Of a DNA stretch of 64,000 nucleotides, positions 1-64,000 are shown in pieces. The notes beneath the pieces were generated by a model that was not told the DNA's origin, made no database searches, and saw nothing but the letters and a program-made list of their open reading frames with translations. The stretch covers positions 62,001 through 126,000 of the forward strand of contig CAIJLW010000086.1 of NCBI GenBank assembly GCA_903821685.1, given 5' to 3'. Each line of letters begins with the position of its first letter. Within the stretch, counting starts at the first letter, position 1. This DNA comes from an uncultured Sphingomonadales bacterium (GTDB taxonomy: Bacteria; Pseudomonadota; Alphaproteobacteria; Sphingomonadales; Sphingomonadaceae). Both the position numbers and the translations under genes were made by a program.

Positions 1-127
1 CGCCATAGCGACGGTCATGAGCGCAACCGGTTCGTTCGACCACCGCGCCATCGACGGCGCAGACGGCGCGATGTTCATGAAGGTGTTCAAGGAACTAGTA
101 GAGAAGCCTTTGGGCCTGGTGGCGTAG
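1..127 (+). CDS. pdhC: Dihydrolipoamide acetyltransferase (pyruvate dehydrogenase E2), C-terminal end only
   Basis: This is the last 41 codons of a gene entering from the left, read in the frame that starts at base 2 and ends with TAG at 125-127. The translation contains SFDHRAIDG, which carries the DHRxxDG active-site motif of the E2 acyltransferase catalytic domain, and ends in an alpha-helical tail typical of this family. E2 moves the acetyl group from lipoamide to CoA in the pyruvate dehydrogenase complex. The lpd (E3) gene follows after one base, so the two are almost certainly co-transcribed. The pyruvate rather than 2-oxoglutarate complex is inferred from this arrangement, which is common in alphaproteobacteria. 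Confidence 0.85.
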   Translation, partial: AIATVMSATGSFDHRAIDGADGAMFMKVFKELVEKPLGLVA

Positions 128-128
128 A

Positions 129-1520
129 ATGGCTGATTATGATCTGGTCGTCCTCGGCTCGGGCCCGGGTGGATATGTTGCCGCAATTCGCGCAGCGCAG
201 CTTGGGTTGAAAGTCGCGATTGTCGAACGTGAAAATCTTGGCGGGATTTGCCTCAACTGGGGATGCATTCCGACCAAGGCACTGCTGCGGTCGGCGGAGA
301 TCTATCACTATATGCAGCATGCCAGCGATTACGGCCTGACTGCTGCGAGTATAAGCGCGGATATTGACGCCGTTGTGAAGCGGTCGCGTGGCGTTGCCAA
401 GCAGTTGAACCAAGGCGTCACGCATCTGATGAAAAAGAACAAGATCACCGTTCATATGGGTGATGGAAAGTTGCTTGCGGCGAACACACTCTCGGTTACC
501 AAGGATGGCAAGACCGAGGAACTGACTGCAAAGAACATTATCATAGCGACCGGCGCGCGCGCGCGCGATTTGCTCTTTGCGCCTGCAGACGGAAAGCGCA
601 TCTGGACCTATCGCCACGCGATGGTGCCGCCCGAGATGCCGAAAAAGCTGCTCGTCATTGGCTCCGGTGCGATTGGTATAGAATTCGCAAGCTTTTACAA
701 TGATATGGGGGCAGACGTAACTGTGGTTGAAATGCTCGACCGCATCGTGCCAGTCGAGGATGCTGATGTCTCAGCCTTCCTTGAAAAGTCGCTCACAAAA
801 CAGGGCATGACCATCATGACCGGGGCGGGTGTCGAAAGCCTGCAGGCGACTGCTACTGGCGTATCGGCATCTATTAAGGGCAAGGACGGAAAAGTCGCGA
901 CTTCTGAGTTCACACATTGCATCGTCGCCATTGGCATTGTTCCCAATACCGAGAATATCGGGTTGGAAGCGCTTGGCGTAGAGATGGATCGCGGTTTCCT
1001 CAAAACCGATACCAACTGCCGCACCAACGTGCCCGGCCTTTGGGCGATTGGCGACATCACCGCCCCGCCTTGGTTGGCGCATAAGGCAAGCCATGAAGGC
1101 GTGATTGCCGCCGAAACTATTGCTGGCGGGCATCCGCATGCGATGGACCCGCTGAACATCCCAGGCTGCACCTATTGCCATCCGCAGGTCGCAAGCGTCG
1201 GCCTCACCGAAGCCAAAGCCAAAGAGGCTGGCTTTGACGTCAAGGTCGGCAATTTTCCGTTCATGGGAAATGGCAAGGCGATTGCTTTGGGTGAGGCAGA
1301 AGGCTTCATCAAAACCGTGTTCGATGCCAGAACTGGTGAGTTACTTGGCGCGCATATGGTTGGCGCGGAGGTGACTGAGCTTATTCAAGGCTACACCATC
1401 GGTAAAACCGCTGAACTCGTTGAAGCCGATTTCATGCACACAGTCTTCCCGCATCCGACCTTGAGCGAGATGATGCACGAAAGCGTCTTGGGCGCTTATG
1501 GCAAGATGTTGCACATGTGA
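129..1520 (+). CDS. lpd: Dihydrolipoamide dehydrogenase (E3)
   Basis: A 463-residue flavoprotein disulfide reductase that reoxidises dihydrolipoamide of the pyruvate dehydrogenase complex with NAD+. The FAD-binding GSGPGG lies at residues 10-15, the redox-active disulfide is C41/C46 in CLNWGC, a second nucleotide-binding glycine motif (GSGAIG) lies near residue 178, and the His/Glu catalytic pair is in PHPTLSE (about H442 and E447). Length matches the family. The gene starts one base after the E2 stop codon and its own stop overlaps the GTG start of the next gene, so it sits in a pdh operon. Confidence 0.95.
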   Translation: MADYDLVVLGSGPGGYVAAIRAAQLGLKVAIVERENLGGICLNWGCIPTKALLRSAEIYHYMQHASDYGLTAASISADIDAVVKRSRGVAKQLNQGVTHLMKKNKITVHMGDGKLLAANTLSVTKDGKTEELTAKNIIIATGARARDLLFAPADGKRIWTYRHAMVPPEMPKKLLVIGSGAIGIEFASFYNDMGADVTVVEMLDRIVPVEDADVSAFLEKSLTKQGMTIMTGAGVESLQATATGVSASIKGKDGKVATSEFTHCIVAIGIVPNTENIGLEALGVEMDRGFLKTDTNCRTNVPGLWAIGDITAPPWLAHKASHEGVIAAETIAGGHPHAMDPLNIPGCTYCHPQVASVGLTEAKAKEAGFDVKVGNFPFMGNGKAIALGEAEGFIKTVFDARTGELLGAHMVGAEVTELIQGYTIGKTAELVEADFMHTVFPHPTLSEMMHESVLGAYGKMLHM

Positions 1521-2167
1521 CTTTGTCCGCCCGCCTGTTTCTAACTGCCTTGCTGCTCTTTGCGGCGGTGATTGCTTTGGGCTTTGCTGTCACGGCAGGG
1601 CGTTTTCATGATTTTGACATTGCCGTATCACACGCCCTGAACCTGCAACGCGGCGTTTCTCATGATTGGCTCATCCTTGTCATGCAAGGCATTAGCTGGA
1701 TTGGCGGCGGTATTCAGCGCTATGTCATCGTTGGCATTCTTGCCCTTGCGCTGTGGCGCTGGCGTGGTTGGGGGGTAGCATCGGCAATGGCGGTTGCGAC
1801 CTTAGCCTCCGCACTTACGTCCGACATATTGAAAAGCTTTTTTGCGCGTGCTCGTCCTGATCTGGTCCCGCAACTTGACCTGATCAGCAGTCCGGCATTT
1901 CCAAGCGGCCATGCAACCAACGCAGCTGTGGTCTATTTGCTATTCATCATGCTTGTTCCGCAAGCGCGCCATCCTGCATGGCGATTGGCTGCTGCGGCTA
2001 TGATTTTGCTTATGGGCCTTTCCCGTATTTTGCTAAATGTCCATTGGCCAACAGATGTCATTGGCGGATGGATGCTTGGGGCGTCTTTTGCGTTAATGGC
2101 CGCAGCGGTCATTTCCTTCCGCCGGGAGCAACGGCAGAGCAAAGACCCAACTGTCCAAAAGTTTTAG
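1517..2167 (+). CDS. PAP2-family phosphatase, membrane-bound
   Basis: A 216-residue membrane protein with the three-part acid phosphatase signature: K106 to R113-P114 (KxxxxxxRP), PSGH at 129-132 and SR(x5)H(x3)D from 169 to 180. The family removes phosphate from lipids such as phosphatidic acid, undecaprenyl diphosphate or phosphatidylglycerophosphate, usually on the periplasmic face. About five hydrophobic segments are visible, starting at residues 8-27. It begins at GTG inside the lpd stop region (4-base overlap), so it is translationally coupled to lpd. The substrate cannot be told from sequence. Confidence 0.85.
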   Translation: MTLSARLFLTALLLFAAVIALGFAVTAGRFHDFDIAVSHALNLQRGVSHDWLILVMQGISWIGGGIQRYVIVGILALALWRWRGWGVASAMAVATLASALTSDILKSFFARARPDLVPQLDLISSPAFPSGHATNAAVVYLLFIMLVPQARHPAWRLAAAAMILLMGLSRILLNVHWPTDVIGGWMLGASFALMAAAVISFRREQRQSKDPTVQKF

Positions 2168-2250
2168 AACACGGGGCGATAATTTTTACTGTCCTACACG
2201 CCGGTAATTTGTCATCTTACGGTCCACTGATTATTTATGGGACGTGAAAC

Positions 2251-3555
2251 ATGCGGTTAATGGTGAATTTACGACGGAATATGCGAGTCGCGGTGTTAAC
2301 GGGCGCAGCACTTTTGTCTGGCGCAGCACAGGCGCAAACAGCTGTCATTACTGCCGACAAGATGATCGACGTTTTGACGGGTAAAACCGTCGACTTTCCA
2401 GCTGTTTTTGTCGGCCCAGACGGCCGCATCACCAGCATAGCTGACGCGCGCACCGTGAAATGGGGCAGCGATGTTACGCATATCAACATGTCCGGCAAAA
2501 CCCTTTTGCCTGGCCTAATCGACATGCATGTCCATCTCGATGGTCCTGCTGACATAGGTGGTTACCGCGGGCTTGAATTTACCGACAGTTTCTGGGGCAT
2601 GACGGCGGTTGGATCGGCGCAGGCAATGCTCAAGGCTGGTTTTACCTCCGTCCGCAACGTCGGCTCAAGCAACCGCAACGATATTGGTTTGAAACAAGCC
2701 ATACAAAACGGATATGCGACGGGCCCGCGCATTGTGCCCGCTGGCTATGCTTTAGGGGCAACAGGTGGACATTGTGACTCGACATTCCTGCCACCAAGCC
2801 TCGAAAAATCTGACAAGGAAGAAGGTATCGCCGACAGCGAAGACGAATTGCGGTACCAAGTGCGCCGTCAGCGTAAATATGGTGCTGAGGTCATTAAGGT
2901 GTGCGCAACAGGAGGCGTGTTCTCCCGTAATACCGAGCCCGGCCAACAACAGCTTTCCGAGCGCGAGCTGCGCGTAATTGCGGACGAGGCACATCAATGG
3001 GGATTGCGCGTTGCGGCGCACGCGCATGGCGCAGAGGGTATTAAGGCGGCGATTAAGGGCGGTATTGATACGATCGAACATGCCAGCCTTGTCGATGATG
3101 AAGGGATTAAACTTGCCGTGGCACGGCCGCGTCCGGTCTGGTTCTCCATGGATATATACAACACGGATTATACGCAGGCCGAAGGCGCCAAAAATGGCGT
3201 GCTTGAGGATAATTTGCGCAAAGACCGCGAGGTCGCGCAAATACAGCGCGACAATTTCCGTAAAGCCCACAAAGCCGGCGTTCGGATGGTCTTTGGTTCG
3301 GACGCAGGCGTGATGCCGCACGGCTTGATTGGAGGCCAGTTCAAGATCATGGTGCAATATGGCATGACGCCTATGGAAGCCATTCAAGCAGCTACCCGCA
3401 ATGCGGCGCAGGCGCTTGATCGTGAGAAAGATGTGGGCGCCATCGCGGTTGGCCGGTTCGCCGATATCATCGCCGTGGATGGAAACCCCTTGGCTGATGT
3501 GCGCGAACTGGAATCGGTTGATGCCGTGATTAAGGGCGGCAAGGTCGTGCAATAA
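2251..3555 (+). CDS. Secreted amidohydrolase (imidazolonepropionase-like / Xaa-Pro dipeptidase type)
   Basis: A 434-residue metal-dependent hydrolase of the amidohydrolase superfamily with an N-terminal signal peptide ending near AAQAQ (about residue 30). The metal ligands expected for the fold are visible: HVHLD after the first beta-strand, a lysine in EVIKVCATGG (candidate carbamylated lysine), HAHG, TIEHAS and FGSDAG. Members of this branch hydrolyse cyclic amides or dipeptides with a C-terminal proline; the substrate here is unknown. In-frame ATGs also exist at 2263 and 2281; the last lies closest to a classic signal peptide and could be the true start. No obvious operon partner. Confidence 0.8.
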   Translation: MRLMVNLRRNMRVAVLTGAALLSGAAQAQTAVITADKMIDVLTGKTVDFPAVFVGPDGRITSIADARTVKWGSDVTHINMSGKTLLPGLIDMHVHLDGPADIGGYRGLEFTDSFWGMTAVGSAQAMLKAGFTSVRNVGSSNRNDIGLKQAIQNGYATGPRIVPAGYALGATGGHCDSTFLPPSLEKSDKEEGIADSEDELRYQVRRQRKYGAEVIKVCATGGVFSRNTEPGQQQLSERELRVIADEAHQWGLRVAAHAHGAEGIKAAIKGGIDTIEHASLVDDEGIKLAVARPRPVWFSMDIYNTDYTQAEGAKNGVLEDNLRKDREVAQIQRDNFRKAHKAGVRMVFGSDAGVMPHGLIGGQFKIMVQYGMTPMEAIQAATRNAAQALDREKDVGAIAVGRFADIIAVDGNPLADVRELESVDAVIKGGKVVQ

Positions 3556-3666
3556 TTCGGATTAGTCTAATCGTCATAGTGCATTGATTGCGCAATGACG
3601 GTTGTGTAAACTGATTGTATCAGACGTCGAAGAACCGCTAGTTCAACAACATCAGGGATTTGAATC

Positions 3667-4011
3667 ATGATAACCATCATCGCAACTGCACTGCTTAGCA
3701 TGGCCGCTATGAAGGGCGACGCCATGGACACCGCGCGTAAATCGTTCAACAATTGCATGATCGAGGTGCACAACACCGCAGTTGGTGAAAAAGCGAGCCC
3801 GAGTGCTTTCATCCAAACCTCCGACGCGGCATGCCCGACGGAGCGCGCGGCGTATAAGGAAATCCTTGTAAAGTCAGAGCGGTCTTATGGATCAAGCCAG
3901 ACCGAAGCGGAGAAATTTGCATCGGAAGAAATCCAGATGATTGTGGATTCGATCGTCACCAGCTTTAACGAGAATGTCGAAAGCGGCGCGAAGCTTACAC
4001 CGGAGAAGTAA
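3667..4011 (+). CDS. Small hypothetical exported protein
   Basis: A 114-residue protein I do not recognise. It begins with a short hydrophobic stretch (residues 1-15, ITIIATALLSMAA) that could be a signal peptide, followed by a soluble, mostly helical region with two cysteines (about residues 31 and 57) that might form a disulfide in the periplasm. Codon use looks like that of its neighbours. It stands alone between the amidohydrolase gene and tRNA-Ser. Coding is supported by an open frame with normal composition and a purine-rich stretch (CAGGGATTTGAATC) before ATG. Confidence 0.6.
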   Translation: MITIIATALLSMAAMKGDAMDTARKSFNNCMIEVHNTAVGEKASPSAFIQTSDAACPTERAAYKEILVKSERSYGSSQTEAEKFASEEIQMIVDSIVTSFNENVESGAKLTPEK

Positions 4012-4033
4012 GGGCGCGAAAGGCAGCGATATC

Positions 4034-4123
4034 TGGCGGACAGGGTGGGATTCGAACCCACGGTGAGCTTCCACCCACGACGGTTTTCAAGACCGTTGCC
4101 TTAAACCACTCGGCCACCTGTCC
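4034..4123 (-). tRNA. tRNA-Ser (anticodon TGA)
   Basis: The minus strand folds as a class II tRNA of 90 nt. The acceptor stem pairs GGACAGG with CCTGTCC, the anticodon loop reads CTTGAAA (TGA, serine UCA codons), there is a long variable arm (GTGGGTGGAAGCTCAC region), a T-loop GGTTCGAATCC and an encoded CCA end. Confidence 0.97.
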
Positions 4124-4286
4124 GCTTAAGAAGCGTCCCCTAGCCAGTGCGGTTTGCGATAGCAAGCGTAGATGACGCGCTGTTGCCCCACAGCACACGA
4201 TGAAATGGGCGCTCGACGGGATCAAAGTAATTCACAGGCTTTGTTCGTTGTGCCAATATGCAGCCATGCAGAAGACAGGTCACCGC

Positions 4287-5381
4287 ATGCGCGTACATAG
4301 AAAGATACTGACAGCTTTGGCCATCAGCGCCAGCGTATTGATGCTTAGCCCAAATGTGTTGGCGCAAGATGCGGCGGTACCGCCCACGCGGTCGCCCGTG
4401 TCCGCACCCATTGCCAGCACAAACATCCATGAAGCTGGTTTTCGGGCGTATCTGTTGCAGGTGCGGCAGCGGGCGTTGGGCGAAGGCGTTTCCACTGCAA
4501 CGCTTGACCGCGTGCTGCCATCGCTGAGCTTTAACCGAACCGTGGTCCGCCTGGACAAGCAGCAACCAGAAGGCGCATCCAACGCGCCGGTGCCGAACTT
4601 TGCACCCTATAAAGCAACCCATGTGGATGCGTCGCGCATTGGAAGAGGCCGCTTTAAATATTCCGAGCTTCGGCCGTTGCTGGAGCGGATTGAGAAAGAA
4701 ACCGGCGTGCCGGAAGAAATCATGATTGCCATTTATGGCCATGAGACCAGTTATGGCGCGGTGATGGGCAATTTTAACGCGCCCGAGGCCTTGGCGTCAC
4801 TTGCCTATGATGGACGCAGACGGCCGTTGTTCGAGGCGGAGTTGGTTGCGGTCCTTAAGATGATTGACCGTGGTGTGCCACAATATGCGATTACGGGAAG
4901 CTGGGCAGGGGCGCTGGGTAAGCCCCAGTTTCTGCCTTCGGTATATTTGCGGCTTGCCCGAGATGGCGATGGTGACGGCTATGCCGACATCTGGCGCAGC
5001 GAAGTCGACGCCATGACGTCTATCGCCAATTATTTCGTCAATGCTGGCTGGCGGCGCGGCGAGGAATGGGGCTTTGCCGTCAATGTTCCAGAAACCTTAA
5101 ACCGTGACAAATTGGGGTCACGCATGTCACCGCCGCGATGCCCCCGCGTTTTTGGCAGACACAGCCAGTGGCGCACCATTGCTGAATGGCGTCAGCTGGG
5201 GATATCGCCCCAGAGCAGGTCGTGGCCAAAGGACAGCATGATGGCGACGTTACTTGAACCCGATGGCGTCGGCAAAACTGGCTATCTTCTGGGCGGAAAT
5301 TACCGGGTTATATTGGACTACAACTGTTCGAATTTTTACGCGCTTTCGGTCGGGTTGCTGGCTGACCAGCTGCGCAATTAG
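4287..5381 (+). CDS. Lytic murein transglycosylase, MltB-like (SLT_2)
   Basis: A 364-residue exported lytic transglycosylase that would cleave the MurNAc-GlcNAc bond of peptidoglycan with formation of 1,6-anhydro ends. The catalytic glutamate lies in IYGHETSYGAVMG, and the GKPQFLPSVY and DGDGDGYADIW blocks are typical of the MltB family. The C-terminal YNCSNFYALSVG block is also characteristic. An open frame extends upstream to ATG at 4200 (with another ATG at 4266), but the signal peptide begins at 4287 (RVHRKILTALAISASVL, cleavage after NVLAQ), with AGG seven bases before that ATG, so 4287 is chosen. No separate peptidoglycan-binding domain is seen. Confidence 0.85.
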   Translation: MRVHRKILTALAISASVLMLSPNVLAQDAAVPPTRSPVSAPIASTNIHEAGFRAYLLQVRQRALGEGVSTATLDRVLPSLSFNRTVVRLDKQQPEGASNAPVPNFAPYKATHVDASRIGRGRFKYSELRPLLERIEKETGVPEEIMIAIYGHETSYGAVMGNFNAPEALASLAYDGRRRPLFEAELVAVLKMIDRGVPQYAITGSWAGALGKPQFLPSVYLRLARDGDGDGYADIWRSEVDAMTSIANYFVNAGWRRGEEWGFAVNVPETLNRDKLGSRMSPPRCPRVFGRHSQWRTIAEWRQLGISPQSRSWPKDSMMATLLEPDGVGKTGYLLGGNYRVILDYNCSNFYALSVGLLADQLRN

Positions 5382-5535
5382 TGTTCCGACCAATGCCAGC
5401 AGACCGCTATACGCGGCGGTTAAAATCGCCTATCATATTGCGAATGCAAGCGGCTCTGCCATTTGATCACGGAACAGAAGAATTTATGCGCCATTTAGCG
5501 GACACATTAAACGGCCAGCCACAAAGGGAAAGCCT

Positions 5536-6171
5536 GTGACTGCGCGTGGCCGATTTATATCTATTGAAGGCGGTGAAGGAGTTGGCAAATCGACCCAAAT
5601 CGCCGCGCTGGCCGCATTCATTGAACAAAAAGGCTTTGAGGTTGTATTGACACGCGAGCCGGGCGGCACGGAGGGCGCGGAGACTATTCGGCAATTGGTG
5701 CTTGGCGGCAGTGCAGAGCGGTGGTTGCCACGCGCAGAGGCATTATTATTCGCTGCGGCCCGAAGTGACCATGTCGAACGGTTGATAGAACCCGCACTGG
5801 CCAGGGGAAAATGGGTTATATCGGACCGCTTTATCGACAGCAGCCGCGCCTATCAGGGTGCGGGCTCTGGGCTGTCGGATGCCGATATAATGGCGCTGCA
5901 CCACATCGGCAGCCGGGGTATGTTACCCGACCGGACTTTAGTGTTGCGGCTTGATTCCAAAGAAGCCGCCAACCGCGCGGCTGCGCGCGACCAGAACCAA
6001 CCTGACCGCATTCAGGGCCGCGTTGAAACCTTCCACGCCGACGTTGACATAGCGTTTGTGAGCTTTGCCGAGAGTGAGCAACGCGTTCGGCTTGTTGATG
6101 CATCGGGCGCGCCACACGAAGTTAGTATGCGGTTGCTGGCCGAAATCAGTGATTTGCTGGAACCTGCATGA
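5536..6171 (+). CDS. tmk: Thymidylate kinase
   Basis: A 211-residue kinase that makes dTDP from dTMP and ATP. The P-loop GGEGVGKST is at about residues 12-20, followed by the DR(E/x)PGGT block (TREPGGTEGAE) and the DRFIDSSRAYQGAG segment. The start is GTG at 5536, which places the P-loop at the usual distance from the N-terminus; purine-rich AAAGGGAAAG lies just upstream. Its stop overlaps the holB start (ATGA), so it heads a tmk-holB-metG-tatD operon. Confidence 0.95.
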   Translation: MTARGRFISIEGGEGVGKSTQIAALAAFIEQKGFEVVLTREPGGTEGAETIRQLVLGGSAERWLPRAEALLFAAARSDHVERLIEPALARGKWVISDRFIDSSRAYQGAGSGLSDADIMALHHIGSRGMLPDRTLVLRLDSKEAANRAAARDQNQPDRIQGRVETFHADVDIAFVSFAESEQRVRLVDASGAPHEVSMRLLAEISDLLEPA

Positions 6172-7133
6172 ACGACTATGTAGGGCATGATAAGGCGTGG
6201 CGGCAGTTTGCAACCGCTTACGAAAGTGGCAAGACCCATCATGGCTGGATTTTGGCTGGACCAAGGGGGCTTGGAAAATCCGCGTTTGCACTGCGGGCAG
6301 CGGCGCTATTAGTTGACCCTACAAATGCTTATAGCAATATGATCGCGCGGGGATCACATCCTGATATTTTGTCGGTGAAACGCCTTCCGAAAGAGGCCTT
6401 GAAAGATGATGAGGACATCGGTGATGCAACCGAGTTCAAACGCAGCATAACCGTAGATCAAATCCGCAGTCTGCAGCAATCGCTCACCACGCGGCCCGGA
6501 CTTAGTGACCGGCGCGCAATTATCATAGACGCGGCCGATGACTTGGAACGCGGCGGGGCCAATGCGTTGCTGAAGTCGCTTGAGGAGCCGCCTATTGGCA
6601 CGTTCTTTTTCCTGATCAGCCATGCGAGCGATAGGCTTTTGCCAACTATCCGCTCACGGTGCCAGATTTTACGGTTTGAAGCCCTTTCTGACAGCGATAT
6701 GACCAACGCTCTGCAACGGGCCGCTCCAGAGGTCAGCGCGACAGAGATTGATGCGCTTATCCGTTTGGGAAATGGGACGCCGGGCCAAGCGCTGGATTTT
6801 CTCGGGCTTGATCTCAAAGAGATTGAGGACGCCATGACGTCAATCTTACGCACGGGTGACCGTGACAACGGGCTTCGGAGTGGCTTATCAGACAAGCTAG
6901 CGCTGAAGGCAGCACAGCCACGGTATGAGGCGTTCTTGCGCCGAGCGCCTGCTTTAATCGCAGAATACACCCGCACACTTGATGCTACACAGGTGAGCAA
7001 CGGCGTTGCCGCATGGGAAGCTGCGAGCAGCCTTGCTGCGCGCGCGATAGCGCTAAGTCTCGATAAGCAAAGCGTCGTGTTCCAAATGGGAAGCTTGCTG
7101 GCATCGATACAAGCGCATAAAGCGCGAAATTAG
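6168..7133 (+). CDS. holB: DNA polymerase III subunit delta-prime
   Basis: A 321-residue clamp-loader subunit of the AAA+ family. The N-terminal region has a Walker-A-like AGPRGLGKSAFA, a DExx-like segment in the DDLERGGANALLKSLEEPP block that is diagnostic of DnaX/HolB proteins, and the sensor motif SHASDRLLPTIRSRCQ with the SRC signature. The zinc-binding cysteines found in some family members are not evident. It overlaps tmk by four bases and precedes metG by 18 bases, a common alphaproteobacterial arrangement. Confidence 0.93.
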   Translation: MNDYVGHDKAWRQFATAYESGKTHHGWILAGPRGLGKSAFALRAAALLVDPTNAYSNMIARGSHPDILSVKRLPKEALKDDEDIGDATEFKRSITVDQIRSLQQSLTTRPGLSDRRAIIIDAADDLERGGANALLKSLEEPPIGTFFFLISHASDRLLPTIRSRCQILRFEALSDSDMTNALQRAAPEVSATEIDALIRLGNGTPGQALDFLGLDLKEIEDAMTSILRTGDRDNGLRSGLSDKLALKAAQPRYEAFLRRAPALIAEYTRTLDATQVSNGVAAWEAASSLAARAIALSLDKQSVVFQMGSLLASIQAHKARN

Positions 7134-7151
7134 TAATTATTAAGAGTATTC

Positions 7152-8720
7152 ATGTCCCAACCTTTCTACATTACCACTGCCATCGCTTATCCCAATGGAA
7201 AGCCGCATATCGGCCACGCCTATGAGGCTATTGCAACTGACGCGATTGCGCGGTTTCAGCGTTTGAATGGCCGTGAAGTCTGCTTCGTTACGGGTACCGA
7301 CGAACATGGCTTAAAAATGGATCAGACCGCACGCGCCGCGGGGAAGGCTACGCGCGATCTTGCAGATGAAATGTCACTATATTTCAAACAAATGTGCGAA
7401 ACTCTTGATATTTCATATGATCATTTTTGCCGTACAACGGCCGAAAATCATCACACAGCAAGTCAAGCCGTCTGGAAACGCCTGGAGGCGAGTGGCGATC
7501 TGTATTTAGATAGGTATGAAGGCTGGTACTCTGTCCGCGACGAGGCTTATTATGACGAAAGCGAGCTGACCGACGGGGAAGGTGGGCAGAAGCTCTCACC
7601 CCAAGGAACGCCGGTCGAATGGACCGTTGAGGAAAGCTGGTTTTTCCGGTTGTCCAAATATGAGCAGCCATTGCTGGAATATTACGCTGCGAACCCCGAT
7701 TTTATCCGCCCGGATAGCCGCAAAAATGAAACCGTCAAATTTGTCGAAGGCGGATTGAAGGACTTGTCGGTATCGCGCACCAGCTTTGATTGGGGCGTAA
7801 AGGTTCCAGGCAGCGAGAACCACGTCATGTATGTGTGGCTCGATGCGCTGACGACCTATATTTCGGCGATTGGTTTTCCCAACGAGACCGAAGAATGGCG
7901 CAAATTCTGGCCCGCCAGCGTCCATATCATCGGCAAAGACATTGTGCGTTTCCACACCGTCTATTGGCCAGCGTTTCTGATGTCTGCGGGCTTGCCCTTA
8001 CCAAAAATGGTATTCGGTCATGGTTTCTTGCTCTCTCGCGGTGAAAAAATGTCTAAGTCATTGGGGAATGTCGTCGACCCTATGGAGCTTGCCCAACTTT
8101 TCGGTGTCGACGCGTTGCGGTACTTCCTGTTGCGCGAAGTCAGCTTTGGCCAAGACGGCAGCTATAGCCCCGAAGCCATTGTCACCCGCGTAAATGCAGA
8201 CCTTGCCAACAGCTTTGGCAATCTTGCGCAGCGGACACTGTCGCTGATCTTCAAAAACTGCGAGGGTCGCCTTCCGGCTATTGGCGGGCATCATGACGAC
8301 GATAACGCCTTGCTAGAATTGGTCGGGAACGCGGTTTCAAAGCAAATTCCAGCGCATTTCGAAGACCTAGCGATGTCACAGGCTTTAGAGGCGTGGATGC
8401 AGGCGGTGTTTGCCTGTAACGCTTATGTGGACGTGCAAGCGCCCTGGGCACTTAAGAAGACCGATCCCGAGCGGATGGAAGCCGTATTGGCAACGTTGTT
8501 CATATGTATCGCGCAGCTTGCCATTGCCGCGCTGCCGATTATTCCAGGTTCCGCAACTAAGTTACTTGATCAAATGGGCGTGCCCAATGAAGTTCGCAAT
8601 TTTGCAGATGCTGGAACGCATTGGTATGCGCCGCTGGCCGAAAGCGGTTTCCAGATTGCCCAGCCTGTAGGCCTTTTCCCGCGGCTAGAATTGCCGGCGG
8701 AGGAGGGGGCTGCCGCCTGA
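7152..8720 (+). CDS. metG: Methionyl-tRNA synthetase
   Basis: A 522-residue class I aminoacyl-tRNA synthetase. The HIGH motif appears as PHIGHAYEA near residue 20 and the KMSKS motif as GEKMSKSLGN near residue 300. At this length it is the short alphaproteobacterial form without the C-terminal dimerisation/EMAP-like domain and without the full zinc knuckle of the E. coli enzyme. Its TGA stop overlaps the tatD ATG (ATGA with one shared base), so it is coupled to tatD. Confidence 0.96.
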   Translation: MSQPFYITTAIAYPNGKPHIGHAYEAIATDAIARFQRLNGREVCFVTGTDEHGLKMDQTARAAGKATRDLADEMSLYFKQMCETLDISYDHFCRTTAENHHTASQAVWKRLEASGDLYLDRYEGWYSVRDEAYYDESELTDGEGGQKLSPQGTPVEWTVEESWFFRLSKYEQPLLEYYAANPDFIRPDSRKNETVKFVEGGLKDLSVSRTSFDWGVKVPGSENHVMYVWLDALTTYISAIGFPNETEEWRKFWPASVHIIGKDIVRFHTVYWPAFLMSAGLPLPKMVFGHGFLLSRGEKMSKSLGNVVDPMELAQLFGVDALRYFLLREVSFGQDGSYSPEAIVTRVNADLANSFGNLAQRTLSLIFKNCEGRLPAIGGHHDDDNALLELVGNAVSKQIPAHFEDLAMSQALEAWMQAVFACNAYVDVQAPWALKKTDPERMEAVLATLFICIAQLAIAALPIIPGSATKLLDQMGVPNEVRNFADAGTHWYAPLAESGFQIAQPVGLFPRLELPAEEGAAA

Positions 8721-9496
8721 TGTTCGTCGATTCCCACTGCCACCTGAATTATAAGGGCTTAGTTGAACAGCAAGTCGATGTTCTTGCGCGGGCGCGTGAA
8801 AGTGGTGTGTCTGCGATGCTTAACATTTCCACGCGGGAGTGTGAGTGGGATGACGTCATCGGGTTAGCCGAGCAGGAAAGCGATGTATGGGCTTCCGTTG
8901 GTATTCATCCACATGAGGCCGACCAACATGTTGGTATGGATTGTGCAAAGCTAGTCGAAAAGTCAGCGCATCCGCGTGTTGTTGCCATAGGCGAAACGGG
9001 TCTGGATTATTATTACGACAAAAGCGACCGCGCCCAGCAGTGCACTGGGTTTCGCGAACATATCAAGGCTTCGCGCGAAACGGGCCTGCCGATCATTATT
9101 CACACACGCGATGCGGAGGCTGACACAGCCGCCATATTGACCGAAGAAATGCGGGAAGGGGCTTTCACTGGCGTCATTCATTGTTTTACCGCCAGTGCCG
9201 CATTTGCCCGAATAGCCTTGGATCTTGGCATGTACATATCGCTATCAGGAATTGTGACGTTCAAAAACGCACAGGACCTTCAGGACGTGGCCAAATGGCT
9301 TCCAGAAGACCGTTTGCTGGTTGAAACCGACGCGCCATTTTTGGCGCCAATTCCACATCGCGGAAGGACCGGCGAACCAGCCTTTGTGGCTGACACCGCG
9401 TGCTTTGTCGCCCAGTTACGCGGCGTGGCGCCCGAGATCCTTGCGCAGCAAACTGCAGACAATTTCTACAATTTGTTTTCTAAGGCTATACGATGA
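8720..9496 (+). CDS. tatD: TatD-family metal-dependent deoxyribonuclease
   Basis: A 258-residue TIM-barrel hydrolase. The first metal ligands are in DSHCHLN (residues 4-10), followed by the GETGLDYYYD block with its metal-binding glutamate, the IHTRDAEAD block, VIHCFTAS and the C-terminal ETDAPFLAPIPHRG signature. TatD proteins have 3'-5' exonuclease activity on DNA/RNA and a role in repair. The frame is open further upstream, but ATG at 8720 gives the conserved start and overlaps the metG stop. The next gene overlaps its stop (ATGA). Confidence 0.93.
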   Translation: MFVDSHCHLNYKGLVEQQVDVLARARESGVSAMLNISTRECEWDDVIGLAEQESDVWASVGIHPHEADQHVGMDCAKLVEKSAHPRVVAIGETGLDYYYDKSDRAQQCTGFREHIKASRETGLPIIIHTRDAEADTAAILTEEMREGAFTGVIHCFTASAAFARIALDLGMYISLSGIVTFKNAQDLQDVAKWLPEDRLLVETDAPFLAPIPHRGRTGEPAFVADTACFVAQLRGVAPEILAQQTADNFYNLFSKAIR

Positions 9497-10095
9497 ACTT
9501 CATCGAGGACGGCCCATCGTTGATTTGGGGCGTCGTGTGTATATTGCTGTTGATCAGCTCACTCGCGGCCCGGCGTCTGCCGTTGGGTTATTTAGCCAAG
9601 GCTGGGCTTGCTTGGATTGCGATTTTTGCGGCTTTGTTTGCTGTTTTCAGCTTTCGGTATGAATTCATCGGTATTTGGGAACGCGTGAAAGCAGATATTT
9701 CTGGCACAGCAGGACAAAGCATCACCAGCGAGGCCATTTCATTGCGGCGACAGGATGATGGCCATTATTGGCTGCAGGTCGAGGTAAATGGCACGCCTGT
9801 GCGTTTTATGATCGATAGCGGCGCCACATTTACCGCCATGAACGCAAACACTGCCAAAGACACACAGGTTGAAGTTGAAACCGGCGGCTATCCGGTCATG
9901 CTTGGCACAGCTAACGGCCGTGTCGCGGCCAAGCGTGGCATGATAAGTTCGCTAAAAATGGGATCGCATGTGATTGGAAATCATCGAGTAGTGGTATCCG
10001 AAAATTTTGGTGACACAAATGTGCTTGGTATGAATTTCCTCGATGCCATGAAGAGTTGGAAAGTTGAAGGCAATGTGATGACCCTGCAACCGTGA
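9493..10095 (+). CDS. Membrane-anchored retropepsin-like aspartic protease (TIGR02281-type)
   Basis: A 200-residue protein with two hydrophobic helices at the N-terminus (about residues 11-26 and 35-53) and a single aspartyl-protease domain. The catalytic motif is MIDSGATFTAMN (Asp-Ser-Gly-Ala-Thr), followed by the flap-like region and a second hydrophobic-hydrophobic-glycine motif in NVLGMNFLDAM. Such single-domain proteases act as homodimers, here presumably on the periplasmic side. It is coupled to tatD by an ATGA overlap. In many relatives a metallo-beta-lactamase-fold gene sits at this place; that gene is absent here. Substrates are unknown. Confidence 0.85.
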   Translation: MNFIEDGPSLIWGVVCILLLISSLAARRLPLGYLAKAGLAWIAIFAALFAVFSFRYEFIGIWERVKADISGTAGQSITSEAISLRRQDDGHYWLQVEVNGTPVRFMIDSGATFTAMNANTAKDTQVEVETGGYPVMLGTANGRVAAKRGMISSLKMGSHVIGNHRVVVSENFGDTNVLGMNFLDAMKSWKVEGNVMTLQP

Positions 10096-10188
10096 TGCTC
10101 AGGACTACATTAAACTTCAACTCAAATTTAATAAGATGAATTAATTAACATAATATATATTATCGACCTTAATGATGCAGGCTTACAG

Positions 10189-10953
10189 ATGCGCACCGAT
10201 ATAACCCTTCTCACAGAAATCATGGCCCAGTTGCGTGACCCTAACGACGGCTGTCCTTGGGACCTTGAGCAGGATTTTTCCACCATTGCGCCTTATACCA
10301 TTGAGGAAGCATATGAAGTCGCCGACGCGATCGAACGCAATGACCTTGATGGATTAAAAGACGAATTGGGCGACCTACTTCTTCAAGTCGTGTTCCATAG
10401 CCAGATAGCGTCAGAGCTTGGAGCATTTGGTTTGCAAGACGTCGTCAGCGGTATCTGCGATAAAATGATCCGGCGGCACCCGCATATCTTTGGCGACAAA
10501 GTTATCGGGAATGACGCTGTTCCGGAAGCATGGGAGAGTATTAAAGCGGCTGAACGTAGCGGTGATGAAGACACCAGTGCGCTGGCCGGTGTTGCCCTCG
10601 CCCTTCCCGCATTGTTGCGAGCACAAAAAATACAGAAGCGCGCTGCGCGTACTGGCTTTGACTGGCCGGACCAGTCCGGCGCACGAGATAAAATCATTGA
10701 AGAATTACAGGAAGTTGAAAGCGCAACTTCACCAGAGCATGTCACTGAAGAAATCGGAGACCTGCTTTTTGCGGTGGTCAATTTTGCGCGCTTTCACAAA
10801 GTTGACGCCGAGCACGCTCTAAAATCGGCAACTGCCAAATTTGATCGACGTTTTCGGGACATGGAAGCGTCTGCCGGTGAAGCGTTTGCGGGGCTCTCGC
10901 TGGATGCCAAAGAGGAATTCTGGCGACAAGCAAAAGCGAAGGAGTCTAAATAG
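10189..10953 (+). CDS. mazG: Nucleoside triphosphate pyrophosphohydrolase MazG
   Basis: A 254-residue house-cleaning NTP pyrophosphatase with two MazG-like helical domains. The first has the metal-binding ExxE...ExxD pattern in IEEAYEVADAI and LKDELGDLLLQVVFHSQIA; the second repeats it as KIIEELQEVE and VTEEIGDLLFAVVNFARF. The opening block with CPWD (DGCPWDLEQ) is characteristic. The 93 bases before it are very AT-rich and probably hold its own promoter. It converges on hflX, leaving only 8 bases between the stop codons. Confidence 0.95.
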   Translation: MRTDITLLTEIMAQLRDPNDGCPWDLEQDFSTIAPYTIEEAYEVADAIERNDLDGLKDELGDLLLQVVFHSQIASELGAFGLQDVVSGICDKMIRRHPHIFGDKVIGNDAVPEAWESIKAAERSGDEDTSALAGVALALPALLRAQKIQKRAARTGFDWPDQSGARDKIIEELQEVESATSPEHVTEEIGDLLFAVVNFARFHKVDAEHALKSATAKFDRRFRDMEASAGEAFAGLSLDAKEEFWRQAKAKESK

Positions 10954-10961
10954 CGCCTCTT

Positions 10962-12287
10962 CTATGCTTCTAATTGCGTGAACTGCTTTTCAAACTGTCC
11001 CCACAGCTGCCTACTTAACGACACATCCACGGACACGGTTTCACCGTCAACTATCTGGTGTGTCACGGTCCCTCGCCCATGTAACCATGCCAATGGAGCA
11101 CCATCGTCAGCCCGAAGCTTCACCGTCCTAACGTCGTTGCCCTTGGCAATCAGCGCCGACAAATGCGCTTTGAACGCGTCGACACCCTCTCCGGTCTCGG
11201 CAGAAATCATAAGCACGGTATCATCGCGCCTGGATATGCCAGTTAATTCGTCAAGACGATCGCCTTCCAAAAGGTCCATCTTATTCCATAGTTCAACCAT
11301 GCGCGGCTGATTCCCCGCATCAGCATCATCAATAACACCAAGATCGCGAAGGATCTGCAGCACATCGTCACGCTGTGAATCCGTTTCGGGATGCGAAATA
11401 TCGCGAACATGGACGACGATGTCTGCCGAGATCACTTCTTCCAGTGTCGCACGGAAGGCCGCGATCAATTGCGTTGGAAGATCCGAGACAAAGCCAACAG
11501 TGTCAGATAGAATCGCCTTTTCGACGCCTGGCAGTGCAATTTGCCGCATGGTCGGGTCCAATGTCGCAAACAACATATCTTCTGCCAACACGGTTGCGCG
11601 CGTCAGTTTATTAAACAATGTCGATTTACCCGCGTTGGTATATCCGACCAACGCAATGACTGGCCAAGGCGCGCGTTTGCGCCGAGCGCGATGCAGCGAA
11701 CGTGTTCTCTTGACCTCTTCCAACTCACGCCGCAACCGTGCCATGCGGTCGCGGATCATGCGACGGTCGGCCTCAATCTGCGTTTCACCAGGGCCGCCAA
11801 GAAAGCCAAAGCCCCCACGCTGACGTTCCAAATGGGTCCAACTGCGCACCAAACGCCCAGCTTGATAATCAAGATGTGCCAACTCCACCTGCAACCGTCC
11901 TTCGGCAGTGGCAGCGCGCTCGCCGAAAATCTCAAGAATTAGCCCAGTCCGGTCAATCGTCTTGAGGCCCGTCCGTTCTTCAAGGTTTCGTTGCTGAATT
12001 GCGGTTAAAGATGCGTCTACAATCAGAAGGTCAGCTTCCAACTCGCGACCCATTTCTGCGATTTCTTCAACCTGCCCCCCGCCGAGCAAGGTTACCGCGC
12101 GCGGCGAACGCACCCGATAATGTTTCTTGCGCACGACGTTCAAACCGATCGCAAGTGCAAGACCCTCAGCCTCGGCAAGACGCGACTCTGGCCCTACAGA
12201 GGCTCTTCCGGGTAGCTCTGGGTAAACGACCAAAGCACGCGCGCCACGCGCGAACTCGTCCGTTTCGCTGCGTTCAAACCCGCTCAA
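10962..12287 (-). CDS. hflX: GTPase HflX
   Basis: A 441-residue ribosome-associated GTPase of the Obg-HflX group that splits stalled 70S ribosomes. The N-terminal HflX domain ends in the [12 protein letters not shown] block, followed by the G domain with G1 [10 protein letters not shown]3 DTVGF and G4 NKMD. Its start overlaps the hfq stop by four bases, so it is translationally coupled to hfq, the classic hfq-hflX order. Confidence 0.95.
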
Positions 12288-12781
12288 ATATCGCTCTCGT
12301 CGACGCCTTGATTATATTCTGCAAGGTTAACCGGATGGGCTGGCTGGATAGTGGATATAGCATGCTTGTATACAAGCTGCGTCGTCCCATCTCGTTCCAG
12401 CATGACCGAAAAAAGATCATAGGCAGCAATGGCGCCTTGAAGCATGACGCCATTCACCAGAAACGTGGTGACTGACTCGTTCTTGTCGCACATGGCGTGG
12501 AGAAAGACGTCCTGCAACGCGCCAGGTCGGTGGCTTGTACGCGACATCATTTCATCAAACAGCGCCCTGTCAGGGGACGTAGATGGCATAATTGTAGAAA
12601 TGGAATGCTTATAAACGAGTTGCGACAGGCCGTCGCGGCGCAAAAGCACCGAAAAATTATCAAACCACGTTACAACGCCTTGAAGCTTGACCCCTTTGAC
12701 CAAAAACATGGTCACGGGTGTTTTCGATTTTCTGAGGGAGTTCAGAAAGAGGTCTTGAAGTCCGTTATTTTTTTCAGTCAT
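12284..12781 (-). CDS. hfq: RNA chaperone Hfq, tandem two-domain form
   Basis: A 165-residue protein with two complete Hfq (Sm-like) domains, at about residues 7-67 and 87-147, whereas ordinary Hfq has one. Both have the Sm1 FLVxGVxLQG and the Sm2 LVYKHxIST motif. Domain 1 keeps a basic rim (R17, K18, K20) and N14 and K32 equivalents of the standard protein. Domain 2 has C98, D99, K100, N101, E102 at the rim, H95 for the asparagine and M113 for the lysine, so its rim and proximal surface differ. A trimer of such chains could make a six-Sm ring with alternating surfaces. Hfq pairs small RNAs with mRNAs. It lies between ntrX and hflX, overlapping hflX by four bases. Confidence 0.93.
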
Positions 12782-12836
12782 TATTAGTGTCCGATTATAT
12801 TTATTGTTAAGCCTTATCAGACTGAAGGTCCGTCAA

Positions 12837-12860
12837 ACAGCCGGATGAAAAAGCGGCTGT
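12837..12860 (-). terminator. Possible weak terminator after ntrX
   Basis: A 7-bp perfect stem (ACAGCCG/CGGCTGT) with a 10-base loop lies 37 bases beyond the ntrX stop on the minus strand. Only a short T stretch follows, so termination would be partial; hfq downstream might receive read-through or use a promoter in the AT-rich segment 12785-12820. Confidence 0.3.
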
Positions 12861-12896
12861 ATCGATACACGAATAACATCGATTCCGCAATTGTGC

Positions 12897-14297
12897 TCAA
12901 ACGTCTCCATCATCGTTAAAGTCCAAGGCGTTCTTACGCACCGAAATACCAAGCAGCTTAAGCTTCCGGTGCAGAGCCGAGCGCTCCATACCAACAAATG
13001 TAGCCGTCTTCGAGATGTTCCCAGAGAAACGCTTGATCTGCACGCGAAGATATTCCCGTTCAAACGCTTCGCGTGCTTCCCGTAATGGCGCGCCCATCAA
13101 AGACGTCACATTATGCTCTGCGCCTTCATAGCTATTGATAATTTCCGAAGGAAGCATGTCCGCTTCTATCGTTACAATGCCGTCTGCTGGCGCCATTATG
13201 ATCGTACGTTCTATTATATTTCGCAATTGGCGAACATTGCCTGGCCATTCGCACGCTTGTAGCGCGGCCAAGGCATCGTCGGAAAAATTGGGCGGAGAAA
13301 TGCGGTGCTCGGATGCAAAACGGGCAGCATAATGGTGGACAAGGTTTGGTATATCTTCACGCCGGCCAGATAATGCCGGTATTTCGACAGGAACGACGTT
13401 CAGTCTGTAAAAAAGGTCTTCACGAAACCGACCCTCCGATATTTCAACCGCCAGATCGCGCGCCGTTGCGGACACAAAGCGGACATCTACCCTAATTTGT
13501 CGGTCACCGCCTACGCGCACAAAGCTTTGGTCGGTTAGAACGCGCAGGATCTTGCCTTGTGTTGTGCGCGGCATATCCGCCACTTCGTCGAGGAACACAG
13601 TCCCGCCATGGGCCTTTTCTAGCATGCCTGCCTGAAAAAGGTGCCCATCTCGTTCAATACCGAATAGTTCTTCGTCAAACCGTTCCGGCGAAAGACGGGC
13701 GGCGCTAACCGAGATAAAGGCAGACCCTGCCCGCGGACTCCAACTGTGCAGCAAACGCGCCGCGACTTCTTTTCCAACCCCTGCAGGACCGGTAATAAGC
13801 ATCCGGCTGCCCGTGCCCGCAACTTTTTTCAGCGTCGCACGCACCGCGTTGATTGACGGCGAAGACCCTGTCAGTTCTTCCGAATGCCCAACCCGTGCCT
13901 TCAGTACAGCATTTTCGGCGCGAAGCCGTTCAGTTTCAGTTGCCTTCGCCACCAAGTGCAACAACTTGCTAGCTTCAAAAGGTTTCTCAATGAAGTCAAC
14001 GGCGCCCTGGCCAATGGCTGCAACAGCGGTGTCGATGTTGCCATGGCCAGAGAACACAATAACCGGAATTTGCGGGTCGCGGACCTTGATAACGCGCAAC
14101 AGTTCGATGCCGTCCATTGATGAACCCCGCAACCAAACGTCGAGCAGTATTAAGGATGGCAAACGCTCATCCAGCGCAGCTAGTGCATCATCCGCCGAAG
14201 ATGCGGTTCTGGTGCCGTAGCCTTCGTCTTCCAAAACACCGGAGACCAGATCCCTAATGTCTTGCTCGTCGTCTACAATCAGTATGTCGAGTGCCAT
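12897..14297 (-). CDS. ntrX: Response regulator NtrX (AAA+ NtrC-family, without GAFTGA)
   Basis: A 466-residue response regulator of the NtrY-NtrX system, linked in alphaproteobacteria to nitrogen metabolism, redox response and envelope control. Order: receiver domain (residues 1-120, acidic D9/D10, phospho-acceptor in ILLDVWLRG, lysine in EKPFE), an AAA+ domain with Walker A GPAGVGKE and Walker B VFLDEVAD, and a Fis-type helix-turn-helix at the C-terminus (SKTATFVGMERSALHRKL). The GAFTGA loop that contacts sigma-54 is replaced by GIERDGHLFQAG, so sigma-54 activation is unlikely. Two bases separate it from ntrY. Confidence 0.93.
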   Translation of the reverse strand: MALDILIVDDEQDIRDLVSGVLEDEGYGTRTASSADDALAALDERLPSLILLDVWLRGSSMDGIELLRVIKVRDPQIPVIVFSGHGNIDTAVAAIGQGAVDFIEKPFEASKLLHLVAKATETERLRAENAVLKARVGHSEELTGSSPSINAVRATLKKVAGTGSRMLITGPAGVGKEVAARLLHSWSPRAGSAFISVSAARLSPERFDEELFGIERDGHLFQAGMLEKAHGGTVFLDEVADMPRTTQGKILRVLTDQSFVRVGGDRQIRVDVRFVSATARDLAVEISEGRFREDLFYRLNVVPVEIPALSGRREDIPNLVHHYAARFASEHRISPPNFSDDALAALQACEWPGNVRQLRNIIERTIIMAPADGIVTIEADMLPSEIINSYEGAEHNVTSLMGAPLREAREAFEREYLRVQIKRFSGNISKTATFVGMERSALHRKLKLLGISVRKNALDFNDDGDV

Positions 14298-14299
14298 AA

Positions 14300-16561
14300 T
14301 CAGCCCATAACCTCATCTGAATTGGAAGGAGGTAAGGAGGATTTCGCTTTCCCCACCTTGGATGCAACGTTTTCGGGGTGAAACTTTAGCGTGACAACCG
14401 CCCCTGCCGGCTCGTTATCCGAAAGCAAAATTTCGCCAAAATGCTCTTCAATAATCTTTTTTACAATCGCCAGACCAAGACCAGATCCGGTCGCACGATT
14501 GGTAATATAAGGCTCCATGATCCGCTGTCTGTCCGATGGTAAACCAATCCCATTATCTGCTATTCGAATAATTAACGCCTTGTCCTCCATCAGGAGATCA
14601 ACGGATATTACGCCATCAAGCGGTATCTTTTTTCGTTTTTCCTCAATCGATTCAACCGCATTTTTAAGAATATTGGTAACTGCTTGCCCCAACTGTCGGC
14701 GGTCTGAAATAAGTGGCGCAATTTGGCCTTCTTGGCGGTAATCAAACACAATATCGGGATGCGCCACCTCAAAGAGAAATACCGCATGGCCGACGATATC
14801 GTGCACATTCTCGGCACGAAACAGAGGCTTTGGCATACGTGCAAAGGACGAAAACTCATCAACAATATTACGCAAATCTCCGACTTGACGGACAATTGTG
14901 CTCGTCAACTGTTCAAATATTGCTTGATCTTGCGGGATGTTCTTACCGAACCTGCGTTGCAATCGTTCCGCGGCCAATTGGATGGGTGTCAGTGGATTTT
15001 TGATTTCATGCGCAATACGTCGTGCGACATCCGACCAAGCAGCACGGCGTTGGTCAGCCAATTGCTGGCTAATGTCTTCGAACGTCACCACATTGCCCTG
15101 CGCACGCGGCGAAACCGTGACTGCGACTGTAACCGGCTCTGGCCCATCGCCCAGTTGCACAACGCCGCGCGCACTTTCGTTTACCAAAGCGGCCAACGCG
15201 GGCGCGACCAAGGTGAATTGCTGCCCCACGATAGTTAACGATGCGTTCTTCAGAAGCTTTTCAGCGGTCGAATTGGCCAGTTCAACAACACCATTGCCAT
15301 CAACTGATAAAACGCCAGCGGAAACGGACTCCAGGACGGCTTCGATGAACAACCGTCGCTCGCCAAGTTGATGGTTTGTTGCAAGTAACACACCGGTTTG
15401 TGCCTGTAAGCGCTCAGTCATGCGGTTGAACGATTGCGACAGAAACCCGACCTCGTCTTCGCGAAACTCATCTATACTGACCCGAGCGGACAGGTCACCG
15501 TCCGCAATCTGCTGCGCCGCATCCACAAGGTTGTTCACAGGACGCACAAGGCGATCAGCGACCCGCAGGGCTACCCACAAAGTAATTCCAATAATCATCA
15601 ACGACACAAAATAGAGCGCGAGATTGAACTGGATTTGAAGCGCGCGTGAACGCGCAACCATCTTGTCGTAATCTTCAAGCACGGATTGCGCGCGCGCACC
15701 CAAGGCAAATGAAGGTACAGTTTCGGCTCGCCTGACGTATAAATAGGTTCTTGGACTGTCAAACAGCACAACAACTGCATCGATATTGTTAGGGCTAACG
15801 GTCACAACGAAATTTTCGCCGGACTTAAGTTTTCGCAACGCTTCGCTACTGATCCAGTTACCACGGGGCTTTTCGGCCAACACAGCCTCTGTATTTTGCT
15901 GCCCATTGGGACTGATTGTCACAATCGCGGATTCACTCAGCTTACGGTTCAAGACCTGCTGGGGATATGCAATTTCGAGAAATTCTGAACTGTCGATTTT
16001 GACTTGCGACAGAATGTACCGGATATCGCCAGCCATCGTAACAGTCTCGGCCCCGACATCGCGCACTTTCTCGTCATAATATCCCTTCGCTAGCTCACCT
16101 GCATTTTGCAGCATCCCGCGTGCGGATCCAGAAAACCAGAACTGAACCCCGCTTTGAAAAAGCAATGATGCAAAAATAACCAGCAAGACAGTTGGCACTG
16201 CAGTAATTGCGGAAAATATGGCGACCAGACGCACATGCAGTAATTGTTTACTGCCTATGTTGCTATTCTCCGCCCGCTTGAGTGCAACACGCCGCCCGAA
16301 CAACACCAGAAGTAATGTTGCTGGCAATAAATTACCCACCAACATCGTTGCGGATGCAGCTGGTGCAAGGGGTTCTGACTGCTGCCCCTGCCCGATCAAA
16401 AGCAAAGCGGTTACAACGCCAGCGACAACAATCATCACTGCGCTTGCGATTTCGAGAAATTTTATCGACTGGCCGTTACCCACTAGGTCAGCAAGCCAAT
16501 CAAAAAGGCGACGGGGGGCGGAAGGTATTGACGTATCCTTCGTTAGTCCATTTGTTGCCAT
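14300..16561 (-). CDS. ntrY: Sensor histidine kinase NtrY
   Basis: A 753-residue membrane kinase, partner of NtrX. It has about four hydrophobic segments (two near residues 35-85, one near 125-145 and one near 310-330), a large periplasmic loop between the last two, then a HAMP domain, a PAS domain, and HisKA with the phospho-histidine in ARRIAHEIKNPLTP, ending with HATPase blocks (NILKNAVESIEE, DNGIGLP, GSGLGLAIVKKI). A TTG at 16615 would add 18 residues, but ATG at 16561 (ATNGLTKD) gives a more usual N-terminus; neither has a strong ribosome site. Confidence 0.92.
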   Translation of the reverse strand: MATNGLTKDTSIPSAPRRLFDWLADLVGNGQSIKFLEIASAVMIVVAGVVTALLLIGQGQQSEPLAPAASATMLVGNLLPATLLLVLFGRRVALKRAENSNIGSKQLLHVRLVAIFSAITAVPTVLLVIFASLLFQSGVQFWFSGSARGMLQNAGELAKGYYDEKVRDVGAETVTMAGDIRYILSQVKIDSSEFLEIAYPQQVLNRKLSESAIVTISPNGQQNTEAVLAEKPRGNWISSEALRKLKSGENFVVTVSPNNIDAVVVLFDSPRTYLYVRRAETVPSFALGARAQSVLEDYDKMVARSRALQIQFNLALYFVSLMIIGITLWVALRVADRLVRPVNNLVDAAQQIADGDLSARVSIDEFREDEVGFLSQSFNRMTERLQAQTGVLLATNHQLGERRLFIEAVLESVSAGVLSVDGNGVVELANSTAEKLLKNASLTIVGQQFTLVAPALAALVNESARGVVQLGDGPEPVTVAVTVSPRAQGNVVTFEDISQQLADQRRAAWSDVARRIAHEIKNPLTPIQLAAERLQRRFGKNIPQDQAIFEQLTSTIVRQVGDLRNIVDEFSSFARMPKPLFRAENVHDIVGHAVFLFEVAHPDIVFDYRQEGQIAPLISDRRQLGQAVTNILKNAVESIEEKRKKIPLDGVISVDLLMEDKALIIRIADNGIGLPSDRQRIMEPYITNRATGSGLGLAIVKKIIEEHFGEILLSDNEPAGAVVTLKFHPENVASKVGKAKSSLPPSNSDEVMG

Positions 16562-16643
16562 AAAGTCACTGTGGCATTCCTTGCGTTGCCTGAAAAGCAC
16601 AAAATTATGGTCCAAATGCCACGTGTCGCGTTAAGTGCTCATT

Positions 16644-18065
16644 CTAACGCCCACCGGAGGGACCAATCCCATAATCGGTGAGCTTCTTGCGCAATGTGTT
16701 GCGATTAATCCCGAGCAAGGCCGCCGCTTTCAACTGATTACCTTTAACCTGCCGCATCACATGTTGAAGAAGCGGAATTTCAAATTGCGCCAGCGCGCGC
16801 GGATATAATTTCTCACGTGTTGAACCGCGTTGCCGCTGATCGCGCAAAAATTGCGCTACCGCCGCCTCAAAACTTGCGCCTTGGATAGACGGCTCGGCAT
16901 CCTGCGCAGGTTCAATAAACTGCATGATAGTGGCATCAGTGATAATGTCTTCGCGGCACAGCAATGCAAGCCGGTAGATAAGGTTTTTCAGTTCGCGAAT
17001 ATTGCCCCGCCACGGCATCGCCATTAACTGGCTGACGGCGTTGTCATCAATTTTCCGGATAGGCAGGCCATCCTTCGCCGCCATGATCAGGAAATGCTGC
17101 GCGAGTAAGCCAATGTCCTCTGTGCGTTCGCGTAACGGCGGCATCTCAATAGGTACGACGTTCAAGCGATAATATAAATCTTCGCGAAAGCCGCCCTTTT
17201 CAATCAAGGCCGGCAAGTTCTGGTTGGTCGCAGCGAGGATACGCACATCAAGCCGAATGCTCGCCTTTCCGCCAATGCGGCTTATGACACCGCTTTGCAG
17301 CGCGCGTAGCAAACGCGTTTGGGCATGCATCGGCATGTCGCCGATCTCATCGAGGAACAAAGTTCCGCCTTGCGCCTGTTCAAACCGGCCAATCGACTGA
17401 CCAACTGCGCCAGTAAACGCACCTTTTTCGTGACCAAAAAGCTCTGCCTCAATCAACTCGCTCGGGATTGCAGCCATATTGACGGCAACGAACGGGCCAG
17501 TCTTACGCTGGCCAAGATTGTGGATAGCCTCGGCCACCAATTCCTTGCCGGTGCCGCTTTCACCAGAGATCAAGACAGATAGGTCGTTGCGCAGCAACCG
17601 TGCGACCATGCGGTAAACATCCTGCATAGCTGCGCTGCGACCGATCATTGGTAGATTGACTTCGGTGAGCGATTCAAATGGATCTGCTGACGTCGACCGC
17701 CGTTTTTCGATGCCTTGTTTTACCGCGAGAACAAGGTCATTCAGGTCAAAAGGCTTTGGGAAATATTCGAATGCGTCAATCTCACTGGCCCGCACGGCAG
17801 TTTCCAATGTATTCTGCGCAGACATGATGATGACAGGCATGTCGGGCGATTTTTCCATCGCCTCTTTCAACGTCGTTAAACCATCGCTGTCCTTCAACAT
17901 GACGTCAGTCAGCATCAGGTCAAAATGCCCACTGGCCAGCACTGTATCGCGTGCGGCGACCGAATCGCATAACTGCGTTTCGATATTCTCGGCTTGAAGT
18001 GCGGCGCTGACCACCAGACCAATGGACACATCATCCTCAACGATAAGTACACGTGGCGGCTTCAT
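16644..18065 (-). CDS. ntrC: Nitrogen regulation response regulator NtrC (sigma-54 activator)
   Basis: A 473-residue enhancer-binding protein. The receiver domain has the phospho-acceptor in LMLTDVMLKD and a lysine in FPKPFD. The AAA+ domain shows Walker A GESGTGKE, a complete GAFTGA (HEKGAFTGAVGQ), Walker B TLFLDEIGD and the arginine region FREDLYYRLNV. A Fis-type DNA-binding helix-turn-helix ends the protein (LKAAALLGINRNTLRKKL). It overlaps ntrB by four bases. It should activate nitrogen-assimilation genes at sigma-54 promoters when phosphorylated by NtrB. Confidence 0.95.
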   Translation of the reverse strand: MKPPRVLIVEDDVSIGLVVSAALQAENIETQLCDSVAARDTVLASGHFDLMLTDVMLKDSDGLTTLKEAMEKSPDMPVIIMSAQNTLETAVRASEIDAFEYFPKPFDLNDLVLAVKQGIEKRRSTSADPFESLTEVNLPMIGRSAAMQDVYRMVARLLRNDLSVLISGESGTGKELVAEAIHNLGQRKTGPFVAVNMAAIPSELIEAELFGHEKGAFTGAVGQSIGRFEQAQGGTLFLDEIGDMPMHAQTRLLRALQSGVISRIGGKASIRLDVRILAATNQNLPALIEKGGFREDLYYRLNVVPIEMPPLRERTEDIGLLAQHFLIMAAKDGLPIRKIDDNAVSQLMAMPWRGNIRELKNLIYRLALLCREDIITDATIMQFIEPAQDAEPSIQGASFEAAVAQFLRDQRQRGSTREKLYPRALAQFEIPLLQHVMRQVKGNQLKAAALLGINRNTLRKKLTDYGIGPSGGR

Positions 18066-19153
18066 GCGTTTACTTTCCCTGATGCAACCGGCAGCAACAA
18101 CCGGAAAATAGTCTGCTCCTGTGCAGCGTCGCGCTCAAACAGTACCCGGCTGTTCATCTGCTGCACCAGCTTGCGGACAATCGCGAGACCAAGCCCCTGC
18201 CCGTCTCGCTTTGTGGTGACAAAGGGCGAAAACAGCTCATCGACGATGTGATCAGGCACGCCGGGGCCATTGTCTGAAATGGCGATTTCGACCGGTAGCT
18301 TAATCGAGCGACGGTCGGCGTCTGCATCACGTAGAGCGCCACTCATCACAAAGCGGGTGGATATACCGATGACGCCGTCAAAGCGCCCTTGCATCGCGTC
18401 TGTCGCGTTCTGCAGCAAATTAATAAGCACTTGCACCATCCCGTCGGCATCAATCAGCACATCTGGCAAGGACGGGTCATAATTAATTGAAATTTCTGGC
18501 ATTGCGCGGTTTGCGGCACGCAAGGACCGGATGGCACGTTCAATCAGCAAATGGATATTGGCAGGCGCAAGTTCCGCCGGTTCCGAACGGCCAAGCTTTT
18601 GCATCTGGTCAAGTAGCCGCGCGATACGGTCCACTTCGTTGACAATTAAATCTGTCAAAGCGACATTTTTTTCATCAACTTGACGTGCAAGCAATTGCGC
18701 CGCGCCTTTGATACCGGCCAAGGGGTTTTTGATTTCATGGCCCAGTATTGCCGGGGCACCCATGGCCTGTTGTTGCCCGCCGTCGCGTTGATCCCCAATA
18801 TGCTCCCGACCGCCATTGCGCGGCGATATGATGGCTATTCTCCAGTCTGGGTCCTTGGACACCGAAGATAGGCTAATATCGACTGTAATGAGCCCGTGAG
18901 GGGTTTTCAGCTCCATATCTTGAGCAGAGATATCGCTATCGAACGAGCGCAGAGCAGCATTCATCCGCTCGCTTGCAAAGATGAGTGTTTCGTCGACCCG
19001 CTGGCCTTCAAGCCAGCGCTTGCTCCGCCCGAAGAACGCTTCACTGGCGTCGTTGGCATAATCGATACAATGATCGGGAGAAATCAGCAGCACCGGGACA
19101 GAAATACTCGCCAGCATCTGACCATAATCGGGACGATGCGTGTCTTTCGACAT
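18062..19153 (-). CDS. ntrB: Nitrogen regulation sensor kinase NtrB
   Basis: A 363-residue soluble two-component kinase with no membrane helix. It has an N-terminal PAS domain (about residues 10-115), a HisKA region with the phospho-histidine in GHEIKNPLAGIKGAAQ, and an HATPase domain (NLLQNATDAM, DNGPGVPDH, GQGLGLAIVRKL). In the family it phosphorylates NtrC under control of PII. It starts three bases after dusB and overlaps ntrC by four bases. Confidence 0.94.
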   Translation of the reverse strand: MSKDTHRPDYGQMLASISVPVLLISPDHCIDYANDASEAFFGRSKRWLEGQRVDETLIFASERMNAALRSFDSDISAQDMELKTPHGLITVDISLSSVSKDPDWRIAIISPRNGGREHIGDQRDGGQQQAMGAPAILGHEIKNPLAGIKGAAQLLARQVDEKNVALTDLIVNEVDRIARLLDQMQKLGRSEPAELAPANIHLLIERAIRSLRAANRAMPEISINYDPSLPDVLIDADGMVQVLINLLQNATDAMQGRFDGVIGISTRFVMSGALRDADADRRSIKLPVEIAISDNGPGVPDHIVDELFSPFVTTKRDGQGLGLAIVRKLVQQMNSRVLFERDAAQEQTIFRLLLPVASGKVNA

Positions 19154-19156
19154 ATC

Positions 19157-20158
19157 TCAGGCAGCCGTTCTTGTCAGAAAGGGTGCATAAAACCGTGTAA
19201 GCTCGTCAATGACGACATTGGGGTCATCTATCCGATTCATAAAATTCCGGAATTCGGCTGAGCCATTCAAGCCCTTTGTATACCAGCCAATATGCTTACG
19301 GGCGATGCGCACCCCTACCTCACTGCCATAATGGTCAAGCATTGCGCGATAATGGTCGATGATCAGGTGAAACTGTGCGTCTATATTCGGATCATCAATG
19401 GTTTCACCTGTACGGAACCAGTGCATCATTTGCCCCAAAAGCCAGGGCTTTCCATAAGCTCCTCGACCAATCATGACGCCATCGGCGCCACTTTGCGTTA
19501 AAGCGGCCTGCGCGTCGGCAATATCGCAAATATCGCCATTCACAATGACGGGCAACGCCACAGCGTCCTTTACCTTGCGCACAAAGGCCCAGTCAGCTGA
19601 CCCCTTATACATCTGGTTACGTGTGCGACCATGAACCGTAATCATCTTTGCGCCCAAATCTTCTGCAATCCGGGCAAGTTCTGGTGCATTCAGGGATCCA
19701 TGGTCCCAGCCCATGCGCATTTTGACGGTAACTGGTACCGATACAGCCTTTACCGTTGCTTCAATAAGGCTTGCCGCCAAGGGCAAATCCCGCATCAAGG
19801 CCGAGCCAGCATCACCGTTCACAACTTTTTTAACGGGACACCCCATGTTAATGTCAATTATCGCCGCGCCACGATCTTCATTCAGCTTCGCCGCCTCACC
19901 CATTTCATAGGGTGTGCAACCAGCAAGCTGCATGGAAACAGGTTCTTCAATTGCGTCCCATTCGCATTTTTGAATGCTTTGCCGCGTTTCGCGGATCATA
20001 GCCTGACTGGCGATCATCTCGGTCACGTTTAGCCCCGAACCAAATTGCCTCACTATCTTGCGGAATGGCATATCGGTGACGCCCGTCATGGGCGCCAGAA
20101 TGACAGGGCAATCAATATTGATATTGCCGATCTGAATGGGTTTAAGTTGCATCTTCAA
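19157..20158 (-). CDS. dusB: tRNA-dihydrouridine synthase DusB (NifR3)
   Basis: A 333-residue FMN-dependent TIM-barrel enzyme that reduces uridines in the tRNA D-loop. Visible signatures are [12 protein letters not shown] near the start, the catalytic cysteine block [26 protein letters not shown] and [10 protein letters not shown]. It is the first gene of the nifR3-ntrBC-ntrYX group, a gene order long known in alphaproteobacteria. An alternative ATG two codons later is possible. Confidence 0.95.
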
Positions 20159-20234
20159 ATACTGCCTAAAATTTAGGCAGCCCGTTACCCGCTTTCAGCT
20201 TGGCGAGCAAGTCTGCTGTCGCTAGAGCGCGCAA

Positions 20235-21377
20235 ATGGCTTCTCGTCCAAACACTGTCGCTTTGATCGTCGCCGCAGGCGCAGGCAGCCGTGCTGGCGGT
20301 GCGCAGCCTAAGCAATATCGCCTTGTGCGCGGCAAGCCAATGCTGTGGCACAGCTATGCCGCATTGTCGGGGCATGAGGCTATTGATCAGGTCTATATAG
20401 CAATTGGAGCTGGGCAAGAGGGTCAAGCAGCGTCCGCAATCGCAGGTTTGAACGAACCGATGTTTGTTATAGGCGGAGCTACACGGCGTGAAAGCGTGCT
20501 TCATGGGCTTCAAGCGATAGCCGCAAATGGCGGGGCGGAACAGGTTCTTATCCACGACGCTGCGCGGCCATTTCTTCCCACACACGTCATTGATGATTTA
20601 CTCGCCGCGCTCATTTTGGCACCGGGCGCCGTCCCTGCCCTCCCCGTTGTTGACAGCCTTTCACGCGGGGATGATGTGCTGTCCGAAACCGTTGCGCGCG
20701 AAAATCTTTGGCGCATTCAAACGCCCCAGGCCTTCGCCTTTCAGGATATTTACGCAGCGCACCAGACGTGGACGGGTGAAGAGCCCAGCGACGATGCGCG
20801 GATGCTCATGGCGCATGCTGGCGAAGTGCGTATCGTTACAGGCTCGGAAACGCTGAATAAATTTACCTTCTCAGGCGATTTTACAGGATATGATATGCCT
20901 TCATTCAGAAGTGGCAATGGTTTCGACGTTCATCGCCTAGTGCCCGATGCTGAGCTGTGGTTGTGCGGGGTGCAGATACCGCATGACCGTGGTCTTGCTG
21001 GCCACAGCGACGCCGATGTTGCCATGCACGCGCTGACTGACGCGATCTTGGGCGCCATCGCACAGGGCGATATTGGCGACCATTTCCCGCCAAGCGACCC
21101 GCAATGGCGCGGTGCCTCATCCGATCGCTTTCTCACGCACGCCATGAAACTGGCGCGCGAAGGCGGCTTTGAACTTTCAAATGCCGATGTGACGATTGTT
21201 TGCGAGCAGCCAAAAATAGGCCCGCTTCGTGGACAAATGCGCGCGCGCTTGGCTGAAATAATGTCTGTTGATGTGGACCGTATATCGGTAAAGGCAACAA
21301 CAACCGAAATGCTTGGTTTTACTGGCCGAGGCGAAGGCATTGCTGCACAAGCCACCGCAACTTTTGAGAAAATCTAA
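20235..21377 (+). CDS. ispDF: Bifunctional IspD-IspF isoprenoid enzyme
   Basis: A 380-residue fusion. Residues 1 to about 222 form 2-C-methyl-D-erythritol 4-phosphate cytidylyltransferase (AAGAGSRAGGAQPKQY nucleotide-binding start, IHDAARPF, ENLWRIQTPQAF). From about residue 228 it is the 2,4-cyclodiphosphate synthase with metal ligands in GFDVH and AGHSDADVAMHALTDA and the ending KATTTEMLGFTGRGEG. It carries out two non-consecutive steps of the non-mevalonate pathway; the fusion is common in alphaproteobacteria. It is divergent from dusB and one base before cinA. Confidence 0.96.
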   Translation: MASRPNTVALIVAAGAGSRAGGAQPKQYRLVRGKPMLWHSYAALSGHEAIDQVYIAIGAGQEGQAASAIAGLNEPMFVIGGATRRESVLHGLQAIAANGGAEQVLIHDAARPFLPTHVIDDLLAALILAPGAVPALPVVDSLSRGDDVLSETVARENLWRIQTPQAFAFQDIYAAHQTWTGEEPSDDARMLMAHAGEVRIVTGSETLNKFTFSGDFTGYDMPSFRSGNGFDVHRLVPDAELWLCGVQIPHDRGLAGHSDADVAMHALTDAILGAIAQGDIGDHFPPSDPQWRGASSDRFLTHAMKLAREGGFELSNADVTIVCEQPKIGPLRGQMRARLAEIMSVDVDRISVKATTTEMLGFTGRGEGIAAQATATFEKI

Positions 21378-21378
21378 A

Positions 21379-21891
21379 ATGGATTCTGTTTTACCTTCCG
21401 AGATTGCCGAACTGGCTGCGCGTGTGGTTGCCGAAAACAAGGCTGCGGACCGCACCGTTGCTGTTGCTGAAAGCTGCACCGGTGGTCTTGTTGCCGCCGC
21501 CATTACCGAGGTGCCAGGCAGTAGTGCCGTGTTGGGCTATGGCTTTGTTACATATAGCAACGATGCGAAGATAAAGCTGCTCGGCGTCAATGAGGACATC
21601 ATTGATGCGTTTGGTGCCGTATCGGTTGGCGTTGCATGGGCAATGGCGCAAGGCGCGCTGAAGAAAAGCGGGGCGGACATTGCTGTGGCAATTAGCGGTG
21701 TGGCTGGGCCGGACGGTGGAAGCGCGATGAAGCCGGTTGGAACCGTGGTTTTTGCAGTTGCGGTGAAGGGCCAGAACCCGAATGAGGTTGTGGGGGATCA
21801 AAAATCCTTTGGATCAGATAAAAGTCGCGCTGATATCCGTGCATTCGCGACGCTTCATGCGTTGGGGTTGTTGCTACCCCCGACACCATAA
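21379..21891 (+). CDS. CinA C-terminal domain protein (PncC-type nicotinamide-nucleotide amidohydrolase)
   Basis: A 170-residue protein equal to the C-terminal domain of CinA. The VAESCTGGLVAAAIT block near residue 36, SNDAKIKLLGV and AISGVAGPDGG are the family signatures; active members deamidate nicotinamide mononucleotide to recycle pyridine nucleotides. The frame opens further upstream inside ispDF, but ATG at 21379, one base after the ispDF stop, fits the domain. Its last 37 bases overlap the end of ratA on the other strand. Confidence 0.88.
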   Translation: MDSVLPSEIAELAARVVAENKAADRTVAVAESCTGGLVAAAITEVPGSSAVLGYGFVTYSNDAKIKLLGVNEDIIDAFGAVSVGVAWAMAQGALKKSGADIAVAISGVAGPDGGSAMKPVGTVVFAVAVKGQNPNEVVGDQKSFGSDKSRADIRAFATLHALGLLLPPTP

Positions 21892-22313
21892 AGGGCATCC
21901 GCCCGGTCAATAAACGCGGTAGTCATCTTGCGCAGCGCGGCATCGAAGAACTGACCTGCAAGCGCCTCAAACACTCGGTTACGGAACGAAAAGTCCACCG
22001 TAAAGTCAACGATTGAGCCGCCACTATGAACGTCCTCGAACGTCCACGCATTATGCAGATGCTTCATTGGGCCGTCGAGATAATCGACGATAATCGATGA
22101 TTTTGGCGTTTTTACTACCCTGCTGCTGAAGGTTTCGCGCAAGGCTTTGAAGCCGACGATCATATCCGCCAGCATCTCATCTTCCGCGTCCTTACGAATG
22201 CGAATGGCGCTCACCCAAGGCAGAAACTCTGGGTAGCGGTTCACATCGGCCACCAGATCATACATTTGCGCCGCGCTATGCGGAAGGCTGCGGCGTTCGT
22301 GATGATGCGGCAT
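21855..22313 (-). CDS. Type II toxin-antitoxin RatA / Coq10-like START-domain protein
   Basis: A 152-residue polyketide-cyclase/START-fold protein. The N-terminal block ending MYDLVADVNRYPEFLPW is typical of the RatA/COQ10 family. Bacterial relatives bind ubiquinone or, in E. coli, the 50S ribosomal subunit; which applies here is unknown, and no antitoxin gene (ratB) is next to it. It lies 14 bases downstream of lipA on the same strand, a conserved alphaproteobacterial pairing, and its tail overlaps cinA. Confidence 0.85.
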   Translation of the reverse strand: MPHHHERRSLPHSAAQMYDLVADVNRYPEFLPWVSAIRIRKDAEDEMLADMIVGFKALRETFSSRVVKTPKSSIIVDYLDGPMKHLHNAWTFEDVHSGGSIVDFTVDFSFRNRVFEALAGQFFDAALRKMTTAFIDRADALYGVGGSNNPNA

Positions 22314-22327
22314 GGGTCGCTTTGGTC

Positions 22328-23254
22328 CTAGCGCGCCTTAGCGAGTTGGGCAGCCCGGGCATCGCGCATCTTGGCAAAATCATCACCGGCATGGTAGCTT
22401 GAGCGCGTCAAAGGGCTCGACGCCACCAACAAGAAGCCCTTGGCACGTGCAATTGCTGCATAGGCATCAAAGGCGGCAGGTGTTACAAAATCCATAACCT
22501 TGGTATGCTTTGGCGTTGGCTGCAGATATTGGCCCATTGTCAGGAAATCAATATCAGCACTGCGCATGTCATCCATGACCTGATGCACCTCCATTCTTTC
22601 TTCACCCAATCCAAGCATCACGCCAGATTTTGTAAAGATAGAAGGGTCATGCCGCTTCACAGTTTCTAACAAGCGTAGCGACGCATAATAGCGCGCGCCA
22701 GGCCGTATTGTTGGGTAAAGCCGCGGCACAGTTTCAAGGTTGTGATTGTACACATCAGGGCGTGCGGTAACGATCGCCTCAATCGCGGACTGGGCTTTGT
22801 TACGGAAGTCAGGTGTCAGAATTTCAATCGTCGTGTTTGGCGTATTGCGGCGCAGCGCCTCAATGACCTTTACAAACTGGCTGGCGCCGCCATCGGGCAA
22901 GTCATCGCGGTCAACGGACGTAATAACAATATGTTCAAGGCCCATCTTGGCCGCCGCAATCGCCACATGCTCCGGTTCAAGCGGGTCAACCGCGCGTGGC
23001 ATCCCTGTTTTAACGTTGCAGAATGCACAAGCCCGTGTGCAAACATCGCCGAGGATCATCACCGTAGCATGCTTCTTGGTCCAGCATTCGCCGATATTGG
23101 GACACGCCGCTTCCTCACACACGGTGTTTAAATTGAGTTCGCGCATCAAGCGGCGAGTCTCATTAAAACCATCCCCCATCGGCGCTTTCACTCTGATCCA
23201 GTCAGGTTTGCGTTCTCTCACGGGGCGTTCTGGCAAGACAATAGGTGCATTCAT
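22328..23254 (-). CDS. lipA: Lipoyl synthase
   Basis: A 308-residue radical SAM enzyme that inserts sulfur into protein-bound octanoyl groups to make lipoate. The radical SAM cluster motif is CTRACAFC; the auxiliary cluster cysteines are in [12 protein letters not shown]; the C-terminal RSSYHAG supplies the serine ligand. Length and order match the family. Its product is needed by the pyruvate dehydrogenase E2 encoded at the left edge of the window. Confidence 0.97.
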
Positions 23255-23335
23255 GATGTTCGAATAGCCGTCGAGCAGCTTGTTGCCAACTGCAACTTGC
23301 GTGCTAAGGGTTGCAAAATCTGTCAGGGAGCTAAA

Positions 23336-24289
23336 ATGATATTAGATACTCTCACATCGCCAGTGATATTGTTCTTTGTTCTGGGATTTATCGCTGCCGC
23401 GCTGAAATCTGACCTCAGTATTCCGGAAGCGTTTGCCAAGGCCATGTCGATCTATTTGATGGCGGCGATCGGCCTAAAGGGCGGAGTTGAGGTATCTAAA
23501 ACCGGTATCACCCCCGAAATATTAATCGCAGCTGCTGCTGGCCTTGCCTTAAGTTTCTTATTGCCGTTGCTGGCGTTCGCGTTGTTGAGAAGCATAGGGA
23601 AGCTCTCCAAAGTCGATGCAGGCGCTGTTGCCGCACATTATGGTTCAGTCAGTGTCGTGACGTTTGTAACGGCGGTGGAGCTGCTTACGGGTGAAGGTCT
23701 TAGCCCGGCGGGATATATGGTGGCCGTTCTTGCGCTGATGGAAACCCCTGCAATTATAACAGGATTAACGCTTGCACGCCGCGACGACGCAAATTCTGAC
23801 GAGAAAAATTCAACGCCCTGGCATGAAGTTCTAACAAATGCGTCTGTCATGCTGTTGGTTGGCAGCTTCATCATAGGAACCGTTGCGGGGGCCAAGGGTT
23901 TTGCGGCGGTTAAGCCGCTTTTTGACACGGGCTTTCGCGGGGTGCTGTGCCTGTTCCTGCTAGACATGGGCCTCATCGCTGCACGCCGTCTGATACAAAC
24001 GCGGAAAATGACCTTGCGGCTGGTGTGTCTTGCAATATTGCTACCCTTATTAAACGGGACCATCGGAACAGTCGTCGGCACCGTCATAGGCCTTGATGTG
24101 GCTTCGGCAGCAGCATTAGGTATTTTGGCGGCTAGCGCCTCCTACATCGCTGTTCCTGCGGCAATGCGTCTTGCCCTTCCCCAAGCTGATCCAGGCATCT
24201 ATCTTAGCATGTCACTTGGCGTAACTTTCCCTTTCAACATCATCTTCGGCATCAGTATTTTTGCCGCACTCGCTCAAAGTTTAGGATGA
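23336..24289 (+). CDS. sbtA: Sodium-dependent bicarbonate transporter, SbtA family
   Basis: A 317-residue polytopic membrane protein with about ten hydrophobic segments and two inverted halves, matching the SbtA (DUF897) family. Typical segments are [19 protein letters not shown] near the N-terminus and [16 protein letters not shown] around the ion-binding centre. Cyanobacterial members import bicarbonate with sodium. The frame opens at 23297, but ATG at 23336 is preceded by CAGGGAGCTAAA, a strong ribosome-binding site. It heads an operon with a PII-like gene and a carbonic anhydrase gene, which strongly supports a bicarbonate role. Confidence 0.88.
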
Positions 24290-24292
24290 CAT

Positions 24293-24604
24293 ATGGTACA
24301 GACTGTTCCACGAAAACGTATTGAAATCTTGGTCGATACACCTCTTGTCCCGCGTATTGTCAGCAAGCTGAAGGCTGTAGATATTTCAGGGTGGAGTGTC
24401 ATTCATGTGGATTCCGGCGGAGGGCGTGGCGGCGAATGGCAGCACGACGACGTTACCGGCGCCAGTGCCAAGACAATCGTGCTGGCTATCGCATCCGACA
24501 CAAAAACGGCGCAGTTAATGGACGCAATTGCGCCATTGCTTGATAGCTATGGCATGCTGCTCACGGTAGGTGACGTTCAGGTTGTCAGAGGCGAGCGTTT
24601 TTAA
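24293..24604 (+). CDS. sbtB: PII-like regulator of SbtA (SbtB-type)
   Basis: A 103-residue protein of ferredoxin-like PII fold. It opens with a beta strand (RKRIEILVDTPL), has a glycine-rich T-loop region (SGGGRGGEWQHDDV) and ends with GDVQVVRGERF, matching the second beta-alpha-beta unit of PII proteins. SbtB binds adenine nucleotides and blocks SbtA in cyanobacteria. The order sbtA-sbtB with three bases between, and one base of overlap with the carbonic anhydrase gene, supports the call. The T-loop is short and lacks the usual PII uridylylation tyrosine. Confidence 0.82.
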   Translation: MVQTVPRKRIEILVDTPLVPRIVSKLKAVDISGWSVIHVDSGGGRGGEWQHDDVTGASAKTIVLAIASDTKTAQLMDAIAPLLDSYGMLLTVGDVQVVRGERF

Positions 24605-25227
24605 TGCCCGAATTTGCAGTTCTCGTAGAGGGTTATCAAAGGTTCAAATCCGACGGCTATGTTCGCCAGAAAGCGCGTTACGACGCACTTGCCAGCGACG
24701 GTCAGTCACCGCCAATAATGATTATCTCATGCTGTGACAGCCGCGTCGATCCGGCCACGGTTTTTGACACCACGCCTGGGCAAGTGTTTGCTTTGCGCAA
24801 CGTCGCAAGCCTTGTGCCTCCATATGAGACTGGCGGCGGTCTTCATGGCGTTTCGGCAGCCATTGAATTTGGTGTTTTAGGCCTTGAAGTGCGCCATATC
24901 GTTGTGCTTGGGCATGCCCAATGCGGCGGAATAAAAGCGTCACTAGAGGGTGCGAACCTCGGGCATGGCGACCATAGCTTCATTGATGACTGGGTCGACA
25001 TCATTCGCCCTGCCCGTGACAAAATACTCGGTTCATCTTCGCAGGACCCGCAGCGCGATCTGGAATTAGACGCTGTTCGTGTAAGCCTAGCTAACCTGCG
25101 CAGTTTTCCTTTTATTGCGGCGCGCGAGCAATCAGAGCAGTTGAAACTGCACGGTGCCTATTTTGGCATTGCCGACGGAAATCTGTACGTTCTGAATGAT
25201 AAGAACGACATGTTTGAGGTTCAATGA
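24604..25227 (+). CDS. Beta-class carbonic anhydrase
   Basis: A 207-residue zinc enzyme interconverting CO2 and bicarbonate. Zinc ligands and the catalytic Asp-Arg pair are C44, D45, R47 (CCDSRVDPATVF), H104 and C107 (GHAQCGGIK). Length is standard for beta-class enzymes; there is no signal peptide, so it is cytoplasmic. It shares one base with the sbtB stop and four with the next gene. In this context it would convert bicarbonate brought in by SbtA, or supply bicarbonate for carboxylases. Confidence 0.95.
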   Translation: MPEFAVLVEGYQRFKSDGYVRQKARYDALASDGQSPPIMIISCCDSRVDPATVFDTTPGQVFALRNVASLVPPYETGGGLHGVSAAIEFGVLGLEVRHIVVLGHAQCGGIKASLEGANLGHGDHSFIDDWVDIIRPARDKILGSSSQDPQRDLELDAVRVSLANLRSFPFIAAREQSEQLKLHGAYFGIADGNLYVLNDKNDMFEVQ

Positions 25228-25853
25228 CGGATTTAATTAGCCAACCTGCATATTATGACGATCTGGGACTGAGCTTTGAAGAAGCATGGAACCTCGTCGA
25301 AGCTGGCAGCACCGATCGGCACAGTCCTGCACATACGCCTACAGTTGGAACCGTCGATGAAACAGGCGCGCCACAACTGCGTATAATGATCCTGCGCGAC
25401 GCTTCGCGAGATGCGCGCACACTGCGCTTCCATACAGATTTGCGTTCCATGAAGGCTGCGCAAGTCCGCAATAATGGCGCAACGAGTGTTCTATTTTACG
25501 ACATGTCGGCTAAGCTTCAAATTCGGATGTCAGGTCAGACGCAGTTGTTGTCCATGGGCGACGTTGCAGATACCGCATGGAGCAACTCAACTCCATTTGC
25601 GCGGCGTTGTTACATGGCTGAGGCTGCACCCGGATTGCCCATCGCAGGACCTTCATCAGGCCTGCCCGAATGGATACAAGGTAAGAAACCCGATGAAGCC
25701 CAGTTGGCCGATTACCGTCAAAATTTTTCGACTATGCTGGTGGAAATCCAATCCGTCGAATGGCTGTATTTGGCAAACCCCGGCCACCGCCGAGCGCGCT
25801 GGCAGTGGCAGGATGCACAGAAATCATGGCAAGGAAATTGGCTCGTCCCCTGA
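25224..25853 (+). CDS. Pyridoxamine 5'-phosphate oxidase-like FMN-binding protein
   Basis: A 209-residue split-barrel flavoprotein. The GTVDETGAPQLRIMILRD start, the FHTDLRSMKAAQVRNN segment and the C-terminal RARWQWQD block match the Alr4036-type pyridoxamine phosphate oxidase superfamily. Whether it oxidises pyridoxamine phosphate is doubtful; many relatives have other flavin roles. It overlaps the carbonic anhydrase gene by four bases, so it is part of that operon, although no link to bicarbonate is known. Confidence 0.8.
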   Translation: MTDLISQPAYYDDLGLSFEEAWNLVEAGSTDRHSPAHTPTVGTVDETGAPQLRIMILRDASRDARTLRFHTDLRSMKAAQVRNNGATSVLFYDMSAKLQIRMSGQTQLLSMGDVADTAWSNSTPFARRCYMAEAAPGLPIAGPSSGLPEWIQGKKPDEAQLADYRQNFSTMLVEIQSVEWLYLANPGHRRARWQWQDAQKSWQGNWLVP

Positions 25854-25950
25854 GGCGCTAGATTTTTCCAGACAGGCTGAATTCACGAACGTGTTACGCG
25901 CCAACGCATCCTCTTACACGGAAGCGAGGAGTTCGCGCTTCATGCCATTA

Positions 25951-27630
25951 TCAACGCGTCATTTTCTTGTAAGTTGCACGATGCGGACGCGTTGCCTCGT
26001 CGCCAAGGCGGGCAATCTTGTCCTCTTCATAAGAACCAAAATTGCCTTCGAACCACTCAACATGGCTGTCACCTTCGAAAGCCAAGATATGCGTTGCCAG
26101 TCGGTCAAGGAAGAAACGGTCATGGCTGATGACCACAGCGCAACCAGCGAAGCTTTCAAGCGCCTCTTCAAGTGCGGACAAGGTTTCTACGTCAAGATCG
26201 TTCGTGGGCTCATCGAGCAAAAGCACGTTGCCGCCCTCTTTCAACATCTTTGCCATGTGCACGCGGTTACGTTCACCGCCCGACAGTAAACCAACCTTTT
26301 TCTGCTGGTCCGTGCCCTTGAAGTTAAACGCACCAACATAGGCCCGGGTCGGCGTTTCATGCTTACCAAGTTTCATGAAATCGGCACCGCCGGAGATTTC
26401 TTCCCAAACATTCTTGTTAGGATCCAGATCGTCACGGCTCTGATCGACAAATCCAAGCTTTACGGTTTCGCCAATGTCTACCTCGCCAGAATCAGGTACT
26501 TCTTGGCCTGTAATCAAACGGAACAGCGTCGATTTACCGGCGCCGTTCGGCCCGATCACACCAACGATGCCGCCCTGCGGAATAGTGAAGGACAGGTTTT
26601 CGAACAGAAGCTTGTCACCATAAGCTTTGGTGACATTCTTCACCTCGATAACCTTACTTCCAAGACGTTCGGGTATCTGAATGACGATTTGCGCTTTGCC
26701 AGGTGTACGATTTTCCTGTGCCTGAACCAATTGGTCGAAGGATTTTATCCGCGCTTTTGACTTGGTCTGTCGGGCTTTCGGGCTTTGCCGAATCCACTCC
26801 AACTCGTCCTTGATCGCCTTTTGCCTTCCGGCGTCTTCGCGCGATTCCTGCTCGAGCCGTTTGCCCTTCTTTTCCAGATAGGTCGAATAATTGCCTTCAT
26901 AGACAAAATAACGACCGCGATCGAGCTCAAGTATCCAGCTAACCACATTGTCGAGGAAATAGCGGTCATGGGTTACAAGTATGACGTTGCCCTTATAATC
27001 GACCAGATGCTTTTCCAGCCAAGCCACTGATTCTGCATCAAGGTGGTTGGTAGGTTCGTCGAGCAGCAGTATATCAGGCTTTTCAAGCAACAGACGCGTA
27101 AGCGCGATTCGACGCTTCTCACCACCGGACAAGCTCGTCACGGGGCTATCACCTGGAGGGCAGCGCAGAGCGTCCATTGCAAGCTCAAGCTGACTATCTA
27201 GCGACCAGCCATCAACGGCATCAATCTTTTCCTGAAGTGTACCCATTTCCTCCATGAGCGCATCAAAATCGGCATCTTCGGGTGGGTCCCCCATGATCAT
27301 CGAAATCTCGTTGAAGCGATCCACCAAGTCAGCAACCGGGCGGACACCATCCATAACGTTTTCGCGCACGGTCTTGTTGGGGTCCAATTCTGGCTCCTGC
27401 GCCAGATAACCAACGCGGATATGTTCGCCAGGCCATGCTTCACCGGTAAATTCAGTGTCCATCCCAGCCATGATTTTCATCAGCGTAGATTTACCCGTGC
27501 CGTTCGGGCCAACGATCCCAATCTTCGCATCCGGGTAGAATTGCAGATTGATATTGCTAAGAACGGGCTTGCTTGCGCCGGGGAAGGTTTTTGTCATTCC
27601 CTTCATTACGAAGCTATATTGGGCTGCCAT
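25951..27630 (-). CDS. ettA: Energy-dependent translational throttle protein EttA (ABC-F)
   Basis: A 559-residue soluble ABC protein with two ATP-binding domains and no membrane helices. Walker A motifs are GPNGTGKST and GPNGAGKST; ABC signatures are LSGGEKRR and LSGGERNR; Walker B motifs are ILLLDEPTNH and VLLLDEPTND. The linker between domains is rich in basic residues (ESREDAGRQKAIKDEL). EttA binds the ribosomal E site and gates entry into elongation according to ATP/ADP. It stands alone, divergent from the M28 peptidase gene. Confidence 0.95.
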   Translation of the reverse strand: MAAQYSFVMKGMTKTFPGASKPVLSNINLQFYPDAKIGIVGPNGTGKSTLMKIMAGMDTEFTGEAWPGEHIRVGYLAQEPELDPNKTVRENVMDGVRPVADLVDRFNEISMIMGDPPEDADFDALMEEMGTLQEKIDAVDGWSLDSQLELAMDALRCPPGDSPVTSLSGGEKRRIALTRLLLEKPDILLLDEPTNHLDAESVAWLEKHLVDYKGNVILVTHDRYFLDNVVSWILELDRGRYFVYEGNYSTYLEKKGKRLEQESREDAGRQKAIKDELEWIRQSPKARQTKSKARIKSFDQLVQAQENRTPGKAQIVIQIPERLGSKVIEVKNVTKAYGDKLLFENLSFTIPQGGIVGVIGPNGAGKSTLFRLITGQEVPDSGEVDIGETVKLGFVDQSRDDLDPNKNVWEEISGGADFMKLGKHETPTRAYVGAFNFKGTDQQKKVGLLSGGERNRVHMAKMLKEGGNVLLLDEPTNDLDVETLSALEEALESFAGCAVVISHDRFFLDRLATHILAFEGDSHVEWFEGNFGSYEEDKIARLGDEATRPHRATYKKMTR

Positions 27631-27743
27631 GGGGATCAGTTCCTGTGTTGCATTACTTTGATTTGGCCGCTTCCCTAGCTATCTGCACGATTCCTCGCAA
27701 GGTGGGATTGCAAAACTGTGTGATGGGATTAAGTCTCATCGCC

Positions 27744-29141
27744 ATGAAAAAACACATCACCCTGCTCGCCGCGGCATCTTCGCTGTTACTGATCCCTTCG
27801 CTTGCATCCGCTGCACCTGCTAAATCCAATGATGAGATAATCGCCGGACTGCGGGACAATGCGCTTCAAGCTGATAATATTGCTTACGAGATTGTCGAAG
27901 GCCTTACGACCGAGATTGGTCCGCGACAGGGTGGTACGGCAGCAGAAGCGCGTGCCCGTATTTGGGCAGTGGCAAAGTTAAAGGCGCTGGGTTTTGAGAA
28001 TGTGCGGGTTGAAGAATATCAGATGCCAACATGGGTCCGCGGCGGCGAGACAGCTGAAATAACGGCACCATTCGCGCAGAAGATGGCCGTTGCGGCGCTG
28101 GGCAATAGCGCAAGCACGGGCGACGCCGGCATTGATGCAGAGATCGTCTATTTCCCAACAATCGACGATTTGCGCGCGGCGCCCGATGGCAGCTTAAAGG
28201 GCAAGATCGCATTTGTGAGCCATAATATGAAGGCAACGCAGGACGGAAGCAGCTACGGCGCATTTGGCCCTGCCCGCTTTGTCGGTCCGAACATTGCCGC
28301 AAAAAAGGGCGCGGCGGCTATCGTTGTTCGCTCCATTGGAACCGACTACCATCGCAATCCGCACACTGGAAACACGAATTTCGAACCCAGTGTAACACCA
28401 ATTCCGGCTGGGGCCCTATCAATACCCGATGCCGAAAATCTGGAACGCATGATCGCACGGGGCAAGCCAGTGCGCATGAAATTAAAACTGACGCCACAGA
28501 ATGTTGGTATGCAGACCTCGGGTAATGTGCTGGCTGAAGTAAAAGGCTCTAATCCCGATTTACCAATCATCGTCATCGCTTGTCATTTGGATAGTTGGGA
28601 CCTTGGCACGGGCGCAATTGACGATGCCGCAGGCTGCGGCATTATTGGCGCTGCTGCAAAGCATCTGAAATCAATGGGCCAACCAAAACGCACCGTCCGC
28701 CTGCTTTGGGCCGGTGCTGAAGAAGTCGGGATTTGGGGTGGCCGCGATTACGGCGAAAAACATGCACGCGAGCCACATGCCTTTGCCATGGAATCCGATT
28801 TTGGAGCAGGTAAGGTTTGGGCTGTTGACTTCAACCTTCCTAACAGCGCTAGCGCCCTGCGCATGAAAATTACATCAGCGCTCGCGCCATTGGGCGTTGT
28901 GCCACGCAAGGATACCGCAGGCGGCGGCGCGGATGTGGGTGCCATCATTGCTGCGCAAAAACTTGGCATAATAGATTTGCAACAGGATGGCACAAAATAT
29001 TTCGACCTGCACCACACGCCCGATGACACATTGGACAAGATTGATAGATCTGAATTGCGTCAAAATGTGGCCGCATGGGTCGCGACCCTCGCCTATATTG
29101 CCAATTATGAAGGCGAATTGAAACCTGAGCCTGCCCAATGA
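27744..29141 (+). CDS. Secreted M28-family zinc aminopeptidase
   Basis: A 465-residue exported peptidase. A signal peptide covers residues 1-24 (cleavage near SLASA/AP). A PA-type domain lies around residues 120-230, and the M28 catalytic domain follows with metal ligands in CHLDSWDLGTGAIDDAAG, the GAEEVG glutamates, ESDFG and HHTPDD. The open frame extends to 27573, but the signal peptide begins at ATG 27744. Family members release amino acids from peptide N-termini in the periplasm or outside the cell. It is coupled to the small lipoprotein gene by an ATGA overlap. Confidence 0.88.
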   Translation: MKKHITLLAAASSLLLIPSLASAAPAKSNDEIIAGLRDNALQADNIAYEIVEGLTTEIGPRQGGTAAEARARIWAVAKLKALGFENVRVEEYQMPTWVRGGETAEITAPFAQKMAVAALGNSASTGDAGIDAEIVYFPTIDDLRAAPDGSLKGKIAFVSHNMKATQDGSSYGAFGPARFVGPNIAAKKGAAAIVVRSIGTDYHRNPHTGNTNFEPSVTPIPAGALSIPDAENLERMIARGKPVRMKLKLTPQNVGMQTSGNVLAEVKGSNPDLPIIVIACHLDSWDLGTGAIDDAAGCGIIGAAAKHLKSMGQPKRTVRLLWAGAEEVGIWGGRDYGEKHAREPHAFAMESDFGAGKVWAVDFNLPNSASALRMKITSALAPLGVVPRKDTAGGGADVGAIIAAQKLGIIDLQQDGTKYFDLHHTPDDTLDKIDRSELRQNVAAWVATLAYIANYEGELKPEPAQ

Positions 29142-29380
29142 ACTATAGCCCAGCCTTATTGCTATCCTTATTGATGCTCACCGGGTGTAATGGCACCCCA
29201 GCGGCCACAGAAGGCACCACTGAGCAAAGTGGCGCGCAGGGATCTACGCAGCAGGACGAACTGGCTAAGCAGAAGCTGACAATTGAGCAGGCCGCCGAAG
29301 AAGCAACCAAGTTGGTTGAGGCGGACGCAAAGACCGAAATTGAGGCGGCAGTGCCAACCGGAACGGAACCTGCGCAATAA
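29138..29380 (+). CDS. Small hypothetical lipoprotein
   Basis: An 80-residue protein with a lipoprotein signal: hydrophobic LLLSLLM followed by the lipobox LTGC (cysteine at residue 17). The mature part is low-complexity, rich in Ala, Glu, Gln and Thr, probably helical (residues 45-70). It overlaps the peptidase stop (ATGA), so it is co-translated; it might anchor or accompany the peptidase. Function unknown. Confidence 0.65.
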   Translation: MNYSPALLLSLLMLTGCNGTPAATEGTTEQSGAQGSTQQDELAKQKLTIEQAAEEATKLVEADAKTEIEAAVPTGTEPAQ

Positions 29381-29500
29381 CCTAAAGTACTTGGTTTTCC
29401 GTTCCCTCTTCGCACATTCTTATAACCCAAGAGGCTTCAACTTGCCTTCTTTCGCGCACAGTTTCTAGGAACGATATCCTGCCATCCGCGTTGGTTTGAT

Positions 29501-30265
29501 ATGATCAACCAACACGTACCGCAACGCTGGCTCGCATGGGCCGAAGTGCCCCGCGCATTGCTCGCTATGGCTAATCTGCCATATCACTGGACAGAGCTCT
29601 CCTCTGCTCCTCAGGGGGATCAGCGCCCTGTCTTCGTTATTCCCGGGATTGGCATGACGGACCGGTCGACGCTTATTCTGCGGCGTTATCTGGGCTTTCT
29701 AGGGTATAAGGTGCATGCTTGGGAACTGTGCCGCAATCTTGGTGCCAAAACAATTGGCTTGCGCAATGAGCGGCTCATAGAACGGGTAAAATTCGTTCAC
29801 AACGCGGCGCAAAGGCCAGTGACCTTAATTGGTTGGAGCATGGGCGGAATTATGGCGCGTATGGTTGCAAGACGTCACCCAAAACTGATATCTCAAGTCA
29901 TCTCGCTTGGTTCGCCATTTGCGGGTGATCCATTCGCAAGCAGCGCATTTGAAGTCTATGAACGTCTTAGCGGACATAGCCTAAAAGCACCTATCGCGCA
30001 GATACAGATTGCCGAAAGTAAGCTTCCCCTGCCCGTACCGGCGGTTTCATTTTATTCAAAAAGCGACGGCATTGTGTCGTGGCAAGCCTGTCTTGAGCCA
30101 GAAACGCCAAGTGCGCGAAACATCCCCGTGCGTTGCGCCCATTGCGGTTTTGGCTTCAGTGCGGAGGTGCTTCGGGCCATTGCTGACCGATTGGCCATTA
30201 CATCCAGCAATTTGGTGCCAATGTTGAGCACAACGGAACCAAAAGAGACCTATGCGTGCGCCTAG
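29501..30265 (+). CDS. Alpha/beta hydrolase (lipase/esterase-like)
   Basis: A 254-residue alpha/beta hydrolase fold protein with the nucleophile elbow GWSMGG (serine near residue 113), an oxyanion region FVIPGIGMTD, a candidate aspartate in SKSDGIVSW and a histidine in CAHCGFG. No signal peptide is seen, so it is probably cytoplasmic. The substrate is not evident; similarity to triacylglycerol lipases is only at motif level. It lies tail-to-tail with the prepilin peptidase gene, 35 bases apart. Confidence 0.75.
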   Translation: MINQHVPQRWLAWAEVPRALLAMANLPYHWTELSSAPQGDQRPVFVIPGIGMTDRSTLILRRYLGFLGYKVHAWELCRNLGAKTIGLRNERLIERVKFVHNAAQRPVTLIGWSMGGIMARMVARRHPKLISQVISLGSPFAGDPFASSAFEVYERLSGHSLKAPIAQIQIAESKLPLPVPAVSFYSKSDGIVSWQACLEPETPSARNIPVRCAHCGFGFSAEVLRAIADRLAITSSNLVPMLSTTEPKETYACA

Positions 30266-30300
30266 ACGTGCCCATGGCAGATGCTTGAGCCAAAATTCTT

Positions 30301-30999
30301 TTAGTGGAATGCGGCCAGCAAAAAAGCTGCCACGCTCAGGAACGTCCCAAAAGGCAGGCGTAATGGAAGCGTTCTGTCGCGGACATAGACCGTAGCAACA
30401 TGTGCAAAGCCGATTAGGCATGCCAAGAGCAACGTCATCGGCAAAAGCTGCCAGCCCAGCCAGATACCAATCGCCCCAAATAATTTAGGATCGCCGCCCC
30501 CCATGCCCTCTTTGTTCCGGATTTTTCGGAACCCCTGACGAATGGCCTCAAGCGATAAAAACCCCAAAGCACCGCCAATGACCCTATCTGTCCAAATACT
30601 ATCGGGTAAAAGGAAACAACCACCGACAGTGCCTACCCCTGCAAGGGCGATCACAAGCCGGTTAGGCAACCACAATCGCTGATAATCCAATATGATCAAT
30701 GGCAGCAACAGCCAACCAAACACGGCCATAGCCAGAGCTGACTCGCTTGGAACCAAAAGTATCGCCGATAGTCCAATCGCAGCGGAGATTAGCTCGGTAT
30801 ATAAAGCGCCTAAACCAATGTTTTGGCGACAATATCGGCATTTGCCCCTCAGCAGAGCAAAGGAAAAAATCGGAACAAGGTCCTTAGGCGCAAGCGTCGT
30901 CTGACACGCATCACACCGTGACCGTCCGTTTGATATCTGCTCTCCAATTGGCCAGCGGCTGCACAAAGCGGCGACGAAACTGCCCCAAATTGCGCCCAA
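30301..30999 (-). CDS. gspO: Type II secretion prepilin peptidase GspO
   Basis: An aspartic membrane protease that cleaves and methylates the pseudopilins GspG-K. It has the cytoplasmic double CxxC zinc loop (CDAC and CRYC), the first catalytic Asp in LIILDYQRLWLPN and the second in GMGGGDPKLF. The coordinates follow TTG at 30999, but the first membrane helix clearly extends upstream (PFWYQLISFVI) in an open frame with no ATG, GTG or TTG. CTG at 31077-31075, inside the gspN stop and seven bases after AAGG, is the best true start and would give 258 residues. Last gene of the gsp operon. Confidence 0.88.
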   Translation of the reverse strand: MGAIWGSFVAALCSRWPIGEQISNGRSRCDACQTTLAPKDLVPIFSFALLRGKCRYCRQNIGLGALYTELISAAIGLSAILLVPSESALAMAVFGWLLLPLIILDYQRLWLPNRLVIALAGVGTVGGCFLLPDSIWTDRVIGGALGFLSLEAIRQGFRKIRNKEGMGGGDPKLFGAIGIWLGWQLLPMTLLLACLIGFAHVATVYVRDRTLPLRLPFGTFLSVAAFLLAAFH

Positions 31000-31073
31000 G
31001 ATGACGAACGAGATCAGCTGATACCAGAACGGCAGAGCGAACTGCGCTTCACCTAATGACGATAAAAGCTTGC

Positions 31074-31769
31074 TCAGAACCGACCCTTTTGGACAAGCCG
31101 GTAGCCACCAGCCACAGGTCGGAATCCCGAGAGGTTCAAAAGCGTTGCTTGGTCGCCTCTGTTCGCGTCAAGCGTTACTGCAATGGTGTATGTGCCGTCA
31201 GCTGAAAGTCGAATATCAGCCCGCTCCATACCCGATTGACTGACCAGTGGCAGCAGCAGACGCGCTCCATCACAGCGTGGTTTGCCCAGCATCCCGTTTT
31301 GTAGGTTGAGCCCTGGTACACTGTCGGACAGTGTCAGGCGCGCTTGTCCGCCAGCTTCAAGGCATCGACCTGCAGCAAAACGTGCCGAGAAGCCTTCAAA
31401 TTGAATATTTTCTGCCGGAAATGGCGCCAAAAGCGAACCGACTGGCAAAGTGGCATTTAGGTCATGGACCGACATACCCCCGATCCCGCGCGCAACAGAA
31501 GCGGTTATCCCCGGTGCCAAGGGTGCATCGCCGCGCGAAACAAGAAATTCTGCACGACCCAGAAACAGTGGCCATATTAACAAGCGCGCGTTGACGTCAC
31601 CAACGGGCAAGGTGCCCAAGCGCAGATCGCGTACCGAGCCATCCCAGATAATGCCCTCAACCTTACGTGCTGTTACCCCTTCGCCTCCGACAACCGCACG
31701 CAAGGGTATAAAAATTACAAGGCAAACCGCGAGTATCACAGCCAAGGCAATGATGTATCCACGTTTCAT
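31074..31769 (-). CDS. gspN: Type II secretion system protein GspN
   Basis: A 231-residue inner-membrane protein with one N-terminal helix (about residues 5-24) and a periplasmic beta-rich part, matching GspN in length and place. Family features are the RKVEGIIWDGSVRDLRLG and VGDVNARLLIWPLFLGRAEF regions seen in GspN-like proteins. GspN is an accessory component present in only some systems. It overlaps gspM by four bases. Confidence 0.85.
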   Translation of the reverse strand: MKRGYIIALAVILAVCLVIFIPLRAVVGGEGVTARKVEGIIWDGSVRDLRLGTLPVGDVNARLLIWPLFLGRAEFLVSRGDAPLAPGITASVARGIGGMSVHDLNATLPVGSLLAPFPAENIQFEGFSARFAAGRCLEAGGQARLTLSDSVPGLNLQNGMLGKPRCDGARLLLPLVSQSGMERADIRLSADGTYTIAVTLDANRGDQATLLNLSGFRPVAGGYRLVQKGRF

Positions 31770-32245
31770 TGTGCGCCCATCTGCATTTGGGCCTCAACAG
31801 TGACGGTTCCATTGGCTCCAGAACGCAAAGTGACCGTGCGCACGACAATATTTTGTGCCTCCAACTCGCTTACCCAAGCCAGAAAAGCCGGTGCTCGCGC
31901 CTGGTCAATCCGAATGCTGATCTGACCCGGCGCTGCGTTTGCAGACTTTATGACATCAAAGCCTTTTTCAGCTGCACTCTGGGTAACCAGCAGGCCGATG
32001 TCCTCAGCAGCAGCCGTGCGTGCAACCGACAGCTGACCTTGTGTCGATGCGACCTTGGCCACAATTCGGCCCCGGCGCTGCACCGCCTCATCGAGGTCTA
32101 ACGCAGCCTTTTCCACAACGGACAGTGCTGGCATAATGATTGCGAAAACAGCGATAGACAACCCCGCCAAGATACCGGCTGTCGCCACCAGCCATTTCTC
32201 TCGCTGCGTCAGGGCTGCAAACCATAAACGAACCGATTCTATCAT
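31766..32245 (-). CDS. gspM: Type II secretion system protein GspM
   Basis: A 159-residue bitopic inner-membrane protein. A short cytoplasmic start (SVRLWFAALTQREKWL) precedes a helix at about residues 20-38 and a periplasmic domain ending with a ferredoxin-like region. This is the usual GspM plan; it stabilises GspL in the platform. It overlaps gspL and gspN by four bases each. The call rests on plan and operon position more than on sequence motifs. Confidence 0.85.
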   Translation of the reverse strand: MIESVRLWFAALTQREKWLVATAGILAGLSIAVFAIIMPALSVVEKAALDLDEAVQRRGRIVAKVASTQGQLSVARTAAAEDIGLLVTQSAAEKGFDVIKSANAAPGQISIRIDQARAPAFLAWVSELEAQNIVVRTVTLRSGANGTVTVEAQMQMGAQ

Positions 32246-33318
32246 GGCATCCTCATGGTGATATCGACCAATGTTGAACCGCTTGCATCTTGGCGCGGGG
32301 TCGCCGTAATTTTAAAACCGTCTTGCTGAATGCCCAGAAGCGTTTTGTTGATGTTATCCGCTGTGGGGGCTGCAAGAACAACGGACAAAATGCCGTCAGG
32401 CGTGAAACGCATCTCTCGTACCGATACGTTAGGCGAAGCCTTAACACTACGCCACAAGGCGGCGGAAAGCGGTGTAAAGCTTCCCTGCACAATACCCTTT
32501 CGATTTAACGCGTTGGTGAGCGCACTTTCGGCTTGGTTTATGTCGTGAATAGATGGATCAATTTTCTGTGCAGCCGCCAACGCCGTTTCGTTTTCGGCTT
32601 TGGTAGCGATCCAGTATTTTGACAGCGTCACCAGAGTGATCATCAATGTAAGAGCAGCGATGGCTATCAATATCCGCTGTACCCAAGTGCGTTGCGCTTC
32701 GGTTGTCCAAACCGTGCGCTCCCTTTTTGCGAATATTCCTTCGCGCATGTTCAGCACGGGTGCGGCGCTTGCCGATAGCAGCATAGACCGTAGGGCATTT
32801 GTTTCTATGTCGATCGCTTTGTCGGCACCAATGAATATATCGCGAAGAACCTGTTCATCTGGAATGGCTATTCCGGAACCACGCAATACCGACACGCCGT
32901 CCAGTTCTGCCTTGAAAAAGCCATCCGGACCGGTGTTCAAAACGAGCGCGAAAGGTATGACGATATCAGGATTTATCCCCCGCGCTGCAAGCCGGTCTAG
33001 ACCATATTGCATGACGTCTGGCGCGATGGCCGCGGTTACCGAGGACCCGTCAAAATCCACCCCAGCACTGCAATGAACCAACCCAAGCGCTTGTTCGGAG
33101 GCACGCAGTTTAGCAACAGTCATGGCTTGCCGTGCTTCAAGTTCTGGAAAGGTAAACCAATTGTTTCGGACATCCTGAGGCGCCACAACCGCCATTACCG
33201 TTGCATCGTCAGCGGCAGCCTCAAACTCTGACAGAAGGCCCGCCGCTTCCCACACGCCTTCGGATACCCGAAAGATATTAGGGTCATCACCCACTGTCGT
33301 GGGAAAGCGTGTGAGCAT
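32242..33318 (-). CDS. gspL: Type II secretion system protein GspL
   Basis: A 358-residue protein with an actin-like cytoplasmic domain (about residues 1-210), one membrane helix near residues 222-242 (ILIAIAALTLMITLVTL) and a periplasmic ferredoxin-like domain. GspL links the ATPase GspE to the membrane platform. The frame opens at 33351 inside gspK, but ATG at 33318, five bases after the gspK stop and behind GAAGAAGAG, is better placed. Confidence 0.87.
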   Translation of the reverse strand: MLTRFPTTVGDDPNIFRVSEGVWEAAGLLSEFEAAADDATVMAVVAPQDVRNNWFTFPELEARQAMTVAKLRASEQALGLVHCSAGVDFDGSSVTAAIAPDVMQYGLDRLAARGINPDIVIPFALVLNTGPDGFFKAELDGVSVLRGSGIAIPDEQVLRDIFIGADKAIDIETNALRSMLLSASAAPVLNMREGIFAKRERTVWTTEAQRTWVQRILIAIAALTLMITLVTLSKYWIATKAENETALAAAQKIDPSIHDINQAESALTNALNRKGIVQGSFTPLSAALWRSVKASPNVSVREMRFTPDGILSVVLAAPTADNINKTLLGIQQDGFKITATPRQDASGSTLVDITMRMP

Positions 33319-33323
33319 GAGGG

Positions 33324-34310
33324 TCACTCTTCTTCCCCCCAGCTGCGCCAAACAACGCGCGCGGGCGCCGGAGACGCCACAATCATCGATTGTCCAGCAA
33401 GGGTCAGTTCGCCAAATGAAACTTGCGTGTTCAAAAGGAAATAGTTGCTCGTCAGTTTAACTTGCCCTTGCACCTGAGAAGTCGGCTCAAGTGCCGCAAG
33501 TTCAGGTGCGGCCCAGAATCGAATGAGACTGCCATAGCCATTCGAAGGCCGCTTGGCGAGATAGCTGCGCGCGGTCGATAGGTTCATCTTACCAGGCGCA
33601 AATAGCATCGCCAACAAAGGTGCTTGCTCAGGCAGTAATGTGTTTACGTTCAGCGGAGATAAGGCTGATGTAGGTAGAGCACAAATCCAGTCTTGAAGCT
33701 TGGCATAAACAGCTGGTGTTATGCCCTTCACCGCCCGAAGTTCACTCGGGTGTGCGAATAGCCTGTTGGCAGCCAGATAGGGTGTTGTCGCGGACCGATA
33801 GGCATCATCCTCAACACCATTGGCAACTGGCGTAATATCACTGTCAGCCCAATCTGTGGCCGCTGCGGCTATATTGCGCGCTGTATTTTCATCAGTGCCC
33901 AAGGCGACCATAAGTGATATCATCTGTGAAGTGCCTGTTGCATTTGCCAGATAGCGCCCATCTACGTCGGTCACCAGACTATTCAAGTTAAAGCAATTGT
34001 CGGCATCACGCAGCGTCGCGGTCGCTGAACCCAAGGGAATAGGTAAGCTTTGCGGTTTACCGAGCCAATTTCCCTCTAGCGAAGTCTGTGCCGCATCGCG
34101 CGCCAGCAGATCCTCAATCCGTGCGGCCGCAATCGCTTCTGCGGCGTAGGTAAACATACGCGCTTGCGCCAAAGCGTTACCATTTGACGTCAATTTGCTC
34201 GACAGAGTCAGCCGGTCAAGCGTTGTAGCGGCAATCACAGCCAGCACCGCCACCATCAACAATACCGACAGCAGCGCAGCACCGCGTTCCGAGGGTTTAG
34301 CAGGCATCAT
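33324..34310 (-). CDS. gspK: Type II secretion minor pseudopilin GspK
   Basis: A 328-residue minor pseudopilin, the tip subunit of the GspIJK complex. The prepilin site is ERG/AALLSVLLM; as in other GspK proteins the usual glutamate at mature position 5 is missing. The long globular domain contains the SAM-like insertion (GITPAVYAKLQDWICALPT) with the LNVNTLLPEQAPLLA block. It overlaps gspJ by four bases. Confidence 0.9.
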   Translation of the reverse strand: MMPAKPSERGAALLSVLLMVAVLAVIAATTLDRLTLSSKLTSNGNALAQARMFTYAAEAIAAARIEDLLARDAAQTSLEGNWLGKPQSLPIPLGSATATLRDADNCFNLNSLVTDVDGRYLANATGTSQMISLMVALGTDENTARNIAAAATDWADSDITPVANGVEDDAYRSATTPYLAANRLFAHPSELRAVKGITPAVYAKLQDWICALPTSALSPLNVNTLLPEQAPLLAMLFAPGKMNLSTARSYLAKRPSNGYGSLIRFWAAPELAALEPTSQVQGQVKLTSNYFLLNTQVSFGELTLAGQSMIVASPAPARVVWRSWGEEE

Positions 34311-34951
34311 TGATCTGGGCTTGTTTCAATGCTGGCCGGCGGAACACGTGTTTGCGGCCCGACGAGGAAGAGCAAACGTTCCTCTGCCTTGCCCTTCACC
34401 GTCACGCGCAACGCCACTGCGCGCGGCAAAGCATCGGCATCTGCCGCGCTCCAGTCACCACGCCACTGCCCTTTATCATCGCGATAGTCGACATTCGCGG
34501 ACGCAACATTTTCGAGCAAAGTTCCCGCATCTGCAGGGGCAGCACCATCCAACATCGGCCAACTTAAACGCTTAAGCGCCCCATCCTCCAGAACATAAGC
34601 CACGCGCTGCAGGCCTGCCCTTGGCGCTGCATCATAGTTAGACCAACCTGCCCGGACAAATCCAAATAATGCACCCGAGACGGTTGCATCCCCTTGCGTA
34701 AAAGCCGGCACAGCTTGTCCTGATTGATCGCGCACTGGCCGTGCAATAGCTTGCGCTAGATCGCCTTCCAAGCTGTTGGCTAGACGGTGTGACAACGCCA
34801 TTTCCTCCAAGCGCTTTTTCACGGCAATTTGCGTGTCAGTGCCGGAACGCAGAAGCATAACGCCTGCAACGGAGATCAACGCAAAAATAGCCAGCGCGAC
34901 GAGCAGCTCAATCAGCGTGAAGCCAGCGTCTGTGCTGCGGACATTGGTCAC
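34307..34951 (-). CDS. gspJ: Type II secretion minor pseudopilin GspJ
   Basis: A 214-residue pseudopilin with leader STDAG followed by the methylated-Phe motif FTLIELLVAL (cleavage at G10/F11), a single hydrophobic helix and a beta-rich head with the GLQRVAYVLEDGAL block. It overlaps both gspI and gspK by four bases. Confidence 0.9.
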   Translation of the reverse strand: MTNVRSTDAGFTLIELLVALAIFALISVAGVMLLRSGTDTQIAVKKRLEEMALSHRLANSLEGDLAQAIARPVRDQSGQAVPAFTQGDATVSGALFGFVRAGWSNYDAAPRAGLQRVAYVLEDGALKRLSWPMLDGAAPADAGTLLENVASANVDYRDDKGQWRGDWSAADADALPRAVALRVTVKGKAEERLLFLVGPQTRVPPASIETSPDQ

Positions 34952-35340
34952 TGCTCAATGGGCCTTGCGATGGATAAGCGGGCCTTACGCAGCGCGGCGT
35001 TGCCTGAGCCTGTGACCACAATATCCACCATAACGAGACGACTGTCATCGGTTGGGCTGGCGGTTGCCGTCCATATCCACTTCTGACCGCCATTGACCTC
35101 TTCGCCGCGTGTTTCGCCTAAAGTGGGTGGCGCGGGGTTAGACAATATCTCAACCGCCACATTGCGCGCAACCTGCCACGCCATGCCGCTATCGACCAAA
35201 TTGGCTGTCGAGCGCACTGAATATCCCTGCAGCCGGACCATCGCCAAAGCGGCAAGGCTAAATATTGCCAAAGCGACCATGATCTCTAGCAAGGTAAAAC
35301 CGTTGCGCTGTAGTTGGGACTTAACGAACAACGCGGACAT
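34948..35340 (-). CDS. gspI: Type II secretion minor pseudopilin GspI
   Basis: A 130-residue pseudopilin with prepilin site QRNG/FTLLEIMVALAIFSLA. The frame opens at 35361, but ATG at 35340 gives a leader of normal length (14 residues). It overlaps the 3' end of gspH by 20 bases; TTG at 35331 is another possible start. It has the ARNVAVEIL segment typical of GspI. Confidence 0.88.
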   Translation of the reverse strand: MSALFVKSQLQRNGFTLLEIMVALAIFSLAALAMVRLQGYSVRSTANLVDSGMAWQVARNVAVEILSNPAPPTLGETRGEEVNGGQKWIWTATASPTDDSRLVMVDIVVTGSGNAALRKARLSIARPIEQ

Positions 35341-35815
35341 CCCCGGTTGCCGCCAGCGCAAGCGTCACCGCAACATTGTCATGCTTGATAATGATATTAG
35401 CGGCGCTGGAGGGCATGCCAGTGCTGTCAAACGCAACGCGCATTTGGCGCGCGCCTGACATCTGAACAGACGTTCCGCTTTGCCAGTCCGTAGATGTAAA
35501 GGGCGCCTCTGACAGGGGAACCCATGCACCATTGTCCCGTCTCTCAAAACCATAACCTGAGGGACGGATGGTGACCGCCATACTGCGTGACTGCACAATC
35601 GCATTGTCACGCAACGCCGCTACCCGGGCGGCAAAGCGCTCCGCCTCATCACGGACCCCGCGATCTGGCGACCGCACCGTCATCACGACTGCTGCGCTAG
35701 CGATGCCAATGATGAATATCACCACCATCAACTCTACCAATGTAAAGCCCTGCTCGCTTGGCTTTATATTTCCAGAATGCGGCGTCTTAAGCGCCGTAAA
35801 TATCCGCATTTTCAT
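35321..35815 (-). CDS. gspH: Type II secretion minor pseudopilin GspH
   Basis: A 164-residue pseudopilin with prepilin site SEQG/FTLVELMVVIFIIGIA and a C-terminal head. The open frame runs far upstream (to 36118) through gspG in another frame; that extension is a shadow. ATG at 35815 (or 35809) gives a plausible leader and overlaps the end of gspG by 29 bases. Confidence 0.87.
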   Translation of the reverse strand: MKMRIFTALKTPHSGNIKPSEQGFTLVELMVVIFIIGIASAAVVMTVRSPDRGVRDEAERFAARVAALRDNAIVQSRSMAVTIRPSGYGFERRDNGAWVPLSEAPFTSTDWQSGTSVQMSGARQMRVAFDSTGMPSSAANIIIKHDNVAVTLALAATGDVRVVR

Positions 35816-36263
35816 TCTCGCCACCGGGCGCGCCGTCGGCACCAAGCGAATAGATATCAAAAGCACCATTTTTTCCGGGCATGCTGTACTGATAAGGGCG
35901 GTTCCATGGATCCATCGGTAGTTTTTTGATATAGCCCTCGGTACGCATTCCACTTGTAGTGGGCGGCGTAACCAAAGCCTGAAGGCCTGCTCCAACGTCT
36001 GGATAGGTAAGATTATCGAGCCGATAGGTTTCCAACGCTTGACCCAGCACTGCAATATCGGCCTTTGCCTTTTGCACCATGGCCTTATCTTGGTTCGGCA
36101 GAACATTGATCGCGACAATCGTGGTCAGCAATGCCAAAATAAACAACGTCACCATCATTTCGACAAGCGTAAATCCGTTGCGTTCTAATTTCGTCTTTTT
36201 CCGCCTGAACTTGGCGGGTGGAAGATTTGTGTCAGTGAGCAGGTGAAACAATATGCGGAGCAT
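35787..36263 (-). CDS. gspG: Type II secretion major pseudopilin GspG
   Basis: A 158-residue major pseudopilin. The prepilin site is ERNG/FTLVEMMVTLFILAL and the globular part has the hallmark LDNLTYPDVGAGLQAL, YIKKLPMDPWNRPYQY and YSLGADGAPGG blocks, the last being the calcium-binding C-terminal loop. The leader is unusually long (about 30 residues). It follows gspF after two bases. Confidence 0.95.
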   Translation of the reverse strand: MLRILFHLLTDTNLPPAKFRRKKTKLERNGFTLVEMMVTLFILALLTTIVAINVLPNQDKAMVQKAKADIAVLGQALETYRLDNLTYPDVGAGLQALVTPPTTSGMRTEGYIKKLPMDPWNRPYQYSMPGKNGAFDIYSLGADGAPGGENENADIYGA

Positions 36264-36265
36264 GT

Positions 36266-37483
36266 CTAAAGTCCCGAAAGGTTTTGAAGTTGAAGTATAG
36301 GCAGCAAAATTGCCAATATTATGACAGCGACAACGCCGCCCATCGCCACAATGATAAGTGGTTCAAGCAGGGACAACGCTGTGCTGGTAAAGTTATCAAA
36401 TTCGCGCTCCAGATACTCGGCAGCGCGCTCAAGCATCTGATCAAGCTGGCCGGCGCTCTCGCCACTGGCGGTGAGATATACCAAAAGCGGTGGAAAAACG
36501 CCGCTGGTCCGCATTGCACCCGACAGGCTACCTCCGCTGCGCACAGCTTCTACAATATCATCATTGGCGGCCGAAAGGACCTTGTTCCGAATTGTGCCGC
36601 CCGTCAGCCGCAGCCCCTCCAGCAAAGGCAATCGGCTTGCGACCATTGTAGCCAATGTGCGCGCCATGCGCGCTGCATGCAGGTTGCGCAAAAGCTTTCC
36701 CAATAGGGGAATGCGTAAAATATTACGGTCGACCGACATACGGAAAGCGGGCCGCTTCAAAGCTTGTGCGAACAGAAACGCACCAATGACAACAACGAGA
36801 ATGAGCGCCCAATAATAACTCGCCAAAAACGCGGAAATACCAATCACGATCCGCGTAATGAGCGGCAACTGTTGATCCACATTGTCAAACTGTTCAACGA
36901 CCCTTGGGACAACCGAAACCATCAATCCCATAACGACCAATGTTGCTACAAGTGACAAAATCGCTGGATATGCAAGGGCACCGATGAGCTTACCGCGCAT
37001 TTCAGCCTGACGTTCGAGCAACACCGCGAGACGATCTGTGATCAGCGGCAAGGTTCCCGCCCCTTCACCTGCCGCGATCATCGCGCGATACAAGGCAGGA
37101 AAGCTATTGCTCTCGCGCCGCATTGCTTCTGACAAACGCTGCCCTTCGACAACGCCTGCATGCACATCCGTTAATATCTGGCGTACATGGGGCTGTTCAC
37201 TTTGACGGCTAATCGTGCGTAAGGCTTCTTCCAAGGGCGACACTTGAGCCAATGAGGACAATTGCCGCGTAAACAATGTAAGTTGCTTTGTACTCAGCCG
37301 TGCCTGCCGCTTAAATGGCAGGTTGGCAAAAGCCGACGCGCGCGCTTCAGCCGGCATAACGGTTATGATGTACAGCTTCTTTGATACCAGTTGCTCACGC
37401 ACCATGTCATCATTGGCCGCAGATATGCGTCCGCGCCGTTCGCGCCCATCCGGGTCGATGGCGTGATAGGCGAATTCAGGCAT
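36266..37483 (-). CDS. gspF: Type II secretion inner-membrane platform protein GspF
   Basis: A 405-residue platform protein with two homologous T2SSF domains (about residues 70-190 and 275-395) and three membrane helices (near 170-190, 220-240 and 375-398). The starting block PEFAYHAIDPDGRERRG is typical. A frame to 37540 exists, but ATG at 37483, overlapping the gspE stop by eight bases, fits the family. Confidence 0.94.
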   Translation of the reverse strand: MPEFAYHAIDPDGRERRGRISAANDDMVREQLVSKKLYIITVMPAEARASAFANLPFKRQARLSTKQLTLFTRQLSSLAQVSPLEEALRTISRQSEQPHVRQILTDVHAGVVEGQRLSEAMRRESNSFPALYRAMIAAGEGAGTLPLITDRLAVLLERQAEMRGKLIGALAYPAILSLVATLVVMGLMVSVVPRVVEQFDNVDQQLPLITRIVIGISAFLASYYWALILVVVIGAFLFAQALKRPAFRMSVDRNILRIPLLGKLLRNLHAARMARTLATMVASRLPLLEGLRLTGGTIRNKVLSAANDDIVEAVRSGGSLSGAMRTSGVFPPLLVYLTASGESAGQLDQMLERAAEYLEREFDNFTSTALSLLEPLIIVAMGGVVAVIILAILLPILQLQNLSGL

Positions 37484-39032
37484 CAACGATGTCTTCACGG
37501 CGCGAAATGCGAATGGCTTCCTCCGGCGTGGTCTCCCCACTGCGCACCAATTTACGCGCTGCTGCGCTCAGATTAGGTTGGTTCACAAATGCATGCCGCG
37601 CTAATATAGCTTCATCACCGCCATCGTTAATGAGACGTCGGATGGTGTCATCAACGCGCACCGCCTCAAACACACCAATACGTCCCTGGAATCCAGTATT
37701 GTTGCATTCGGCGCAGCCAACGGCCTTGTATACAGCTGTGCCTTTATCAAACCCAAGCAAGGAAGCAGCATTACCCTCAGCTTGAACCGTTTCGCGGCAC
37801 GCTGGGCACAGCCTGCGCACAAGTCGCTGGGCGATAACCGCGCGCAATGTTGAAGCAAGCAGGAACGGCTCAACCTTCATGTCGCGCATACGCGTAATCG
37901 CACCCAAGGCATCATTTGTGTGGACCGTAGTCAAAACAAGATGCCCCGTCAGCGCAGCTTGAACAGCAATGTCGGCGGTTTCGCGGTCACGGATTTCTCC
38001 AACCATCACTACGTCGGGGTCCTGCCGCAATATCGCTCGCAAACCAGCGGCAAATGTCATGCCTACTTTTGCATTCACCTGCGTTTGGCCGATGCCTTCG
38101 ACGGCATATTCTACTGGGTCTTCAACCGTCAGGATATTGCGCGAACCGTCATTCAAACGTTTCAGGCCCGCATATAGCGTAGTGGTCTTACCCGACCCTG
38201 TAGGGCCAGTGACGAGGATAATGCCATTGGGTTCAGCCAACGCTTCGCGCAAGATTATAAGAGCGTCCTCAGACATACCGAGCAGGTCAAGCGATATGCC
38301 CGCATTTTCATTGTCGAGGATACGCATCACCACACGCTCCCCAGCGCGGCTTGGTAATGTTGATACGCGAACATCCACCAGCTTTCCGCCAAGCGTCAAG
38401 CCAATACGACCGTCCTGTGGAATACGGCGCTCAGCGATGTCTAGCCGCGCCATCACCTTAATACGGCTCACCACCACAGGCGCAACATTGGCTGGCAAGC
38501 GAAGCCGTTCTTGCAAGACGCCATCGGCGCGCATGCGAATAACTAGGCCCGTTTCATATGGCTCGATATGAATATCGGACACGCCCTGCCGAACAGCCTC
38601 AGCGATGATGCCGTTAATCAAACGGATGACAGGCGCGTCGTCTGCACTGTCTAGCAAATCGTCCGCACTCGGCAGCATGTCGGACAATAAATCGCCGTCA
38701 TTGTTCCCGATAGACCCCGCCATCGCGGCCGCGCTGCCGTCCATGGCGTAATGGTCGGACAAATATCGGTCAAATGTTTGGTTATCCGACATTTCAACAT
38801 CGAATGGCATTGCCAAAAAACGGCGCACCTCCAGCAGCATGATTGGATCAGCGCCCTCGCGCATCGCTACCACCAAACGGTCATTGCTTTCGTGGCGTAT
38901 TACCAGACCGTGCGTTTTGGCAAAGGCATAAGGCAAATCAAGCAATGGTTTAATATGCGCGGCAGTCAGCTGCCCTGCGGGCTCGGCATTCGCCAATATA
39001 TCGTGTTCAGGTGTTACCCCCTGGCGTATCAC
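37476..39032 (-). CDS. gspE: Type II secretion ATPase GspE
   Basis: A 518-residue secretion ATPase. It has an N-terminal GspE/XpsE domain, Walker A GPTGSGKTT, the Asp and His boxes, Walker B-like block and a zinc site made of CPAC and CAEC. It powers pseudopilus assembly from the cytoplasm. The start is GTG, overlapping the gspD stop (GTGA). Confidence 0.96.
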   Translation of the reverse strand: MIRQGVTPEHDILANAEPAGQLTAAHIKPLLDLPYAFAKTHGLVIRHESNDRLVVAMREGADPIMLLEVRRFLAMPFDVEMSDNQTFDRYLSDHYAMDGSAAAMAGSIGNNDGDLLSDMLPSADDLLDSADDAPVIRLINGIIAEAVRQGVSDIHIEPYETGLVIRMRADGVLQERLRLPANVAPVVVSRIKVMARLDIAERRIPQDGRIGLTLGGKLVDVRVSTLPSRAGERVVMRILDNENAGISLDLLGMSEDALIILREALAEPNGIILVTGPTGSGKTTTLYAGLKRLNDGSRNILTVEDPVEYAVEGIGQTQVNAKVGMTFAAGLRAILRQDPDVVMVGEIRDRETADIAVQAALTGHLVLTTVHTNDALGAITRMRDMKVEPFLLASTLRAVIAQRLVRRLCPACRETVQAEGNAASLLGFDKGTAVYKAVGCAECNNTGFQGRIGVFEAVRVDDTIRRLINDGGDEAILARHAFVNQPNLSAAARKLVRSGETTPEEAIRISRREDIVDA

Positions 39033-41218
39033 GATTGTCCATCCCCGCTGGTTGCGGAAACAGAGCTTGGCGGCACCTCTGTCGGTTGAAGCGGACCGCT
39101 TGCGGGTTGCCGCGTCAAATTACCATCTGCCCCGATCACGATGTCATTTACGCGTGTACTGGGCTCTGCTGGCGGGGTCGCGCCCATATAGTCCCGCAAC
39201 AGCTCGTCAATGCTTGGTTCCATATCGGGGTTACGTACCCGTTGCATGTCGCGCACATAGTCATAGCGCCGTGCCGTTAAGCGGTCGCCATCTTCGCGAC
39301 TGCGTAAAATTGTAGGACGAATAAACACCATCAAATTGGTTTTGCTGCGGCTGCGACTGCGTGATTTGAACAACTCGCCAATAAGGGGAATGTCACTCAG
39401 CAATGGAATACGTTCTATAGTGCGCCGCTCATCATCATTGAGCAGACCGCCAATGGCCAGCAACTGACCATCGCCAACAGTCAATGTAGTCTCAAATTCA
39501 CGTTTATTAAGAATGAGGTCGCTTGAGCGAGAAGACACCGGACCGGCGACGCTAGATACCTCTTGCTTCAGGAACAGCTTTACGTCGCCCTGCGCATTAA
39601 CCTGCGGCGTAACTTCAAGCTTAATACCAACCTCTTGCCGTTGCACAGTTCGGAACGCATTTTCAAAGTTCGCTGACAATTGTTCGCCGGTGCTAACGGG
39701 CACTTCTTGGCCAACAAGGAACTTTGCCTTTTGATTGTTCAGCGTCACGATGTGCGGCGTTGCCAACAGGTTGGATTCTGTGTCCGCTGCAATAGCGTTA
39801 ATGATGGTGCCAAAAACAGCATTTTTGCCCACATCAAGCGCAAAACCACCAAAACCGCCGGTGGCGCTCAATATTGAGGCAGCCGCTGCTTGCTGCAATC
39901 CATCGCCTAACGCGCTGTTGGTTGCTGTGGTGGTTGTATTACCATTTACAGTCGTCGTTGTACGCGACAGTTGCTCGGCCCCAACGGCGCCCGCAATGGT
40001 CAAGATGTTGGGCGTTGCATTAGTATAGTTGGTTGCAGCAAACGGCGCGTCTTTCCCGCCCACAAGGAATTGAACGCCAAGCTTTTTCGCGGCTTCATTG
40101 CCGATTTCGACAACGATGGCTTCGACCAAAACCTGTTCAGGCCGGGTATCAAGCTGGCGTATCAATTCACCCAAAGTGCGCTGCACCTCTGGATTGGCAG
40201 CAACGATCAGGGCGTTTGTGCCTTCATAGCGTGTCACGACTATGGGTCCGCGCCCGCCAATACCATTCATGCCCGAGCCAGAGGCTGATGCCATTACAGG
40301 TGCAGATGCCGGCGCCGGCGTACCGCCACTGGTTGCCGCAGCAACTGGAGGTAGGTCACCGGACTGCGGATTGCCGCTCTGACCACCGATGAGCGACTGA
40401 ACCGTTTGCAAGAGTGTTTCAGCATTCGCAAATTCAAGTCGGTACACCCGAATTTCGGCACCGGATTGCGCGCGCTCATCCAGTTGCTTTGCCATTGCGG
40501 CAAAGCGGGCAACCGAGGTTGGGTCGCCGCGCAAAGCGATAGCGTTGCTGCTATCAACCGCAGCAATCGAGACAGGTGATCGTCCACCCTCCCCGCCACC
40601 TTGACCAGCTAACCCTTGCAGCGCAGTTGCAATTTCACGCGCACCAGCATTGTCCAAATTAACAATCTGGGTAGCGGCACTGTCGCGGTCAATTTGGCGG
40701 ATGAGGTCACGGATACGACGGATATTGTCGGCATAATCGGCAACAACAAGGCTATTGGCGCTGCGGTTTGCCGTAAGCGAGCCCTCGCGACTGATAAGAG
40801 GACGAAGCGTTTCTACCGCGCTCGTAGCGTCAATTGAGCGCAACCGGAAAACTTCGGTCACAAATTGGCTAGCGGTCGCGGCTTGGCTGCCGATCCGACT
40901 TGGTTGCGTGGCTGCTCCATCAGACGGTTGAATGCGGTAGCCACCCCCACGCATGGGAATAGCAACCAATCCATTTGCCCGCAGCGTCGACAAAAATACT
41001 TCAAAATATTCGGAACGCGACAGCGGGCGGTCGGTGACGACAGAAACTTTCCCGTTTACACGTCCGTCGACGATGAATGTCTGCCCCGTTACGCGCGCAG
41101 CATCCTGCACAAAGGCGCGGATGTCGGCGTCGCGGACATTTAAAGTCTGCTGCGCAGCCAATGGAGCGGCAAGGATCAGAGAGCTACACGCGAGCAATGA
41201 AGTAAGTTTACGGATCAC
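39029..41218 (-). CDS. gspD: Type II secretion outer-membrane secretin GspD
   Basis: A 729-residue secretin with signal peptide (cleavage after PLAAQ), N0 domain (LNVRDADIRAFVQDAAR), N1-N3 domains, and the C-terminal secretin domain with VPVSTGEQ, QEVGIKLEVTPQVN and the GGLLNDDERRT and PLLSDIPLIGELF blocks. Forms the outer-membrane channel. The start is GTG, one base overlapping the gspC stop. No pilotin (GspS) gene is seen nearby. Confidence 0.96.
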   Translation of the reverse strand: MIRKLTSLLACSSLILAAPLAAQQTLNVRDADIRAFVQDAARVTGQTFIVDGRVNGKVSVVTDRPLSRSEYFEVFLSTLRANGLVAIPMRGGGYRIQPSDGAATQPSRIGSQAATASQFVTEVFRLRSIDATSAVETLRPLISREGSLTANRSANSLVVADYADNIRRIRDLIRQIDRDSAATQIVNLDNAGAREIATALQGLAGQGGGEGGRSPVSIAAVDSSNAIALRGDPTSVARFAAMAKQLDERAQSGAEIRVYRLEFANAETLLQTVQSLIGGQSGNPQSGDLPPVAAATSGGTPAPASAPVMASASGSGMNGIGGRGPIVVTRYEGTNALIVAANPEVQRTLGELIRQLDTRPEQVLVEAIVVEIGNEAAKKLGVQFLVGGKDAPFAATNYTNATPNILTIAGAVGAEQLSRTTTTVNGNTTTTATNSALGDGLQQAAAASILSATGGFGGFALDVGKNAVFGTIINAIAADTESNLLATPHIVTLNNQKAKFLVGQEVPVSTGEQLSANFENAFRTVQRQEVGIKLEVTPQVNAQGDVKLFLKQEVSSVAGPVSSRSSDLILNKREFETTLTVGDGQLLAIGGLLNDDERRTIERIPLLSDIPLIGELFKSRSRSRSKTNLMVFIRPTILRSREDGDRLTARRYDYVRDMQRVRNPDMEPSIDELLRDYMGATPPAEPSTRVNDIVIGADGNLTRQPASGPLQPTEVPPSSVSATSGDGQS

Positions 41219-42036
41219 TATTGTTCCAAATTTAGAGCTATGGGGACCTTCGAACCGCCGCGTTCGACTTCGAAACTTAAGCGGGCACCTGGCCGAAATT
41301 GCGCGGCAATGTCTGCCGCCGAAGATATGGGACGTCCGTTGACCCCGACAACAACATCGCCCGCAAGAAAACCTGCGAGGCGCAGCATCGTGCCGTCATC
41401 TCGCGCTTGCAAGACAAGGCCAGTGACACGGCCGCCTTCGTTGCGCGGCGCAAAGCCAATAGTTTTTTGAAGCGTCTCAGCATTCAATCCGCCATCTTTG
41501 ACGGGCGCAGATGGGGCTTGAGAGGGTGCGCCGGACGGCTTCACGGTTTCAGCGGGGACCGATTGGTCAAGATACAAGGATTCTTTAACGCCGCCGCGCG
41601 ACAAAACAACATGGTCAAAAGCAACGGAATTGAGCGTAACACCTGGCGCGACTTCCTCTCCCACCGCGTAGCTATTTTGAATGCCATCTTCGCCCGCGAT
41701 AATGGCAGCCCCGCCGCCGGAACTCTCGTTCGCACGCACGCCAAATAAAACCAAGCTCAACGATGTAACATTTTGCGTTGTCGCGACAGAGGCATCCGCA
41801 CGATAAAAAGGATCAAAACCGCTGAAAAGTGCAAGCCGCCCAGACGGCGGAATAACATTCACGGCCGGCGCACCCCATTGTGAAGTTGGGCCCACCGGCG
41901 TTACCGATACCCAAAGCAGGCGCGCAGTTTGAACCGCACATAAAGCAGAAAGCAAGCCGACAAGCGCCGCCCCGACTGGCAATGACGTCAGCCGGCGTGA
42001 TTGCACTTTCACCCTTTCAGCCAACGATATTGCCAC
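41218..42036 (-). CDS. gspC: Type II secretion protein GspC
   Basis: A 272-residue inner-membrane protein with a helix at about residues 20-40, a periplasmic HR domain (LSLVLFGVRANESSGGGAAI) and a C-terminal PDZ domain (about residues 195-270, with LAGDVVVGVNGRPISS). GspC ties the secretin to the platform and takes part in substrate choice. It starts at GTG with AGGAG five bases upstream and is the first gene of the gsp operon. Confidence 0.9.
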   Translation of the reverse strand: MAISLAERVKVQSRRLTSLPVGAALVGLLSALCAVQTARLLWVSVTPVGPTSQWGAPAVNVIPPSGRLALFSGFDPFYRADASVATTQNVTSLSLVLFGVRANESSGGGAAIIAGEDGIQNSYAVGEEVAPGVTLNSVAFDHVVLSRGGVKESLYLDQSVPAETVKPSGAPSQAPSAPVKDGGLNAETLQKTIGFAPRNEGGRVTGLVLQARDDGTMLRLAGFLAGDVVVGVNGRPISSAADIAAQFRPGARLSFEVERGGSKVPIALNLEQ

Positions 42037-42148
42037 AAAGTCTCCTGCGCGAATCCGCCGACATCAGCGGACTAAGCCGCCGTTATGACGTGTAAGTGAA
42101 GCTAATAAGACACTTTCATGACTATTAACGCATGATATGAGGGAAGGC

Positions 42149-42185
42149 AAAAAGTTACGGCGGCATGCTCATGAGCACGCCGCCG
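42149..42185 (-). terminator. Rho-independent terminator after the TonB-dependent receptor gene
   Basis: On the minus strand a 13-bp stem (GAGCA-type core, arms 42158-42170 and 42173-42185, one mismatch) is followed by TAACTTTTT. It lies 25 bases beyond the receptor stop and separates that gene from gspC, so the gsp operon probably has its own promoter in 42040-42145. Confidence 0.8.
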
Positions 42186-42209
42186 CAAGTATGGGGGAAG
42201 ATATTTGCT

Positions 42210-44903
42210 TTAAAAGTTAAGCTCTACACCAATAGAAGCGCTGATGCCTTGTTTATAAAGATTGTAAAAAATCTTATTCTCGCCGTTCTTTTGAAACTCC
42301 TGATATTTCGTGTTTGTCAGGTTGCGGACTTCAAATTTCAACTCAGCGTCTTTCCCGCCAAGCTTAAAGCCTTCGCGCGCCACGAAATCCAACTGGATGC
42401 CAGGCTTCTCCTTGATATCAGGCTGACCAGAAGCACCCCGGCTTGTTACCCGGTCAGAGGAATAGCTAACCAAAACTGTCTGCTGCGACAGGCGCTCGGT
42501 ATCTTCGAGACCGAACTGCAAGTTAACCAAATGATCAGCCTGCCCCGTCAATGGCGAACCGTCGGTGAAAAAGTCTAGCGCGTTGGTGGACGACGCGTTA
42601 AAAACCGCAACAGGATCATTGGCCTTCACACTGATTTTTGACTGGGTGTAGGTGTAGTTGGCAATGACTACGGCGCGCCGTGTGGAAAAGAAGCCCTTTT
42701 CGCCTAATCCTGACAGATCGAAATATTTCTGCGTTTCGATTTCAACACCGGCTAAATCGGCCTTCGGTGCGTTGGCAAAGCTGGTAATGACCGAGTTGTC
42801 ATCAAAGCTTGAGAATGACTCGATCGGCTTATCGATGCGCTTGAAGAAGCCAGCAATTGAGAACCGCTGATCCCGGTCGAAATACCATTCATACCGCGCT
42901 TCGGCGTTGTACAATTGGCTATCGGTCAACAAAGGGTTTCCGCGGAATAAGCGGTTGGAATCGGTGTCATAGAAATTCTGGAAAATTAGTTCGCGGAATT
43001 GCGGGCGCGCAATAGTCTTTGAACCGCTCAAACGGAACTTCATCTGGTCATTGATATCCCACGTCAACGTGGCAGCGGGCAGCCAATAAGATTGGTTGAG
43101 ACTGGTGGAAGCCAAAGACGCAGTCGGCACCTTAAAAACCTGAACCGGTGAAACCGTTTGCTCCGCCTTTTCATAACGCACGCCCAAATTGAGACTGATT
43201 TCCGGCGTTATAAACGCCTGAATTTGCCCATAGGCGCCGTGCGTAAGCAATGCGGAATCAAATACTGGATTGGCCTCATTAGTATCAATCAGCGCGATGT
43301 TATAGAAATCGATAACATCGGGTTGCAGCAAAAAGTCAGGCCGAAAGAGTGCTGAAGTGACTGGCGTGCCGCCCGGAGCTACAAACTGAAACTCGCGGCG
43401 CTCTGTGCGTCGGACCGTATCGGAATAAGCATAGCCAACCGTGCCGGTCATATCTGGCGTGATCTTGAAGGACAAATCAGCGCTTCCCGACCAGAGGTCC
43501 TCACTGAGGTCAGAATAACTCACCTCAGCGCTGCCCCGCTGACCATTGTTCAAACGGTTGATGAACACTGCACCAAATGGATCGGACGCCTGATTGCTGC
43601 GATAATATTCAAAGCTAAGTTCATCCGGGGCTTCACGCTTCGAATTGGCATAGCCCGCCCGAAAGCTAAAGTTCACGTCAGACGAAAGCTTAAATTCGCC
43701 GACTAGCTGCGAGTTAATCAACTGCCGTTCATACCAGGCAGTATCCTGCTGCAATAATGTAGCAGTAGGTGACGTTGCTTGGCGCGTACCAATCCCCAAG
43801 CGCGCTTGTTTCAGGGTATCGCGGATGAAAAGGTTGGTCCAACGCACTTTTTGCTCACCTGCCTCAATGCCGAAGCCAACGAGGCCGTTAACAACGAGGC
43901 GGTTGTCCGTTATAACCTTCTGAAAATCTGTTTCCTTCTGGCTCAAATCACGGGTCGAAGCAGTTTGCTGCAACGTGTCCCGTGTACGCCATTTGTTGCT
44001 ATAACCAGCGTTGACCAAGATACCCATAGTTGCATCGTCACCAATTTCGAAATTGGTGCCACCCGTAATGTTTGCTGAGCCATTTGCTGGAAGGTTGTTG
44101 TCCCGTTGCACCACGGCATTGCGCCCTGTGACCAATTGGCCTGCGATGACCTTTGTATCTACACCGCCGGCGCTGATGCGCTGACCACTGGCAAGATAAG
44201 CGGCAAGCGCCGGCGCTAAATTACGGTTCCCATTGTCAAAACCGCTCCAATCCATCGAGCTGCCATAATATGTATAGCCAAGCTGGTTGGATGTTTCACT
44301 GTTGCCGCTGGCATCCGCGCTTATCGACAGGAATGTTTCGCGCGGAATAGCCTTAGTGGTTAGGTTGATCACACCGCCGCCGAATTCGCCAGGAAAGTTC
44401 GCGGAATAGGTTTTCTGCACGAGCGACGAGGCGATAACACTTGTCGGGAACAGATCAAGAGGAACAACGCGCTTGAGAGGCTCAGGGCTAGGCAATGGCG
44501 AACCGTTCAGCAAGGCCAATGAATAGCGATCGCCTAAACCACGCACATAGACAAAACCGCCGCCAACGACGCTTAAGCCCGTTACCCGCGAGAGAGCGCC
44601 TGCGATATCACCCTCACCCGTCCGTTCAATATCTGCAGATGACAGAACCGACACAACTTGCGTTGCATTTTTTGAGATATTGCGATCAAGATAACCACGA
44701 ACGACAATCTCTTCACCGCCAAAGGAGACATCAACTTCTTCCTCTTCAACCCGCTGATCCGCAGGTTCGGAGGCTGGGCCTTCAGGCGCTAGCTCTGCTG
44801 AATCGGGTACCGAAGGCTCAGCGCTTTGCGCGAATGCCAACGATGGCGCAACAAGTGCGGACGTTAAAAGCAACAGGCTGATTGCCCCCAATGGCTTCAA
44901 CAT
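42210..44903 (-). CDS. TonB-dependent outer-membrane receptor
   Basis: An 897-residue receptor. The signal peptide ends near LAFAQ; then an acidic linker, a TonB-box-like segment (EEIVVRG, about residue 65), the plug domain (TQVVSVLSSADIERTGEG to NFPGEFGGGVINLTTKA) and a large beta-barrel ending in the aromatic residue F after VGVELNF. No signalling (secretin/TonB short N-terminal) domain was seen. ATG at 44903 is preceded by AAGGGAAT; the longer frame from 44969 is not supported. The ligand is unknown. It follows the beta-helix lipoprotein gene, with a terminator between. Confidence 0.92.
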   Translation of the reverse strand: MLKPLGAISLLLLTSALVAPSLAFAQSAEPSVPDSAELAPEGPASEPADQRVEEEEVDVSFGGEEIVVRGYLDRNISKNATQVVSVLSSADIERTGEGDIAGALSRVTGLSVVGGGFVYVRGLGDRYSLALLNGSPLPSPEPLKRVVPLDLFPTSVIASSLVQKTYSANFPGEFGGGVINLTTKAIPRETFLSISADASGNSETSNQLGYTYYGSSMDWSGFDNGNRNLAPALAAYLASGQRISAGGVDTKVIAGQLVTGRNAVVQRDNNLPANGSANITGGTNFEIGDDATMGILVNAGYSNKWRTRDTLQQTASTRDLSQKETDFQKVITDNRLVVNGLVGFGIEAGEQKVRWTNLFIRDTLKQARLGIGTRQATSPTATLLQQDTAWYERQLINSQLVGEFKLSSDVNFSFRAGYANSKREAPDELSFEYYRSNQASDPFGAVFINRLNNGQRGSAEVSYSDLSEDLWSGSADLSFKITPDMTGTVGYAYSDTVRRTERREFQFVAPGGTPVTSALFRPDFLLQPDVIDFYNIALIDTNEANPVFDSALLTHGAYGQIQAFITPEISLNLGVRYEKAEQTVSPVQVFKVPTASLASTSLNQSYWLPAATLTWDINDQMKFRLSGSKTIARPQFRELIFQNFYDTDSNRLFRGNPLLTDSQLYNAEARYEWYFDRDQRFSIAGFFKRIDKPIESFSSFDDNSVITSFANAPKADLAGVEIETQKYFDLSGLGEKGFFSTRRAVVIANYTYTQSKISVKANDPVAVFNASSTNALDFFTDGSPLTGQADHLVNLQFGLEDTERLSQQTVLVSYSSDRVTSRGASGQPDIKEKPGIQLDFVAREGFKLGGKDAELKFEVRNLTNTKYQEFQKNGENKIFYNLYKQGISASIGVELNF

Positions 44904-44925
44904 TTTTATTCCCTTTTTATGATGT

Positions 44926-44968
44926 AAAAATGGGGTGGGCTGCCTGGTCAAGCCTGCACCCCACCCCA
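44926..44968 (-). terminator. Rho-independent terminator between the lipoprotein and receptor genes
   Basis: On the minus strand a GGGGTGGG/CCCACCCC stem (44960-44967 with 44932-44939) is followed by ATTTTTA. It lies 16 bases beyond the lipoprotein stop and 23 bases before the receptor start, so it should reduce receptor transcription relative to the lipoprotein unless the receptor has its own promoter. Confidence 0.75.
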
Positions 44969-44983
44969 ATCAATGACTGCCTA

Positions 44984-46555
44984 TCAATAGGTAGGGAGCG
45001 AGGTGCAAAGACCCGTTACACTGACACCAAGCGTTGCGGTAGAACTGTTGCAAGTCCAACCAGCGTACCATGTGTCGTTCGCATCTTTCACAGCACCAAT
45101 GTAAGTTGTCGCGTCGAAATATGATGCGATTGTGCTTGCGTTGAACGCAGTTACACCAGTTTCAGCGGTACCATTGATGAACAATGATGTCAGGCTTGGC
45201 GCGAACGCGCTGTTATTGTTGTTCGTACCGGAACCAAAGATGCTGCTTACAAGCGCTTCGGTCACACCGTTAGAACCAACGAACGCTGGCGAACCGCACT
45301 GCATAACGACCGAACGGAACACTGGCGCACCGACTTCGTCGATCGCTGCATCCACTGTTGCCGACGCTGTCTGTGGACGGCTAATACGCAGACATGATGT
45401 CGATGGGCTTACGACCACACCGTTAAACATGCTGTAATCGGTGCCACCACGCAGGAGCATAGCAGCGGCGTTGCCCGTGTTGTTACGCTGAATGAAGGTG
45501 AAGTTCGAGAGGCGCGTGTTCTGGCGAGGCGTGTTGCCGTCCGAAGTGTTATCCGAGTCAGCTTCAATCATCGAGTCACCAGCATTTGGACGCTGGACTG
45601 CTAAGACATATTGGAAGTTGGCTTTTATACCAACATCGGTGTCAATGTTGTCATCATCCGCGCCAATCGACACGAAATACTTCATGTTCACGTTACCGCC
45701 GAAGAACTCAGCACCATCGTCAGAGCTGTTAAACGACTGAATGTTGTTCAAAATAGTGCCAGTGCCGGTGCCGCCTGTTGTTAGCGACTGCAGTTCAGAG
45801 TTGCCCGACAGAACGAAGCCCGAGTAGCGGATCTGAACGAAGCTCAAACGCCCGCTGTTATCCGCCGTGTTTGCGCCGCCATAAAGAGCGGGGTCAACAG
45901 CACCTTCAACCTGACGCTCACAAGCGACTGTCCCTGGTGTCGCAGCAGGTGCTGCACAATCGGTGATTGGCGCACGTCCGTTGAGAACGACCCCGCCCCA
46001 CTGACCGATCGAGCTATCGGTGTTAAGACCGAGCACGTTATCACGGCTCGTGAAAATGATAGGAAGAGCAGCCGTTCCAGCAGCGTTAATGCGGTTCCCA
46101 CGGTTTACATTCAACCATGAAACGCCCGAACCACCAAAGATCACAACGCCCGGAGCGATGTTCAGCGTTACGACGTTATTGGTGGATGAAGGACCTTGGT
46201 CCGTACCAACGTCAACACGGCCACCAAGACGGTACAACACACCAGCAATCTTTGGCAATGTGCTGGTTGTGTTAATGCGCGACGGCAATGTACACACGCG
46301 ATACGTGCCTGTTGGGCCAGTAATCGTGCCGCTGTCGGTCAACCCTTGCGCATCATCAATAGTTGGGCAGCCGCCAGCAGCCGTTACGGTTGCAGGTGGC
46401 GGTGGCGGGGGTGGCGGAGGAGGAGGAGCGGCTGGGTTGTTAATGGTGATGTTACCACCGGTGCCGGGCGACGCGATATCGTCTGCGCCACAACCAGTGA
46501 CAAGGGCAGCGGCTGCCGTAGCATAGACAATCCCGCGCATTTTTGGGTTTAACAT
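44984..46555 (-). CDS. Large surface lipoprotein, probable right-handed beta-helix
   Basis: A 523-residue lipoprotein: signal with lipobox LVTGC (cysteine about residue 22), a linker holding a run of 11 prolines, then a long Gly/Asn/Ser/Thr-rich domain. Segments such as VVTLNIAPGVVIFGG, INAAGTAALPIIFTS and GQWGGVVLNGRAPI resemble a widespread family of beta-helix lipoproteins or cell-surface proteins found beside TonB-dependent receptors, mostly of unknown function. Two or more cysteine pairs occur (CPTI and VCTLP; CRIS and QCGS). ATG at 46555 has GGAG seven bases upstream; a candidate TATAAT (-10) lies at 46588-46593. Function not established. Confidence 0.8.
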   Translation of the reverse strand: MLNPKMRGIVYATAAAALVTGCGADDIASPGTGGNITINNPAAPPPPPPPPPPPATVTAAGGCPTIDDAQGLTDSGTITGPTGTYRVCTLPSRINTTSTLPKIAGVLYRLGGRVDVGTDQGPSSTNNVVTLNIAPGVVIFGGSGVSWLNVNRGNRINAAGTAALPIIFTSRDNVLGLNTDSSIGQWGGVVLNGRAPITDCAAPAATPGTVACERQVEGAVDPALYGGANTADNSGRLSFVQIRYSGFVLSGNSELQSLTTGGTGTGTILNNIQSFNSSDDGAEFFGGNVNMKYFVSIGADDDNIDTDVGIKANFQYVLAVQRPNAGDSMIEADSDNTSDGNTPRQNTRLSNFTFIQRNNTGNAAAMLLRGGTDYSMFNGVVVSPSTSCLRISRPQTASATVDAAIDEVGAPVFRSVVMQCGSPAFVGSNGVTEALVSSIFGSGTNNNNSAFAPSLTSLFINGTAETGVTAFNASTIASYFDATTYIGAVKDANDTWYAGWTCNSSTATLGVSVTGLCTSLPTY

Positions 46556-46769
46556 TCTAAATCTCCGCAACAAATAAGACTTGCCCGATTATAGGCACTT
46601 GCAACGGACCAGTGACGAATCAACATTAGGCCCCACCCGTTGACAATATGGCAACTAGAAGCGGCCTGTGACATCACTATGCGTATCACATTGCAGTTGA
46701 GAGAATCTTTTACGTCAAAAATATTACAATGTCGGAATGGCTGCTTGCGGAGCCTTAATTAGGGGAAAC

Positions 46770-46796
46770 AAAAAGGCGAGCCGTGAGGCCCGCCTT
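46770..46796 (-). terminator. Rho-independent terminator after the small TPR gene
   Basis: On the minus strand AAGGCGGGCC and GGCTCGCCTT form a 10-bp stem with a four-base loop (one G-T type mismatch), followed by TTTTTG. It lies 39 bases beyond the stop of the TPR gene. The segment 46600-46769 beyond it has no gene and probably holds the promoter of the lipoprotein gene. Confidence 0.8.
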
Positions 46797-46835
46797 CTTT
46801 AATTATCCGGAATGGAAAGCGCTTGTAGTAAAGGG

Positions 46836-47216
46836 TTATCGCGTAGCCACGCGCCTTTGCAAACTCGCATAGGCCTTACGTGCCGCAACCTTCGAATTCA
46901 TCACGCTGCCATCAGCCAGAACCAAGTCAACACTCTCGCGGCTCTCAAGCACAGCTTTAAACATCTTTGCAGCTTCGTCAGTGTGACCCATTCGCGCATA
47001 GGCACGGCCAAGGTTCAGTAATTTTGCTGGATCACCGCTACTGACTTGCTCATTCGCCATGATTTGGAAGACGGCACGCTCGTTATCACCGCGCATGAGG
47101 GCCTCATAACCGATGGATTCTTTCGGATACGAAATCTCGCCCGTCATACCTGGCGCTGCGTGCACTGCACTACCCATAGTTCCCGCGATTAAAGCGCTGA
47201 CTAATAACAGTTTCAT
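46836..47216 (-). CDS. Small exported TPR-repeat protein
   Basis: A 126-residue protein with a signal peptide (cleavage near AVHAA, residue 21) and one to two TPR-like helical hairpins (LLNLGRAYARMGHTDEAAKM, residues about 66-85). The ribosome site GAGGAG lies before ATG. It is probably a periplasmic protein-interaction partner. It is preceded by the 17-bp inverted repeat at 47245-47293, so it is likely tightly regulated, and lies upstream of the lipoprotein and receptor genes on the same strand. Confidence 0.75.
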   Translation of the reverse strand: MKLLLVSALIAGTMGSAVHAAPGMTGEISYPKESIGYEALMRGDNERAVFQIMANEQVSSGDPAKLLNLGRAYARMGHTDEAAKMFKAVLESRESVDLVLADGSVMNSKVAARKAYASLQRRVATR

Positions 47217-47244
47217 AGCTCATCTCCTCTGTCTCTTCCACTAT

Positions 47245-47293
47245 GTTACAGTTATATGACATCTATGCAATATAATTGTCATATAACTGTAAC
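47245..47293. promoter_or_regulatory. Perfect 17-bp inverted repeat, Pho-box-like operator
   Basis: The arms GTTACAGTTATATGACA (47245-47261) and TGTCATATAACTGTAAC (47277-47293) are exact reverse complements with a 15-bp spacer, so centres are 32 bp apart, close to three helical turns. With one flanking base each arm matches the E. coli Pho box CTGTCATAWAWCTGTMAY at 17 of 18 positions, in opposite orientations. The left arm ends 28 bases before the TPR gene start, which is tight for a PhoB-activated promoter, so a repressor of another family remains possible. Confidence 0.65.
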
Positions 47294-47402
47294 TTTTATT
47301 CGACGGGGCGATCGTTGGCAGGGACAGCCTAAATGTTTCGGACTTGTAACCGTTATCAAAATCACGGGATAAGCCCATAAAAACGGCACTTATTGCCCCT
47401 AA

Positions 47403-47549
47403 AGCGCGGGCTACAAACTTGCTATCGCGCCGACGCTGGCACGGGCCATGGGACTGACCCTGCCTGATACAGAAGTGCCTGCTCTGAAATAAAAGGACAA
47501 AGGCGTGATCGATGGCAAGAAAACTGTCATCTATCTGCCACGTGCCTGA
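47403..47549 (+). pseudogene. Probable decayed 3' end of an unknown gene
   Basis: A frame starting after TAA at 47400 reads as plausible protein for 29 codons (ending EVPALK), hits TAA at 47490-47492 and continues in the same frame for 18 more codons (DGKKTVIYLPRA) to TGA at 47547. Composition and phase suggest an old gene remnant with one in-frame stop. I cannot name the family. The Pho-box-like site before plcP lies inside it. Confidence 0.35.
47524..47541 (+). promoter_or_regulatory. Candidate Pho box upstream of plcP
   Basis: CTGTCATCTATCTGCCAC matches the Pho box consensus CTGTCATAWAWCTGTMAY at 16 of 18 positions and ends 54 bases before the plcP ATG, a suitable distance for a PhoB-dependent promoter. 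PhoB control of plcP is known in rhizobia. Confidence 0.6.
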
Positions 47550-47595
47550 CCAACGAATCGGCTATGCCCCATACATCTTGTGGGGGTAAGAGCAG

Positions 47596-48489
47596 ATGAC
47601 GGAGACATTATTTAGTGGCATCGATGTTGATACAAGTCAGCTTATTGAGCGGGGCAAAATAATACCAAAGCTTCCTACTTGGTTCGACAAACCCGAACCG
47701 CGAAGCTATCAGCCGAAGATGAAGTTCCGCACAGTCTGGATATCCGACGTGCACCTTGGCACAGCCGGTTGTCAGGCTGGGCTGCTTAGCGATTTTTTGC
47801 ACTCGATCGAATGTGAAACACTGTATCTGGTTGGTGACATAGTCGATGGCTGGCGCCTGCGTAAGGGCTGGTATTGGCCGGACCAACATAATGAAGTCAT
47901 CCGGCGGCTCTTGAAAATGGCGCATCGCGGTACGCGGGTTATTTACATTCCCGGCAATCATGATGAGATGTTCCGCGATTATGCGGGGCTTAGCTTTGGC
48001 GGCATCGAAGTGCAGCTAGAAGCCATACACACCACTGCCGATGGCAAATCGTTGCTTGTCACCCATGGTGATGCCTTTGACGGCATTGTTCTTTACGCTC
48101 GCTGGCTCGCGTTCTTGGGGGATCAGGCATATACCTTGCTGCTCAAAGCCAATATTGTTCTCAATGCCGTGCGTCGGAGGTTTAACCTCCCTTATTGGTC
48201 GCTGTCTTCTTATTTAAAAAAGCGTGTTAAAAATGCAGTGCAATATGTTGGTAAATATGAAGAAGTTGTTGCACGCGAAGCCCTGCAGCGTGGCGTTCAG
48301 GGTGTAGTCTGCGGCCATATTCACTGCGCAGAAATACGGCAGTTCGACACGATTACTTATTATAATGACGGTGACTGGGTCGAAAGCTGCACCGCGCTCA
48401 CCGAAGCTAAAGATGGGACTATGTCCATCATCGATTGGGCAGCGCGTGTGCGTGATCAAGCGGCAAAAAATACGACGGTTGCAGCATGA
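47596..48489 (+). CDS. plcP: PlcP-type phospholipase C (calcineurin-like metallophosphoesterase)
   Basis: A 297-residue metallophosphoesterase with metal ligands in SDVHLG (D51, H53), GDIVDGW (D81), GNHDE (N121-H122-D123), THGD (H157) and GHIHCAE (H241, H243). It would be labelled UDP-2,3-diacylglucosamine hydrolase by simple similarity, but LpxH genes are not coupled to a glycosyltransferase, and the GDIVDGWRLRKGWYWP block is that of PlcP. PlcP removes the phospho-headgroup from membrane phospholipids to give diacylglycerol during phosphate starvation. It overlaps agt by four bases (ATGA), and a Pho-box-like site lies upstream. GGGGG before ATG may serve as ribosome site. Confidence 0.8.
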   Translation: MTETLFSGIDVDTSQLIERGKIIPKLPTWFDKPEPRSYQPKMKFRTVWISDVHLGTAGCQAGLLSDFLHSIECETLYLVGDIVDGWRLRKGWYWPDQHNEVIRRLLKMAHRGTRVIYIPGNHDEMFRDYAGLSFGGIEVQLEAIHTTADGKSLLVTHGDAFDGIVLYARWLAFLGDQAYTLLLKANIVLNAVRRRFNLPYWSLSSYLKKRVKNAVQYVGKYEEVVAREALQRGVQGVVCGHIHCAEIRQFDTITYYNDGDWVESCTALTEAKDGTMSIIDWAARVRDQAAKNTTVAA

Positions 48490-49544
48490 GATTGGCCATC
48501 GCAACCGACGCTTGGGCTCCACAAGTCAACGGTGTTGTCCGCACCCTGAACGAGACGATACGCCGCTTAAAAGCACACGGTCATGAGGTTGAAGTTATAT
48601 CGCCTGATCGTTTCACCACCATTGCTTGTCCGGGTTACCCCGAAATACGCTTGGCTCTCGCCCCGCGTTTCCGCTTGCGCAAGGTGCTTGGCGCATTCAA
48701 ACCGGACCTTGTTCATATTTCCACCGAAGGTCCAATCGGTTGGAGCGCGCGGGCGTGGTGTCTTAAGCATAAAGTGCCCTTCACAACCGCGTTCCATACG
48801 CGGTTCCCAGAATATGTCGCAGCGCGCACAAATCTCTCGCCTGACCTCATCTGGCCGATCATGCGCAGATTTCACAAGGGATCACGCGTAATCCTCACGG
48901 CCACACAAAGTCTGCGTGATGAGCTTGAAAGTCGCGGCATACACCCGACGCGATTGTGGTCACGCGGTATTGACCATGACATCTTTCATCCCCAACAAGG
49001 CAAGCATCCAGCCCTGCAAAATATTGCAAAACCTATATTATTATCGGTTGGCCGGGTTGCTGTTGAGAAGAATCTGGAAGCATTTCTGGACGCAGATGTG
49101 CCGGGAACAAAGGTGGTCGTCGGCGATGGCCCCGCCCGCGCGATGCTGGAAGCACAATATCCTGAGGCCATTTTCCTCGGAACGCGACAAGGCGCGGAGC
49201 TTGCGAGCATTTATGCATCCGCTGACGTCTTTGTTTTTCCAAGCAAGACCGACACGTTCGGCCTCGTTATACTGGAAGCATTGGCCTGTGGAACACCGGT
49301 AGCAGGCTATCCGGTACAAGGGCCGCTGGATATAATTGGCGCAGAGGGCCTCGGGCCCAACAGGGAGTTAAAACGGCCCATCGGGTCGCTTAACGAAGAT
49401 TTGTCGCAAGCTATACAAGACGCGCTGAGGCTGGACCGAGCGGACGCCGCACACTATGGCGCGACATTTTGCTGGGATGCATGCACTGGCCAATTTTTGA
49501 ACGGCATTACCCGCACTGAAACGGCCGAAGCTCTGGCCGCTTAG
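48486..49544 (+). CDS. agt: Agt-type diacylglycerol glycosyltransferase (GT4)
   Basis: A 352-residue GT4-family glycosyltransferase with two Rossmann domains. The N-terminal block starts RLAIATDAWAPQVNGVV, and the donor-binding region has VGRVAVEKNLE, FPSKTDTFGLVILEALACG with the ExxxxxxxE-type motif. Relatives encoded with plcP add glucose or glucuronate to diacylglycerol, making phosphorus-free glycolipids that replace phospholipids. The four-base overlap with plcP supports that role. A mannosyltransferase of other lipid pathways is the alternative. Confidence 0.8.
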   Translation: MRLAIATDAWAPQVNGVVRTLNETIRRLKAHGHEVEVISPDRFTTIACPGYPEIRLALAPRFRLRKVLGAFKPDLVHISTEGPIGWSARAWCLKHKVPFTTAFHTRFPEYVAARTNLSPDLIWPIMRRFHKGSRVILTATQSLRDELESRGIHPTRLWSRGIDHDIFHPQQGKHPALQNIAKPILLSVGRVAVEKNLEAFLDADVPGTKVVVGDGPARAMLEAQYPEAIFLGTRQGAELASIYASADVFVFPSKTDTFGLVILEALACGTPVAGYPVQGPLDIIGAEGLGPNRELKRPIGSLNEDLSQAIQDALRLDRADAAHYGATFCWDACTGQFLNGITRTETAEALAA

Positions 49545-49612
49545 ATCTTGACGCATATCAACTGCGCGGCGTGTATTGCGCCACAGAATATGCCCGTGAG
49601 ATATGGAAGGTT

Positions 49613-49657
49613 GGACACACCGAACTAAAAACGGGAGGATTCGCAGGCGGTGTGTCC
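49613..49657. repeat. Inverted repeat, 10-bp arms
   Basis: GGACACACCG (49613-49622) and CGGTGTGTCC (49648-49657) are exact reverse complements with a 25-base loop in the gap after agt. No T-run follows, so a simple terminator is unlikely. An open frame from GTG at 49571 to TAA at 49745 (58 codons) covers it, without other coding evidence. Confidence 0.5.
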
Positions 49658-49753
49658 GATATGATAACAGGCAAGCCGCGTTTATGTTCCCAAGATCACC
49701 TTAGGCGCCGTTTTTTGCCAAGGTTGCCATCATCGCAACATGGTTAAGGCTGT

Positions 49754-51142
49754 TTAGTCTGCCTGCTGTTTCAACTGCGACAGTGCTTTACCAGCGGCGG
49801 CAACCGTTCGCGCGACATCATTAGCACTGGTGTTCCAGCCACAGACGCTGATCCGCATAACCCGTTCTGCGTTCCACGTGCCACCACTTAAAAACGCTTC
49901 GCCGCTGGCGTTAATTGCAGCGATCACAGCATCGCTGATATTATTGCCGTTCTTAGCATCAAACCTAATGAGCCCTTGGTTCATGGTCGGACGCGCGATG
50001 CCAGTTGCTCCGTCCAAAGCCGCTATGCCATCATAGATTGCGACTGCATGGTCGCAGCAACGGTCCACCATTGCCGCGAGGCCATCGCGGCCCAGCTCCA
50101 TCAATGCCGCAAGCGTCGGCAATGATCGCGCACGCCGCGACCATTCCGGCGTAAAATCCATTGGGTCACGCACTGGACCACCGCTGCTTAAATAAGCCGC
50201 AGTTATCCGCATGGCGGCACTGTGCGCCTGCGGGTCCCGCGTGATCGCCATTCCGCAGTCATATGGCGTATTCAGCCACTTATGCCCGTCGGTCGCCCAG
50301 CTATCAGCGAGAGCTATTCCCTTCACCACAGGTGCAAGACGCGGGCTTGCATTCGCCCACAAGCCAAAGGCACCATCGACATGCACCCAGGCACCGCTGG
50401 CTTGTGATATGGGGCAAAGAACCTCAAAATCATCGCATGCGCCAATGTTGAGGTCGCCTGCATTCAGGATTACAATAGTCGGCGCATCAGGGGCCTGCGC
50501 CAATGCAGCTTGCAGCACGTCGGCATCGACCTTGCCGGGGGTCTTACCACCCAATGGTTCAAGGCAATCACTGCCCAAGCCGAGAAGGCGCAAGGAGCGC
50601 GTTACCGACGAATGATGGTGGGCGTTGGCCAATATACGAATGGCCGGGCTACCCTGAAGCCCCTTCGCTTCGACATCCCATCCCTGCCGCGCAAGTACGC
50701 CATGGCGCGCAGCGGCCAGCGCGGTAGTGTGCGCCATCTGGCAACCCGTCACAAAGGCATAGCTGGCGTCTGAAGGCAGCCCCAGCGCCTCCAAAAGATA
50801 TTGGCCGGCGACCTCCTCAAGCACGGCGCCTGCTGGGCTTGTTGAAGCCAACACCGCATTTTGGTCCCACGCCGAACACATGATGTCGGTCGCCAATGCG
50901 GCGGGTAAAGCGCCCCCCTTTACCCATGCAAAGAATCTGCCACTGGCATTGGCGGTTAACCCCGGTTCTGCCGCCGCTGCGATGGCGCGCACAACGTCAT
51001 TTGCTGGCATTCCGTGTTCCGGAAAATGTGACGGCAACATTGACCGCATGTCATCCGGCGTACCCCGTGAGGCAACAGGCCGTGTGTCCAATGAGGCAAG
51101 GTAACGGCGGGCTTCGGCAAAGGCGATATCAAGTGAGTCCAT
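49754..51142 (-). CDS. PLP-dependent decarboxylase (aromatic amino acid / group II family)
   Basis: A 462-residue fold-type I PLP enzyme. The PLP lysine is in ATDGHKWLN, the histidine stacking on PLP in NAHHHSSVTRS, and the aspartate in HVDGAFGLWA. Family members decarboxylate amino acids such as tyrosine, tryptophan, glutamate or aspartate, but the substrate pocket cannot be read here; some relatives are aldehyde synthases. Cytoplasmic, single gene; divergent from the ferredoxin-NADP reductase gene. Confidence 0.82.
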   Translation of the reverse strand: MDSLDIAFAEARRYLASLDTRPVASRGTPDDMRSMLPSHFPEHGMPANDVVRAIAAAAEPGLTANASGRFFAWVKGGALPAALATDIMCSAWDQNAVLASTSPAGAVLEEVAGQYLLEALGLPSDASYAFVTGCQMAHTTALAAARHGVLARQGWDVEAKGLQGSPAIRILANAHHHSSVTRSLRLLGLGSDCLEPLGGKTPGKVDADVLQAALAQAPDAPTIVILNAGDLNIGACDDFEVLCPISQASGAWVHVDGAFGLWANASPRLAPVVKGIALADSWATDGHKWLNTPYDCGMAITRDPQAHSAAMRITAAYLSSGGPVRDPMDFTPEWSRRARSLPTLAALMELGRDGLAAMVDRCCDHAVAIYDGIAALDGATGIARPTMNQGLIRFDAKNGNNISDAVIAAINASGEAFLSGGTWNAERVMRISVCGWNTSANDVARTVAAAGKALSQLKQQAD

Positions 51143-51289
51143 GAGATATCGTTAGAATATTTGCCTCAATAAGTCGACGCGGTTGTCATGGCATACCGGA
51201 CGAAGGCTGACTTTTTCGTGGGAAAGAAATGTTTATTATGCAAAGGGCCTTCCTGCGTTCAAATGGCGCCCAATTATGGAACGGATATC

Positions 51290-52042
51290 ATGGCGTTTAA
51301 TACAGTTAAAGTTTTGACCACACATCACTGGAACACGGGGCTATTTTCGTTTTCCGTTGAGCGGCCAACATCTTTCCGCTTTGTCAGCGGTCAATTTGTG
51401 ATGCTTGGCCTGATGGTCAACGGCAAGCCACTTTTGCGCGCATATTCAATCGTATCGCCTTTTTGGGAAGAGTCGCTTGAGTTTTTGAGTATCATCATTC
51501 CCGACGGTCCGCTCACGAGCCATCTATACAAAATCAAACCCGGCGATGAGATATTGTTGGGAGAAAAGCCTACGGGAACGCTGACGATGGACGCGCTGAT
51601 CCCCGGCAAACGCTTGCATATGATTGGGACTGGAACAGGCCTTGCTCCTTGGATTTCGATCATCCGTGACCCTGGGGTTTACGAACGCTTCGAACATATC
51701 ACCGTTCAGCATACCGTCCGACAAGTAGAAGATTTGGCGTACCGTGAACTGCTTGAAAGCAAATTGGCGAGCGACCCGTTGGTTGCAGACGAAGCCAGAC
51801 TGCAACTGACCTATGATCAGTCCGTGACGAAATGCCCGACTTGGACCAACGAAAATCGTCGTATTACGGACCGGATTGCGTGTGGAGACTATCCGCTGGA
51901 TCCTGCCACAGATCGCGTCATGCTCTGCGGCAGCATGGCAATGATCAAGGAAACAGGAGCGCAGCTTGAAGCCCTTGGTTTTGTCGAAGGCGCCCATTCG
52001 CACCCTGGCACTTATGTGCTTGAGCGCGCCTTCGTTGGATAG
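51290..52042 (+). CDS. fpr: Ferredoxin-NADP+ reductase
   Basis: A 250-residue FAD-containing reductase of the bacterial subclass. FAD binding RAYSIVSP, NADP binding GTGTGLAPW and the C-terminal MLCGS block are present; the protein ends in aromatic-rich ERAFVG as is usual in the subclass. A frame reaches up to ATG 51188, but ATG at 51290, behind GGAACGG, starts where the family starts. It passes electrons between NADPH and ferredoxin or flavodoxin, important in redox-stress response. Confidence 0.9.
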   Translation: MAFNTVKVLTTHHWNTGLFSFSVERPTSFRFVSGQFVMLGLMVNGKPLLRAYSIVSPFWEESLEFLSIIIPDGPLTSHLYKIKPGDEILLGEKPTGTLTMDALIPGKRLHMIGTGTGLAPWISIIRDPGVYERFEHITVQHTVRQVEDLAYRELLESKLASDPLVADEARLQLTYDQSVTKCPTWTNENRRITDRIACGDYPLDPATDRVMLCGSMAMIKETGAQLEALGFVEGAHSHPGTYVLERAFVG

Positions 52043-52072
52043 AGACTGAATAAATCTAAAGCAGCCGAGACA

Positions 52073-54424
52073 TCAGCCAATAGGCATACCCGGCGGAACT
52101 GCCGGCAGGTGTGTCCGGTCAGACAGTGCCGCCGTTAAAGCGGCCTGATCGGATAACAGCGCGCCAAGGCCCCTGCGCCAGTCGGCGAGTTCATCCGAGC
52201 CACGGCTATTAGACAGGTCTTTGCTCCACGCCTGCAGCTTACCATTTAGCTGCAGCCCAATCGATCGGGCAAGGCCCTTCTCACGCAAGGTTTTGACCAC
52301 GTCGATCGCAATGGTCGTAGCAATCCTGCGTCCCACGGCTCCCGTCGTCGCTGCTGCGTCGGCATGCGCGATGAGGCGGGCGAGGACTTGTACGGGAGAC
52401 GGCACAGCGGGGTCATACACATGTTGCATGTCCAATCGGTTAAGCCGCTGCGGGTCAAGCAAGCTATCGAGCACATGGACAGCGCCAATCTCCGTCGCAC
52501 GCAAAGTATCAAACGCTGGCCCGCCAGCAGTCGGCATGATTTCAATCTGCGTTGCATAATCCCCATCATCGCCTTGCGCGTACGATAACAAGGGCTGAAG
52601 TCTTGCTGGGACGGTGAGCGCATCTACGGTCAGGGCATTCATCAGGCCATCCAATACTGCCATCTGCTGCGCCCCAGAAACATTGTTAACAGCTAACGCA
52701 TCGCCAGCAAGCGCACTTGGTGAAACAACTCCACCAAGTGACTTGGCGACAGCTTCAATCTGAAATCTATGCAATAGCCAGATGGGAACAAATGCACGAC
52801 GCAGGCTCGCAAGGTCCTGCCCTGCTGGAATGGCGTCTACATTAAAACGCGCAAGCGCCACCGCGCGCACCTGCATCACTCTGCTCAGCTCTGCAACAGG
52901 GTCAGCGAAATCGTCCCACAACGCCCCTTCAGGATTGCCTGTTGATGTGGGGCGCGAGTCATTATCGGACACGAACCGATACCCTTTGGCCTGTGCCGCT
53001 TGCGCCAAACTGCGCGCGGCTTCATCAGTCTCAGCATATAGATAGCGCGTTGTAAACTTGTCCCATTCCCCAATACCGACCCCATAAGCGTCGCTCAAAT
53101 CAATCTTGCCATTGGTTAGTTTTACGCGTGGTGCAGGATAATCCATCACAGAATAGCGGCCCTGCGTGCTGGCAGCGAAGTTATGTTGGAAGCCAAGCGT
53201 ATGCCCGACTTCATGCGCGCCAAGTTGCCGGATGCGTGCCAAAGCTGCGGCAACAGGATCACTAGGATCGCCACTGTCAGACAGGCCTGCGCCAACCAGC
53301 GCCTGAAAGATGAGCACGTCTTGCTGGGCGCGCAGAGAATCCAACATCACGCTGCCCTTGAGGATTTCCCCAGTGCGCGGGTCTATGATGCTTGCGCCAT
53401 AGGCCCAGCCCCGGGTCGCACGATTTACCCAGTTTACGACGTTATAGCGCATATCCAGCGGGTCGATACCCGCAGGCAGTTCTTCGACACGAAAGGCATC
53501 AATATATCCAGCATGTTCAAAAGCTTGCGCCCACCACGAAACGCCATCGAGCAAGGCTTTACGGATTGCTGGCGGTGCAGCGGAATCGACATAGTACACA
53601 ATTGGATTTTTAACGCGCGAGCGAGCTGCATTTGGGTCGACTTTCTCAAGTCGATGCCGAAGTGCAACCTTGCGCAGCATGGAGCGACCAAGTGGTACGG
53701 AGAAGTCATATTGAGGCACATTGATGATGTAATCATAGGGGTCATGGCGCACTGGCATTGGAACGACAGGCAATCGCACCAGCGAATGGCGCACCCACAA
53801 AGAAATATCCGGGCCCGTCGGTGACACATTACGCAGCTCAGGTGCGGGCTTATTTGAGGCAAAGCTCAAAAGTGCAGAAAACTCTACATTGTCGGGGAAT
53901 ATGCGCGTTTTGACTGGGTCAGCTACTGAACGATTTGCAAGCAACCCATAGCCATCGCCCAAGCTTGCGGCAAAACCAAAATGGTCCATGGAAAGAAATG
54001 GTGCAAAATCAAATTTGAAGCTGCCGTCTTTGTCCGTCGAGCTGATGTCGCCTACCCACAATGTCGCATTGGTAAAGCTATTAGCCACAGACGCCTTTTG
54101 CGCAGCCGATCCGGAAGTGGCGACAAATGTCGTGTTTTCAAGTTCAGCAATCACCTTGCTACCGGCACGCCTGAAGCGAATGATGCCATTACGCAACGGC
54201 GCGCCGCGATCAACGCCAGTAGCGGAAGAGCCAATACCAGTCTCAATTTGTGCGACGTACAAAAACCGGCCGGCAACGCCCTCGTCGTCTTGCCGCGGCA
54301 ATGTCAGGATGATTTTACCATCCTCTTGCGCGGCGGTAACGGGAAGCAGCGCTTGTTGGCTATAAACTGGAGTAACAGGCAAGGCCGCCGTCAACAGGCA
54401 GCCAAAAATAACGCGCTTAATCAT
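52073..54424 (-). CDS. Large secreted zinc metalloprotease (DUF5117/DUF4953 type)
   Basis: A 783-residue exported protein with a signal peptide (cleavage near VYSQ, residue 22) and a metzincin-like zinc motif HEVGHTLGFQHN. An N-terminal beta-rich DUF5117-like domain holds the first 200 residues; the DUF4953-type catalytic domain holds the motif, and NFAAS follows it. ATG at 54424 is preceded by AGAGGTGAAACT; the frame extends to 54502 without support. Such proteases are common in sphingomonads and Bacteroidetes; their substrates are unknown. Confidence 0.85.
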   Translation of the reverse strand: MIKRVIFGCLLTAALPVTPVYSQQALLPVTAAQEDGKIILTLPRQDDEGVAGRFLYVAQIETGIGSSATGVDRGAPLRNGIIRFRRAGSKVIAELENTTFVATSGSAAQKASVANSFTNATLWVGDISSTDKDGSFKFDFAPFLSMDHFGFAASLGDGYGLLANRSVADPVKTRIFPDNVEFSALLSFASNKPAPELRNVSPTGPDISLWVRHSLVRLPVVPMPVRHDPYDYIINVPQYDFSVPLGRSMLRKVALRHRLEKVDPNAARSRVKNPIVYYVDSAAPPAIRKALLDGVSWWAQAFEHAGYIDAFRVEELPAGIDPLDMRYNVVNWVNRATRGWAYGASIIDPRTGEILKGSVMLDSLRAQQDVLIFQALVGAGLSDSGDPSDPVAAALARIRQLGAHEVGHTLGFQHNFAASTQGRYSVMDYPAPRVKLTNGKIDLSDAYGVGIGEWDKFTTRYLYAETDEAARSLAQAAQAKGYRFVSDNDSRPTSTGNPEGALWDDFADPVAELSRVMQVRAVALARFNVDAIPAGQDLASLRRAFVPIWLLHRFQIEAVAKSLGGVVSPSALAGDALAVNNVSGAQQMAVLDGLMNALTVDALTVPARLQPLLSYAQGDDGDYATQIEIMPTAGGPAFDTLRATEIGAVHVLDSLLDPQRLNRLDMQHVYDPAVPSPVQVLARLIAHADAAATTGAVGRRIATTIAIDVVKTLREKGLARSIGLQLNGKLQAWSKDLSNSRGSDELADWRRGLGALLSDQAALTAALSDRTHLPAVPPGMPIG

Positions 54425-54643
54425 AGTTTCACCTCTACCAAGAGGCTTAGGGAAAGGCTTAGCGGTGTCAATAATCTTCACGCGCATAAGCGACAAGATC
54501 AAATAGACACCAACCTACCCTAAACTATTGCGGATATTAGACCAAAATTCGCGGGCTTTATTGACCAAGGCTTACACATGCAAAAGCATGCCAAAGGGAA
54601 AAGCGCTACAGGCTACACCCGCAGAAAGGTCGTGTTTTTAAAA

Positions 54644-54723
<80 letters not shown>

Positions 54724-54788
54724 ACATGGGATCACTGGTATAACAATGTCCTCGCGGCTGGCTACCTGCCATCTTCGCCATGCGAAGG

Positions 54789-54865
54789 TGGTGGGCCCGG
54801 AGGGACTCGAACCCCCGACCTAGCCGTTATGAGCGGCCAGCTCTAACCAACTGAGCTACAGGCCC
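54789..54865 (-). tRNA. tRNA with CAT anticodon, probably tRNA-Ile2 (lysidine-modified)
   Basis: A 77-nt tRNA on the minus strand: acceptor GGGCCTG with CGGGCCC, anticodon loop CTCATAA, T-loop GGTTCGAGTCC and encoded CCA. The acceptor and D-arm (GGGCCTGTAGCTCAGTTGG) look like those of isoleucine tRNAs; it lacks the initiator features (unpaired first base, three G-C pairs in the anticodon stem). Elongator tRNA-Met is the alternative. Confidence 0.9.
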
Positions 54866-55335
54866 TAACCGGCTCGCCAACTACCTGCGGGCCGATAGCC
54901 GAACTTTGGCAGAATAGGCAAGCCTTTATCTTACCTAAATGACGTAATTTGGCTGGTAGATTTCATTTCGGCCGCAATCCTTCTGCGGACAGCCATATTT
55001 CGTAACCCTTGGAAGTCTTGCATAAACCTGACGCAAAGCCAATCAAGTGACTTAAAAGCAGAGCAAATGACAATCGCTAACAGCAACCGGGAGGGCCATC
55101 GCTCTGCAACAGACATGCGCGTTACAATTACCAAATGTGTCGGCGAACGCCTTTGTTATCCGTTTCACGCAATTTTTGGCGGTTCCTGTTGAGATAATCA
55201 CCTGATTTTGCAGCGGCAGGCTGTTGTCAGAAACATGAAAGCATCAATTTTGGTCCATCACACTATGGGACAATTGCAATCCGCTATAATTATATTATAA
55301 GCACGGGCCATAATAGGAACGGAAATTACGATTTT
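54866..55335. other. 470-base region without a convincing gene
   Basis: This gap separates the tRNA pair from the Lrp-family gene. It is AT-richer than the flanks. A 41-codon open frame lies at 55067-55192 but no codon bias or conserved feature supports it. AT-rich sequence before 55336 could hold the promoter of the regulator gene. Nothing else was recognised. Confidence 0.5.
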
Positions 55336-55812
55336 ATGGCCAATACTAACCTTGACGCGATAGATATGAAGCTTTTGGCTGAATTACAGGCGAATGGTCG
55401 CATTACCAATGTGGAACTCGCGACAAAGGTAGGTTTGACGGCGCCGCCATGCCTTCGCCGCATGCGCGCGCTGGAACAATCAGGCACAATCAAATCCTAC
55501 CATGCTGACGTGGACGCAGGTGCTTTGGGCTATACCATCACTGTGTTCGCAATGGTCAGCCTCAAAAGTCAGGCGGAGAAGGATTTAAAGGCATTTGAAG
55601 AGCATGTCAGGGCGCTACCCGATGTGCGCGAATGCCATATGCTCAACGGTGAAATTGATTTTATCTTGAAGATTGTCGCCCGCGACCTTCAGTCATTTCA
55701 GGAATTTTTGACGTCACAACTGACGTCTGCGCCAAATGTCAGCAGCGTCAAAACATCACTAACGATCCGCACCGCTAAAGACGATCCCGGCGTTCCTATT
55801 CCGCAGGCATAA
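55336..55812 (+). CDS. Lrp/AsnC-family transcriptional regulator
   Basis: A 158-residue regulator. An N-terminal helix-turn-helix (LDAIDMKLLAELQANGRITN and VELATKVGLTAPPCLRRMRAL) is followed by the RAM ligand-binding domain (residues 75-150). Such proteins sense amino acids and control their transport or metabolism. The sensed ligand and targets are not evident from the neighbours. A strong terminator follows the stop codon directly. Confidence 0.9.
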   Translation: MANTNLDAIDMKLLAELQANGRITNVELATKVGLTAPPCLRRMRALEQSGTIKSYHADVDAGALGYTITVFAMVSLKSQAEKDLKAFEEHVRALPDVRECHMLNGEIDFILKIVARDLQSFQEFLTSQLTSAPNVSSVKTSLTIRTAKDDPGVPIPQA

Positions 55813-55842
55813 AAAAGGGCCCGATTGCGCAGGCCCTTTTTT
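55811..55842. terminator. Bidirectional Rho-independent terminator
   Basis: AAAAAAGGGCC pairs with GGCCCTTTTTT around the loop CGATTGCGCA, giving A-tract, GC stem and T-tract in both directions. It ends the Lrp-family gene (its stop codon overlaps the A-tract) and the convergent TPR gene that ends at 55859. Confidence 0.92.
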
Positions 55843-55858
55843 GTTGTTGTTTTATAAT

Positions 55859-57190
55859 TCAGGTCGACGGGGCAGCGGCAACAGGTGCAGCGGCAGGCTT
55901 GGACAATTGGTCGATATACATGTTCCAATATTCGGCAATTGCCTTGCGGTTAGGGTTGTTGATCATCGCAAAATCAGCCTTCGCGCCGGCATAATCGCCC
56001 AACATTGCTTTAGACATTGCGAGACGAAAGCGCGTGCGGTCGGTCTGGTCGCCGCCATCCTTGTCCAGAACGGCTCCCTTACTCAACGCCGATTCATACA
56101 AATCCTTGGCCGTCTTGTAATCCTTGTGCGAGAAAAACGAGTCTGCAGTTAGCGACGCCAGCATCGGTTTCGAACTGGCTTTTGCAGGGGCTATCGTGCC
56201 AGGCAATGTGCGTGTGTCCTCCGCAAGCCGCGATTTGGCTTCGTTGTAACGCTCGCTAAAGGTCACGTTATTGCGGGAGATCACACCCTTATCGAAACCT
56301 TCGTCAAGAACCGACACCGCTTCTGCGGGGTAACGGACACCAATATAGCTCAAACTATCAAGATAGGCCGCATATTCCTGTTGAAAACGCAGGCCATTAG
56401 TAGCGCGCATCAAACGCAATATATCGAGTGATTCTTCAGGATTAAAATCACGCGACCGGTCAAAAAACGCTAGCGCATCATGCCAATAATCAGGGTTATT
56501 TTCTGTTATGACCAATTCCTTGTAGAAATTGGAAGCGGCAGTATAATTCTTCATTTTCGCGGACAGATTTGCCGCACGAATGACATAGGCCTTGCTTACG
56601 GCTCCAGCTGCCTTGCTCGACTCAATAGCCTTCCCAATCCATGCAATTGCATCGGCATCCTTGTTCTGCTGCGACATTGCGTTGGAGACCAGATATTCGA
56701 TATTATTGGCACGGTAGCCGATGTTGTAAGCATCAATCATATACTTTTCAGCGTCAGCAAACCTTTTGCCATCATAGGCGATTGCGCCCTTTCTGAAGGT
56801 ATATTCCTTCTTCAAATCGACTGGCGTAGTTGCCGATCCGATCAGCAGGTCAATGCCCTGCTCCTGAAACGCCAAATCTTTCAAAGGCGCGCCGATGTTG
56901 ATCGCAAGAATGCCTGCCTCATACCGGTCATCGTCGTTGCCAATCGCTGCAACAACCGTCGAAAACGCCGCCTTAGCGGCGACGGCATCCTTGGTTTTGT
57001 TAAGCATGTTCGCCACTGGCATATAAGCCGCGATAAATGGCTTGGAATAATTCCGCTTCGGCGCCGCAGGCGCTGCTTCCTTACCCTTTTTTTCCTTTTT
57101 AGGTTTTTCATCGGACTGCGCAAACGCGGCCGGTGCGGCGGATACCGCAACCAAAGAGAGGGCTAAGGCAAATTTTGAAACCAGTTTCAT
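55859..57190 (-). CDS. Exported TPR-repeat protein
   Basis: A 443-residue protein with a signal peptide (residues 1-25, cleavage after AFAQ), a Lys/Glu/Ala/Pro-rich linker (residues 26-45) and a long helical domain with TPR-like repeats (for example residues 133-170 and 345-420). It is probably a periplasmic scaffold. No partner gene is adjacent. GGAGAGTAAT precedes ATG. Function unknown. Confidence 0.75.
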   Translation of the reverse strand: MKLVSKFALALSLVAVSAAPAAFAQSDEKPKKEKKGKEAAPAAPKRNYSKPFIAAYMPVANMLNKTKDAVAAKAAFSTVVAAIGNDDDRYEAGILAINIGAPLKDLAFQEQGIDLLIGSATTPVDLKKEYTFRKGAIAYDGKRFADAEKYMIDAYNIGYRANNIEYLVSNAMSQQNKDADAIAWIGKAIESSKAAGAVSKAYVIRAANLSAKMKNYTAASNFYKELVITENNPDYWHDALAFFDRSRDFNPEESLDILRLMRATNGLRFQQEYAAYLDSLSYIGVRYPAEAVSVLDEGFDKGVISRNNVTFSERYNEAKSRLAEDTRTLPGTIAPAKASSKPMLASLTADSFFSHKDYKTAKDLYESALSKGAVLDKDGGDQTDRTRFRLAMSKAMLGDYAGAKADFAMINNPNRKAIAEYWNMYIDQLSKPAAAPVAAAPST

Positions 57191-57321
57191 ATTACTCTCC
57201 GCAATAGTATTTTTGGCCGTGGCCGCTTAATGGATCGGTTTATAGAACCTTGCCAACGTCTGTGCAATTGCCATAGCGCCACTGCATGAATTCCCGTTGA
57301 ACGAAATGGAACAAAAAACAA

Positions 57322-58017
57322 GTGGTTGATCGCACCGCAGTGATAATTGGAGCCAGAGGTGGTGTCGGCGCGGCTTTGGCGGATGCTTTAGACCTTGGCT
57401 CAAGCTACGCGAACGTCATTCGTCTGCACCGAGAGAGCGATCTTCCCGTCGATATCCTAGATGAGGCTAGCATTGCAACGGCCGCCGCGTTCTTGGCGAA
57501 CACCCAGCCACCTGTTCAGTTGGTGATCGTCGCGACGGGATTGTTGCATTCAGCCGGCAAAGGACCTGAAAAAAGTCTGCGTGAACTCGAGCCCGACTGG
57601 ATGATGCAAAACTATCACGTCAACGCCGTCGGGCCTGCGCTTGTGGCCAAACATTTTCTGCCGATAATGGCCAAGCAAGGCCCAATCTGTTTTGCTGCCT
57701 TGTCAGCCCGGGTGGGAAGTATTTCAGACAATAGCTTGGGCGGATGGCACAGCTATCGCGCATCGAAATCGGCGCTCAACATGCTTATCCGTAACATCGC
57801 AATCGAATGGCAGCGCAAAAATCCGCAGTCGATCATCGTTGGCCTGCATCCCGGCACTGTCGAGACCACCCTCAGCGCCCCATTCAAGGGCAATCCAGCC
57901 CATGAACGCTTCACCCCGGCCCGTGCCGCCAAAAGCTTGCTCGGCGTGCTGCAGCAGCTTAAACCAGAGCAAAGCGGACAGATTTTTGCTTATGATGGCA
58001 CCCCCATCGCGCCCTGA
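57322..58017 (+). CDS. Short-chain dehydrogenase/reductase (C-factor-like)
   Basis: A 231-residue Rossmann-fold oxidoreductase. The nucleotide site is GARGGVGAAL, the NNAG-like position is VATGLLH, and the catalytic Ser-Tyr-Lys set is in ALSARVG, YRASK. It starts at GTG 57322; an ATG at 57306 is out of frame. It is related to C-signal-type and SDR a4-like proteins of unknown substrate. It is read in the same direction as gyrA, 127 bases before it. Confidence 0.85.
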   Translation: MVDRTAVIIGARGGVGAALADALDLGSSYANVIRLHRESDLPVDILDEASIATAAAFLANTQPPVQLVIVATGLLHSAGKGPEKSLRELEPDWMMQNYHVNAVGPALVAKHFLPIMAKQGPICFAALSARVGSISDNSLGGWHSYRASKSALNMLIRNIAIEWQRKNPQSIIVGLHPGTVETTLSAPFKGNPAHERFTPARAAKSLLGVLQQLKPEQSGQIFAYDGTPIAP

Positions 58018-58144
58018 CCGCTGCCATGGCGTGAATCTGTGGATAAGCTGGTGAAAACACCGCCAATGTGGCAGTCGCGTGTAGTCATTTGGACGATAGG
58101 CGTGTAGTGTAATCTGACCCAAAAAATATAAGGATTTTCGCGCT

Positions 58145-60862
58145 GTGAGCGACGACATAGTAACAATAGACCCATCCGACATTTCACCAGTCGACATTGT
58201 CGACGAAATGAAGTCGAGCTATCTCGATTATGCGATGTCGGTCATTGTGTCGCGGGCGCTGCCCGACGTCCGCGATGGTTTAAAGCCAGTCCACCGCCGT
58301 ATCTTGTTCGCCAGCCAAGAAGGCGGCTTTGTTGCAGGCCGCCCTTACCGTAAATCAGCAAAGATCGTCGGCGACGTCATGGGTAACTACCACCCGCACG
58401 GCGATAGCGCGATTTACGACGCACTAGCCCGCATGACTCAAGACTGGTCCCTGCGTGTGCCGCTGATCGATGGTCAGGGGAATTTCGGATCAATGGACCC
58501 CGATCCACCAGCGTCCATGCGTTACACCGAAGCACGACTGAATAAGGTCGCAAACGCGCTTTTGGATGATCTCGACAAGGACACTGTCGATTTCCAGCCA
58601 AATTATGACGGCAGCCGTGAAGAGCCTCAGGTTCTGCCTGCCCGTTTCCCTAACCTTTTGGTTAATGGCGCTGGCGGTATAGCCGTCGGCATGGCTACCA
58701 ACATCCCGCCACACAATCTGGGCGAAGTCATCAAGGCCTGCTTGGCCTATATCGACAATCCCGCGGTCACAATCGACGAACTGATCGAAATCGTCCCTGC
58801 CCCAGATTTCCCGACCGCGCCGCTTATCCTTGGTACGGGCGGCGCACGCGCGGCATATCGTGAGGGCAAAGGCTCCATCATGCAGCGCGCGCGGCATGAG
58901 GTTGAAGAAGGAAAAGGCGACCGCCGTTCAATCGTCCTCACCAGCATTCCGTTTCAAGTCGGCAAATCTGGCCTTGTTGAGAAAATTGCCGAAGCCGCGA
59001 AGGACAAGCGTATTGAGGGTGTGTCCGACATCCGCGATGAATCGAGCCGCAAGGGCGTGCGCATTGTTATCGACCTAAAGCGTGACGCGACCACGGACGT
59101 TGTCCTCAACCAATTGTGGCGCCACACACAGGCGCAATCAAGCTTTCCGGCCAATATGCTCGCCATTCGCGGTGGTCGCCCCGAGGTTCTGAACCTACGC
59201 GACATCATCGAATCCTTCATTCGTTTCCGCGAAGAAGTCATTACTCGCCGGACCAAGTTTGAGCTCAACAAGGCCCGAGAACGCGCGCATTTGTTGCTTG
59301 GCCTTGTCGTCGCGGTTACCAATTTGGACGAAGTTGTGCGGATCATTCGTGGTTCGGCCAGCCCTGCCGAAGCGCGCGCTGCGTTGATCGCACGAAAATG
59401 GCCGATTGCCGAAATCGCATCCTACATCAAATTGGTAGAAGCTGTAGAAGCCGAGATTAGCGGCGACAGCTATCAATTGTCCGAGTTGCAGGTCCGCGCA
59501 ATTCTGGAGCTACGCCTCCATCGTTTGACAGCACTTGGTCGCGACGAGATCGGTAAAGAGCTTGCAGGGCTCGCAGAGACCATTACCGAACTGCTCGCCA
59601 TCTTGGGCGATCGTGTAAAGCTATACGCTGTCTTGCGGGACGAACTCGTCGCCATTGACGCCGAATTCTCCACGCCGCGTTTGTGCGAAATCACCGCAAG
59701 CTGGGATGGGCTCGATGACGAAGACCTCATGGAGCGTGAGGAAATGGTCGTGACCGTCACTCATGGCGGTTATATCAAGCGCACCGCTTTGGCGACGTTC
59801 CGCGCGCAGAACCGTGGCGGTAAGGGCCGCGCGGGCATGGCTACCAAAGAAGAGGATGCCGTCACCGAATTGTTCGTAACAAGCACGCATACGCCGGTTC
59901 TGTTCTTCTCCAACATCGGCAAGGTGTATCGCCTGAAGGTGTGGAAGTTGCCCGAAGGCGGCCCGACCACGCGCGGTCGGCCTATGGTTAACCTGTTGCC
60001 GCTTGGCGAAGGTGAAGTCATTTCAAACGTTTTGACCCTACCCGAAGATGAAGCGGAATGGGGCGGCCTCAGCGTCGTATTTGCAACTGCAAAGGGCTAT
60101 GCCCGCCGTAACAGCATGGACGCCTTTGCCAATGTACCAAGCAACGGCAAAATTGCGATGAAGTTCGAAGGTGAAGATGCCGACGATAAATTGATTGGCG
60201 TTGAGCTGCTCAGCGCTGAGGACGATGTCTTGCTCGCAAGCCGCAATGGCAAGGCAATTCGCTTTGCCGCCGACGACATCCGAGAATTCCAAAGCCGTGC
60301 ATCGACCGGCGTTCGCGCTATGAAACTTGGTAAGGACGACGCGGTTATTTCGCTGTCCATCCTCAAACGCGTTGGCACTTCGGCGGAAGAGCGTGAAGAT
60401 TATCTGCGCTTTGCACCTTGGAAGCCTGAGAAAGAAGGCGATCCTACCATGACCGCGGAGCGCATCGCGGAAATGGCGGAGCGTGAGCAGTTCATCCTGA
60501 CGGTCTGCGCCAATGGCTATGGCAAATTGTCATCGGCATATGGCTATCGCCGCACCGGACGTGGCGGACAAGGCATCACCAACATTGACAATATCGAACG
60601 CAACGGCCCGGTCGTGGCCAGCTTCCCTGCTACAAAGGGCGATCAGTTGATGCTGGTGACGGATCAGGCAAAGCTCATCCGCATGCCACTCGAAAGCTTA
60701 CGCGTTCTCGGCCGCGGAACCGCAGGCGTGCGTTTGTTCAATGTCGGCGACAATGAACATGTGGTTGGCGCGGCGAAGATTGACGAGAGCGATGAAGATG
60801 GCGACGAGGGTGCGGTTGCACCCGACGATGTTGCTGCTCCGGAAGCAAACGACCCAGAATGA
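58145..60862 (+). CDS. gyrA: DNA gyrase subunit A
   Basis: A 905-residue type IIA topoisomerase subunit. Catalytic tyrosine Y127 is in RYTEARL; the quinolone-resistance region reads [10 protein letters not shown] with wild-type-like S88 and D92. The GyrA-box, which distinguishes gyrase from topoisomerase IV, is present as QNRGGKG (residues 555-561), so this is gyrA rather than parC; position 2 is Asn where Lys or Arg is usual. The C-terminal tail is acidic ([16 protein letters not shown]). Start is GTG. It overlaps the next gene by four bases. Confidence 0.95.
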
Positions 60863-62022
60863 CAACTGCAAACATAATAGCTGTCGTCCTTGCGGCCGCC
60901 GCCCAAAGTGCGCCTGCCGTTCCCGTCGCTGCGCCAAATGATTATGCGCTTGAGCAGAATTGGTTGTGCCGTCCTGACCGCCGCGATGCATGCAGCACAC
61001 CAAGTCTAGACGTGACTGAAGTGGCACCCGACGGAACCCGCATTGTGCGTGCGGTGAAGCGGGCGACTGCATCAGAAGCGGATTGCTTCTATGTCTACCC
61101 AACCTTGTCCTACGACGCCGGCGGCAATAGCGACATGATCGCCAATGACGAAGAACACCGCGTGGTTGAGGCGCAGTTTGCCCGTTTTAGCACAGTATGC
61201 CGGACCTTTGCGCCTATCTATCGTCAGTCGACGTTAAGCTGGTTGCGTTCGAACATGACGGGTAACCCGATTCCAATGGATCCAGAGCTGCGGTATAATG
61301 ACGTGCGCGATGCGTGGCGGCAATATATGGCGGCTGACAATAAAGGTCGTCCTTTCGTTCTTGTTGGGCATTCGCAAGGGGCGGGTTTGCTCAAGCGCCT
61401 AATTGCCGAGGAAATAGAAGGGAAACCCGCTGCGGCTAAGATGCTCTCGGCGATGCTTGCGGGCACCAATGTTGCTGTGCCAAAGGGCAAGGATCAAGGC
61501 GCTGATTTGAAAAAGACCCCTGTCTGCCGAAGCGCTGGACAAACCAACTGTGTCATCGCCTGGACAAGTTTTCGCGAAACCACTCCGCCACCTGCGAATA
61601 GCCGTTTTGGTCGCGTGCCAAACACCGCGCAGGAGTCAATTTGCGCCAATCCTGCGGCACTTGGCGGCGGCATGGCCACAGTGCACGCGCGCTTTCCGAG
61701 CGGCGCCGCTATCGGCGACCTTGTCGCAGCAAGCCCAGCCTGGACCAAAGACAACGCGCCCATCACCACACCCAGCGTTGCTGTGCCTGGGCTATATTCT
61801 GCGCAGTGTGTGACAGTGAATGGCGCGAATGTCCTGTCGGTTCGCATTAACGCTGACCCCGCTGATCCTCGCATTGATGATGTCGGCGGCGATGTGCGCT
61901 TTGGCGCATTTGTCGCGCAGGACTGGGGGCTTCACCTCATAGACGTCTCGCTTGTCATGCAGGACATGGTCGATCTGCTACCTGTGCAGCTTTCGGCCTG
62001 GAAAGCACGCAGCGGGCGTTAA
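60859..62022 (+). CDS. Secreted DUF3089-family alpha/beta hydrolase
   Basis: A 387-residue exported protein (signal peptide residues 1-24) with the DUF3089 pattern: NWLCRPDRRDAC at the start of the mature domain, DCFYVYPTL, and the nucleophile-elbow motif GHSQGAG with serine near residue 172. Family members are lipase-like, with unknown substrate. It is translationally coupled to gyrA (ATGA overlap), an unusual partner. Confidence 0.85.
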   Translation: MTTANIIAVVLAAAAQSAPAVPVAAPNDYALEQNWLCRPDRRDACSTPSLDVTEVAPDGTRIVRAVKRATASEADCFYVYPTLSYDAGGNSDMIANDEEHRVVEAQFARFSTVCRTFAPIYRQSTLSWLRSNMTGNPIPMDPELRYNDVRDAWRQYMAADNKGRPFVLVGHSQGAGLLKRLIAEEIEGKPAAAKMLSAMLAGTNVAVPKGKDQGADLKKTPVCRSAGQTNCVIAWTSFRETTPPPANSRFGRVPNTAQESICANPAALGGGMATVHARFPSGAAIGDLVAASPAWTKDNAPITTPSVAVPGLYSAQCVTVNGANVLSVRINADPADPRIDDVGGDVRFGAFVAQDWGLHLIDVSLVMQDMVDLLPVQLSAWKARSGR

Positions 62023-62076
62023 TCCCTATTGCGCGAGATGACGGACGTGCATGTTTGTCGTCAGACTGAATGTGCG

Positions 62077-62772
62077 TCAGTCACGTTCTTCGCCACCTGC
62101 GAAATGGCCGCGTTTGACCAGTGTTTGCGCGATACCAACAGCGATCATCAGCACGCCGAAATAGTAAAGATACCAAATGGCAAGGCCGGTCACCTCGGAT
62201 TCTGCCAATGGCCCAAGTTCGGCAAAGATCAGCAGGTCAGAAATGACGAACAATATAGCGCCAAGCCCAACGCGGTAGCGGGGGAAATTGCTACTCCATG
62301 CCATCGCGGCCATTGCGGCGAGGATGATGCTATATGCAGCAACTTGAATGCCCTCGTCTCGCGTGGGCGGCAGGGAATACGCAATCACCGGCGTTGCCAA
62401 TAGAATTGTAACAGCCAATAACTTCTGACTGAACACCGGTTTGACGCGCCGGTGACGAAAATAGATGAAGATTGCAACGAGATGGCCGGCGGCAAAGGCA
62501 AGCGCGCCAGCGACCATGCTGAGTTCGATCAACCCGTCACCCAGAGCATAAAAAGCAAGCATGATGGCAAGCGCGACAAATTCGCCCTTATGGTGTCGGC
62601 GCAAGGCAAAGGGCACGAGGAAGCCCACCGCAGCCATTTTCCAGAACATTGCGATTAACCCGCCATCAAGCGGCAGGAAAAGCCATGTTGCAGGAAAGCT
62701 TATCCCCGCAAGCAGACTGCCGAGCAAATATGGCCGTTTATGTGCGAGATCCTGAGACATGCTCTGGTGCAT
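62077..62772 (-). CDS. YhhN/lysoplasmalogenase-family membrane protein
   Basis: A 231-residue membrane protein with about eight hydrophobic helices, matching the YhhN (TMEM86) family, whose eukaryotic members cleave the vinyl-ether bond of lysoplasmalogens. Bacterial function is not settled. The AHKRPYLLGSLLAG start and GDGLIEL segment are typical. Longest start used; an ATG at 62760 is possible. It overlaps the end of nnrD by 35 bases. Confidence 0.8.
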   Translation of the reverse strand: MHQSMSQDLAHKRPYLLGSLLAGISFPATWLFLPLDGGLIAMFWKMAAVGFLVPFALRRHHKGEFVALAIMLAFYALGDGLIELSMVAGALAFAAGHLVAIFIYFRHRRVKPVFSQKLLAVTILLATPVIAYSLPPTRDEGIQVAAYSIILAAMAAMAWSSNFPRYRVGLGAILFVISDLLIFAELGPLAESEVTGLAIWYLYYFGVLMIAVGIAQTLVKRGHFAGGEERD

Positions 62773-63592
62773 CGTTCAAACATGTACGCAAGACAAGCGG
62801 AATATGGCCAATCATGCTGTCTGCTGTCAGGCCCGGCCCAGCGCGCACGCCAATGTCGCCGTGCAACCAAGTGGCTATGGCGGCCGCGTCAAAGGCTGGA
62901 ACGCCTTGCGCCAATAGTCCGCAAATCAGCCCCGTCAGGACATCACCCGACCCCGCAGTCGCCAACCAAGGCGACGCATGACGGTTCACCAGATAGCGGC
63001 TATCGGGCGCGGCAATGCATGTCTCTGCGCCTTTTAGGAGGACCACGCATTGCGCCCGTTCCGCTGCCCAACTTACGGCTTTCTGCCGATCCTCCAATTT
63101 AATATCCGGGAAAATACGCCGAAACTCGCCAAAATGTGGTGTCATGACGTCAGTCGAAGCGACGGCGTTAAACAGTAACTCTGGGTGTTTTTCAAACGCC
63201 GTCAGCGCATCGGCATCGAGCACTGTGGGAACGTGGCATCCAAGCACTTTGAGGATCGCTTGCTGGGCCCCTGCCCCTGCCCCCGGACCAATGGCAAAGG
63301 CAGATACGCGATCGCCCACAAAGTCGAACGCCGGGCTGGCTTCCCGAAGCATGATTGCGGTAACATGGGCGGCATGTTCCGCCAGCGCAGCCCTCTCGCC
63401 AACTATGGTGACCAACCCTGCGCCCACGGCCAACGCCGCCTGAGCCGATAGCCGCGACGCGCCTGTGTGCAACGCTGCCCCACTCCACACAATCGCGTGT
63501 CCCCTGCTATATTTATGCGCGTCAGATGGCGGCGGAACCAGGGTTGGCCGCAATATCGTCCCGTCGGCAGAAGAGTTAAGTGTAAATCCCAT
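62738..63592 (-). CDS. nnrD: ADP-dependent NAD(P)H-hydrate dehydratase
   Basis: A 284-residue ribokinase-fold enzyme that repairs hydrated NAD(P)H using ADP. Signatures are KYSRGHAIVWSG, IGPGAG, VLDADALT, MTPHFGEF, LLKG and the conserved TAGSGDVLTG. It is the dehydratase half only; the epimerase half (NnrE) found fused in many bacteria is missing. The frame extends to 63715 within trmFO, but ATG at 63592 fits the conserved start. Confidence 0.9.
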   Translation of the reverse strand: MGFTLNSSADGTILRPTLVPPPSDAHKYSRGHAIVWSGAALHTGASRLSAQAALAVGAGLVTIVGERAALAEHAAHVTAIMLREASPAFDFVGDRVSAFAIGPGAGAGAQQAILKVLGCHVPTVLDADALTAFEKHPELLFNAVASTDVMTPHFGEFRRIFPDIKLEDRQKAVSWAAERAQCVVLLKGAETCIAAPDSRYLVNRHASPWLATAGSGDVLTGLICGLLAQGVPAFDAAAIATWLHGDIGVRAGPGLTADSMIGHIPLVLRTCLNDAPEHVSGSRT

Positions 63593-63649
63593 AGCCCATC
63601 TTGGCGCTTTTGCCTGTGCAGCGCCAAAGATTTTTGATAGCCGCGCCGA

Positions 63650-64000
63650 ATGAGCAAAAATTTTGATGTCCAGATTATCGGTGGCGGCCTTGCTGGCTGT
63701 GAAGCGGCGTGGCAACTCGCGCAGCGGGGCGTGCGCGTAAAACTGTCAGAAATGCGTGGAACCGGGGAAATGTCGCCAGCGCACCAAACCGATGGCCTGG
63801 CTGAATTGGTATGTTCCAACAGCTTCCGTTCGGACGATGCCGAAAACAACGCCGTTGGCCTTCTGCATCAGGAAATGCGCGACTTGGGATCGCTTATCAT
63901 GCAGGCGGCTGAGGTCGCTAAGGTTCCTGCGGGTTCTGCACTGGCCGTGGATCGTGCTGTTTTCTCAGAAACCGTAACCAAGCATCTTGAAAATAACGAT
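63650..64000 (+). CDS. trmFO: tRNA m5U54 methyltransferase TrmFO, N-terminal part
   Basis: The first 117 codons of a gene leaving the window. The FAD-binding [12 protein letters not shown] near residue 10 and the block with [20 protein letters not shown] are diagnostic of TrmFO, which uses methylenetetrahydrofolate to methylate U54 of tRNAs. It diverges from nnrD with 57 bases between the starts. Confidence 0.92.

Follow-up and report, generated by a model that had tools for sequence, protein, structure and literature searches.

Eukaryotic Sm and Lsm rings are assembled from seven unlike Sm subunits, which are encoded by separate genes and make unequal contacts with RNA. In Hfq from E. coli each subunit carries N28, K31 and the full rim, and with six equal subunits it is hard to ask how many rims or distal pockets Hfq needs simultaneously. 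Novosphingobium is reportedly named in a survey of Hfq from 2002.

In 2010, Hfq from Zymomonas and from six other Sphingomonadales species was described as having two Sm-like domains, and its authors asked if the ring might consist of three chains (PMC2877685). A ring of three chains was also the central idea of the initial annotation of the gene described here, which is thus a question already in print. As given in the available text of that paper, Zymomonas mobilis ZMO0347 has two Sm/Hfq domains per chain and comes from the bacterial order to which the present genome belongs, and the main text, to the extent available, describes no difference between the halves. The accessible parts of PMC9797736, PMC10725011, PMC11784078 and PMC9068810 contain nothing on the halves, and no description of unequal tandem-Hfq halves was found in the accessible text of the open-licence literature, most subscription papers lying outside the search. 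N. aromaticivorans is listed with two hfq-like copies (PMC3474761). Two sRNAs tested in Zymomonas were unbound by Hfq in vitro, and Hfq matters for fitness in that organism (available text of PMC7064620); an sRNA role in sphingomonads is therefore only putative. The two-domain architecture was already known, and what is new here is the family-wide comparison of the halves.

According to the available text of the papers cited, uridines are held at the rim by N13, R16, R17 and F39 (PMC4337610, PMC5379935), and the A-R-N pockets are made up of Gln33, Gln52, Leu32, Thr61 and the backbone amide of residue 31 (PMC6422490). The rim is tied to the annealing or pairing step, and the U-rich 3' ends of sRNAs lie on the proximal face (PMC6561178, PMC12262471, PMC4337610). 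Annealing tracks how many arginines the rim has, and the rim is where the acidic tips of the tails dock (PMC6561178). The R16A substitution nearly abolished captured sRNA-mRNA pairs and K31A gave almost fourfold fewer; in E. coli reporter tests K31A was mild and R16A retained part of the function (PMC12262471).

The doubled hfq gene and its locus

The closest named relatives of the genome from which the window (the whole stretch of 64,000 nucleotides analysed) was taken are Sphingorhabdus genomes. The features of the hfq locus are given below, with positions numbered by alignment with E. coli Hfq from NC_000913.3.

12284..12781, minus strand: hfq gene, two Hfq/Sm domains per chain; ATG to TGA open reading frame, 165 aa
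12578..12760, minus strand: D1, Hfq domain with basic rim; PF17209, 101 bits, E 5.6e-29
12329..12517, minus strand: D2, Hfq domain with altered rim; PF17209, 84.4 bits, E 8.6e-24
12518..12583, minus strand: linker of 22 residues, from after D1 P64 to before D2 L7
12287..12340, minus strand: C-terminal tail, 18 residues past D2 P64, with an acidic tip
12695..12697, minus strand: Lys of D1 that aligns with E. coli residue 28 (residue 29 of the protein)
12443..12445, minus strand: Met of D2 that aligns with E. coli residue 31 (residue 113 of the protein)
12476..12490, minus strand: D2 rim segment CDKNE (residues 98-102, on E. coli R16-V20)
12497..12499, minus strand: His of D2 that aligns with E. 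coli residue 13 (residue 95 of the protein)
10962..12287, minus strand: HflX-type GTPase, downstream neighbour; GTP-bdg_N, GTP-bdg_M, MMR_HSR1
12897..14297, minus strand: NtrX-type response regulator, upstream neighbour
14300-16615: NtrY-type kinase, beyond NtrX, with its own Pfam domain

HflX and NtrX are names assigned here from domain make-up and gene order. With the HflX type downstream and the NtrX/NtrY types upstream, this is an ordinary alphaproteobacterial hfq locus. Past NtrX and NtrY come another sigma-54 regulator and a histidine kinase; beyond hflX, on the opposite strand, is MazG. At 12284-12287 there is a two-base overlap of the hfq stop codon with the TTG start of the hflX frame, that start being a mechanical call. 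Scans of the region around hfq were at chance for promoters (1 found, 0.9 expected) and weak for terminators (3 found, 1.2 expected). With Rfam at gathering scores, the window gave only three tRNAs (4037-4123, 54650-54723 and 54792-54865, all on the minus strand).

The reading of the gene as two Sm domains in one chain, made in the initial annotation, was borne out by the presence of two PF17209 stretches in the single 165-aa open reading frame at 12284-12781. Each stretch is above the cut-off of 27 bits, and the whole protein scores 182 bits (E 1.4e-54); the first two residues of the linker fall within the D1 match. The protein also scores 170.6 bits against TIGR02383 (cut-off 61.7) and 190 against NF001602 (cut-off 95). 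Residues 1-159 align to positions 16-173 of the NCBIfam two-domain model PRK14091.1 (NF010691, 176 positions), a full-length alignment; the score of 261.2 bits lies below the curated cut-off of 270. That cut-off was passed by 63 of 80 family genomes and failed by 17, including three of the four from the window's genus. Besides the two matches in hfq, no further Hfq was found in the genome's own assembly (2.12 Mb in 148 contigs, 96.6% complete).

The alignment with E. coli Hfq also agrees with the rims as first annotated. D1 keeps the basic rim (N13 and RKSK) and K31. The rim of D2 is CDKNE, and the counterparts of N13 and K31 are His95 and Met113. The Lys28 of D1, which had been missed, is the matching change in the first half. 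Compared with the E. coli protein, D1 has thus acquired Lys28, and D2 has lost Lys31 and carries a changed rim. Both halves of the window's protein have the Q8, F42, Y55, K56 and H57 of the proximal uridine pocket and the distal residues G29, L32, Q33, Q52 and T61. The best solved match of D1 is Caulobacter Hfq 6gwk (E 7.9e-30). The basic rim of Caulobacter Hfq (R18, K19, K21, R49 and R50) and its acidic tail tips, as described in the available text of PMC6561178, are like D1 and the tail here; unlike the window's protein, it has a single domain per chain, with a rim and an acidic tail on each subunit.

Distribution and origin of the tandem gene

The order was searched with a single-domain Hfq model (396 genomes). 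Two Hfq matches were found in 300 of the 313 genomes of the window's own family and one in the remaining 13, in accord with the remark in the initial annotation that tandem Hfq had been noted in sphingomonads and with the report in the available text of PMC2877685. Both domains lie in one open frame in all 89 genomes opened of the 300, which represent 47 genera. The seven other families of the order gave one match in 76 of 83 genomes, none in six and two in one, and no intact tandem Hfq was seen in these 83. A candidate tandem in G001 (L226, contig 82, another family) was rejected, as its second Hfq is a 51-residue piece at the contig end. When the two-domain model was applied to the class (385 genomes) and the phylum (398 genomes), no tandem outside the family was found among the matches listed, where no match from outside the family goes past model position 122 of 176; since the matches listed stop above the lower-scoring rows, a strongly diverged tandem could be missed. 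One genome with tandem Hfq, L113 (G201, genus g35, 2.1 Mb), had no NtrX match in the 1.5-kb flank.

A tree of the neighbouring HflX and NtrX (129 rows) requires only a single switch between the one-domain and two-domain forms; the branch that carries it has an SH-aLRT of 99. The tree comes from a quick search under LG+G4, with a midpoint root only and SH-aLRT without bootstrap, and 23 of the 129 rows have less than half of the columns filled. It includes all 89 tandem genomes and 9 of the 65 loci L018-L082; most named Alphaproteobacteria are omitted, as are L003-L017, 23 of the 30 loci L083-L112 and rows with fewer than 350 filled columns. Twelve of the family's 13 single-domain genomes diverge immediately outside the tandem clade, with the other families and other Alphaproteobacteria on the far side, and therefore look ancestral. 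Loss of D2 was considered for the 13 and rejected for the 12 on this position. The thirteenth, G053, was placed among other families, where the program warns of meeting long branches, and its position is unsure. Asn28 and Lys31 are kept in all 13.

In a tree of the separate domains (210 rows, 72 columns), all D1 sequences lie on one side of one branch (support 89) and all D2 sequences on one side of another (support 86). This tree was subsampled: L003-L017 and nine diverged g12 genomes are absent from it, as are roughly three in four of L019-L112. One doubling, retained since throughout the sample, is the simplest account of these sequences.

Comparison of the two halves

Residue counts were made with an HMM built on 65 single-domain sequences and E. 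coli Hfq. The counts for the 89 tandem genomes are without L003-L017, four of which are G083/G131. The 119 single-domain rows used for comparison stand for 114 distinct genomes or named records and 81 distinct core sequences; at least two named records, L018 and L036, are at zero distance from a G genome in the HflX and NtrX tree and may be duplicates. A rim site was counted as complete if it had N13, a basic residue at each of positions 16, 17 and 19, Trp or Ser at 38, an aromatic side chain at 39 and, in the 47 loop, two basic residues.

In the alignment of sphingomonad Hfq proteins, which had been suggested with the initial annotation as a check on it, a complete rim site was present in 80 of 89 D1 domains and in none of the 89 D2 domains; it was present in every single-domain row (119/119). 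N13 was found in 89/89 D1 against 13/89 D2. The loss of the rim is graded, since parts of it survive in D2: 51 of 89 chains still have R16, 27 have a basic residue at 17 and 80 retain the 47 loop's second arginine. The mean net charge of the rim was +3.81 in D1 and -0.87 in D2 (75 chains outside g12) and +3.96 in the singles (119 rows), with values of +4 and -2 for D1 and D2 of the window. The last ten residues of the tail were net acidic in all 75 chains outside g12.

Exact CDKNE is limited to the window's close relatives, and other genera carry other D2 rims. When 8 genomes of the window's genus were compared with 15 named relatives (four of the named rows being identical to two of the genus rows), the D2 residue at position 13 was His in 20 of 23, that at 16 was Cys in 19 of 23 and that at 17 was Asp in all 23. 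The remaining four had Ser, Phe, His or Arg at position 16. His95 and Cys98 in D2 of the window (12488-12499) are three residues apart and would be expected on one helix; the same is true of most relatives.

The two halves have changed reciprocally on the distal face. Position 28 is Lys in 89/89 D1, and it is Asn both in 89/89 D2 and in 114/114 singles. Position 31 in D2 is Met in 82 of 89 chains (75/75 outside g12), Arg in one and Lys in none, and elsewhere it is Lys (80) or Arg (9) in the 89 D1 domains and Lys in 114/114 singles. A rule derived here for the clade, namely Lys28 in D1 with Asn28 and no Lys31 in D2, holds in 89/89 chains including that of the window (29 K, 110 N and 113 M). There are two distal lysines in D1 and none in D2, as against one per domain before, so that the lysines have been moved rather than lost. 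Other near-fixed marks of D2 are Gln63 (83/89), Ala38 (73/89), Leu41 (69/89) and a Glu before position 47 (68/89). The available text of the open-licence literature searched yielded no earlier description of the reciprocal change at 28 and 31. As the rim and 28/31 patterns run throughout the 89 chains the asymmetry is family-wide and more marked than the initial annotation described, and, judged from the sequences, the unequal halves are an old specialisation across the family.

Both halves are under purifying selection. When the window's gene was compared with ten relatives, dN/dS was 0-0.076 for D1, where 9 of the 10 pairs could be computed. For D2 it was 0.012-0.12 (7 of 10 pairs, the others being saturated at silent sites). 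Outside g12 the D2 residues Q8, Y55, K56 and H57 were present in 90/90 chains and F42 in 89/90, and the distal residues named above were nearly always present in both halves. The variability figures leave out all 14 g12 genomes. For the remaining 75 chains mean identity was 0.88 in D1 and 0.75 in D2, D1 and D2 of the same chain were on average 59% identical, and the linker was of 20-24 residues in every case. The entropy of D2 was 1.82 bits at the rim, 0.77 at other core columns, 0.15 at the proximal face and 0.00 at the distal face; rim entropy was 0.16 bits in D1 and 0.12 in the singles. Random sets of core columns matched the D2 rim entropy with P 0.0012, or P 0.0001 when each genus contributed a single chain; for the excess of the D2 rim over the D1 rim, P was 0.0001 or less in 20,000 draws. 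The columns are not independent, so that these P values serve for guidance. Because the species tree is the same for D1 and D2, kinship alone cannot produce the rim difference. D2 has apparently been retained for its proximal and distal faces, with constraint relaxed at the rim.

Arrangement of the domains and diverged members

The reading we prefer, to which a probability of about 0.62 is given, is that the doubled hfq now yields an alternating ring of three chains, with three full rims and with the distal lysines moved to D1. The Hfq of this cell would have arisen when an ordinary alphaproteobacterial hfq was doubled once, in frame, within the window's family, and three chains would close as one pseudo-hexameric ring with D1 and D2 in alternation. 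Such a ring would contain six pockets on the proximal face and six on the distal face, but only three full rims and three acidic tails where a ring of single-domain subunits has six of either. Distal charge would be found on every second subunit, and the total of six lysines would equal the ancestral one. The expected effect would be weaker non-specific binding at the rim and fewer annealing sites, with binding at the faces little altered; by sequence comparison, the residues of the proximal U-pocket and most of those of the distal A-R-N pockets are in both halves. In comparison with the eukaryotic Sm and Lsm rings, here, if the ring is right, one gene would supply two alternating domains. The near-constant linker and the unchanged total of six lysines fit the alternating ring, and neither proves it. 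Caulobacter Hfq 6gwk, the closest relative with a solved structure, is a hexamer, which favours such a ring. Since K31A is mild in reporters and the contact of residue 31 is made by its backbone, the change from Lys31 to Met may matter little.

The initial annotation had gone on to propose that the number of intact rims sets the number of sRNAs bound per ring. While its tandem, its kept D1 rim and its altered D2 rim all stand, this last part is unsupported as worded. In the available text of the papers cited above the rim serves annealing or pairing and the U-rich 3' ends of sRNAs bind the proximal face; the proximal pockets are kept in both halves, so that the sRNA count per ring need not change.

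Modelling of the monomer by AlphaFold2 gave a pLDDT of 38 and a pTM of 0.23 with 13 tandem rows, and a pLDDT of 61.6 and a pTM of 0.60 with 70 rows (13 tandem and 57 single-domain), D2 being fair in the latter and the middle of D1 below 50. Both models are too poor to position D1 against D2, and the claims about the ring therefore do not rest on them. In Foldseek the top match of the 70-row model was Caulobacter Hfq 6gwk, at 0.9 A over 66 columns and with 57% identity. Judged by that identity and by the model confidence, the matching part is probably D2; the match confirms the Hfq fold and nothing further.

An arrangement of six chains as two stacked rings joined by six linkers, in which a ring of D1 only anneals and a ring of D2 only holds RNA by its faces, would in principle be within reach of a linker of about 22 residues, and the 59% identity of D1 and D2 is enough divergence for homotypic rings to be possible. 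It would, however, put 12 distal lysines in the D1 ring and none in the D2 ring, whereas alternation keeps the ancestral six, and the length of the linker is nearly constant (20-24 residues in 75/75). We regard stacking as decidedly unlikely. It is also unlikely, in our estimation, that D2 is a structural spacer whose rim drifts without adaptive meaning after a doubling fixed by chance, ie constructive neutral change. The rim columns are indeed the most variable class of D2, and D2 as a whole is less conserved than D1 (identity 0.75 against 0.88), but a spacer would hardly be expected to have nearly invariant faces (0.00 bits at the distal face), a Met31 fixed in 75/75 chains outside g12 and a dN/dS far below 1 in the pairs computed, and the tree requires no D2 loss. 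Neutral loss that affected only the rim may have occurred and could in part be reconciled with the alternating ring. The sharing of His13, Asp17 and mostly Cys16 by D2 of the window's genus and its near relatives might point to a new task for the rim there, for example a contact with protein or metal. These rows are close relatives, so descent alone may explain the sharing, and position 16 is Ser, Phe, His or Arg in the other four; a new task is considered highly improbable.

D2 is without what the E. coli R16A and K31A proteins lack (no Arg16 in 38/89, no Lys31 in 89/89) and D1 has both, so D2 would resemble the rim and K31 mutants and D1 would be whole. If the alternating ring is true, the family offers a ready-made, fixed 3+3 ring for laboratory use. 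A wider proposal is made only tentatively, the odds being somewhat against it: that sRNA regulation depends family-wide on a mixed Hfq ring whose alternating subunits were specialised a single time and permanently, with the rim and distal-lysine contacts on D1, base-reading pockets on all six domains, three full annealing sites and unlike neighbouring distal pockets. If the mixed ring is true, target choice would differ from that in E. coli, for example with A-R-N repeats read per two subunits. The matter bears on whether the Zymomonas Hfq, which is relevant to fitness, acts as an sRNA chaperone (available text of PMC7064620).

Some members depart from the usual residues. D2 of L113 (G201) is without a basic residue at positions 13-20. 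Both halves are strongly diverged in nine g12 genomes, L215-L223 (G094, G154, G322, G153, G170, G212, G165, G151 and G216). In D1, position 31 is Arg in all nine and Gln takes the place of His57 in five; in D2, Gln33 is replaced by E, K, R or H, and the domain reaches no more than 33-48 bits. The other five g12 genomes opened have the usual residues at D1 31, D2 33 and D1 57.
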